Shown here piece after piece: positions 1 through 38,783 of a DNA stretch of 38,783 nt. The notes beneath the pieces were generated by a model, which made no database searches, had not been told where the DNA came from, and worked only from the letters and a program-made list of their open reading frames with translations. The position numbers and the translations under genes were made by a program. The DNA is from an uncultured Actinomycetes bacterium. GTDB lineage: Bacteria; Actinomycetota; Actinomycetes; Nanopelagicales; Nanopelagicaceae. Positions within the stretch are counted from its first letter, which is position 1; every line of letters begins with the position of its first letter. Location: the NCBI GenBank assembly GCA_903825015.1, contig CAIJYZ010000021.1, positions 1 through 38,783 on the forward strand, in the 5' to 3' direction.

Positions 1-78
1 TACTTTTCCGGTACGCAGATGTGTCCACCCGGGAATCATCGGTGCTGGCGGTGGGCCAGCTAGGCCGAAGCCGCTCAC
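1..78 (-). CDS. purC: Phosphoribosylaminoimidazole-succinocarboxamide synthase (SAICAR synthetase), N-terminal fragment
   Basis: Only the first 26 codons are inside the window. They read MSGFGLAGPPPAPMIPGWTH and then LRTGKV. The opening MSGF, the proline-rich stretch and the 'PGWxHLxxGKV' motif resemble the N-terminus of actinobacterial PurC as I remember it. PurC joins aspartate to CAIR in de novo purine synthesis. I place the start at the GTG at 78, which overlaps the purB stop in a GTGA and so suggests coupling. An ATG at 39 is possible but has no ribosome-binding site. The ORF track omits it because it is cut by the window edge. Its position after purB supports the call. Confidence 0.8.
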   Translation of the reverse strand, partial: MSGFGLAGPPPAPMIPGWTHLRTGKV

Positions 79-1496
79 CTAATAGAGCCGGGCTTGTACT
101 GCGCTGCGGCAGGGTGCGCGGAAGTAATCGCGCCAATGCGATTAACAACTCGAGCAACTTGTTGGCGAGCTTCGCCAGTAAATTCAAGCGGTGTACTGAT
201 TAAGACATCTAACGCCGTGCGATCTAACGGCAAACGATCATCAGCAGCTAAATCATCAAGAAGTGTATTTTTCTTTCCTTCGCGCATTCCGAGAGCGGCT
301 TTAACTGCGTGTTCTTTAATAACTTCATGGGCAACTTCACGGCCAACACCGGCCTTTACCGCTGCCATTAAAATCTTTGTTGTAGCCAAGAAAGGCAGGT
401 ATCGCTCTAATTCTGCAGCAATTACTGCAGGAAAAGCACCGAATTCATCAAGTACGGTCAGCATGGTTTCGAGCAAACCATCGATTGCATAAAAAGCATC
501 AGGCAAAGCAACTCGGCGAACAACTGAACAAGAGACATCGCCTTCGTTCCATTGATCACCAGAGAGTTCGCTGACCATTGAGGCATAACCACGTAATACA
601 ACGGCCAATCCATTAACACGTTCGCAGGATCGAGTATTCATTTTGTGTGGCATTGCACTACTGCCAACTTGTCCAGCTTTAAAACCTTCAGTTACAAGTT
701 CGGCCCCAGCCATTAAACGAATCGATGTTGCTAAAGAAGAAGGTGAAGAAGCCAACTGAACTAAAGTTGTTACAACGTCATAATCAAATGAACGTGGATA
801 AATCTGTCCAGTTGAATCAAGAACACGATTAAAACCAAGTTCTTTGGCTATAGATACTTCAAGGCTTGCATATGAATCAATGGAACCAAGTAAGTCAATT
901 GAATCTTGCGCTGTCCCAACTGGACCTTTTATTCCGCGCATTGGGTAGCGATCTTGCAGTGCAGTCAGGCGTTCGAAAGCAAAAAGTAATTCCTCCGCCG
1001 CTGAAGCAAAGCGCTTTCCCAAAGTAGTTATCTGTGCAGGAACATTATGTGAGCGCCCAGCGATTGGTTGATCTGCATACTGAGTTGCTCGTTCTGCAAG
1101 TCGGGCTAACAAAGTAACTACCTTGTCATGAACAATCTCAAGACCATTACGAATTTGAAGCGCTTCAATATTTTCAGTTAAGTCACGGCTAGTCATTCCG
1201 GCGTGGATTGCTTCATGGCCGGCTAAAGCATTGAACTCTTCAATGCGAGCTTTAACATCGTGGCGGCTCTGTTTTTCACGGGCATCGATTGATGCAAGAT
1301 CCACTTGTGTAATTACCTTCTCGTAATCTGTAATTACATCGCTGGAAATTGTGTGGCCGAGGTTAGATTGGGCGCGCATGACGGCAATCCAGAGCCTGCG
1401 TTCTGCAATGATTTTTGCTTCTGGCGCGAATATTTCGCGCATGGCTGCCGATGCATAACGGTTAGCTAGAAGGCTCACTGGTGCATTATCTTGCAT
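75..1496 (-). CDS. purB: Adenylosuccinate lyase
   Basis: This 473-aa protein is of normal length for the fumarase/aspartase superfamily. PurB cleaves SAICAR to AICAR plus fumarate and adenylosuccinate to AMP plus fumarate, so it acts twice in purine synthesis. The superfamily signature loop appears as 'GSSAMPHKMN', and the catalytic-region motif 'TSRDLTENIE' is also visible. The ATG at 1496 follows the purD stop codon with no gap. The stop overlaps the purC GTG by four bases. It is therefore the middle gene of a tightly packed purD-purB-purC unit. Expression is presumably tied to the upstream purine genes. I see no internal damage. Confidence 0.96.
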   Translation of the reverse strand: MQDNAPVSLLANRYASAAMREIFAPEAKIIAERRLWIAVMRAQSNLGHTISSDVITDYEKVITQVDLASIDAREKQSRHDVKARIEEFNALAGHEAIHAGMTSRDLTENIEALQIRNGLEIVHDKVVTLLARLAERATQYADQPIAGRSHNVPAQITTLGKRFASAAEELLFAFERLTALQDRYPMRGIKGPVGTAQDSIDLLGSIDSYASLEVSIAKELGFNRVLDSTGQIYPRSFDYDVVTTLVQLASSPSSLATSIRLMAGAELVTEGFKAGQVGSSAMPHKMNTRSCERVNGLAVVLRGYASMVSELSGDQWNEGDVSCSVVRRVALPDAFYAIDGLLETMLTVLDEFGAFPAVIAAELERYLPFLATTKILMAAVKAGVGREVAHEVIKEHAVKAALGMREGKKNTLLDDLAADDRLPLDRTALDVLISTPLEFTGEARQQVARVVNRIGAITSAHPAAAQYKPGSIR

Positions 1497-2741
1497 TTAA
1501 TTACCCTTCTCTGCCACCGACGCATTGAGCGCGATGTCGGTGCGATAAAAAGATCCATCTAGTGAAATATGACTAATTGCCCGGTATGCCCGGTCGCGTG
1601 CCTCAGTTAAATCACTACCCGTTCCAGTGACGGTAAGAACTCGACCACCTGATGAAACTAAGCCTTTTTCATTGCGTGCAGTTCCGGCGTGGAAAATCAC
1701 AGTATTTTCAACTAATGGAAAATCTCCGATGAGATCTCCAGATTGAGGTGAAGCCGGATATCCCTTAGCAGCTAAGACAACAGTGACAGCTGAATCATTT
1801 TTCCATTCCAGTTTCACGCCTTCTAGATTTCTAGTAGCGGCTTTATATAAAAGTGTTGCAAGAGGTGTTTTAAGAAGTGGGATTAGAACTTGGGTCTCTG
1901 GATCTCCAAAGCGGGCATTAAATTCAATTACTCGTGTTCCGTGATCAGTTAATGCAAGGCCGGCATATAACAAACCTACAAATGGAGTTCCACGCGCAGC
2001 CATTTCAGCGATCATTGGTGCCAGGACTTTTTTGTGAGTATCTTCAATGATCGCAGTTGGCGCCCATGGCAATGGTGAGTACGCACCCATACCACCGGTA
2101 TTTGGACCAGAATCATTATCGTGTGCACGTTTGAAATCCTGTGCGGGCTGCATCGCTAAAACTGTTTTGCCATCACTTATTCCAAAAAGTGAAACCTCGG
2201 GGCCATCTAAAAACTCTTCAATAACAACGCGCTTACAAGCTAGTGCATGCTCTAACGCTTCTTGGCGATCGCGAGTGACTACAACGCCTTTTCCCGCAGC
2301 TAATCCATCATCTTTAACAACGTAAGGTGCGCCAAAAGCATCCAGCGCTTTTTCGATCTCGCTCTGTGTCGTGCAAGTAAAACTACGCGCCGTTGGAACA
2401 CCTGCATCGGCCATAACTTCTTTAGCAAAATTCTTAGAGCCTTCTAGCTGAGCCGCGGCTTTTGATGGCCCAAATACTGCAATTCCAGCGGCCCGCAGCA
2501 GATCTGCAACTCCATTTACTAGAGGAACTTCTGGCCCGACAACAACTAAATCAACATCAAGTTGAATGGCCAAATCAACGATTGCCTGATTATCAGACAC
2601 CACTAATGGATGACAGGTTGCAAACTCTGCAATTCCAGGGTTGCCAGGTGCAACATGAAGTTCGGTGCACTCTGGATCTGCCTGTAGTCCCAGTCCTAAG
2701 GCGTGTTCACGACCGCCGCTTCCGACTAGGAGGATTTTCAT
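1497..2741 (-). CDS. purD: Phosphoribosylamine-glycine ligase (GAR synthetase)
   Basis: This 414-aa protein has the PurD layout. The N-terminal domain begins MKILLVGSGGREHALG, and the ATP-grasp core contains 'VVKDDGLAAGKGVVV', 'GGMGAYSPLP' and 'EFNARFGDPETQ'. It joins phosphoribosylamine and glycine with ATP to give GAR, the second step of purine synthesis. The start ATG lies three bases after the purA stop, and the gene ends directly against the purB ATG, so purA-purD-purB-purC look cotranscribed. No strong Shine-Dalgarno precedes it, which fits translational coupling to purA. Confidence 0.96.
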   Translation of the reverse strand: MKILLVGSGGREHALGLGLQADPECTELHVAPGNPGIAEFATCHPLVVSDNQAIVDLAIQLDVDLVVVGPEVPLVNGVADLLRAAGIAVFGPSKAAAQLEGSKNFAKEVMADAGVPTARSFTCTTQSEIEKALDAFGAPYVVKDDGLAAGKGVVVTRDRQEALEHALACKRVVIEEFLDGPEVSLFGISDGKTVLAMQPAQDFKRAHDNDSGPNTGGMGAYSPLPWAPTAIIEDTHKKVLAPMIAEMAARGTPFVGLLYAGLALTDHGTRVIEFNARFGDPETQVLIPLLKTPLATLLYKAATRNLEGVKLEWKNDSAVTVVLAAKGYPASPQSGDLIGDFPLVENTVIFHAGTARNEKGLVSSGGRVLTVTGTGSDLTEARDRAYRAISHISLDGSFYRTDIALNASVAEKGN

Positions 2742-2744
2742 TAC

Positions 2745-5094
<2,350 letters not shown>

Positions 5095-5206
5095 TTTGAC
5101 TCCTAGTGGCTTGGTGTAAATCTCTATAAGCGAGTGCTTCGTTGAACCGTCTAGAGGCTTACGGCCAATCCTCTCACTTTGGCCCGAATCCCACAAAAAG
5201 GGCGCG

Positions 5207-5237
5207 AAAAAGCCCCTGATTCGGGTGGACCAGGGGC
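5207..5237 (-). terminator. Intrinsic terminator after the 35-codon gene, upstream of fba
   Basis: Read on the minus strand, GCCCCTG and CAGGGGC form a perfect 7-bp GC-rich stem around a 12-nt loop, followed by TTTTT. It lies 16 nt after the stop of the small ORF. A second GGGC/GCCC hairpin with its own TTTTT follows directly. CCCGAATC in the first loop can instead pair with GATTCGGG at 5183-5190. The layout suits either simple termination or attenuation of transcription into fba. Confidence 0.75.
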
Positions 5238-5253
5238 GATTTCGCTCAATTGA

Positions 5254-5361
5254 CTACATGAACGTCTTAAAGACCGAGCCGGCAAAACGGAACAAGGCTG
5301 CGACCAATGTGGCATTGCCGAAGAACTTAAACATCAGCAATAAAACAGATGAAAATCCCAT
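5254..5361 (-). CDS. Small hydrophobic peptide of 35 aa (unrecognised)
   Basis: I do not recognise a family. The peptide is [20 protein letters not shown] followed by [15 protein letters not shown]. It is strongly hydrophobic with a few Lys/Arg residues, so it could be one membrane-spanning or membrane-binding helix. The evidence for translation is the near-perfect ribosome-binding site AAAGGAGGT six bases before the ATG, the best in the window. An intrinsic terminator lies 16 nt after the stop. The ORF track shows only a 68-aa version starting from a poor upstream codon. It is divergent from acs. Possible roles such as a membrane regulatory peptide or an assembly subunit are speculation. Confidence 0.7.
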
Positions 5362-5384
5362 ATGTGACCTCCTTTCCTTTGGCA

Positions 5385-5410
5385 TTCTCAAGGGCCTCAC
5401 GATGTGAGAA
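5385..5410 (-). promoter_or_regulatory. Alternative hairpins in the leader of the 35-codon gene
   Basis: Between acs and the small gene, TTCTCA (5385-5390) can pair with TGAGAA (5405-5410). A nested alternative pairs CTCAC (5396-5400) with GTGAG (5404-5408). On the minus strand the two structures would be exclusive and lie just upstream of the strong ribosome-binding site. This is visible pairing only, and a regulatory role is inferred. Confidence 0.3.
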
Positions 5411-5465
5411 CCACCCCTTTCAAAACTCTGTTGATAACTGGCTCTGGCAGGTAACCTCACTCGTT

Positions 5466-7427
5466 ATGAGCCAATCCCATGAGTCTTTGGAAAACCTATT
5501 AACCGAGGATCGACATTTCTCGCCTAGCCCAGAGTTTGCCGCCGAAGCTAATGCCCAATTTGATGAATATGCCCATGCAAATATGGATCGATTGGCATTT
5601 TGGGATGAGCAAGCAAAATCTCTGCAATGGGAAAAACTATGGAGTCAAACTTTGGATTGGCAACCTCCATATGCCAAATGGTTTATCGGTGGAAAGTTAA
5701 ATGCTTCTGTTAATGCTCTAGATCGCCACGTCGCTGAAGGTCGCGGTAACCGTGTGGCATTTCATTTTGAAGGCGAACCTGGTGACACACAAACTATTAC
5801 ATACGCGCAAATGCTCACTGAGGTTAAGAAAACCGCAAATGCATTAATCGAACTTGGAATTAAAGCTGGCGATCGAGTTGCGATTTATATGCCGATGATT
5901 CCGGAGGCTGCTATTGCAATGTTGGCTTGCGCTCGAATTGGTGCGCCGCACTCTGTTGTCTTCGGAGGTTTTTCTGCTGATGCATTGTTATCTCGAATTC
6001 AAGATGCCGATGCAAAGTTAGTGATAACAGCTGATGGGGGATTTAGAAAAGGTGCTGCTTTTGCATTAAAGCCAGCGGTCGATGAAGCGTTAAAAGGTCA
6101 ACACAATGTTGAAAAAGTTTTAGTTGTACAACGAACTAAACAAGAAACTGCATGGAGTGATCGTGATATTTGGTGGCACGACATTGTTGGTCGTCAATCC
6201 GAAGAACACATTGCAGAAAGCTTTGACTCGGAGCACCCACTATTTATTTTGTATACTTCGGGCACAACTGCAAAACCAAAAGGTATTTTTCACACTACTG
6301 GCGGTTATTTAACGCAGGTCGCTTACACCCACAAAATGGTCTTTGATATAAAGCCAGAAACCGATGTTTATTGGTGCACCGCCGATGTTGGCTGGGTAAC
6401 CGGTCATTCATACATTGTTTATGGCCCACTAATTAATGGTGCTACACAGGTGATGTACGAAGGAACGCCTGATACTCCCCATAAAGGACGTATCTTTGAG
6501 ATCATCGAAAAATACGGCGTAACTATCTTGTACACCGCGCCAACATTAATTCGAACATGGATGAAATGGGGCGATGAGTTTCCTAAAGCTCATAATCTGC
6601 AATCACTTCGTTTGTTGGGATCGGTCGGTGAACCAATTAACCCTGAAGCGTGGATGTGGTACCGAGAGATTATTGGTGGAGATCGTTGCCCAATCGTTGA
6701 CACATGGTGGCAAACTGAAACTGGTGCAATCATGATTTCCCCATTGCCTGGTATCACTGCAACAAAACCAGGATCCGCAATGCGCCCAATTCCTGGAATC
6801 AGTGCCAAAGTTGTTGATGACAATGCCAAGCCTGTTGCTGATGGGCATGGTGGATATTTGATTCTTGATCAACCTTGGCCATCAATGCTTCGAGGAATTT
6901 GGGGCGAGGATGAGCGTTACAAAGAAACATATTGGTCACGCTTTGAAGGAATTTATTTTGCTGGTGACGGCGCAAAATTAGATGATGAAGGTGCGGTCTG
7001 GTTATTAGGCCGCGTCGATGATGTCATGAATGTTTCTGGCCACCGAATTTCAACTACTGAAGTTGAATCAGCACTTGTTTCTCATGAATCAGTTGCAGAA
7101 GCTGCCGTTGTCGGTGCTGCGGATCCAATGACTGGCCAGGGAATTGTTGCCTTCGTTATTTTGCGCGGCGGCGTCGAACATGCATCTGGCGAAGAGTTGA
7201 TAACTCAACTTCGCAACCACGTAGCAAAGGAAATTGGCGCAATTGCAAAACCCCGTCAGATTTTGGTTGTTAACGAACTTCCAAAGACTCGAAGCGGAAA
7301 AATTATGCGTCGACTTCTCAAAGATGTTGCTGAAGATCGTGTCGTTGGAGATGCCACAACGTTGGCTGATCCAAATGTCATGAAGTTAATTTTTGAGGGA
7401 TTGCAAAGCGCAAAAGCTGAGGATTAA
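5466..7427 (+). CDS. acs: Acetyl-CoA synthetase (AMP-forming)
   Basis: The 653-aa protein activates acetate to acetyl-CoA through acetyl-AMP. Motifs in order are '[11 protein letters not shown]' (AMP/phosphate loop), 'WWQTETG' (adenylate site), '[16 protein letters not shown]' (hinge) and '[12 protein letters not shown]', whose Lys is the residue reversibly acetylated in this family. The ORF track begins 39 codons earlier. I choose the ATG at 5466 because family length (about 650 aa) and N-terminal sequence fit there. No clear Shine-Dalgarno is present. A TTGATA / TAACCT pair ends 8 nt before the ATG, so a leaderless transcript is possible. The stop overlaps the convergent thioredoxin-like gene by 4 nt. 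Confidence 0.95.
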
Positions 7428-7948
7428 AGCTTTACCCCTAGATATTTAGAGGTCAAAGTAATCAGTTCTATCTCGTTTTTCAGCACGCCAATATGTTTAT
7501 AAACCACGCTTCCATCAGCGTCTATAAACCATGTAACTGGAACGCCCATTCCAAAATATGCCCGAGATTTTCCATCGGCATCAAAGAGATTAGGCCATGT
7601 AATGCCGTTTTCTTGGACAAAGGTGCGACCATCTTTAATCGAGGCCTCTTCAACATCTATGCCTATAAGGGCGACCTTATTTGTAGCTTTTTTATAGAAG
7701 GACCGAAGGATCGGCATCTCTTCTTTGCATGGTCCACACCAAGATCCCCATACATTAATTATCGCCGGCCCTTTAATGCCTTCGAATGATGCACCAGTTG
7801 TTCCATCCAAACACGCTAAATATGTTGAGTTTTTATTTGTAAGATTCGTAATGCTTGAGCAAGAAACAATTTGGCCTTGAGTTTTTGCAGTAGATGTTGA
7901 GCAGCCCGTAAGCAGCATTAATGCAATTGCAATAGCCAGCTTCTTCAT
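7424..7948 (-). CDS. TlpA/ResA-like thioredoxin-fold lipoprotein
   Basis: This 174-aa protein has a lipoprotein signal peptide ending in the lipobox 'LLTGC' (Cys about residue 16), so it is probably anchored outside the cytoplasmic membrane. The thioredoxin-like domain carries '[13 protein letters not shown]' with the CxxC redox pair, plus a cis-proline region '[10 protein letters not shown]'. The family reduces or delivers disulfides to exported proteins, often apocytochrome c or copper-site proteins. The start overlaps the nth stop as ATGA. The TlpA-nth pair next to crp is also found in mycobacteria, as I recall. The specific partner is unknown. Confidence 0.88.
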
Positions 7949-8643
7949 CGGAAATCCTTATCTGTCTTAACCAACAACTTTGCTTTAGTTACATCCATTT
8001 CACCGATGCCAACGCTAGGGCATAGTTTTGCGATTGGACATGCGCCACATGCAGGTTTGCGAGAGTGGCAGATTCGTCGGCCATGCCAAATCATCCGTTG
8101 CGACAAATTTGTCCACTCTTTTTGCGGAATTAACTCTCCAACAATGCGTTCAACTTTTACTGGATCTGTTTCTTTAGTCCAACCAAAGCGGCGCGATAAA
8201 CGACCAAAGTGCGTATCAACAGTTATTCCAGGAATATCAAATGCATGTCCCAAAACTACATTTGCAGTTTTGCGACCAACTCCAGGCAATATAATTAGCT
8301 CATCCAATGTACGAGGCACTTGCCCATCAAACTCTGTAAAAAGCTTGACCCCTATCCCCCTTATGTGACGGGCTTTTGCCCGATAGAAACCAGTCTGATA
8401 CACCAGCTCTTCAAGATCGTGGATGTCAGCTTCTGCGTAAGACTTAGCAGTCTTGTATCTCTTAAACAGCGCTGGAGTTACAGTGTTAACTCTCTTATCT
8501 GTGCACTGTGCGCTCAAAACAGTGGCAACAATTAATTGGAGCGGATTCTCGAAATCTAATTCGCAACGGATCTCAGGGTAGGTCTTAGTCAAGATCCGAT
8601 AAATAGCCCGTGCCGCTTTGCGGCTTTCATTATCGGCAGGCAT
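7945..8643 (-). CDS. nth: Endonuclease III (DNA glycosylase/AP lyase)
   Basis: This 232-aa base-excision-repair enzyme removes oxidised pyrimidines. The helix-hairpin-helix '[12 protein letters not shown]' contains the catalytic Lys, and the conserved Asp is in '[11 protein letters not shown]'. The [4Fe-4S] ligands form the C-x6-C-x2-C-x5-C pattern in '[17 protein letters not shown]'. The chosen ATG (8643) is only 18 nt from the divergent crp GTG and has no ribosome-binding site. TACTTT lies 6 nt upstream, which suggests a leaderless mRNA. It is coupled by ATGA to the downstream TlpA-like gene. Confidence 0.95.
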
Positions 8644-8661
8644 GACGCTAAAGTACTACCC
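8644..8661. promoter_or_regulatory. 18-bp divergent nth/crp promoter with back-to-back -10 elements
   Basis: The whole intergenic space is GACGCTAAAGTACTACCC. TAAAGT (8649-8654) fits TANNNT for crp and ends 7 nt before its GTG. On the other strand TACTTT (8650-8655) fits TANNNT for nth and ends 6 nt before its ATG. Both transcripts would then start at or next to the start codon. The -35 regions would lie inside the opposing coding sequences. The spacing is seen directly, and promoter activity is inferred. Confidence 0.5.
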
Positions 8662-9345
8662 GTGACCATAGATCTAGATGCAGTTAATAAAGCCCCACTA
8701 TTCACGGCCCTTGATGAGGCAGCTTCTGCTTCGCTTCGCGCGAAGATGGATACAGTCAAAATCTCAAAAGGCAGCGTTCTCTTTGCCGAAGGCGCCGAAG
8801 GCGATCACCTTTACGTAATCGTTGAAGGAAAGTTAAAGCTTGGAACCTCAAGCGGTGATGGTCGCGAAAATCTTCTTTCAATCCTTGGACCTGGCGAAAT
8901 GTTTGGCGAACTCAGCCTCTTCGATCCAGGCCCACGTACTTCAACTGCAACGGCAGTTACTGATGCAAAACTATTAAGCCTTGGTCAGGAAAAACTTCTT
9001 CCATGGCTTCGCGAAAATCCAGATGTCTCACTTCAACTATTAGCACGTTTGGCTCAACGCCTTCGTCGTACAAATGAAGCTGTTGGCGATTTAGTCTTCT
9101 CAGATGTCCCAGGTCGCGTTGCTAAAGCACTTATCGATCTAGGTGAGCGCTTCGGAAAGAAGACCGATGAAGGTTTATACGTACATCATGATTTAACACA
9201 GGAAGAGCTTGCTCAACTTGTTGGCGCATCTCGCGAAACAGTAAACAAAGCCCTTGCAGATTTTGCAGGACGCAACTGGTTAAAGCTTGATGGACGTGCA
9301 GTATTGATTACAGATTTCGAACGTCTATCAAAACGCGGTAAATGA
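8662..9345 (+). CDS. crp: Crp/Fnr-family cAMP-receptor-type regulator (GlxR/Crp-like)
   Basis: The 227-aa protein has an N-terminal cyclic-nucleotide domain, with 'GDHLYVIVEGKLKLG' and the phosphate-binding cassette 'GEMFGELSLFDPGPRTSTA'. The C-terminal winged helix has the recognition region 'LTQEELAQLVGASRETVNKALADF'. It closely resembles mycobacterial Crp and corynebacterial GlxR, global regulators of carbon metabolism and respiration. The 'FGELS' and 'GPRTS' signatures favour real cAMP binding. The GTG start has no ribosome-binding site and is probably leaderless. It could control acs and pck in this window, but I found no clean TGTGA-N6-TCACA site upstream of either. Confidence 0.92.
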   Translation: MTIDLDAVNKAPLFTALDEAASASLRAKMDTVKISKGSVLFAEGAEGDHLYVIVEGKLKLGTSSGDGRENLLSILGPGEMFGELSLFDPGPRTSTATAVTDAKLLSLGQEKLLPWLRENPDVSLQLLARLAQRLRRTNEAVGDLVFSDVPGRVAKALIDLGERFGKKTDEGLYVHHDLTQEELAQLVGASRETVNKALADFAGRNWLKLDGRAVLITDFERLSKRGK

Positions 9346-9414
9346 CCGGACGCAACGCTCGCAAAAAGCTGTGAGAGGTTCCGCGTTAAGTATCGACTTC
9401 AGTTATCAGTGTAT

Positions 9415-9882
9415 TTAGTCTGTAATCTCTACCGTTAGTTCGATTTCAACTGGTGAATTCAATGGCAACTCTGCAATTCCAACAGCACTGCGTGCATGCT
9501 TTGCGCCATCGCCCCAAATCGCTAAAAATAGTTCGCTAGCGCCATTAACAACTACTGGTGCATTGATATAGCCAGGAACGCCATTGACGTATCCAACTAC
9601 GCGAACAATCTTTGTAATCTTGTTTACATCTGCAACGGTTTCAACTGCAGCTAAAGCGTTAAGTGCACAAATCTGCGCTAGCTCTTTTGCACGCTCTGGT
9701 GTGATTTCACCATCTACTTTTCCAACCCCAGCCATCTCACCATTAAACAATGGCAGTTGGCCAGCAGTGAAAACTAGATTTCCTGTACGAATCGCTGGCA
9801 CGTATGCGGCAACTGGTTTAGCAGCAACAGGTAGTTCAAGGCCGAGTTCTTTTAACTTTGCGCGGACATCAACTGTATTCAT
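9415..9882 (-). CDS. RidA-family protein (Rid/YjgF/UK114)
   Basis: This 155-aa protein has the Rid fold motifs 'IRTGNLVFTAGQLP', 'ALNALAAVE' and 'HARSAVGIAELPLNSPVEIE'. RidA enzymes hydrolyse reactive enamine/imine intermediates from PLP enzymes. The 'ARSAVG' segment carries the Arg used for substrate binding in RidA proper. The start at 9882 overlaps the DUF4177 stop (ATGA). The longer ORF in the track is out of frame with that upstream gene and is rejected. It is the last gene of a lysC-asd-yqeY-DUF4177-ridA chain. The mycobacterial homologue also lies near crp, from memory. Confidence 0.88.
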   Translation of the reverse strand: MNTVDVRAKLKELGLELPVAAKPVAAYVPAIRTGNLVFTAGQLPLFNGEMAGVGKVDGEITPERAKELAQICALNALAAVETVADVNKITKIVRVVGYVNGVPGYINAPVVVNGASELFLAIWGDGAKHARSAVGIAELPLNSPVEIELTVEITD

Positions 9883-10040
9883 GCGATCTCTCTTTTCATG
9901 TAAGCAACTAGCTGCTCGCCAGTTCCTGGAGCTGGAACAACTTGAACGAGCTCCCAACCATCAGAACCCCAAGTATCTAAAATCTGTTTTGTAGCATGTG
10001 AAAGTAGCGGAACAGTTGCGTATTCAAATTTCTTATTCAC
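9879..10040 (-). CDS. DUF4177-like small protein of 53 aa
   Basis: This gene is too short for the ORF track. From GTG at 10040 it reads [20 protein letters not shown], then LDTWGSDGWELVQVVPAPGT and GEQLVAYMKREIA. The pattern 'KxEYxTVPLLxHxxKxIxDxWGxDGWELVxVVPGP' is that of DUF4177 mini-proteins found in many actinobacteria. Function is unknown. Both ends overlap neighbours by four bases (GTGA with yqeY, ATGA with ridA), strong support for real translation. A similar mini-gene sits before the ridA-like gene near crp in mycobacteria, as I recall. Confidence 0.88.
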   Translation of the reverse strand: MNKKFEYATVPLLSHATKQILDTWGSDGWELVQVVPAPGTGEQLVAYMKREIA

Positions 10041-10501
10041 TTAGTTTCTCCATTCAAGAGTGCTGCTTTCACTAGGGCAGAAACAAGGCCACCATCGGCT
10101 TTGCCTGCGATCTTTGGCTTTACTGCTCCCATTACTTTGCCCATATCGGAAGGACCGGCAGCACCTGTCGAAGCAATTGCTTCGGCAATAATTGCAGCGA
10201 TATCTGCTTCACTTAATTGAGCTGGAAGATACTTAACTATTACTTCGCCTTCACTTTTTTCTAGCGCTGCCTTATCAGCACGGCCAGCGTTTTCAAATGC
10301 TTCGGCAGCTTCACGACGCTTCTTGCCTTCGCGTGAAAGAACTGTAATGACTTCGTCATCGCTAAGAACGCGAGCTTCTTTGCCCGCCACTTCTTCGTTA
10401 GTGATGGCGGTCAAAACCATGCGAATTGTGCCTGAAGTGATTTCATCGCGGCTACGAATGGCTTCTGTTAAATCCTTCTTTAACTGCTCTTTAATGCTCA
10501 T
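10037..10501 (-). CDS. GatB/YqeY domain-containing protein
   Basis: The 154-aa protein starts [19 protein letters not shown] and contains '[23 protein letters not shown]', '[11 protein letters not shown]' and '[19 protein letters not shown]'. These are hallmarks of the stand-alone YqeY family, related to the tail domain of GatB (tRNA-dependent amidotransferase). In related proteins this helical domain binds tRNA, but the role of the free form is not settled. It overlaps asd upstream (ATGA) and the DUF4177 gene downstream (GTGA), so it is translationally coupled in the aspartate-pathway operon. Confidence 0.9.
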
Positions 10502-11565
10502 GCTGTGAACTCTACTGCCAGTAGTTCGGCAATCTGCGCAGTATTTAGCGCAGCACCCTTACGCAAGTTATCTCCGCACAGGAATAGATCAAGTGACTTT
10601 TTATCATCAAGTGATTGGCGAACACGACCAACCCAGGTTGGATCAGTTCCGACAACATCATTAGGTGTAGGAAACTTCTTGTTTTCAGGATCATCAAAGA
10701 GAACTACGCCAGCTGCTTTTTCAAGAACTTTTTGGGCTGCTTTGCGAGTTACTTCATTTTTAAAGGTTGCATGCACAGCTAATGAGTGCGTTGTTAGAAC
10801 TGGTACACGAACACATGTTGCCGACACCTTCAACTTTGGCATTCCAAGAATTTTGCGTGATTCATTTCGAACCTTTAACTCTTCAGATGTATAGCCCTCT
10901 TCTTTTAAGGAACCGGCCCATGGCACGACGTTTAGTGCAAGCGGTGCTGGAAAAGGCCCAGAATCTTTAACGAGCTTTCGAACATCGCCAGTTGCTTCTC
11001 CGGCATTTGTTCCGGCAACAAGTGAAATCTGTTCTCGTAGAGAATCAATACCTGGTTGACCAGCCCCTGATGCAGCTTGGTAAGAGGCTACGACTAATTC
11101 CTTTAATTCAAACTTCTTATTGAGTGCACCTATTGCAACAATCATTGAAAGTGTTGTGCAATTTGGATTTGAAATAATTCCCTTAGGGCGCTTCTTGGCA
11201 TCCTTTGGATTAACTTCAGGAACCACTAGTGGAACCTTTGGATCCATTCGGAATGCACCAGAGTTATCAACGACTACTGCTCCATGCTCTACTGCAATTG
11301 GTGCCCATACTTCAGAAATCTCATCGGGCACATCGAACATTGCAACATCGATGCCATCAAATGCTTCTGGGGTTAAAGCGACAACTGTTAGCTCTTCGCC
11401 GCGGCACATCAATTTCTTTCCAGCGCTGCGTGCAGATGCGATCAAACGGATTTCGCCCCAAACATCTTTGCGTTCGGACAAAATGCTCAGCATTACAGTG
11501 CCTACAGCGCCGGTTGCTCCAACGACTGCCAGAGATGGTTTCTTTGTGCTTTTCTTCTTACTCAT
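10498..11565 (-). CDS. asd: Aspartate-semialdehyde dehydrogenase
   Basis: This 355-aa NADPH-dependent enzyme reduces aspartyl phosphate to aspartate semialdehyde, the branch compound for lysine/diaminopimelate, threonine and methionine. It has the nucleotide-binding '[16 protein letters not shown]', the catalytic Cys in '[11 protein letters not shown]' and the conserved His in '[10 protein letters not shown]'. The N-terminus is Lys/Ser-rich ([11 protein letters not shown]), a short extension before the Rossmann strand. Its ATG overlaps the lysC stop as ATGA and is preceded by GGAGGAA. It is directly downstream of its pathway partner lysC. Confidence 0.95.
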
Positions 11566-12083
11566 CGTCCGGTTCCTCCATATACAACGGCTTCATTGCT
11601 ATCAGCATCAAGACCAAAGGCCGCGTGTGCAGCTTTTGCGCCACGCTCTAGATCAGCCTCGCGGCAGATAATCGAGATACGGATTTCAGATGTTGAAATC
11701 ATTTCAATATTTATTCCTGCTTCAGACATTGCACCGAAGAATGCGGCTGTGATTCCCGGGTGTGAACGCATTCCCGCACCAACAAGGGATAACTTGCCGA
11801 TTTGATCATCGTATTGAATCGAAGCGAATCCAACTTCACCTTGAAGCTTTTGCAAAATCGCAGTTGCATCAGCACCTTCAGCCTTTGGCAAAGTAAATGA
11901 GATATCAGTTAAACCAGTTGCTGCAGCTGAAACATTTTGCACAATCATGTCGATGTTGATGTCGGCATCGGCAATTGCTTGGAAGATTCGTGCTGCAACA
12001 CCGGTACGGTCAGGAACACCGACGATAGTGATCTTTGCTTCGCTCTTATCGTGTGCAATGCCTGCGATGATTGCTTGTTCCAT
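11562..12083 (-). CDS. Aspartate kinase, beta subunit (in-frame internal start)
   Basis: Inside lysC, AAGGAGG lies 5 nt before an in-frame ATG at 12083, giving a 173-aa product [20 protein letters not shown]... that contains only the two ACT domains. In Corynebacterium and Bacillus, lysC makes alpha and beta subunits from overlapping in-frame starts, and the beta chain helps form the effector-binding sites of an alpha2beta2 enzyme. The corynebacterial beta chain starts at the equivalent place (MEEAVLTGVATDKSEAKV, from memory). The ribosome-binding site is unusually strong for mid-gene sequence. Confidence 0.85.
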
Positions 12084-12833
12084 GTCTCCTCCTTGTGGAT
12101 GATCTTTGACCACCCAAGTTCCTTCATTAGTTGTAAAAGATGAACGTACGTGAATTGGTAGGTCATATCGGCGTGCATACTCAACGCAACGCAAGTGCAA
12201 AACTTTTGCGCCACTTGCCGCGAGTTCTAACATCTCTTCATACGTAACGGTTTTCAATTTGCGTGCAGTTGGTACAACACGTGGATCTGCGCTAAAGACT
12301 CCATCTACATCTGTATAAATTTCACAGACATCTGCTTCTAACGCTGCAGCTAATGCAACTGCAGTTGTATCACTGCCACCGCGACCTAGAGTTGTTACAT
12401 CTTTTGTATCTTGCGAAATTCCTTGAAATCCTGCAACGATTGCAATTGCACCTTCAGCGAGTGCTTCTTGAATTCGCCCTGGTGTCACATCGATGATGCG
12501 AGCGCGACCATGTGCAGATGTTGTAATCACGCCAGCTTGGCTTCCAGTAAATGAACGGGCTTCGTGACCCAAATTTGTAATTGCCATTGCAAGAAGTGCC
12601 ATTGAAATTCGCTCACCGGCAGTTAGCAACATATCGAGCTCGCGCCCTGTTGGAATCGGCGTGATCTGTTTTGCTAAATCAATCAATTCATCAGTTGTAT
12701 CGCCCATCGCTGAAACAACGACTACGACCTGATTTCCATCGCGCTTTGCCGCCACAATTCGATTGGCAACACGCTTCATTCCTGCGGCATCGGCAACCGA
12801 TGAACCGCCATATTTCTGAACAATCAGTCCCAT
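11562..12833 (-). CDS. lysC: Aspartate kinase, alpha subunit (full length)
   Basis: The 423-aa enzyme phosphorylates aspartate as the first step to lysine, threonine and methionine. The kinase domain occupies about residues 1-245 ('[19 protein letters not shown]', '[21 protein letters not shown]', '[15 protein letters not shown]'). The two C-terminal ACT domains ('[24 protein letters not shown]' and '[19 protein letters not shown]') bind end products in this family. The arrangement matches corynebacterial LysC, which is feedback-inhibited by lysine plus threonine. A second internal start gives a beta subunit. The gene heads the lysC-asd-yqeY-DUF4177-ridA chain. A 90-nt space separates it from recR. 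Confidence 0.95.
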
Positions 12834-12923
12834 GGCTCAATGGTGACGCATAGATTTAATTGATGCGAACCATTTTTCAGATTTTCTTACATATTGAGAC
12901 GAGGTGCGTATCACATACCGAGA

Positions 12924-13526
12924 TTAAACGTCGCGACGACCTTCAAATGCTCGCCCGAGCGTAACTTCATCGGCATATTCAAGATCTCCACCCACTGGCA
13001 GACCGCTGGCAAGGCGTGAAACCTTGATTTGCAGGGGCTTAATCATGCGAGATAGATAGGTAGCCGTTGCTTCACCCTCAAGGTTTGGGTCGGTAGCCAA
13101 GATAACTTCAACTATGCCGGGATCTGCAAGTCGGGCCATGAGTTCGCGGATACGCAGCTGCTCTGGACCGATTCCATCGATAGGGCTAATCGCTCCACCT
13201 AGCACGTGATACTTACCGCGAAATTCGCGTGTGCGTTCGATTGCAATGACATCTTTGCTCTCTTCAACAACGCAGATCAATGTGTTGTCACGGCGCGGAT
13301 CACGACAGATGCGACATTCATCTTCCTCTGACACATTTCCGCACTGCACACAAAACTTTACGCGCTCTTTTACTGTGCGAATCGAATCAACTAAAGCTGC
13401 CGCTACATCACCATCTGCCTGCAAAATGTGGAAAGCAATTCGCTGAGCAGACTTTGGACCAATTCCAGGCAGACGACCCAAAGCATCAATGAGATCTTGA
13501 ATCGCACCTTCATACATACCTGACAT
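12924..13526 (-). CDS. recR: Recombination mediator RecR
   Basis: This 200-aa protein acts with RecF/RecO to load RecA at gaps. It has the helix-hairpin-helix '[20 protein letters not shown]', the four-Cys zinc finger '[16 protein letters not shown]', and a Toprim domain with '[14 protein letters not shown]' and '[19 protein letters not shown]'. The start could be MSGMYEGA (13526) or, as in many relatives, the MYEGA three codons later. Neither has a strong ribosome-binding site. It begins 3 nt after dnaX. The ybaB gene that usually sits between dnaX and recR is absent here. Confidence 0.94.
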
Positions 13527-13529
13527 AGA

Positions 13530-15239
13530 TTATTTACTCTCGATTATCTTTGCGCCAAGTTCTTGTGCAAGAAGTGCAGCGCCGGTTAATAGGGTTTTAT
13601 CAGTTGGTGCCTCTGAAGTTCGAGTCTCACGAGCCGCTGGAGTATTAGTGTCAATCGAGGGATCAACAACGCATTCAATCTTGCGGTCGATTCCAACTAC
13701 ATCAACAAATGCCTTACGTAAAATTTCATCAGATTCAGAACGAACAAACGAATCACGTGCACCAGCATTGACGATTCCAATTGTGATTGCCTTGTCATCA
13801 ACTGCCAACACTTGTGCCGACGCACTTAGCAACGACCACGTCAATCTGCGGCGCTTCTTTACATCTTCAATAACATCCGGCCACGCGCGACGCAGTGCGG
13901 CAATATCAAAATTACCCGGTACGTGCGCCGGGGCGGATTCTTTTTCTTTAACCGGCGTTGGTGCTTCCTCAACTTTAGAGCTGTTGATTTCTCCGGTCGC
14001 ATGAGCAGAGCCTGTAGTTTCTTTTGGCTCTGCGGTGCGAGCCGGTGAAGAAACAGCGGCAGAAGACATAGGAGCAATATTTTCTGCACGTTCAAGCCGC
14101 TCAATTCTTGAAAGCATGCCGGACTCTCCATTGTCACCAATCGGCAACAAGATTCGTCCGCAGATAAGTTCGAGCATTAAACGTGGCGCAGTGGCTCCAC
14201 GCATCTGAGTTAAACCCTCGGCAGCAATATCTGCAGCCCGTGAAAGATTGGCGGTACCGATGCGATTAGCTTGATTGCGCATACGTTCCATCTGATCATC
14301 AGGAATATCGCGCAAGATTGCATTACTTGCTGAATCTTTGAGTGCATCAACAATCATTAGGTCGCGAATACGTTCCAACATATCGCTTGTAAAGCGGCGT
14401 GGATCATGGCCTGATTCGATAACGCGATCAATTGTCTTAAACAAAGTTGCACCATCATGCGCAGCAATTGCATCGATCGCATCATCGAGTAAGGCGCCAT
14501 CAGTAAAACCTAATAATTGAATTGCGATTTCATAGCTAACGCCATCTTTGCCTGCACCAGCCAAAAGTTGACCAAGCACAGATAGAGCATCACGAACTGA
14601 ACCACCAGATGCGCGCACAACTAAAGGAATTACGCCTTTAGCAACACTGACGCCTTCAAGGTTACAAATCTTTTCAAGGTGCGCAGCCAAGATTCCTGGT
14701 GGCACCAAACGGAATGGATAGTGATGAGTACGTGAACGGATAGTTGCAATTAACTTATCTGGCTCAGTTGTAGCAAAGATAAAAATAACGTGGGGAGGCG
14801 GTTCTTCAACAACTTTAAGCAATGCGTTAGCCGCACCGGGTCCAAGTTGGTGTGCCTCATCAATGATGTAAATCTTGTAACGGCTTTGAACTGGTGCAAA
14901 AAAAGCTTTATCGCGAAGATCGCGCGCATCATCTACTAAACCGTGTGTGGCAGCATCTAGTTCGATTACATCTAATGAACCTGGACCGTTGGCAACTAAA
15001 TCTTTACATGATTGGCATTCACCACATGGATTTGGAGTTGGGCCATTTACGCAGTTAAGCGAGCGCGCCATAATGCGAGCGCTAGATGTTTTTCCGCAAC
15101 CACGCGGGCCACTAAATAGATATGCGTGATGTGTGCGCCCAGATTCCAACGCATTTGAAAGCGGAACGGTTACATGTTCTTGCCCGATGACATCTGCAAA
15201 AACTGAGGGACGATACTTGCGATACAAAGCTAATGACAT
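13530..15239 (-). CDS. dnaX: DNA polymerase III subunit tau/gamma
   Basis: The 569-aa clamp-loader ATPase has Walker A 'GPRGCGKTSSARIMAR', the zinc module C-x8-C-x2-C-x2-C in 'CVNGPTPNPCGECQSC', Walker B 'IYIIDEAHQLG' and sensor 1 'FIFATTEPDKL' with 'IRSRTHHYPFR'. Residues about 375-450 are a low-complexity Pro/Glu/Lys linker, followed by a C-terminal domain. I see no convincing slippery site, so a separate gamma product is not predicted. Its ATG overlaps the stop of the upstream 107-aa gene by one base (TAATG). It is followed by recR. Confidence 0.95.
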   Translation of the reverse strand: MSLALYRKYRPSVFADVIGQEHVTVPLSNALESGRTHHAYLFSGPRGCGKTSSARIMARSLNCVNGPTPNPCGECQSCKDLVANGPGSLDVIELDAATHGLVDDARDLRDKAFFAPVQSRYKIYIIDEAHQLGPGAANALLKVVEEPPPHVIFIFATTEPDKLIATIRSRTHHYPFRLVPPGILAAHLEKICNLEGVSVAKGVIPLVVRASGGSVRDALSVLGQLLAGAGKDGVSYEIAIQLLGFTDGALLDDAIDAIAAHDGATLFKTIDRVIESGHDPRRFTSDMLERIRDLMIVDALKDSASNAILRDIPDDQMERMRNQANRIGTANLSRAADIAAEGLTQMRGATAPRLMLELICGRILLPIGDNGESGMLSRIERLERAENIAPMSSAAVSSPARTAEPKETTGSAHATGEINSSKVEEAPTPVKEKESAPAHVPGNFDIAALRRAWPDVIEDVKKRRRLTWSLLSASAQVLAVDDKAITIGIVNAGARDSFVRSESDEILRKAFVDVVGIDRKIECVVDPSIDTNTPAARETRTSEAPTDKTLLTGAALLAQELGAKIIESK

Positions 15240-15562
15240 TACTCGCCCCCATTTCTAGAATTCCGTTGTTCATTTTCTACTATTTCATTTCGAAGTGCAT
15301 CTTCACGTTCACTAATCGACATAGCGCCGTTCTCTTCAATAATGAACGCTTCCATCCCTAATCGTGAACCTGGTTGGGATTGCGCGCTTACTAAATTAAA
15401 TCTACCTGGATGCATCGAGCTGGTCGTGCTAGGCAATGCACCACTTTGAGATTCCGCACTCTCGCGCTTTAGAGTTTCAACCTCTTGTGGCGACATGTGA
15501 ATCTGAGTTTTCTTGTCGCCAAGAAAATGCCTCAATATCCGACGCATTTTCCTTTTGAACAT
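15239..15562 (-). CDS. Hypothetical protein of 107 aa upstream of dnaX
   Basis: I do not recognise a family. From the ATG at 15562 the protein starts MFKRKMRRILRHFLGDKKTQ, a strongly basic, possibly amphipathic N-terminal segment. The middle is Ser/Gly/Pro-rich and probably disordered ('ESQSGALPSTTSSMHPGRF'). The acidic C-terminus is rich in Glu/Asn ('REDALRNEIVENEQRNSRNGGE'). There is no signal peptide or membrane segment. The track's longer start runs into the SRP RNA and is rejected. It lies 36 nt after the SRP RNA, and its stop overlaps the dnaX ATG (TAATG), so it is coupled to dnaX. Confidence 0.6.
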   Translation of the reverse strand: MFKRKMRRILRHFLGDKKTQIHMSPQEVETLKRESAESQSGALPSTTSSMHPGRFNLVSAQSQPGSRLGMEAFIIEENGAMSISEREDALRNEIVENEQRNSRNGGE

Positions 15563-15598
15563 ATTCTCTTCTCTACTCTTCGACGCGACAATTAAATA

Positions 15599-15690
15599 GG
15601 ACCCCTCGCACACCCGCCAGAGCGGACCTACCCTTGCTGCATTCCTGCCCTGGGGGAGTTCGGTACGGTGACGCCGTACGAGGGATCTGG
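15599..15690 (-). ncRNA. ffs: Signal recognition particle RNA (small bacterial 4.5S type)
   Basis: On the minus strand the conserved apical core reads CAGGGCAGGAATGCAGCAAG, the Ffh-binding GGAA tetraloop region with the asymmetric AGCA side, followed by GGTAGGTCC and the 3' strand GCTCTGGCGGGTGTGCGAGGGG. The ends pair as GATCCCTCG with CGAGGGGTC. The ACTCCCCCAGGGC/GCTCTGGCGGG layout resembles other actinobacterial SRP RNAs. The 5' strand contains an extra local hairpin GTACGG-CGTCA-CCGTAC. SRP RNA upstream of dnaX is a known actinobacterial arrangement. Boundaries are approximate to a few bases. Confidence 0.88.
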
Positions 15691-15694
15691 CGTA

Positions 15695-15700
15695 ATCATA
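15695..15700 (-). promoter_or_regulatory. -10 element of the SRP RNA gene
   Basis: TATGAT on the minus strand (5/6 match to TATAAT) ends 4 nt before the proposed RNA 5' end at 15690 and 7 nt before the first paired base at 15687. The latter is the usual -10 to start distance. No good -35 is visible. Confidence 0.55.
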
Positions 15701-15774
15701 GTTACAGCCACCGATAGTTGGCCGACCTGGGGCGATTTCGCGTAGTTATTGCCAGTACTGAGCGGTATGGGGTT

Positions 15775-15811
15775 AACACTTTTGTAAAAATGTTCACTAT
15801 TGGTTTACACT
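15775..15811 (+). promoter_or_regulatory. pck promoter with a 20-bp palindrome over the -35
   Basis: TTGTAA (15782-15787), an 18-nt spacer and TACACT (15806-15811) form a promoter 37 nt upstream of the pck ATG. The near-palindrome AACACTTTTGTAAAAATGTT (15775-15794, 8 of 10 base pairs symmetric) covers the -35, which suggests a repressor operator. It somewhat resembles the corynebacterial RamB box (AAAACTTTGCAAA), a regulator of acetate genes and pck there. That link is speculative. Confidence 0.5.
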
Positions 15812-15847
15812 CCCAAGACCGGCGCAGGTATTCCAAAGGAGTCATTC

Positions 15848-17641
15848 ATGGCCAATCTCGGACCTACCAATCACCTTCAACTCGTTGAATGGGTCGCTTC
15901 TGTAGCAAGCCTCACCCAGCCCGACGAGATTCACTGGTGCACTGGAACAACGCAGGAATGGGATCACATTACTTCGGCTCTCGTTGAAGCTGGCACATTT
16001 ATTAGATTAAAGAAGAAGGCTAATTCATTTTGGTGTGCCTCTGACCCATCCGATGTTGCCCGCGTAGAAGACCGCACTTTCATCTGCTCTGTAGATGAAG
16101 CTGATGCCGGTCCAACTAATAATTGGATGAATCCCGATGCTATGAAAGAGATTATGAGTGAGCTCTATCGCGGAAGCATGCGCGGTCGAACAATGTATGT
16201 CATTGCTTTCTGCATGGGCCCGCTCGATGCAAAGGTCCCAATGTTTGGCGTGCAAATAACCGATAGCCCTTATGTTGTTGCATCGATGCACATAATGAGT
16301 CGAATGGGAAGTGAAGTACTAGAAGCGATGGGCAGTGACCGGAAATTTGTTCGTGCTCTTCACTCAGTCGGTGCACCGCTACTGCCTGGTGATAAAGATG
16401 TGAAGTGGCCATGCAATGAAACTAAGTACATCACTCAATTTCCTGAAGATCGTATGATTTGGTCTTTTGGTTCTGGATATGGTGGAAATGCTCTACTTGG
16501 TAAGAAGTGTTATTCGCTTCGTATCGCCTCTGTCATGGGGCGCGATGAAGGTTGGCTTGCAGAACACATGTTGATTCTTAAAGTCACACCGCCTTCCGGC
16601 AATGCGCATTACATTGCAGCTGCATTCCCATCGGCTTGTGGTAAAACAAATCTTGCAATGCTTGAACCAACCCTTGAAGGTTGGAAGGTTGAAACTCTCG
16701 GAGATGACATCGCATGGATGCGCTTTGGAGAAGATGGTCGTTTGTATGCAGTAAACCCTGAGTACGGCTTCTTTGGGGTGGCTCCTGGTACTGGCTGGGC
16801 CACAAATGCAAATGCCATGAGAACAATTGAAAAAGGTAACTCTCTCTTTACAAATGTTGCGTTAACAGATGATGGTGATGTCTGGTGGGAAGGTATGACC
16901 GAGACTCCCCCTGCGCACTTAACTGATTGGAAGAATCGTGACTGGACTCCAGATAATGGTGAACTTTCATCTCATCCCAACTCACGTTTTTGTACCCCCG
17001 CAAAGCAATGCCCAATCATTGCGCCAGAGTGGGAAGATCCTGCCGGTGTCCCAATCTCTGCAATCTTTTTTGGTGGCCGCCGCAAAACCACAATTCCACT
17101 TGTAGTTCAATCACGAGATTGGGAGCACGGAGTCTTTATGGCTGCCACACTTTCATCGGAAACAACTGCAGCCGCAACTGGCGAGGTTGGAATTGTTCGT
17201 CGCGATCCAATGGCGATGCTTCCCTTTATCGGATATCACGTCGGTGATTACATTAACCACTGGCTTAAGATCGGTAAAAGCGCAGATGCATCTAAATTGC
17301 CAAAAATATTTTATGTCAACTGGTTTCGCCGCAGCAGTTCTGGCAAATTCTTGTGGCCGGGATTTGGTGAAAATTCTCGAGTAATTAAATGGGCAATAGA
17401 ACAAGTTGAAGGAGCAAATACTTCTGAATCAACTCCTATCGGTTTGATTCCACTGCCAGGAGCTATTGACACATCAGGTCTAGATACTTCGGCCGAAGAT
17501 ATGGCTGAAATCTCGGCGGTCAATCTCGATGAATGGCGTGCAGAGGTACCGTTGATCGAGGAGTGGTTCGCAAAGATTGGTTCAAAACTTCCTACAGAAC
17601 TACAGAGTGAATTCGCGAATCTTAAGAGTGCATTGAAGTAA
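15848..17641 (+). CDS. pck: Phosphoenolpyruvate carboxykinase (GTP)
   Basis: The 597-aa enzyme converts oxaloacetate plus GTP to PEP and CO2 for gluconeogenesis. It has the P-loop with the reactive Cys '[15 protein letters not shown]', '[20 protein letters not shown]', '[11 protein letters not shown]' and the PEP-site region '[15 protein letters not shown]'. Its length is normal for the GTP family used by actinobacteria. The ATG at 15848 follows AAAGGAG. The track's start 16 codons earlier lies in the promoter and is rejected. Together with acs and Crp it points to growth on acetate and other non-sugar carbon. It converges on the eboE-like gene. Confidence 0.96.
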
Positions 17642-17657
17642 CTTAGTTAAAAGTTAC
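17638..17657. terminator. Weak hairpin between convergent pck and eboE-like gene
   Basis: GTAACTT and AAGTTAC form a 7-bp AT-rich stem around AGTTAA, overlapping the pck stop codon. It sits in the 23-nt gap between convergent genes but has no proper T-tract on either side. A termination role is tentative. Confidence 0.3.
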
Positions 17658-17664
17658 GGTTGAT

Positions 17665-18882
17665 TTACTTAATCGCTGCAATCTGACGGAAGAGTTCGTC
17701 TCGAACATATTCGAGTTCACGAACTACATACTCAGTGATGTCCCCAGTCTTGAGATGTTCAGGAAGAACGTCCCATGTGTAGGTCTCAATTTCAAGGTGT
17801 GTAGATAGTGGTGTTCGCGCATGTACGCGCAGTGCATCATCTATTCCTGAGCGAGTAGTTTGAAACGGACCTAGATCCTTTAAGAAAACTGGAACATGAA
17901 AATGTGTGCGCCATTCACGTGGGCCTGGGTCATTTTCCCAAGCAGCAATGGCATCCTCTAAGTTCAAGAATCGTGTTATGACACCGTTACGAAGCTCAGT
18001 GGTTTGAGAGAGATAGATAGTGCCGGTGTACTTCTTTAACTCTTCAACAATCTCTGGAGTTACGTTATCAACACGTAGAGCAGCTGCTTCCTGGAGTTTA
18101 AAGATTGGAATTCCGGCCTGCGATAGTTGGTCAATATCGTCTGCGATATTTTCAAACTCAACTGATTGGTGACAGATATCTAGAACGACACCTAGGTATC
18201 GACGGGTGGCACCAAAGACCTCGGCTAGGGGTTGTCCTGAGTATTTAGAAATCTTCTCTGCTGCGCTCAGAGAGTAGACCTTGTCTTTAAACCACTGCAC
18301 TGTCTCAGGGATTGTTTCAAGGAAACAAAATGGCTCTGGTTCAATAGCTAGTTTTACGCGGTGACCAGTTCTCTTTTCCAGAGTCATTAAATGTGCAATG
18401 ACGCGATAAATATTCTCTTCAAATTCTGAAATGTATTCGGGTGAAATTACCTTGGGACGAAAAGCTAATGGTGCAGTTTGAATAGTTGGTTCTACTGTTA
18501 CATCAGTAACTTCGGCCAAAATATCTGAGATGTGCATCGTGTATTGAGTTCGGGCTTCCGTTGTCCAATCGGGTTCATAAACGCGCTCTTTTACGATTTC
18601 GCCCTTAAATGGACCGTAAGGAAAAGCATTTACAGTAAAGACATATAGCTCATTGTCTTGGAGGAATTTCTTTAGCCACACACGTTCCTCTGGTTTTGCT
18701 AGTAATTCTTCAACCGAAGCATTTGATAAGCGAAGTGAGACGCCCATCGGAGCGTCAGGACAAAAACGTTTTTTTACCTCTGGTACGTAAGTAACCAGAG
18801 AGTTCTTCATTTCTGGCCATGTGTCCCCTGGGTGAACCAGTGTTGAATAAGTCAGATGTCCGTAGCCGTTACCGAGATCCAC
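17665..18882 (-). CDS. EboE-like TIM-barrel protein (sugar isomerase/epimerase fold)
   Basis: The 405-aa protein resembles 'metabolite traffic protein EboE'. It has the N-terminal 'GHLTYSTLVHPGDTWPEM', 'MGVSLRLSNASVEELL', 'ELYVFTVNAFPYGPFKG' and 'VKERVYEPDWTTEAR', typical of that family. Possible metal ligands of a xylose-isomerase-like barrel lie in 'LAIEPEPFCFLET', 'VVLDICHQSVEFE' and 'FKLQEAAALR'. EboE belongs to ebo/edb clusters linked to export or maturation of aromatic metabolites, but its chemistry is unproven. No other ebo gene is nearby. The GTG start is 2 nt after the M24 gene stop, so the two are surely cotranscribed. Confidence 0.75.
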   Translation of the reverse strand: MDLGNGYGHLTYSTLVHPGDTWPEMKNSLVTYVPEVKKRFCPDAPMGVSLRLSNASVEELLAKPEERVWLKKFLQDNELYVFTVNAFPYGPFKGEIVKERVYEPDWTTEARTQYTMHISDILAEVTDVTVEPTIQTAPLAFRPKVISPEYISEFEENIYRVIAHLMTLEKRTGHRVKLAIEPEPFCFLETIPETVQWFKDKVYSLSAAEKISKYSGQPLAEVFGATRRYLGVVLDICHQSVEFENIADDIDQLSQAGIPIFKLQEAAALRVDNVTPEIVEELKKYTGTIYLSQTTELRNGVITRFLNLEDAIAAWENDPGPREWRTHFHVPVFLKDLGPFQTTRSGIDDALRVHARTPLSTHLEIETYTWDVLPEHLKTGDITEYVVRELEYVRDELFRQIAAIK

Positions 18883-18884
18883 CC

Positions 18885-20264
18885 TTATTTACCGTTGCCA
18901 ATGTGGTTGAAAGTAGATGTGTTCAGGTGTGACTGCGAATCACGAGTCGTGTTGAGGTACCCACCAGTTGTGAAATAACGCTGGCCTGCTACTAAGAGCT
19001 CTTCTGCTGGAAATTTAGTAATAACTTCACAGCCAGTAGCAGTAACAACAATCTCTTCTTCGATTCGAGCTGCTCCCCAGCCATCCTTAGCAGGCCAGTA
19101 AGTCTCTAGCGCGAAAACCATGCCTTCTTCAAGTGTTTCTGGGTGATCGATAGAAATCATTCGACTAAAGATTGGACGTTCCCAGATTGAGAGACCAACT
19201 CCATGTCCATATTGAAGTGCGAATGCTGCCTCTTCATTAGCAAAGCCAAATTCTTCAGCCTTTGGCCAAACTTTAACGATGTCAGCAGTTGTTGCCCCAG
19301 GCTTAACCAAGGCAATTGCCTTATCCATATATTCGCGGCAAATTGTGTAAGCATCACGTTGTGCAGGTGATGCGGAGCCAACTGCAAATGTTCGGTAGTA
19401 ACAGGTGCGATATCCCATGTAACTGTGCAAGATATCGAAGAAGGCTGGATCGCCCGGGCGAATAATTCGGTCAGAGAAAACATGTGGGTGTGGAGAACAA
19501 CGTTCACCAGAGATGGCGTTCACTCCTTCAACATGCTCTGAACCTAAGTCGTAAAGAGTTTTTGCAACTAGTCCGACTGCTTCATTTTCGCGAACTCCTG
19601 GGCGAAGAAACGAGTACAAATCATCGTATGCCTTATCAACCATTGAGGCTGCTGTTGTTAGAAGTGAGATTTCATCTTTAGTCTTAATGCGACGGGCAGC
19701 TAGGAAAATCTGTTGTCCATCAACTACAGGAATTCCCTTTGCTTGTAGCGCAAAGAGAACTGGAGGTTCAACGATATCGATGCCAAGTGGTTCTTTCTCT
19801 AATCCATATGCCTTAAGTACTTCATAAATCTTGTCAGCAACTTTTTCTGCTTGACCTGCACTTGGTGGAATTGCTCCACGCAAAGTTGAAATTCCTGCAC
19901 GAGATCCAATAAGTGGACCTGCATCATGATGCGGTCCGTGACCATTTGCGCTTGCATCAGTATGTGCTTGATCAAGCCAAGGTGTTTGGATGGTGTGGTG
20001 CTTGGCAGCTGAGCCGAAGTCCCAGAGAACTGGTTCTCCTCCTCGAGGCAGGATCGAGAAGCGAATCATCTTGTCCATCGCCCACGTACCAATGTGCGTG
20101 GATGTCATATAGCGGATATTGTGAAAATCAAATGTCAGGAGGGCGCCAAGGCTAGAGTTTTCCAGCTCGGCCTTAAGGCGAGCTAGGCGTTCTTTTCGAA
20201 GGCGGTCGAAATCAACGCGATTTTCCCAATCAACTGCGTTGATTCCATATGTGCTGATGGCCAT
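18885..20264 (-). CDS. M24-family (creatinase/aminopeptidase P fold) enzyme with an altered metal site
   Basis: The 459-aa protein has a creatinase-like N-terminal domain ('GALLTFDFHNIRYMTSTHIGTW') and a C-terminal pita-bread M24 domain. Ligands D277 ('FFDILHSYMGY'), H354 ('YGHGVGLSI'), E387 ('FALETYW') and E402 ('ARIEEE') are present. The second Asp of the usual D-x10-D motif is Cys288 ('RTCYYRTF'). The M24 fold includes Xaa-Pro peptidases, creatinase, ectoine hydrolase and the DMSP lyase DddP, so substrate cannot be assigned. The ATG at 20264 follows CAGGAG, and the track's longer start is rejected. It is followed by the eboE-like gene, with the XRE regulator just upstream. Confidence 0.75.
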   Translation of the reverse strand: MAISTYGINAVDWENRVDFDRLRKERLARLKAELENSSLGALLTFDFHNIRYMTSTHIGTWAMDKMIRFSILPRGGEPVLWDFGSAAKHHTIQTPWLDQAHTDASANGHGPHHDAGPLIGSRAGISTLRGAIPPSAGQAEKVADKIYEVLKAYGLEKEPLGIDIVEPPVLFALQAKGIPVVDGQQIFLAARRIKTKDEISLLTTAASMVDKAYDDLYSFLRPGVRENEAVGLVAKTLYDLGSEHVEGVNAISGERCSPHPHVFSDRIIRPGDPAFFDILHSYMGYRTCYYRTFAVGSASPAQRDAYTICREYMDKAIALVKPGATTADIVKVWPKAEEFGFANEEAAFALQYGHGVGLSIWERPIFSRMISIDHPETLEEGMVFALETYWPAKDGWGAARIEEEIVVTATGCEVITKFPAEELLVAGQRYFTTGGYLNTTRDSQSHLNTSTFNHIGNGK

Positions 20265-20327
20265 ATTGACTCCTGTGGAATAAATCCATCCCAAGCGGGG
20301 CAGATGTTCTCTACTAGTTAACACTAG

Positions 20328-20358
20328 GTGAACACCGGTGTCAAGGTTTTTCACACCG
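20328..20358. promoter_or_regulatory. Operator region upstream of the M24-eboE operon
   Basis: This stretch contains the palindrome ACACCGGTGT (20332-20341), a further ACACCG at 20353-20358, and GTGAACACCG (20328-20337), which recurs exactly at 21216-21225 on the far side of the XRE gene. On the minus strand TTGACACCGGTGTTCACC suggests a -35 (TTGACA) overlapping the palindrome. The adjacent XRE-cupin protein is the obvious candidate binder. Confidence 0.5.
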
Positions 20359-20390
20359 CCAGATACGGCGATATGAGCCTCGGAATCTAG

Positions 20391-21050
20391 TTAAGAATGG
20401 GGAACGCTGCAGCCATGTACAAACCAGATACCACGGAAAGTGCCAGAGCTGGTATTGCGGAATCGATGTGGAATTGAAGAGTCAAAACCCATTGAGTGGC
20501 CGGCTGAAAGTTGAAGGACGAGATCGCCAATCGTGAGTTCTAATTCTCCTTCAAGAGCATATCCATATTCAAAACCATTATGAAAAATCATTTCACCAGA
20601 TTTATTTGTTTCAGCACCCGGTGCATAAATAATCTCCATAAAGTTAACAGACTCTTCAGAAGTCGCCGCTAGACGTTCCCATGAAACCCCAGAGTCCATC
20701 GTAATAATGCTGCGATTATTTGGATTTACCGCGGAAATACGGGCTCTTGAGATATCCCAAACCTCTGTGGGGCGATCAAAGTTACTTCGATCCACTTCAT
20801 CTATATCCTGTGACTTAATGGATGCAGCAACAGGATCTCCTGCTGGTTCAAAAAGTACATCAACAGGAACGCTAAGAAGTTTTGCTAACGCATACAAAGT
20901 TGCAACAGATGGCTGAGATTTTCCATTTTCGATTTGTGAAACAAAAGAGGGAGAAACTTTTAACTGTCGAGCAATCTCACGAAGGGAGAGACCGGTCTTC
21001 GAGCGAATCTCTTTTAATCTTGGCCCTAGGTATGCGATTGCATCTGTCAT
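20391..21050 (-). CDS. XRE-family regulator with C-terminal cupin sensor domain
   Basis: The 219-aa protein has an N-terminal helix-turn-helix (about residues 8-65: 'LREIARQLKVSPSFVSQIENGKSQPSVATLYALAKLL') and a C-terminal cupin barrel ('HNGFEYGYALEGELELTIGDLVLQLSAGHSMGF', 'IPHRFRNTSSGTF'). Such regulators (PuuR/SutR type) usually sense a small metabolite of the pathway they sit in. I choose MTDAI at 21050, and MVM at 21056 is nearly equal. The track's TTG start is unlikely. The gene sits between the M24-eboE operon and the divergent VOC gene, and matching operator sequences flank it, so it probably controls both and itself. Confidence 0.88.
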   Translation of the reverse strand: MTDAIAYLGPRLKEIRSKTGLSLREIARQLKVSPSFVSQIENGKSQPSVATLYALAKLLSVPVDVLFEPAGDPVAASIKSQDIDEVDRSNFDRPTEVWDISRARISAVNPNNRSIITMDSGVSWERLAATSEESVNFMEIIYAPGAETNKSGEMIFHNGFEYGYALEGELELTIGDLVLQLSAGHSMGFDSSIPHRFRNTSSGTFRGIWFVHGCSVPHS

Positions 21051-21140
21051 AACCATCTCTTCCCTATTATTGCCAGAGCCCTGCGGCGCTGTAACCAGGG
21101 CAAACTTACTATCAAGTAAGCTCAAAGCCTGTATTTACTT

Positions 21141-21169
21141 AGTATAAAACTGTTTAGAAGGGCTGTACA
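21141..21169 (-). promoter_or_regulatory. Promoter of the XRE regulator gene
   Basis: On the minus strand TGTACA, a 17-nt spacer and TATACT form a good sigma-70-type promoter (TATACT matches TATAAT at 5/6). It lies about 85 nt upstream of the chosen start codon. Confidence 0.5.
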
Positions 21170-21204
21170 CCCCCCTATTTTGGAGCGTAGAGTAAGGAAC
21201 AAGC

Positions 21205-21228
21205 GTTCGGTATTAGTGAACACCGAAC
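21205..21228. promoter_or_regulatory. 24-bp inverted repeat upstream of the VOC gene
   Basis: GTTCGGTATT-AGTG-AACACCGAAC has nine of twelve base pairs symmetric. It sits 23 nt upstream of the VOC start codon and contains the GTGAACACCG shared with the M24 promoter region. It is probably an operator for the XRE-cupin regulator. Confidence 0.55.
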
Positions 21229-21251
21229 TTAGGTTTCGGAAGGGGTAGACA

Positions 21252-21797
21252 ATGAAGTTATCCAAAAAAATGAATTATGTGCACCACGTAGGTTTGGTTT
21301 GTACCGACCTCGACCGCTCCATCTATTTCTATCATGACATATTGGGTTTTCAATTTCAGAATGAGCCAACTGGTTGGTTCGAAGGGCCCGAGCTTGCCAA
21401 AGGCGTAGGAGTCCCGGGTGCAAAACTGCGCCAAGTCTCTTTGTGGGTTGATGCCACTACAACATTTGAATTGATTGAATACGGTAATCGGCCTGCAGAT
21501 AGTGTAAAACCGGCGCCGAATAATAATCTCGGTGCTGCGCACGTTTGTTTTCACGTCGATGATATCCATCAAACTAAAAAAGAGCTCGAAGCTCAAGGCG
21601 TGAAGTTCAACTCTGAAGTCAATGTTGTGGACTCTGGTCCATTAGCTGGATGGCGCTGGTGCTACTTCGCCGATCCAGACGGATTAGTTCTCGAACTTAT
21701 TCAATGGGATTATTACGACAAAGAACAGCATGAGGCTGCAGCTCAGGAGTATTTGAAGCTCCGTCCTGCACTTTCAACTTTGAAGCCACTTTTCTAA
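21252..21797 (+). CDS. VOC-superfamily protein (glyoxalase/dioxygenase fold)
   Basis: The 181-aa protein has two babab modules. The first contains 'HHVGLVCTDLDRSIYFYHDILGF', and the second contains 'AHVCFHVDDIHQTKKELEAQGV' and 'CYFADPDGLVLELIQW'. The two His and the Glu fit a divalent-metal site of lactoylglutathione lyase, epimerase or extradiol-type enzymes. Substrate is unknown. GGAAGGGG lies 6 nt before the ATG. It is divergent from the XRE regulator, preceded by the 24-bp inverted repeat and followed by a strong terminator, so it is a single-gene unit likely under XRE control. Confidence 0.82.
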   Translation: MKLSKKMNYVHHVGLVCTDLDRSIYFYHDILGFQFQNEPTGWFEGPELAKGVGVPGAKLRQVSLWVDATTTFELIEYGNRPADSVKPAPNNNLGAAHVCFHVDDIHQTKKELEAQGVKFNSEVNVVDSGPLAGWRWCYFADPDGLVLELIQWDYYDKEQHEAAAQEYLKLRPALSTLKPLF

Positions 21798-21813
21798 ATT
21801 AGATAAAACGAAA

Positions 21814-21855
21814 TTAGTAAGGCCCTCTCGCAATATTTCGAGAGGGCCTTACTAA
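21814..21855. terminator. Bidirectional intrinsic terminator
   Basis: TTAGTAAGGCCCTCTCG pairs perfectly with CGAGAGGGCCTTACTAA (17 bp) around an 8-nt AT-rich loop. The outer A/T bases give T-tracts on both strands. It separates the VOC gene (+) from the convergent dehydrogenase gene (-), and is the strongest terminator in the window. Confidence 0.92.
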
Positions 21856-21861
21856 TATTTC

Positions 21862-22926
21862 CTACTTCTTAACTTTAACTAGCACCTTCATCTGATTTCC
21901 TGTGGGATCAATAAGCACATCAAAACCCTGAGTAACAACATCATCAATTCCAATAACGCTTGAAATCATCTTTTCAATTGGATACTTTCCTGTTGCTGCA
22001 AGACGAATGATGCGTGGCCAGTCGGTAAGCAGGTAACACCATGATCCGACATAAGAAATATCTTTTTCAGAAAGTTTCATGGCATCGATAGTTGCTGGTT
22101 TAGTGTGAAGTCCAGTCTGAACAATTTTTCCACTTCTACGAACAGAGTTCATGCACCCTGTAAGTCCACCGGTACTTCCTGAAGCTTCTACAGCCATGTC
22201 AACGCCGCGACCTTCTGTAAGTTCTGCAATTGCATCGGCAAATGAAGCATCTAGCGGATTAAGAACAGGGCCCAAACCTAGAGTCTTGGCAAAGGCAGCA
22301 CGATGTGGGTTTGGTTCGGCGATGATGACTTGCGCTGCGCCAATCGCATTGGCATAAAGAGCCGAAAGTGCACCAATTGGACCGGCGCCAGTTACCAAAA
22401 TGATGTCTCCACCAGTAACACCCACGCGATCAACGCCATAAGCAGCAACGGCTGCGGGTTCTACAAGGGCTCCTGCTTGATCAGAGAGTGAATCAGGAAG
22501 TTTTGCTACTTGATACTCCTTGAGAATTGCGATTTCACCAAGGCCACCCGTAGGAGCTGAGAGGCCGGTACAAGCAAATTTTTCACATAGATGACCCCGC
22601 CCGGTACGACAAGGGATGCAACGTCCGCAAACGATTGCAGGCATAATCGCAACACGATCACCAACTTTTACATCACGAACATCTTTCCCGATTTCAATAA
22701 CACGTGCTGAAAACTCATGCCCAAGAATTTGTGGATTTGTAACACCAGTGAGTGGGTGTGGCTTGGTTGGAGTAACAATTGCACCAACAACATACTCATG
22801 TAAATCTGTACCGCAGATTCCACAATAGAGAACTTCTACTGCGACCTCATCGGCAAGCGGTGAACCTGGAGCGTCAACTTCTTCAATACGAATATCTTTC
22901 TGACCATGAAAACGTGCTGCCTTCAT
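21862..22926 (-). CDS. Zinc-dependent medium-chain dehydrogenase (butanediol/sorbitol dehydrogenase-like)
   Basis: This 354-aa MDR oxidoreductase has the catalytic zinc Cys in 'YCGICGTDLHE', His-Glu in 'LGHEFSARVIEIG', the four structural-zinc Cys in 'CGRCIPCRTGRGHLC', and the Rossmann motif 'VTGAGPIGALSALYA'. The extended loop 'VGAIVTPTKPHPLTG' after the first ligand is typical of 2,3-butanediol dehydrogenase-like members. It would oxidise a secondary alcohol or polyol with NAD(P). Its ATG overlaps the ABC fusion stop (ATGA), tying it to the transporter. It is the last gene before the bidirectional terminator. Confidence 0.88.
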   Translation of the reverse strand: MKAARFHGQKDIRIEEVDAPGSPLADEVAVEVLYCGICGTDLHEYVVGAIVTPTKPHPLTGVTNPQILGHEFSARVIEIGKDVRDVKVGDRVAIMPAIVCGRCIPCRTGRGHLCEKFACTGLSAPTGGLGEIAILKEYQVAKLPDSLSDQAGALVEPAAVAAYGVDRVGVTGGDIILVTGAGPIGALSALYANAIGAAQVIIAEPNPHRAAFAKTLGLGPVLNPLDASFADAIAELTEGRGVDMAVEASGSTGGLTGCMNSVRRSGKIVQTGLHTKPATIDAMKLSEKDISYVGSWCYLLTDWPRIIRLAATGKYPIEKMISSVIGIDDVVTQGFDVLIDPTGNQMKVLVKVKK

Positions 22927-25391
22927 TTTTTTCCTCCGGATCGAGTTAATGAGTAAGAAATCGCTGCAAACACAATGAGTAGTCCTTGGAATAAATACTG
23001 CCAGCTCTGTGAAAGATCTAAGAAAACGCAGGCATTCAATACTTGCACCATTAAAACCGAACCAAGCAAGCTACCTAAGAAGGAACCACGACCACCAAGC
23101 AGACTAGTTCCACCCAAAACCACGGCTGTTATTGATTGCAAGGTATAACTACTGCCTTGTGCGGGGTCTCCTAAACCAATCAATCCCATAATAATTATCG
23201 CTCCAATTGCGGCAAATAGAGCAGATGCTACATATGCGCCAATGATTGTTCGATTGATGTTTACGCCTAATCTGCGAGCAGACTCTTCATCAGATCCAGC
23301 AGCACGCAAACGAACGCCCCAATTTGTGCGGCGAATAAGGACTTCAAAGACTATTGCTGCCGCCACCAAAATGATGAAGGTATTAGGGACAGGACCGATT
23401 TTAGTTAGAAGCAAATCGGTGAATGTTGCATTGAAATATCCTCCAGGAGAAGGGCGTAATAAAAAGCCAATTCCAATTAAAGCGATGTATACGGTCAAAG
23501 TTCCAGCAACCGGGGTGAAATTGGCAAAGCGAATCAGAGATCCGTTAATCACGCCGATCAAAATTGCCAGGATAAATATCAAAATAAATCCAGCAATCAT
23601 TATCGGTAAGGACTTACCATCATTAATAAAGAAGGATCCGACCACTAGCAGCACACCCGAAGCCGGCCCTACCGACAAGTCAATGCCACCAGTCATCAAA
23701 ACAATAGTTTGACCGAGTGCAATAAATCCAAGCCCAGTACCTAGGCCAAGAACGGCGTTAATGTTGTACGAACCAAAATACATATTATTTTTAGAGAAGA
23801 TAAAAAGACCAAGAAGAACAATCATGGCCGTGAGAACTACTGGAGGAAGAAAATCCGAACGTAAAATTTGAAGGCGGCGACGAGTTTTTTCAGTGAGCTG
23901 ACTTTCTTCGGTAGTCTTTAATTTTGTAGAACTCACTGCCGCGGCAACCATTTTAGTTTCGGTTATTTCGTCGCCTTCAAGGGTGCTGACAATATGACCA
24001 CGAGACATTACATAGACGCGATCACATAAACCTTCGAGCTCCTTGGTATCCGAGGAGTTAACAATGACAGGAATACCGCTCTCGGCAACTTCTCGTAAAA
24101 TCTTGTAGATCTCAGCGCGAGCTCCAACATCCACGCCTTGAGTTGGTTCATCGGCAATGATCAATATTGGATCCGAGAGTAGAGATCTAGACATAACAAT
24201 CTTTTGTTGATTTCCGCCAGAGAGTGCAGATACATCGGCATCCATGGATGGCGCTTTTACGTCGATGGACTGCAAAGAAGCGAGTACTAGATTTATCTCT
24301 TTTTTGCGGCTAACAAAAATTCCGCTGGTTAGTTTGTTAAGTGCATTAACTGCAGCATTTTCTCGAACAGATAGCGACATCATTAAACCTTCGCCATGAC
24401 GGTCAGATGGCATATAGGCAGCTTTGTTTAACAACTGCTTTCCAGTTGTTGGTTCTCCATTTATCTCGATACTCCCCGAAAACCTGTCGAGGCCTGCAAT
24501 TGCGCGCAGAAGTTGGCTCTGGCCATTGCCAACTACGCCAGAAATACCAACGATTTCACCTTTATTAGCCGTTAAAGAGATGTTCTGGAATTCGCCCCCG
24601 GAAATATTGTGGACCTTGAAAAACTCCTTATCGGAGAGGTGGCCACCATGTTTTGGAGGAAAAGTTGATTCAAGTTCACGACCAACAATCATGGTCATGA
24701 TTTCATCATCTGAGATATCTGCAATCTCTTTAACGCCGCGCCATTTTCCATCTCGAAGGACTGTCACTCGATTGGCAAGTTCACGAACTTCAGCCAATCG
24801 GTGAGTGATATAAACAACGGAGGTGCCAGATGCAGCAATCTTTTTAATACGGTCAAAAAGAATCTCTACAGATTCTTGGCCAAGTGGCGCTGTGGGTTCA
24901 TCTAAAATTAAAACTTTTGGGTTCACGGCAAATGCTTTTGCTAGATCTAATAAGTGTTGTTGGGCAATAGTGAGATTTTCTACACGATCTTTAATACTTA
25001 CAGTGAATCCAAAATCATCAAGAATCTTGCGCATAGTTGCGTCAATGCTGCCCTCAGATTGAAGGAACTTGTCAGGCACAGAGATACGTATATTTTCTTC
25101 AATGGAAAGATCTGGGAGCACAGCGGGGTGTTGGTGAACAATGGCCAATCCCAGTTCTGTTGCTTGGTGTGGAGTTAGCGAGTTAATCTCCTCGCCGCAA
25201 ATTTCAATTGAACCGCTATCGCGTTGGAGAGTTCCGGAGGCAATATTCATAAGTGTTGACTTGCCTGCGCCATTTTCCCCAAGCAGCGCGTGAATCTCAC
25301 CGGCACGCACCTCCAGTGATACATCTTGGAGAGCTGCCACGCCAGCGAAGCTCTTCGAAATATTCGAGAGGATTAAGGGAGAGCGTGACAC
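22923..25391 (-). CDS. Sugar ABC transporter: fused tandem ATPase (RbsA-like) and permease (RbsC-like)
   Basis: The 822-aa protein joins two functions usually made by separate genes. Residues 1-490 are an RbsA-type double ATPase. Domain 1 has Walker A 'GENGAGKSTLM' and Walker B 'KVLILDEPTAPLG'. Domain 2 has the degenerate 'GVVGNGQSQLL' typical of RbsA, then 'ALSGGNQQKIVMSRSL'. After a charged linker (about 490-515), residues 520-822 are a multi-span RbsC-type permease ('LMTGGIDLSVGPASGVLL', 'AVVLGGTSLLGGRGSFLGSLLG'). The GTG start follows AGGTGA. It would pair with the separate permease and binding protein upstream in the same operon to form the importer. Confidence 0.93.
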   Translation of the reverse strand: MSRSPLILSNISKSFAGVAALQDVSLEVRAGEIHALLGENGAGKSTLMNIASGTLQRDSGSIEICGEEINSLTPHQATELGLAIVHQHPAVLPDLSIEENIRISVPDKFLQSEGSIDATMRKILDDFGFTVSIKDRVENLTIAQQHLLDLAKAFAVNPKVLILDEPTAPLGQESVEILFDRIKKIAASGTSVVYITHRLAEVRELANRVTVLRDGKWRGVKEIADISDDEIMTMIVGRELESTFPPKHGGHLSDKEFFKVHNISGGEFQNISLTANKGEIVGISGVVGNGQSQLLRAIAGLDRFSGSIEINGEPTTGKQLLNKAAYMPSDRHGEGLMMSLSVRENAAVNALNKLTSGIFVSRKKEINLVLASLQSIDVKAPSMDADVSALSGGNQQKIVMSRSLLSDPILIIADEPTQGVDVGARAEIYKILREVAESGIPVIVNSSDTKELEGLCDRVYVMSRGHIVSTLEGDEITETKMVAAAVSSTKLKTTEESQLTEKTRRRLQILRSDFLPPVVLTAMIVLLGLFIFSKNNMYFGSYNINAVLGLGTGLGFIALGQTIVLMTGGIDLSVGPASGVLLVVGSFFINDGKSLPIMIAGFILIFILAILIGVINGSLIRFANFTPVAGTLTVYIALIGIGFLLRPSPGGYFNATFTDLLLTKIGPVPNTFIILVAAAIVFEVLIRRTNWGVRLRAAGSDEESARRLGVNINRTIIGAYVASALFAAIGAIIIMGLIGLGDPAQGSSYTLQSITAVVLGGTSLLGGRGSFLGSLLGSVLMVQVLNACVFLDLSQSWQYLFQGLLIVFAAISYSLTRSGGKK

Positions 25392-25428
25392 GTATTCACC
25401 TATTTCTACTTGTGCTTACAGTGGAAAA

Positions 25429-25462
25429 TCAGATTGGCCGCCACTTAAAGCGGCCAATCTGA
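25429..25462 (-). terminator. Intercistronic hairpin (attenuating terminator) between binding protein and ABC fusion
   Basis: TCAGATTGGCCGC pairs perfectly with GCGGCCAATCTGA (13 bp, 8-nt loop), followed on the minus strand by TTTT. It sits just after the binding-protein gene. Such hairpins commonly stop part of the transcription or protect the upstream mRNA, so that binding protein is made in excess over the membrane parts. Confidence 0.8.
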
Positions 25463-25497
25463 CTTATATTCCGAACTTACTTTACTTTCTAATCAGC

Positions 25498-26586
25498 TTA
25501 GTTAGTCTTCAACTTAGCTTGAGCATCTCCGGACATCTTTGCAGAGAGATAAACATCTCCAGGAAGATCTTTACGGCACTGGACAGCAGAAGGCTTTCCA
25601 GAGACTGAATCTTCGAACAAAGTTGATGGGTAGGCTTTATTTGTTGGCTTCTTTCCACCAGTTGCAAGAGCGACAGCCCACTGTACGGCCAAACGTGAAT
25701 GGTCGTTCTGAGTTGAAATTGTCATCATCTTGAAGTTTGGCTGAGTTGCCTTGTTATCTTGGTAGAAGCAGCCGAGAACGTTTCCATCTGAGCCTGCAAT
25801 TGCAGGAACTTTCCAACCTGAATCAACTGCAGCCTGAAGAGCTGAAACAATTGATGGGCCGAAGTCAGTTGTAATGACATCGATTTGTGGGTACTTAGCG
25901 ATTGCAGCAGTAAGAACTTCTTGAGCCTTACCTGGATCCCAGTTAGTAACTTCAAATGGTTGTGCACCAATGAACTTGTACTTTGGATCATTTCCTAGAA
26001 CGCTCTTAAGTCCCTTTGCTTCATCTGCACCTTGGCTGTTACCAGCTGGTCCAGATAGTGAAAGGATATTTCCACCGTTTGGAAGATTCTTCTTAATCCA
26101 TTCGCCCCATAGCTTTCCAGCCAAGACGAAATCTGAACCTACAAACATGTTGTAATCCTTGCCTGCAGTTCCACCTGGAGCTACGCGATAAGGAACAGTT
26201 ACAACACCAGCTTTATAAGCTGAGCGAAGAGCTGGAAGCATTGCTTGACCAGCATCTGGGAATACAACTAGAGCCTTTACGCCCTTAGCAACCATTCCCT
26301 TAATATCTGAAATTGACTTGTCTGTCTTGCCCTGTCCGTCTGCGTAGTAAAGCTTTGTAACGCTTGGACATAGTTTAACTTCTTCACGAACAGCAGCTGT
26401 TGTGACAAGACGCCATGAGTTTCCACCAAATCCATCGGTGAATCCCATTGTAATTTTCTTTGAGCCGCACCATGAAGGGAGGGCAGCATGTGCTGATGAA
26501 ACTGCGACAAAGCTAGTTGAAACAGTTAATGCTGCAACTGCGATAGCGCTCGCAACTAAACTGGCCCGGGATTTTAAGCGTATCAA
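25498..26586 (-). CDS. Periplasmic-binding-protein type sugar-binding protein (ribose/xylose family)
   Basis: The 362-aa protein starts at TTG (26586), 5 nt after AAAGGA. A signal peptide of about 34 residues ends 'SSAHA', without a clear lipobox. The mature part has Peripla_BP_4-like features: 'ITMGFTDGFGGNSWR', 'SDIKGMVAKGVKALVVFPDA' and 'DVITTDFGPSIVSALQAA'. It should bind a sugar or polyol and deliver it to the two permease domains. Mature Cys residues (PSWC, LCPS, LGCF, VQCR) may form disulfides. It lies between the permease gene and the ABC fusion. Confidence 0.9.
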   Translation of the reverse strand: MIRLKSRASLVASAIAVAALTVSTSFVAVSSAHAALPSWCGSKKITMGFTDGFGGNSWRLVTTAAVREEVKLCPSVTKLYYADGQGKTDKSISDIKGMVAKGVKALVVFPDAGQAMLPALRSAYKAGVVTVPYRVAPGGTAGKDYNMFVGSDFVLAGKLWGEWIKKNLPNGGNILSLSGPAGNSQGADEAKGLKSVLGNDPKYKFIGAQPFEVTNWDPGKAQEVLTAAIAKYPQIDVITTDFGPSIVSALQAAVDSGWKVPAIAGSDGNVLGCFYQDNKATQPNFKMMTISTQNDHSRLAVQWAVALATGGKKPTNKAYPSTLFEDSVSGKPSAVQCRKDLPGDVYLSAKMSGDAQAKLKTN

Positions 26587-26657
26587 GTTTTTTCCTTTCT
26601 CAGATGTGCGGCATACATTGACGCACTTTCGACGTTCTTGCGAGGTCGAAACTTAAT

Positions 26658-27668
26658 TTAGACAGGTTGCAGTTTCCTGTCTGATTTCTTGAATGAGAAA
26701 TTCGTTGATTTCCAATTCACTGCATAGAGAGCAATACCAAGCATTAAAGATATTGAAATAACAATTGTGCGTACCCCATAAGGAACGCCGAGCGAAAGTA
26801 CAAACATATCTAGCTGCTTTAGAAATAGAGCGGCGAGGGCTGAAGCTGCAGGAAATCCTCGCCCACCAAGTAGTGAAGTTCCACCGAGCACGACGATGGC
26901 CACAGATGGCAATACATAATCATCACCCTGATAAGCCGTTGGTTGGGAGATCACTCCTCCAAGAATAACTCCGGCTGAGCAGTAGAGAATTTGGGCAGCG
27001 ACATAGGCACCGATTTGATATCGAACTATCTTCAATCCAGTTGCATGAGCCGCGCGTGGATTTGCGCCAACTGCCTCAAAGCGACGACCTATCACGGTGC
27101 GCTTCAACAATATTGTTACGACGACTGCAAAAATAATTCCAAAGTAAAGAGAGTGCGGTAATCCCAAGATTTTGTTATTGGTGAAATGTGAAAGTCGATC
27201 TGTTGTGCGTCGTGGGCTGCCTCCTGAAAGTGCCATCATGACGCCATAAAGAAGTGCATTCACTCCAAGTGTTGCAACAATTGAATTTAACTTTGTCTTT
27301 GTGACAAGAAAACCATTAATTAATCCGGTGATTATTGCTGCGCCAAAGGCTGCTCCCACTGCAGGTATTAGACGATCATCGTGACGATCTGGACCCCATG
27401 TGACGATTACTACAGTTAAAGAAACTGCCCCTGCAACCGAAAGATCGATTCCGCCTTGTTGTACAACAAGTGTTTGCCCAAGGCCGATGATTGCCAAACA
27501 AGCTGCAAATGGGAGCATTCCCATTTGCGCGATTTTGCTCACACTAGTTGGAGCAAGAACTGCACTAGCGACATAGAGAATGATGGTTCCAGCGAGCACA
27601 GTCTTCATTCCTCGCGAAATTTGAAGGCGTGCTGAACGCTTCAATTCACGGATTTGTGTCGTGCTCAT
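26658..27668 (-). CDS. Sugar ABC transporter permease (RbsC-like)
   Basis: The 336-aa membrane protein has about eight hydrophobic segments and the family motifs 'LVVQQGGIDLSVAGAVSLT' and 'SVAIVVLGGTSLLGGRGFPAASALAALFL'. It lacks an ATPase. The ABC fusion carries its own permease, so the importer probably uses two different permease halves. The ATG at 27668 follows AAGGAGAT, and the upstream start in the track is rejected. A 63-nt gap separates it from the dehydrogenase gene upstream. That gap holds a 20-bp operator shared with the PRISE-gene promoter, so transporter genes may have their own promoter. Confidence 0.92.
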   Translation of the reverse strand: MSTTQIRELKRSARLQISRGMKTVLAGTIILYVASAVLAPTSVSKIAQMGMLPFAACLAIIGLGQTLVVQQGGIDLSVAGAVSLTVVIVTWGPDRHDDRLIPAVGAAFGAAIITGLINGFLVTKTKLNSIVATLGVNALLYGVMMALSGGSPRRTTDRLSHFTNNKILGLPHSLYFGIIFAVVVTILLKRTVIGRRFEAVGANPRAAHATGLKIVRYQIGAYVAAQILYCSAGVILGGVISQPTAYQGDDYVLPSVAIVVLGGTSLLGGRGFPAASALAALFLKQLDMFVLSLGVPYGVRTIVISISLMLGIALYAVNWKSTNFSFKKSDRKLQPV

Positions 27669-27687
27669 TGAGATCTCCTTCCCTTTG

Positions 27688-27707
27688 TAAAGTGAGACTG
27701 TACATAA
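27688..27707. promoter_or_regulatory. Operator copy upstream of the permease gene
   Basis: TAAAGTGAGACTGTACATAA matches the 31593-31612 palindrome (in reverse orientation) at 16 of 20 positions. Read on the minus strand it begins right after a TTGGGA -35-like hexamer, just as the other copy begins right after TTGTCT. The same regulator probably controls both. Confidence 0.55.
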
Positions 27708-27731
27708 TCCCAAGGTGCGTTAACAAGGACT

Positions 27732-28634
27732 TTATATAACGTTTTCATCAAGATTTTGGATAAAGCGGAAAAGGCTCGCCATATCTTGAGCCTCATATCC
27801 CGCGCTCGCAGCTTGCTGGTACAGCTCGGCGATGCCTGAGGCCGCGCGTAAATCGACTCCGCTCTCCTTGCCAAGGCCCAGGATTAACCCCAGATCCTTG
27901 CCCACAGTGTCGATTCGCATTGCCACTGGCGCAGAGGTGTCTAAGAATGCTGCACGCTTATATTTAACAAAGGGGGCTGCGACCACACTTTCCTCTAAAA
28001 CATCATAGGCGGCAGATGCTTCAATGCCATTGGCAGTTGCTAGCGCTAAAGCTTCGCTGACGGCGGCGTTGAGGGAATGAACAATGAGATTGACTGCAAG
28101 CTTCATTGCTTGGCCAGCACCAGCTTGGCCAATGAACGCTGTCTTCTTAGCAAAAGCTGAAAAAACAGGACGTGCTTGATCAATAGTTGATTCATCTCCA
28201 CTAGCCATTACAAGTAGCTGATGGGCCGCAATCGTTGCAACACTTCCAGATACTGGTGCATCAATAAATGAAAGCTTCTTTGATGCAAGAGCTTTTGATA
28301 ACGCATGAGCGCTTTCGACTCCGCTTGTTCCCATGTCAACAATAATGAGATTGCTTTTTGCATCTTCCAAAACATTAGGGTCGTCTAATAAGACTGATTG
28401 AGTAACTACACCATTAGTAAATACGCAAATTGCAAGATCCGCGTTTTCTAAAGCAGTCTTTGACGTTAGCGAAACAGAAAGATTTGAAGAATTAATCTCC
28501 ATTGCAAGTTGCTCAGCCACAGAGTGGTTTCGATTCCAAATTGTAACTTGATAACCAGCTGCAACTAGTTCTTTAGTCATAGCTGAACCCATTTTGCCAA
28601 TACCTAGTACTGCAACAGATTTTATATTAGACAT
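27732..28634 (-). CDS. 3-hydroxyisobutyrate dehydrogenase-family NAD(P)-dependent reductase
   Basis: The 300-aa beta-hydroxyacid dehydrogenase has a Rossmann N-terminus ('VAVLGIGKMGSAMTKELVAAGYQVTIWNR'), the substrate motif 'FIDAPVSGSVATIAAHQLLVMASGD', and the catalytic Lys/Asn region 'GAGQAMKLAVNLIVHSLNAAVSEAL'. Members include 3-hydroxyisobutyrate, tartronate-semialdehyde, 6-phosphogluconate-like and sulfolactaldehyde enzymes, so the substrate is not certain. It overlaps the preceding dehydrogenase gene by 8 nt, so it belongs to the SDR-ADH-ADH-HIBADH operon. It is followed by the permease with its own operator. Confidence 0.88.
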   Translation of the reverse strand: MSNIKSVAVLGIGKMGSAMTKELVAAGYQVTIWNRNHSVAEQLAMEINSSNLSVSLTSKTALENADLAICVFTNGVVTQSVLLDDPNVLEDAKSNLIIVDMGTSGVESAHALSKALASKKLSFIDAPVSGSVATIAAHQLLVMASGDESTIDQARPVFSAFAKKTAFIGQAGAGQAMKLAVNLIVHSLNAAVSEALALATANGIEASAAYDVLEESVVAAPFVKYKRAAFLDTSAPVAMRIDTVGKDLGLILGLGKESGVDLRAASGIAELYQQAASAGYEAQDMASLFRFIQNLDENVI

Positions 28635-29691
28635 TTTGTGGGGTTACCAAAATCTTTCCAGTAGCTTTACCAGAGGTAAGCGCTTCAAATGCAGCGTTAA
28701 TATCTTCTAACGAATAGATTCGATCGGTTAGCAGTTTAGCAACAGTTCCAGAAGCCAATAGCGCCAATGCATCTGGCATATCGTCTTTACATACGTGTGC
28801 AACGGTTGTCTGTAATACAACTTCGCGGAGTACGGCATCTGTGAAGGGAAAATCTTGTGGGGTTTTATTTAGGCCCATAAGCATCAAGGTTCCACCTCGC
28901 TTAGTTAGTGCAAGTCCACGTGCAGCAGCACCTGGTGCACCGGAAGTCTCAAAGACAACATCTGCGCCGGCGGGGAAAAGTAGCTTAATTTCTGCAGGAG
29001 TAATTTCAGGAGTGATTAAAATTGTATTTTCTGCTCCTAGTTGGCTCGCTACGTCTAAACGTTGTTGACTAATATCCATAGCAATTACTTTGACGCCGTA
29101 ACTTTGTAGGGCCACGCAAACGAAGGATCCAATCGCCCCCGCACCAAGCAAGATCACTTGATCACCTTTTTTTACTCCGGCGCGACGTACTCCATGAATA
29201 CCTACAGCTAATGGTTGAGTTAATGCAGCGCTTTCATCGGTCACATCGTCAGGAATTAGAACACAAATATCCTTTGGAGCCACCACATATTCAGCTAGTC
29301 CTCCATGAATACTTAAACCTAATGTGTAGTAGTGATCGCACAAATTTGTTCGACCTTCTTTGCATCGAGAACATTTTCCACACGAAACACCTGCACCACA
29401 TGCAATTCTCTTGCCTAACATTTCTTGTGCTTCAGACCCTGCTTCGACAACTTTCCCAATGAATTCGTGTCCCAAAATTGTTGCGCCTACGTGATTGCTA
29501 TTTGGGTGTGCTGTCTTTAGCGGGACCATCGTTGAACTCTTTGCAAACTCAGATGCATCGGTGCCGCAAAGGCCGTTGTACTTTACGTGCACCAATACAT
29601 CGTTAGGGCCTAAAGTATTTGGCTTTGGAAAATCCTCTATCCGAAGATCACCAATTGCATACAAAACTGCTGCGCGCATTGTTGATGACAT
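28627..29691 (-). CDS. Zinc-dependent medium-chain alcohol/polyol dehydrogenase
   Basis: This 354-aa MDR protein has the catalytic zinc ligands 'NGLCGTDASEF' and 'LGHEFIGKVVEAG', the structural-zinc Cys set in 'CGKCSRCKEGRTNLC', and 'ILLGAGAIGSFVCVAL' for NAD(P). It is related to threonine/butanediol dehydrogenase-like enzymes. The loop 'SSTMVPLKTAHPNSNHVG' before the GHE motif parallels the dehydrogenase at 21862. It overlaps the genes on both sides (1 nt TAATG upstream, 8 nt downstream). It probably oxidises a hydroxyl of the imported compound. Confidence 0.87.
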   Translation of the reverse strand: MSSTMRAAVLYAIGDLRIEDFPKPNTLGPNDVLVHVKYNGLCGTDASEFAKSSTMVPLKTAHPNSNHVGATILGHEFIGKVVEAGSEAQEMLGKRIACGAGVSCGKCSRCKEGRTNLCDHYYTLGLSIHGGLAEYVVAPKDICVLIPDDVTDESAALTQPLAVGIHGVRRAGVKKGDQVILLGAGAIGSFVCVALQSYGVKVIAMDISQQRLDVASQLGAENTILITPEITPAEIKLLFPAGADVVFETSGAPGAAARGLALTKRGGTLMLMGLNKTPQDFPFTDAVLREVVLQTTVAHVCKDDMPDALALLASGTVAKLLTDRIYSLEDINAAFEALTSGKATGKILVTPQNV

Positions 29692-30668
29692 TACTTACCT
29701 GAATTCGTAACATGAACTTTAACTTGGCTTTTATCACTCAACACTTTTTGGTACGCCTTATCAGCATCTGCAATATCAAATGTAGAAGTTACTAGTTTCG
29801 AAAGATCAAGGTTTGTACGTGATAAGAAACGGATTGTCTCTGGCCATACACCCGGAGATCCGATGATTCCTCGTACTTGAAGTTCCTTAGACTGAATTAA
29901 ACCCATCTCCGTAGGCGCTTTGCCACCGACGCTTATTCCAATAATTACAACACGTCCGTGGAAAGAAGCGACTTCAAGTGTTGCTGCCATTGCATCTGGA
30001 CGACCGCTTGCATCAATAACTACTGTTGCTCCGACGCCTTTAGTGGCCTCCAGAACAGCTTCTTTTGTGTTCTGAGTAAGAGGATCTACGACAACATCAG
30101 CGCCAAGGCTTAGGGCAATCTGTGCTCGGGCTGCTGAAGGTTCAATAACAATAACCCGCGCACCTTTAGCCGCTGATGCAGCAATAACTCCAAGACCTAT
30201 GGGCCCTGCACCAAATACTGCGACGGTGTCACTTGCATCCATATTGTCTGCACGTACTGTTGCGTAGTAGCCACAACTAAATGGTTCTACAAGTGCGCCT
30301 TGCGTCCATGAAACGTTTTCAGGAAGTTTGTGCAACCAATCAGCTTTAGCAATAAAGAATTCAGCCATCGCACCACTGATACTGAAACCAAAGTGCTCTT
30401 GACCGATAACACATTCACCCACCACGCGATCGCCGGCAATGAATTTGGAGACTTTGCTTCCAACTTCCATAACCTCTGCAGACCATTCATGACCTGGGAT
30501 GATTGGATATTGAAATGGGATGATGTATCGACCTTCTAGAAGTTCGATATCAGAGTGACAAATGCCTACTGAGCGACTGGCAAGCAGTACTTCATCATCG
30601 GCAATTTTGGGAATGGCAATCTCATTAACTGCCATGACGTTTGGTGACATGAATTGAAGTGCTTTCAT
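29691..30668 (-). CDS. Medium-chain dehydrogenase lacking the structural-zinc lobe
   Basis: This 325-aa MDR protein keeps the catalytic zinc motif ('SVGICHSDIEL', 'PGHEWSAEVMEVG') and the Rossmann motif 'VFGAGPIGLGVIAA'. Where relatives have 'CGxCxxCxxGxxxxC' it has only 'GECVIGQEHFGFSISGAMAEF', so the structural zinc loop is missing and the protein is about 20-30 aa short. The reading frame is intact. Relatives without this zinc exist in the MDR family, so it may still be active. It follows the SDR gene by 44 nt and overlaps the next dehydrogenase as TAATG. Confidence 0.85.
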   Translation of the reverse strand: MKALQFMSPNVMAVNEIAIPKIADDEVLLASRSVGICHSDIELLEGRYIIPFQYPIIPGHEWSAEVMEVGSKVSKFIAGDRVVGECVIGQEHFGFSISGAMAEFFIAKADWLHKLPENVSWTQGALVEPFSCGYYATVRADNMDASDTVAVFGAGPIGLGVIAASAAKGARVIVIEPSAARAQIALSLGADVVVDPLTQNTKEAVLEATKGVGATVVIDASGRPDAMAATLEVASFHGRVVIIGISVGGKAPTEMGLIQSKELQVRGIIGSPGVWPETIRFLSRTNLDLSKLVTSTFDIADADKAYQKVLSDKSQVKVHVTNSGK

Positions 30669-30712
30669 TTTTCTCGCTCGATTCTTAAGTAGGTATAAAA
30701 TATGGGTAATTT

Positions 30713-31495
30713 TTAAACTAGGACCATTCCGCCATCAATCATGATGGTCTGTCCTGTCATGTAATCCGAGTCTTTGGAAGCTAGAAATAGCGCCATTCCT
30801 TGAAGGTCCTCGGGAGTAGCGGAGCGTCCTCGTAATATTCCTGCGGCAAACTCTTCAGTTGCTTGGCCAGGGCGTTCAGACATTCCCATCTCCATTAAAT
30901 CTTTATCGAGATCAATCCATAGCGGAGTATCAACGACACCCGGAGCAAAAGAGTTGCACGTGATGTTGTGCTCAGCTAATCCTCGAGCAGTGGCTTGAGT
31001 AAGAGCGTTCACTGCGAACTTACTTGCGCAGTAGGGAGCAAATGCAGGATAACCTTGGCGTCCTGCAATTGATGCCGTATTAATAATCTTGCCGCTCTTT
31101 TGCGCGATCATGTACTTGCCACCTTCTTGCGTACAAATTAGTACACCAAGCCCATTTACATTCATGATGGCGTTCCAATTTTCCTCGGTGACTTCCATTA
31201 GATGCATCGGCTTGTTAAATCCGGCATTGTTAAAGAGGACATCGAGCGAGCCCGACCAATCCACAAATTTCTTAAAGGCATCTCTTACTTGATCGCGCTT
31301 TGAGACATCGGCGGTTAAGGCGATTGCCTGCCCACCATTGTCTTTTATGTATTTGGCGACGAGTTCAGCAGCTTCTGTGTTGAGATCGCAGACTCCGACC
31401 TTTGCTCCTTCTTGCCCAAAAATGCGGGCAAAGCCAGCACCGATTCCGCTGCCAGCGCCGGTCACAATGATGCTTTTTCCCGAGACTCGACCCAT
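30713..31495 (-). CDS. Short-chain dehydrogenase/reductase (classical SDR)
   Basis: The 260-aa classical SDR has the cofactor motif 'VTGAGSGIGAGFARIFG', 'NNAG' ('DVLFNNAGFNKP'), the catalytic Ser in 'INTASIAGRQG' and YxxxK in 'PYCASKFAVNALT'. An acidic 'VCDLN' after strand 2 favours NAD(H). C-terminal 'DYMTGQTIMIDGG' is typical of sugar/polyol or 3-oxoacyl-type SDRs. The ATG at 31495 follows GGAGT, and the TTG start in the track is less likely. It is the first gene of the minus-strand catabolic operon and diverges from the PRISE gene. Confidence 0.9.
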   Translation of the reverse strand: MGRVSGKSIIVTGAGSGIGAGFARIFGQEGAKVGVCDLNTEAAELVAKYIKDNGGQAIALTADVSKRDQVRDAFKKFVDWSGSLDVLFNNAGFNKPMHLMEVTEENWNAIMNVNGLGVLICTQEGGKYMIAQKSGKIINTASIAGRQGYPAFAPYCASKFAVNALTQATARGLAEHNITCNSFAPGVVDTPLWIDLDKDLMEMGMSERPGQATEEFAAGILRGRSATPEDLQGMALFLASKDSDYMTGQTIMIDGGMVLV

Positions 31496-31538
31496 AATAA
31501 ACTCCAATGTTTGTTGGGACTGCTCCTAAAAGTTTGGC

Positions 31539-31566
31539 ACTATAGGTTCAAGGCGTCAAGTGTCAG
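31539..31566 (-). promoter_or_regulatory. Promoter of the SDR-headed catabolic operon
   Basis: On the minus strand CTGACA (31566-31561, 5/6 match to TTGACA), a 16-nt spacer and TATAGT (31544-31539) form a strong promoter 43 nt upstream of the SDR start codon. Confidence 0.65.
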
Positions 31567-31586
31567 AGAACGATATCGCCAATATC

Positions 31587-31615
31587 TTGTCTTTATGTGT
31601 AGTCTCACATAACAT
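31587..31615 (+). promoter_or_regulatory. PRISE-gene promoter with palindromic operator in the spacer
   Basis: TTGTCT (31587-31592), a 17-nt spacer and TAACAT (31610-31615) form the promoter. The palindrome TTATGTG-TAGTCT-CACATAA (31593-31612, perfect 7-bp arms) fills the spacer, the classical place for repressor binding. A second copy lies upstream of the permease gene. Confidence 0.65.
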
Positions 31616-31651
31616 CACTTCCCTAGAGAGATCAATTGAATGGAAGCCAAT

Positions 31652-32722
31652 ATGAGTAAAAATGCCCTCGTCATCGGAGTCACCGGAATCGCTGGTAACA
31701 ATATTGCGCAAGAGCTGCAGAAAAAGGGTTTCACTGTCTATGGCTTGTCCCGCAAACCGGGCACCATTGTTCCGGGAGTGAAACATGTTTATGCCGATGT
31801 GCTTGATGCAGAAAGTGTTAAGGCCGCCGTTGCAGAACTTCCTATCACTCATCTCTTCTTCTGCACATGGTCTCGTCAAAATACTGAGAAAGAAAATATC
31901 GCTGTAAATGGTGCGATGCTACAAAACACATTGGATGCATTTGCTCAAAAGCGCACACTCGAACATACAGTTTTGATTACTGGTCTCAAGCATTACCTCG
32001 GGCCTTTTGAATCATATGCATCGACTCCTATGGAAACTCCCTTCAAAGAGAGTCAGCCGCGACTACCTATCGATAATTTTTATTACACTCAAGAAGATAT
32101 TCTTTTTGAATCTGCTGCTGAACAAGGATTTACTTGGTCCGTGCATCGCCCTCACACCATGATTGGTTGGGCACTCGGAAATGCCATGAACATGGGTGTC
32201 ACTCTTGCGGTCTATGCATCTATCTGCAAGGAAACTGGTGAAGCCTTTATTTTCCCTGGATCAAAGGAGCAATACAACGGCGTAACTGACGTTAGTGATG
32301 CACGACTTGTTGCTCGACATGCTGTCTGGTCTGCAACTGATCCCGCAGGAAAAAATGAGGCGTTCAATACCGTTAACGGTGATGTATTTCGTTGGCGTCA
32401 ATTATGGCGTTTGATTGCCGAACACTTTGGAATTACTGATCCTGGATACCCAGCAGAGTTTTCACCACTTGAACCACGCATGGTTGGCGCAGATGCAGAA
32501 TGGGAAAAGATTGTTGCAAAACATAATCTCAAGCCATACAAAGCATCTGAAATTGCTTCCTGGTGGCATAGTGATGCAGACCTTGGTCGTCAGGTAGAAA
32601 CCTTTGCCGACATGGGCAAGAGCCGCAAGGCAGGATTCCGCGAAGTCCAAGTAACGCCGGATTCTTTCTTTGATCTCTTCGAGCAATTACGCGCTGAAAA
32701 GATTATTCCGCCACGTTCTTAA
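31652..32722 (+). CDS. PRISE-type extended SDR (progesterone 5-beta-reductase/iridoid synthase-like)
   Basis: The 356-aa NAD(P)-dependent enzyme has 'VIGVTGIAGNNIAQEL' for the cofactor. It also has the family marks 'HLFFCTWSRQ', 'VLITGLKHYLGPF', 'NFYYTQEDILFE' (replacing the usual YxxxK) and 'SVHRPHTMIGWALGNAMN'. PRISE enzymes reduce activated C=C bonds of enones and enals. Bacterial members are known but mostly unassigned. The ATG at 31652 follows GGAAG, and an ATG 12 nt upstream is possible. It is divergent from the SDR operon, shares an operator with the transporter genes, and its stop abuts the convergent GntR gene stop with no gap. Confidence 0.85.
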   Translation: MSKNALVIGVTGIAGNNIAQELQKKGFTVYGLSRKPGTIVPGVKHVYADVLDAESVKAAVAELPITHLFFCTWSRQNTEKENIAVNGAMLQNTLDAFAQKRTLEHTVLITGLKHYLGPFESYASTPMETPFKESQPRLPIDNFYYTQEDILFESAAEQGFTWSVHRPHTMIGWALGNAMNMGVTLAVYASICKETGEAFIFPGSKEQYNGVTDVSDARLVARHAVWSATDPAGKNEAFNTVNGDVFRWRQLWRLIAEHFGITDPGYPAEFSPLEPRMVGADAEWEKIVAKHNLKPYKASEIASWWHSDADLGRQVETFADMGKSRKAGFREVQVTPDSFFDLFEQLRAEKIIPPRS

Positions 32723-33388
32723 TTACGAATTAAACACATCTGGGTGCTGGGCTAATTCAAGCCTGGTACGCCGGATGTGGCCAAAAAGAATTCGTTCTGC
32801 GTCATCTGTGTCGTATTTCTTGATTGCGGCGAGGAGTAAAAAATGTTCATAGTGTGCTGGCTTAAAAGATGAAGCTGCCATCATTTGTGAATACGCACGA
32901 CGATAATGCTGCGTTGTGTTCCACAAGCGATTGACCATTTCTCCAACGAGAACTGTCTCTGCACCTGAATATGAAAGTAAATGGAATTGGCGATCTAACT
33001 TTAGAAAAACTTCTACATCGGTCGTTAATTCCATTTGAGTGGCCAGATGTTGCAACTCTGCAAATATTGATTCAGAGATATTAGGGATACTTAATCTCAG
33101 CAAGAGTGGTTCGATGCGTTCGCGAAGCTGATACATCTCTTCGCACTCAGCAAGATTGAGTTTTGAAATCCACGCACCAGTATGTGCAACTAGATTTATT
33201 AACCCTTCAGCTTCAAGCATCCGCAACGCTTCTCGGACTGGCGAGCGCGATGCCCCAAACTGTTCAGCGATATCTTCTTGTCGAATTCGAACACCTGGAG
33301 GATATTTTCCAGAAAGAATCTCTTCTTTTAATGAATTTGCAACTTGCTGGCTTAAAGCCAGATCACTTTCGTTTTCAATAAGAGACAT
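32723..33388 (-). CDS. GntR-family regulator (FadR subfamily, FCD domain)
   Basis: The 221-aa protein has an N-terminal winged helix ('VANSLKEEILSGKYPPGVRIRQEDIAEQFGASRSPVREALRMLEAEGLI'). The C-terminal all-helical FCD domain has likely metal/ligand residues in 'EMYQLRERIEPLLLRLS', 'DRQFHLLSYSG' and 'YEHFLLLAAIKKYD'. FCD regulators usually sense organic acids or sugar acids. The ATG overlaps the VOC stop by one base (TAATG). Two ATTGGATRCAAT boxes of the kind bound by this subfamily lie upstream of the VOC-GntR operon and the divergent E1-E2 genes, so autoregulation and control of the dehydrogenase complex are likely. Confidence 0.92.
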   Translation of the reverse strand: MSLIENESDLALSQQVANSLKEEILSGKYPPGVRIRQEDIAEQFGASRSPVREALRMLEAEGLINLVAHTGAWISKLNLAECEEMYQLRERIEPLLLRLSIPNISESIFAELQHLATQMELTTDVEVFLKLDRQFHLLSYSGAETVLVGEMVNRLWNTTQHYRRAYSQMMAASSFKPAHYEHFLLLAAIKKYDTDDAERILFGHIRRTRLELAQHPDVFNS

Positions 33389-33945
33389 TAAAGCTCCGGA
33401 TGTGCTGGATGCCAGAGTTTAGTTTTTGCAGTTGCTTCATATGCCTTGCCATTTGGAAATGAGACGAGTTCAAATTGCATTCCCCATGGGCTTGTGAAAT
33501 AGACCCATTGCTGGCCTTCGGAATGACTTTTACTTAAAGTCGATTCACCCATAATCGAGACACCTTTGCTCTTGAGATATTCCAACGCTAATTCAAAATC
33601 ATCAACATAAAATGCAAGGTGGTGTCCGCCAATATCAGAGTTTTTTGGTTGAGGTGCTGCTCCATCAGCTGCTTCATATTGGAAAATTTCAAAGTTCGGT
33701 CCGAATTTGCAACGAAAGAATCGGAGTTCGCGCATCACGGTTCGGGCATGGACACCTAAATGTTCGGCCATCCAATTGTCTTCTCTTACAAAGGGGCCAA
33801 GATTGTAAATCCGTTCGCAGCCGATGACGTCGACGAAGAAACGCTCTGCCTGGTCGAGATCGGGAACGGTAAAGCCAATATGTTCGGTGCCTCGAAGGCC
33901 TGGTATTCCAGAGATTTGAGTCTCCCTCCCCTTAATTGGATACAA
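33388..33945 (-). CDS. VOC-superfamily dioxygenase/glyoxalase-like protein
   Basis: The 185-aa protein has paired VOC modules: 'TEHIGFTVPDLDQAERFFVDVIGCERIY', then 'GGHHLAFYVDDFELALEYLKSKGV' and 'WVYFTSPWGMQFELVSFPNG'. The two His and Glu positions suit a metal-dependent lyase, epimerase or dioxygenase. The only usable start is TTG at 33945, 4 nt after GAGGT, and this codon lies inside an ATTGGATACAAT operator box. It is coupled to gntR (TAATG). Together they form a small operon divergent from the E1-E2 dehydrogenase. Substrate is unknown. Confidence 0.8.
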   Translation of the reverse strand: MYPIKGRETQISGIPGLRGTEHIGFTVPDLDQAERFFVDVIGCERIYNLGPFVREDNWMAEHLGVHARTVMRELRFFRCKFGPNFEIFQYEAADGAAPQPKNSDIGGHHLAFYVDDFELALEYLKSKGVSIMGESTLSKSHSEGQQWVYFTSPWGMQFELVSFPNGKAYEATAKTKLWHPAHPEL

Positions 33946-33946
33946 T
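33935..33946. promoter_or_regulatory. GntR-type operator box 1
   Basis: ATTGGATACAAT is an inverted repeat (ATTG...CAAT) of the type bound by FadR/VanR-like GntR proteins. It covers the TTG start codon of the VOC gene, so binding could act as a roadblock. Confidence 0.6.
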
Positions 33947-33974
33947 CTAACCTCAAATACCCCTAAAAGGGAAG

Positions 33975-33980
33975 ATTTTA
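33975..33980 (-). promoter_or_regulatory. -10 element of the VOC-gntR operon
   Basis: TAAAAT on the minus strand (5/6 match to TATAAT) lies 29 nt upstream of the TTG start. Its -35 position would fall in operator box 2. Confidence 0.4.
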
Positions 33981-33996
33981 TGGAATAAACCTTGTG

Positions 33997-34008
33997 ATTG
34001 GATGCAAT
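33997..34008. promoter_or_regulatory. GntR-type operator box 2
   Basis: ATTGGATGCAAT differs from box 1 at one base and lies exactly 62 bp away, about six helical turns. It overlaps the -35 region of the VOC-gntR promoter. It also lies in the TTGTGA / TACTGT spacer of a possible promoter for the E1-E2 genes. Confidence 0.6.
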
Positions 34009-34071
34009 GTGGGTTTACTGTTCTCTCATACTTAATTTTAAGTAGCCAGTTTCAGCACCGAGGAGCTTTAC

Positions 34072-36261
34072 ATGACTAACCGCACTCCCCTTGTAGCACG
34101 TGCCCCGTGGGTAGAGATTTCCACGACCGCTGATGATTGGAAGCGTGCCGACCCACAGTTGCTCGAAACAATGCTTGGACAGCTGCATCTAATTCGCGCA
34201 TTTGAGGAAGTTGTTCTCGAACTTGCTGGAGAGGGTTTAGTTCATGGACCTGCCCACTCTTCCATTGGTCAAGAAGGTGGAGCTGTCGGATCAATTATTT
34301 CGCTCGGGACAAAAGATGCGATTAATGGCTCGCACCGAGGTCATCATCAATTTCTTGCCAAAGTAATTAGTCATGTTTCATCTGGAAAACTTGATATCAC
34401 TTCACTCGTGACTCCAGCACTTCAAGAAGTTTTACAACGCACTCTTGCAGAAATTCTTGGATTGGCTCAAGGGTATTGCAGTGGTCGCGGAGGCTCTATG
34501 CACCTTCAGTATTTTGAAGCTGGTGCACTCGGTACAAATGCGATCGTTGGAGGAGGAGTTCCACTTGCAGCAGGTAATGCTTGGGCTCAACGTAAATCTC
34601 TAACAGATAACATCACGGTCTCATATTTTGGTGACGGTGCAGTAAACATTGGTTCTGTGTTAGAAACAATGAATTTAGCTGCGGCCTGGAAATTACCAAT
34701 GGCATTCTTTATTGAAAATAATTTATATGCCGTTTCTACTCACGTCTCTGAAGTAACTGCAGAGCCACGACTCTCCGCTCGTGCACTTGGCTTTGCAATT
34801 CCATCATGGAAAGTTGATGGCATGGATCCGCTAGCTGTTCATCTAGCTATGCAAGAAGCAGAGTCACATATGCGCAGTGGCAAAGGCCCGGTAGTTATAG
34901 AAGCCGATGTTTATCGTTACTTCCATCAGAATGGTCCATTCCCAGGAAGCGCATTTGGATATCGCACCAAGGAAGAAGAAGCGCATTGGCGTGAGCGCGA
35001 TCCACTCTTGCGTGTTGCTAACGAAATGATAGCTCTCGGTCTTATCGATCAAGTTGGTGTTGATTCAGTGCGCGAGCAAGCACTTGCTGCCAACCGACTT
35101 GCTGCATCGACTCTTTTAGAAGCTAATCCAGATGCGCCAGGCAAGCGTCGCATTAAGCCAGATCTTTGGCCCGATATCTCCTTTGTTAATGTTGGAGTTC
35201 GTGGAGATGCATCTGAACTCAACGGTGCTCGCACACTAGAGCCTCTCAAAGATGGCGGGGCAAAAACCACCGTTAAATTTGTTGATGCTGTTGCTGGTGT
35301 TATTGATGCAGCCATGGAAAAAGATAATCGAATCGTTATTTTGGGTGAAGATATTCATCGCCTTAATGGTGGAACTAATGGCGCAACTAAGGGCCTATCT
35401 AAAAAGTATCCAGATCGAGTTCTAGGAACGCCGATTAGTGAAAATGCATTTGCGGGTCTTGGTGGAGGCCTTGCACTTGATGGACGCTACCGCCCAATCG
35501 TTGAATTTATGTATCCCGATTTTATGTGGGTGGCAGCTGACCAAGTCTTTAATCAAATTGGAAAAGCCCGCCATATGTTTGGCGGACAGAATCCAGTTCC
35601 TCTTGTTCTTCGCACAAAGGTTGCAATTGGAAGTGGATACGGTTCACAGCATTTAATGGATCCTGCCGGAATCTTTGTAACAAGTCCTGGTTGGCGCATT
35701 GTTGCTGCATCAACTCCTGCTGAATACATCGGCCTAATGAATGCTGCACTTGCTTTACAAGATCCTGTTCTTGTACTTGAACATGTTGATCTTTACCAAG
35801 ATATGGGAGATATCCCCGAAGGAGATTTCGATTATCAAATCCCATTTGGTAAAGCCAATGTTCGCCGCGAAGGCAAAGATCTCACTGTTCTAACTTATTT
35901 ATCTATGGTTAAGCATTCACTCACCGCCGTTGAACAAAGTGGAATAGACGCTGAAGTAATCGATTTGCGTTGGCTTGATCGCGCATCTATCGATTGGGCA
36001 ACTATTGAAGCCTCCATTAAGAAAACTAATGCCGTCATGATTGTTGAGCAAGGCGCCCTAGGAACTTCTTACGGCGGTTGGTTATCTGATGAGATCCAAC
36101 GCCGTTACTTTGATTGGCTAGATCAACCAGTGCACCGTGTTTCTGGCGAAGAGGCTTCACCAAGTATTTCAAGAGTTCTTGAACGCGCTGCTTATGCAGG
36201 AGTTGAAGAGATTCTTATTGGGCTTGCTCAGGTAAGAACTGGATTTGGCGGGAACCGTTAA
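34072..36261 (+). CDS. 2-oxoacid dehydrogenase E1, alpha and beta subunits fused
   Basis: The 729-aa thiamine-diphosphate enzyme decarboxylates a 2-oxoacid and passes the acyl group to lipoyl-E2. The alpha part (about 1-355) has 'GRGGSMHLQYFEAGALGTNAIVGGGVPLAAG' and the TPP motif from 'GDGAVNIGS' (187) to 'NN' (217). The beta part (about 385-729) has 'ILGEDIHRLNGGTNGATKGL', 'GTPISENAFAGLGGGLAL' and 'PIVEFMYPDFMWVAADQVFNQ'. It resembles acetoin, pyruvate or branched-chain 2-oxoacid E1 enzymes, and substrate is open. GAGGAG lies 6 nt before the ATG. E2 begins one nt after its stop. The GntR boxes upstream suggest induced expression. Confidence 0.9.
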   Translation: MTNRTPLVARAPWVEISTTADDWKRADPQLLETMLGQLHLIRAFEEVVLELAGEGLVHGPAHSSIGQEGGAVGSIISLGTKDAINGSHRGHHQFLAKVISHVSSGKLDITSLVTPALQEVLQRTLAEILGLAQGYCSGRGGSMHLQYFEAGALGTNAIVGGGVPLAAGNAWAQRKSLTDNITVSYFGDGAVNIGSVLETMNLAAAWKLPMAFFIENNLYAVSTHVSEVTAEPRLSARALGFAIPSWKVDGMDPLAVHLAMQEAESHMRSGKGPVVIEADVYRYFHQNGPFPGSAFGYRTKEEEAHWRERDPLLRVANEMIALGLIDQVGVDSVREQALAANRLAASTLLEANPDAPGKRRIKPDLWPDISFVNVGVRGDASELNGARTLEPLKDGGAKTTVKFVDAVAGVIDAAMEKDNRIVILGEDIHRLNGGTNGATKGLSKKYPDRVLGTPISENAFAGLGGGLALDGRYRPIVEFMYPDFMWVAADQVFNQIGKARHMFGGQNPVPLVLRTKVAIGSGYGSQHLMDPAGIFVTSPGWRIVAASTPAEYIGLMNAALALQDPVLVLEHVDLYQDMGDIPEGDFDYQIPFGKANVRREGKDLTVLTYLSMVKHSLTAVEQSGIDAEVIDLRWLDRASIDWATIEASIKKTNAVMIVEQGALGTSYGGWLSDEIQRRYFDWLDQPVHRVSGEEASPSISRVLERAAYAGVEEILIGLAQVRTGFGGNR

Positions 36262-36262
36262 C

Positions 36263-37510
36263 ATGGCATTAATAATGAGAATGCCAGAAGTTTTGGCGAA
36301 CGCAACTGAAGCAATCATCGCTAAATGGTTAATTCAAGAAGGTGAATCATTTACCGTTGGCCAAGCAATTGCTGAAGTGGAGACTGAAAAAGCTCTAGTC
36401 GAAGTTCCCGCTGAAACTGAGGGAATCTTAGGTAAGTACCTCGTTAATAATGGAGCGTTCGTACAAGTTGGAGCCCCGATCGCCATCTTGCTGGCAGCTG
36501 GTGAAGGTCAATTAGAGATAGATAAGTTGATAGCTGAGGCAGGCGTTGATGTTGCCTCACCTGTAGCTGCCGCCCCGGTTGTTAACACTCCAGTTGTTAC
36601 TCAGGCTCCAGTTATCATTCAGGAAGCTCCTGTTTTGAAACACAAAGAGCATGGTGATCGCCTCTTTATTAGTCCCCTTTCTCGCCGGTTGGCTAAAGAA
36701 AATGACCTTGATGCCGAATCAATTCAAGGTACCGGTCCAGGAGGCCGCATTGTTCGGCGAGATGTAGAAGCTGCAATCGGCGACAGTAGTAAAGCTGTTA
36801 CTAATTTAACCCCTGTTGCAATCCCTGCTGGAAGTTTTACAGATATCCCGCATTCTGGAATGCGAAAGGCGATTGCACGAAGATTGACTGAAAGTAAGAC
36901 AACGGTTCCGCATTTCTATCTCTCGGCTCCAGTTCTTGCTGATGACATGTTGAATTTCCGTACGAAATATAATGAATGGGCTCCAAAGAAGATTTCGGTG
37001 ACAGATCTTATTTTAAAGACTGTTGCTGCATCCTTTGCAGACGTTCCACAAGCAAATGTAATCTGGACCGATTCTGCTCTTCGTCAATTTAGCGACGTAG
37101 ATGTTTCAATCGCAGTTGCTACCAACAATGGCTTGATTACTCCTGTGGTTAAAGGAATTAATCATTTGAGTCTTGCACAATTAAATATTTCAACAAGCGA
37201 TTTAATTGACCGAGCACGTATTGGTCGGTTAAAGCAAAGTGAGATTGAAGGTGGTTCATTCTCTGTAACTAATCTTGGTATGTATGGCACAGATGAATTC
37301 TCTGCAATCCTTAATCCACCTCAATCAGCAATCTTGGCTGTTGGTGCTGCAAAACAAAAGCCGGTAGTTATCGATGGAGAAATCAAGATTCGCTCAATTA
37401 TCAACTTCACCGTCTCGGTTGACCACCGTGCAATCGACGGAGCTATCGCAGCACAGTGGTTGGCTGCCTTTGTTAAGCGCTTCGAAAATCCATTCTGGCT
37501 AGCTATCTAA
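36263..37510 (+). CDS. 2-oxoacid dehydrogenase E2 (dihydrolipoamide acyltransferase)
   Basis: The 415-aa E2 has one N-terminal lipoyl domain with the lipoylated Lys at about K43 ('EVETEKALVEVP'). A Pro/Val/Ala linker follows (about 105-135), then an E1/E3-binding domain ('FISPLSRRLAKENDLDAESIQGTGPGGRIVRRDV'). The C-terminal catalytic domain ends with 'VSVDHRAIDGAIAAQWL' carrying the HxxxDG active site. It transfers the acyl group to CoA. I start at MALIMRMP, one nt after E1, and the track's earlier start overlaps E1. No E3 (lipoamide dehydrogenase) gene is in the window, so the complex must borrow a shared E3. Confidence 0.92.
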   Translation: MALIMRMPEVLANATEAIIAKWLIQEGESFTVGQAIAEVETEKALVEVPAETEGILGKYLVNNGAFVQVGAPIAILLAAGEGQLEIDKLIAEAGVDVASPVAAAPVVNTPVVTQAPVIIQEAPVLKHKEHGDRLFISPLSRRLAKENDLDAESIQGTGPGGRIVRRDVEAAIGDSSKAVTNLTPVAIPAGSFTDIPHSGMRKAIARRLTESKTTVPHFYLSAPVLADDMLNFRTKYNEWAPKKISVTDLILKTVAASFADVPQANVIWTDSALRQFSDVDVSIAVATNNGLITPVVKGINHLSLAQLNISTSDLIDRARIGRLKQSEIEGGSFSVTNLGMYGTDEFSAILNPPQSAILAVGAAKQKPVVIDGEIKIRSIINFTVSVDHRAIDGAIAAQWLAAFVKRFENPFWLAI

Positions 37511-37570
37511 CAGTGAAGATCGGGGTTTAACTACCTAAGAATTAACAGGTAGGGTTAGCCTGCTTCACTG
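37511..37570 (+). other. Two-tier inverted repeat between E2 and tRNA-Ser
   Basis: CAGTGAAG directly after the E2 stop is the exact inverse of CTTCACTG, which ends at the first base of the tRNA. Nested inside, CTACCT (37531-37536) pairs with AGGTAG (37547-37552). There is no T-tract, so it is a poor intrinsic terminator. It could be a processing or structural element, but function is unknown. Confidence 0.4.
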
Positions 37571-37657
37571 GAGGATTCGCATAGCGGCCGAGTGCGCACG
37601 CTTGGAAAGCGTGTATAGGGCAACCTATCGAGGGTTCAAATCCCTCATCCTCCGCCA
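37570..37657 (+). tRNA. tRNA-Ser (anticodon GGA)
   Basis: The 88-nt sequence has a GGAGGAT/ATCCTCC acceptor stem. The anticodon arm CACGCTTGGAAAGCGTG carries GGA, and a long variable arm (TATAGGGCAACCTA) is typical of serine tRNA. The T arm is GAGGGTTCAAATCCCTC and CCA is encoded. It reads UCC and UCU codons. Confidence 0.96.
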
Positions 37658-37683
37658 GATCGGAAGTATCGCTTTCCCTTCTT

Positions 37684-37769
37684 GGAGGATTCGCATAGTG
37701 GCCGAGTGCGCGCGTCTCGAACACGCGTAGACGAAAGTCTCGAGGGTTCAAATCCCTCATCCTCCGCCA
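37684..37769 (+). tRNA. tRNA-Ser (anticodon CGA)
   Basis: The 86-nt tRNA has the same acceptor and T arms as its neighbour, anticodon CGA in CGCGTCTCGAACACGCG, a long variable arm (TAGACGAAAGTCTC) and encoded CCA. It reads UCG codons. Its 3' end is directly followed by the ORFs of a likely integrated element. Confidence 0.96.
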
Positions 37770-37771
37770 GA
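37740..37771. repeat. 32-bp direct repeat in the tRNA-Ser 3' ends (candidate att core)
   Basis: The last 32 bp of the tRNA-Ser(CGA) end (TCGAGGGTTCAAATCCCTCA... to CCAGA) repeat exactly at 37628-37659 in tRNA-Ser(GGA), including two bases past CCA. Most of this is tRNA homology. The integrase gene directly downstream makes the second copy a plausible attachment site. Confidence 0.45.
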
Positions 37772-37773
37772 AC

Positions 37774-38334
37774 GTGGGTAATTCCCCAGAAGTTACAAGC
37801 GATGAAAATTCGTATGCAGAAATAGACGATTTGCGCACTATCCCTGATGTGCCAATCAATAAGGGATACCTCACCAAAATCACCGCGGAAAGAGCGCGGA
37901 GAGAACGTCCTGACTTCATCGCTCCGGCAATAACCAATGAAGTTCAAAAGGCAATGGTTGGGAAACCTTTGGAAAAGGTTGTTCGCTCCGCTCCCGTGGT
38001 TCGAGAGAAAGAACAAGCGCCTCAATCAACAAAGGTAATCAAGTTAGACGGTGGCCGTATCTCAATTGTCGATGCCATACAGCTTTTCGGATGGACTTCA
38101 AAAACTCGTTTTGCTTGGCAGTTAGATCGCTCCTCAATCACTCTAATCGCTCAAGAAGATGGGGATTTAGCATTTGATGCATCAAATCGAATTCTGATTC
38201 CTATGAACCTTCGTCGCCGACTAAACATAAAGTCAGATGAGCAAGTCCTTGTTCTCTCTGATTCTTCACCTGTGGCCAATGTCCAAGTAACACCAATCAA
38301 CCAAATACATAAATATATTAAGGATGCAAAATAA
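37774..38334 (+). CDS. AbrB/SpoVT-like domain protein of unknown role
   Basis: The 186-aa protein starts at GTG only 4 nt after the tRNA CCA. The first 85 residues are charged and probably flexible. From about residue 90, 'GGRISIVDAIQLFGWTSKTRFAWQLD' may be a small helical region. The C-terminus 'DASNRILIPMNLRRRLNIKSDEQVLVLSD' resembles the swapped-hairpin AbrB/MraZ DNA-binding fold. The stop overlaps the integrase ATG (TAATG), so they are coupled. It could regulate or assist the recombinase. There is no ribosome-binding site, and the start is uncertain. Confidence 0.6.
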   Translation: MGNSPEVTSDENSYAEIDDLRTIPDVPINKGYLTKITAERARRERPDFIAPAITNEVQKAMVGKPLEKVVRSAPVVREKEQAPQSTKVIKLDGGRISIVDAIQLFGWTSKTRFAWQLDRSSITLIAQEDGDLAFDASNRILIPMNLRRRLNIKSDEQVLVLSDSSPVANVQVTPINQIHKYIKDAK

Positions 38335-38783
38335 TGAACACCTCACTAAAAGAAACTATCCAGGCACTCCGTGAAGCGTGTCCCAATCTTTCAGATATGG
38401 AACTAGCCCAACTGGCATTAGGCCAACCTCGTGAAAAGAAAAATGCTGGGGTCACCGTTTCTGATTTATTAGTCAAAATAAGAAAGACTTATTGGGATAA
38501 CGAACTCAAACGTCTAAGAGCCAAAAAGAAGCCTGATGGAACAATGAACTTAAAAGATACCTCAACCTATCGCGTCTATGACACAAACTGGAAGCGTCTT
38601 GAGGCTCTCTTTGGCCAAAAAGATATTGCTGAACTGAAAGCAAGTGATGTAGTTGAAGTCGCACTTCTGGCCGAGAAGGAATGCATTGAATACTGGGAAG
38701 AAGTGAACAAATCCCGCGAACAACGGGGCCTGCCACTAAAGGAATTTACGGGAGCTAATAGATACAACGCATGCTTAGATGCA
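38334..38783 (+). CDS. Tyrosine-recombinase-like integrase, N-terminal part (runs off window)
   Basis: The ORF is open to the last base (150 codons) and absent from the ORF track. It reads MNTSLKETIQALREACPNLS ... 'VSDLLVKIRKTYWDNELKRLRAKKKPDG' ... 'STYRVYDTNWKRLEALFGQKDIAELKASDVV' ... 'GANRYNACLDA'. The middle resembles the helical core-binding (SAM-like) domain of phage integrases ('W..L...FG...I..I...D'), followed by the 'NRxxxxL' lead-in to the catalytic domain. The catalytic R/H/Y residues are outside the window. Its place beside a tRNA gene supports the call. Confidence 0.65.
   Translation, partial: MNTSLKETIQALREACPNLSDMELAQLALGQPREKKNAGVTVSDLLVKIRKTYWDNELKRLRAKKKPDGTMNLKDTSTYRVYDTNWKRLEALFGQKDIAELKASDVVEVALLAEKECIEYWEEVNKSREQRGLPLKEFTGANRYNACLDA

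Follow-up and report, generated by a model that had tools for sequence, protein, structure and literature searches.

The window, as we call the whole stretch of DNA that was analyzed (38,783 nucleotides), comes from a genome whose genus we take to be Planktophila-like. We studied a 35-codon open reading frame between acs and fba. It sits on the minus strand (5361..5254), which the first-pass annotation had not stated, and the features around it are:

4060..5094, minus strand: fba, class II fructose-bisphosphate aldolase; downstream of the peptide gene on the same strand and beyond its terminator, with GTG at 5094; an inconstant partner
5207..5237, minus strand: the peptide gene's intrinsic terminator, made up of a stem-loop (5237..5212) and T5
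5254..5361, minus strand: peptide gene, 35 aa (ATG 5361..5359, TAG 5256..5254), supported by homologues and dN/dS
5375..5367, minus strand: Shine-Dalgarno sequence AAAGGAGGT, 5 nt (CACAT) from the peptide ATG, or 6 nt if AAAGGAGG is counted
5384..5389, minus strand: putative -10 of the peptide promoter, GAGAAT (xARRAT in relatives), from conservation
5431..5436, plus strand: putative -35 of acs, TTGATA, from conservation
5452..5457, plus strand: putative -10 of acs, TAACCT/TAATCT, 8 nt ahead of the start codon, from conservation
5466..7427, plus strand: acs, acetyl-CoA synthetase, with ATG at 5466; the divergent neighbour and constant partner

Beyond acs (window 7424..9345) lie a gene for a thioredoxin-fold (ResA-like) protein, nth and a gene for a CRP-family regulator. 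Elsewhere in the window are a bacterial small SRP RNA (15594..15690, minus strand; Rfam RF00169, 63.2 bits) and two tandem tRNA-Ser genes with GGA and CGA anticodons (37570..37769, plus strand).

The Shine-Dalgarno sequence does stand close before the ATG of a hydrophobic 35-codon frame, as first described, and most relatives retain it in the form AAAGGAGG or AAAGGAG. The window has a single instance of the pattern AAAGGAGG-N4-9-ATG against 0.22 expected, and 21 of 100 shuffled sequences contain it at least once, so that the Shine-Dalgarno sequence by itself is weak evidence and not decisive. The remark that the signals of this small gene are better than those of its large neighbours is fair, since acs has no Shine-Dalgarno sequence and fba has only AGGAG ahead of its GTG. 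The terminator hairpin, GCCCCTGGTCC-ACCC-GAATCAGGGGC followed by TTTTT, begins 16 nt past the peptide stop. Its stem has nine pairs, six of them G-C, and the outer seven are perfect, which is the 7-bp stem with T5 noticed before; the fold is far better than that of shuffled sequences (z = -4.4). Terminator-like hairpins were found 3' of 55 of the 70 distinct type A genes, with 47 different stem sequences. Judged from this comparison, the pairing is maintained despite changes of sequence. No Rfam RNA family matched at the peptide locus, and the gene is most likely monocistronic.

An automatic promoter scan found none of the promoters listed above, whose elements were assigned from conservation. 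In the region of window positions 5431..5465, the element TTATCAACAG, on the strand opposite acs, is nearly invariant across the genus. The putative -10 of acs lies so close to the ATG that the acs mRNA is probably leaderless. On the other side, a strongly conserved block, AAGTGAGAGGATTGGCCGTAAGCCTCTAGACGG, lies upstream of fba just past the terminator (window 5095..5185, minus strand) and is partly kept even in L188, which has lost the peptide gene; since Rfam gave no match to it and its fold is not unusual, it is probably promoter DNA of fba.

To assess the coding status of the frame, we compared it with 135 genomes of the genus. A search with the single sequence (E <= 0.001) returned relatives in 22 of them. 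With a profile of 38 sequences, the peptide was found in 113 of the 135, a count that omits one marginal match within a 352-aa frame (E = 0.009), and likewise in a sister genus (19 genomes) and a third genus (one genome). As some profile rows were drawn from these same genomes, the counts enumerate the membership and are no blind test of the family. Many genomes in the comparison set are incomplete. Almost all members of the genus carry one copy per genome, at one fixed locus. The dN/dS ratio was about 0.16 for 14 distinct close sequences, 0.07 for a second group of 13 and 0.08 for a third group of 9. Variable sites by codon position numbered 14, 7 and 31 of 35 in the first group, and Lys12 was invariant in all 38 aligned peptide sequences. 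Frameshifts in relatives, or conservation of the RNA and not of the codons, had been named as observations that would speak against the gene; neither was seen, and the codons are under purifying selection (dN/dS 0.07-0.16). A chance ORF is ruled out by dN/dS together with the homologues in 113 of 135 genomes. Judged by its pattern of substitution, the ORF is a real protein-coding gene under purifying selection, and it combines the two marks of a small-protein gene, a frame under amino-acid selection and a conserved initiation signal.

The family was not recognized in any collection searched. The window sequence had no match in Pfam or NCBIfam, in line with the earlier statement that no family is known for it. 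The 38 relatives gave nothing significant against Pfam (best E = 0.012, to DUF5326), the PDB gave no match, and open literature searches returned nothing on the gene. The family appears to be new, within a well-known kind, the small membrane proteins of bacteria.

An AlphaFold2 model of the peptide contains two helices (residues 3-15 and 17-34) separated by a hinge at N16, with a mean pLDDT of 81. The net charge is +3 and the second helix is clearly amphipathic; the mean hydrophobic moment was equalled by only 29 of 2000 shuffled sequences. The first-pass annotation had proposed a membrane peptide. The hydrophobicity, the hydrophobic moment and the modeled helices make a membrane peptide likely, but probably not one with a single spanning helix: a predicted amphipathic helix pair lying on the membrane surface is likely the better fit.

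Next to acs, the peptide gene is always divergent, with some 100-170 nt between it and the acs start; in those members of the genus where the distance was measured, it lies approximately 100-145 nt upstream of acs and on the other strand. We found acs in 116 of the 135 genomes. The peptide is present at 109 of the 113 acs loci with upstream sequence, a count that omits three genomes (G019, G110 and G123) in which the 5' end of acs is absent from the contig. Four genomes keep acs without the peptide (G014, G028, G080 and G093); the acs-fba gap is short in G014, G080 and G093, and G028 matches the G014 sequence up to the end of its contig. Four others (G106, G116, G133 and G153) have the peptide without an acs match, and there the contig stops at the locus or close to it.

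Other genera of the family carry, at the same site, ORFs that are alike in style and different in sequence: 36-56 aa long, hydrophobic, mostly cationic and often preceded by a Shine-Dalgarno sequence. These types (B, 48-56 aa; C, 45 aa; D, 39-40 aa; E, 46 aa; F, 36 aa) were picked by position, Shine-Dalgarno sequence and hydrophobicity, and their reality rests on recurrence among related genomes and not on a homology test. Comparison of profiles gave weak similarity between A and D (P = 0.0007) and perhaps between A and B (P = 0.004), and no detectable similarity between A and C or between A and E. A single origin of all subtypes is possible on these profiles. The AlphaFold2 model of type B, of low confidence, has two helices, one long and one short.

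The linkage to acs is constant, divergent in the genus and in the further genera alike, while the gene on the other side of the peptide may be class II fba, class I aldolase or purA. Because this downstream gene varies while the peptide ORF stays by acs, gene order indicates that the partner of the peptide is acs, or acetate, and not fba. The suggestion of a tie to sugar metabolism, made from the position next to fba, is accordingly not borne out. Inertia could account for some of the linkage, since the genus conserves the acs-fba neighbourhood in any case. Four genera in which acs has a different neighbourhood yielded no such ORF. A differing neighbourhood with no peptide found was seen in L031, L196-L199, L203-L204 and in L193, L210, L212 and L218; in these peptide-less genera either a HAD/phosphatase-like gene precedes acs or there is a divergent protein of ~225-245 aa. 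As the peptide has been lost from four acs-keeping genomes of the genus and has no equivalent in four genera, Acs does not need it. No change in the Acs N-terminus was seen to accompany its loss.

One genus includes eight genomes (L213, L215, L221, L224, L225, L226, L228 and L237) in which a gene for a SatP/YaaH acetate permease (PF01184) lies between acs and the type B peptide, in the order acs-satP-peptide-fba. The idea of a link to acetate, first put forward from the position beside acs, is strengthened by this arrangement and by the constant acs linkage across genera. SatP itself was found in only 21 of 296 genomes of the family, and none was seen in the window's genome. Although it adjoins acs and the peptide in those eight genomes, SatP differs from the peptide in being a multi-pass carrier of about 180 aa. 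We also considered homology to SatP from a loose likeness of N-P-A-L to its N-P-A-P-L-G motif and do not count it as evidence. In L215, satP occupies 770-1318 on the minus strand and is followed by a strong hairpin. Some distant actinobacteria (L043, L057, L058, L062 and L072; Streptomyces and Nocardioides among them) carry a satP-like gene on the acs strand, immediately 5' of acs.

Purifying selection, the acs linkage, the satP association, the amphipathic hinged helices and the kept terminator pairing lead us to propose, tentatively, that the peptide is a lineage-specific small protein of the membrane surface, co-regulated with acs, that assists or tunes the uptake or activation of acetate. 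In this scheme, whose membrane location, promoters, co-regulation and acetate action we all infer, the cationic two-helix protein would lie on the inner face of the cytoplasmic membrane. Its promoter would face away from that of acs, and both would probably be regulated together. The peptide would act as an accessory or regulatory factor of acetate assimilation: it may help acetate to enter or to be trapped at the membrane, or it may tune Acs or an acetate carrier. KdpF, CydX, AcrZ and the like are small membrane protein regulators or subunits encoded beside their partner. The window peptide is similar to them in having fewer than 50 aa, in being hydrophobic with few charges, in its place beside a metabolic or transport gene and in being under purifying selection. 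It is unlike them in that no sequence relation was found, and in being an amphipathic helix pair with its own divergent transcription unit.

Alternatively, the peptide might act on the membrane in general or under stress, with a YohP- or TisB-like effect on membrane potential or fluidity, and its place beside acs would be inherited gene order. The helices are amphipathic, cationic and hinged, and their amphipathic character stays while the sequence varies strongly between genera, both of which agree with such a role. There is also a precedent in E. coli YohP, a 27-aa small membrane protein that reduces the membrane potential and brings about down-regulation of many metabolic enzymes (PMC12719787). 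Both proteins are very small, hydrophobic and of membrane type; YohP, however, is tied to starvation and stress (PMC12719787), whereas the window peptide is predicted to form two hinged helices and is encoded beside acs. A general modulator is somewhat unlikely to be the answer, given that the peptide stays by acs through swaps of the downstream gene and that satP joins them in one genus. It is also distinctly doubtful that the peptide belongs, as a small accessory protein, to another membrane complex with no tie to acetate and is kept at its site by the stable gene order of streamlined genomes. The acs-fba order is indeed conserved in the genus regardless, but the adjacency to acs survives rearrangement of the other side.

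The size, the charge and the hinged amphipathic helices, together with the fast change of sequence between genera, would also suit a membrane-active peptide directed against other cells or a type I toxin (bacteriocin-like or TA-like). We think this improbable. The gene is single-copy at one fixed locus in almost all members of the genus, no export or immunity gene lies nearby, and the immediate neighbours are acs and fba, purA or aldolase. TisB-like type I toxins resemble the peptide in length and in having an amphipathic cationic helix, but the peptide gene is a fixed single copy across the genus and its Shine-Dalgarno sequence is not notably sequestered: a 49-nt fold was no more structured than shuffled sequences (z = +0.95), which disfavors a type I toxin in particular. 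A scan of viral contigs revealed no relative, and on that scan we likewise rejected a phage origin. Finally, a short ORF with a strong Shine-Dalgarno sequence, followed by a terminator and then by fba on the same strand, is what a leader peptide for attenuation of fba would look like, but this reading is hardly credible, as it is contradicted by the inconstant downstream gene (class II fba, class I aldolase or purA) and by conservation of amino acids rather than codons, and as the terminator keeps its stem and not its stem sequence and the conserved block before fba, beyond the terminator, looks like fba's own promoter.

A role in acetate assimilation therefore remains the reading that we favor. 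A more speculative extension, about which we are rather skeptical, is that such a small protein arose within this freshwater actinobacterial family and split there into six or more sequence subtypes at the one acs-divergent site, as a lineage-specific membrane adaptor or regulator with which cells mostly without SatP would collect very dilute acetate. The host group is among the most abundant bacteria of lakes and has highly streamlined genomes. In such genomes, a gene of no known family that almost every species of the genus retains must earn its place. If the peptide does act on acetate, it would offer a direct genetic handle on the use of a key carbon source present at low levels, and small proteins would be a missed layer of streamlined genomes.
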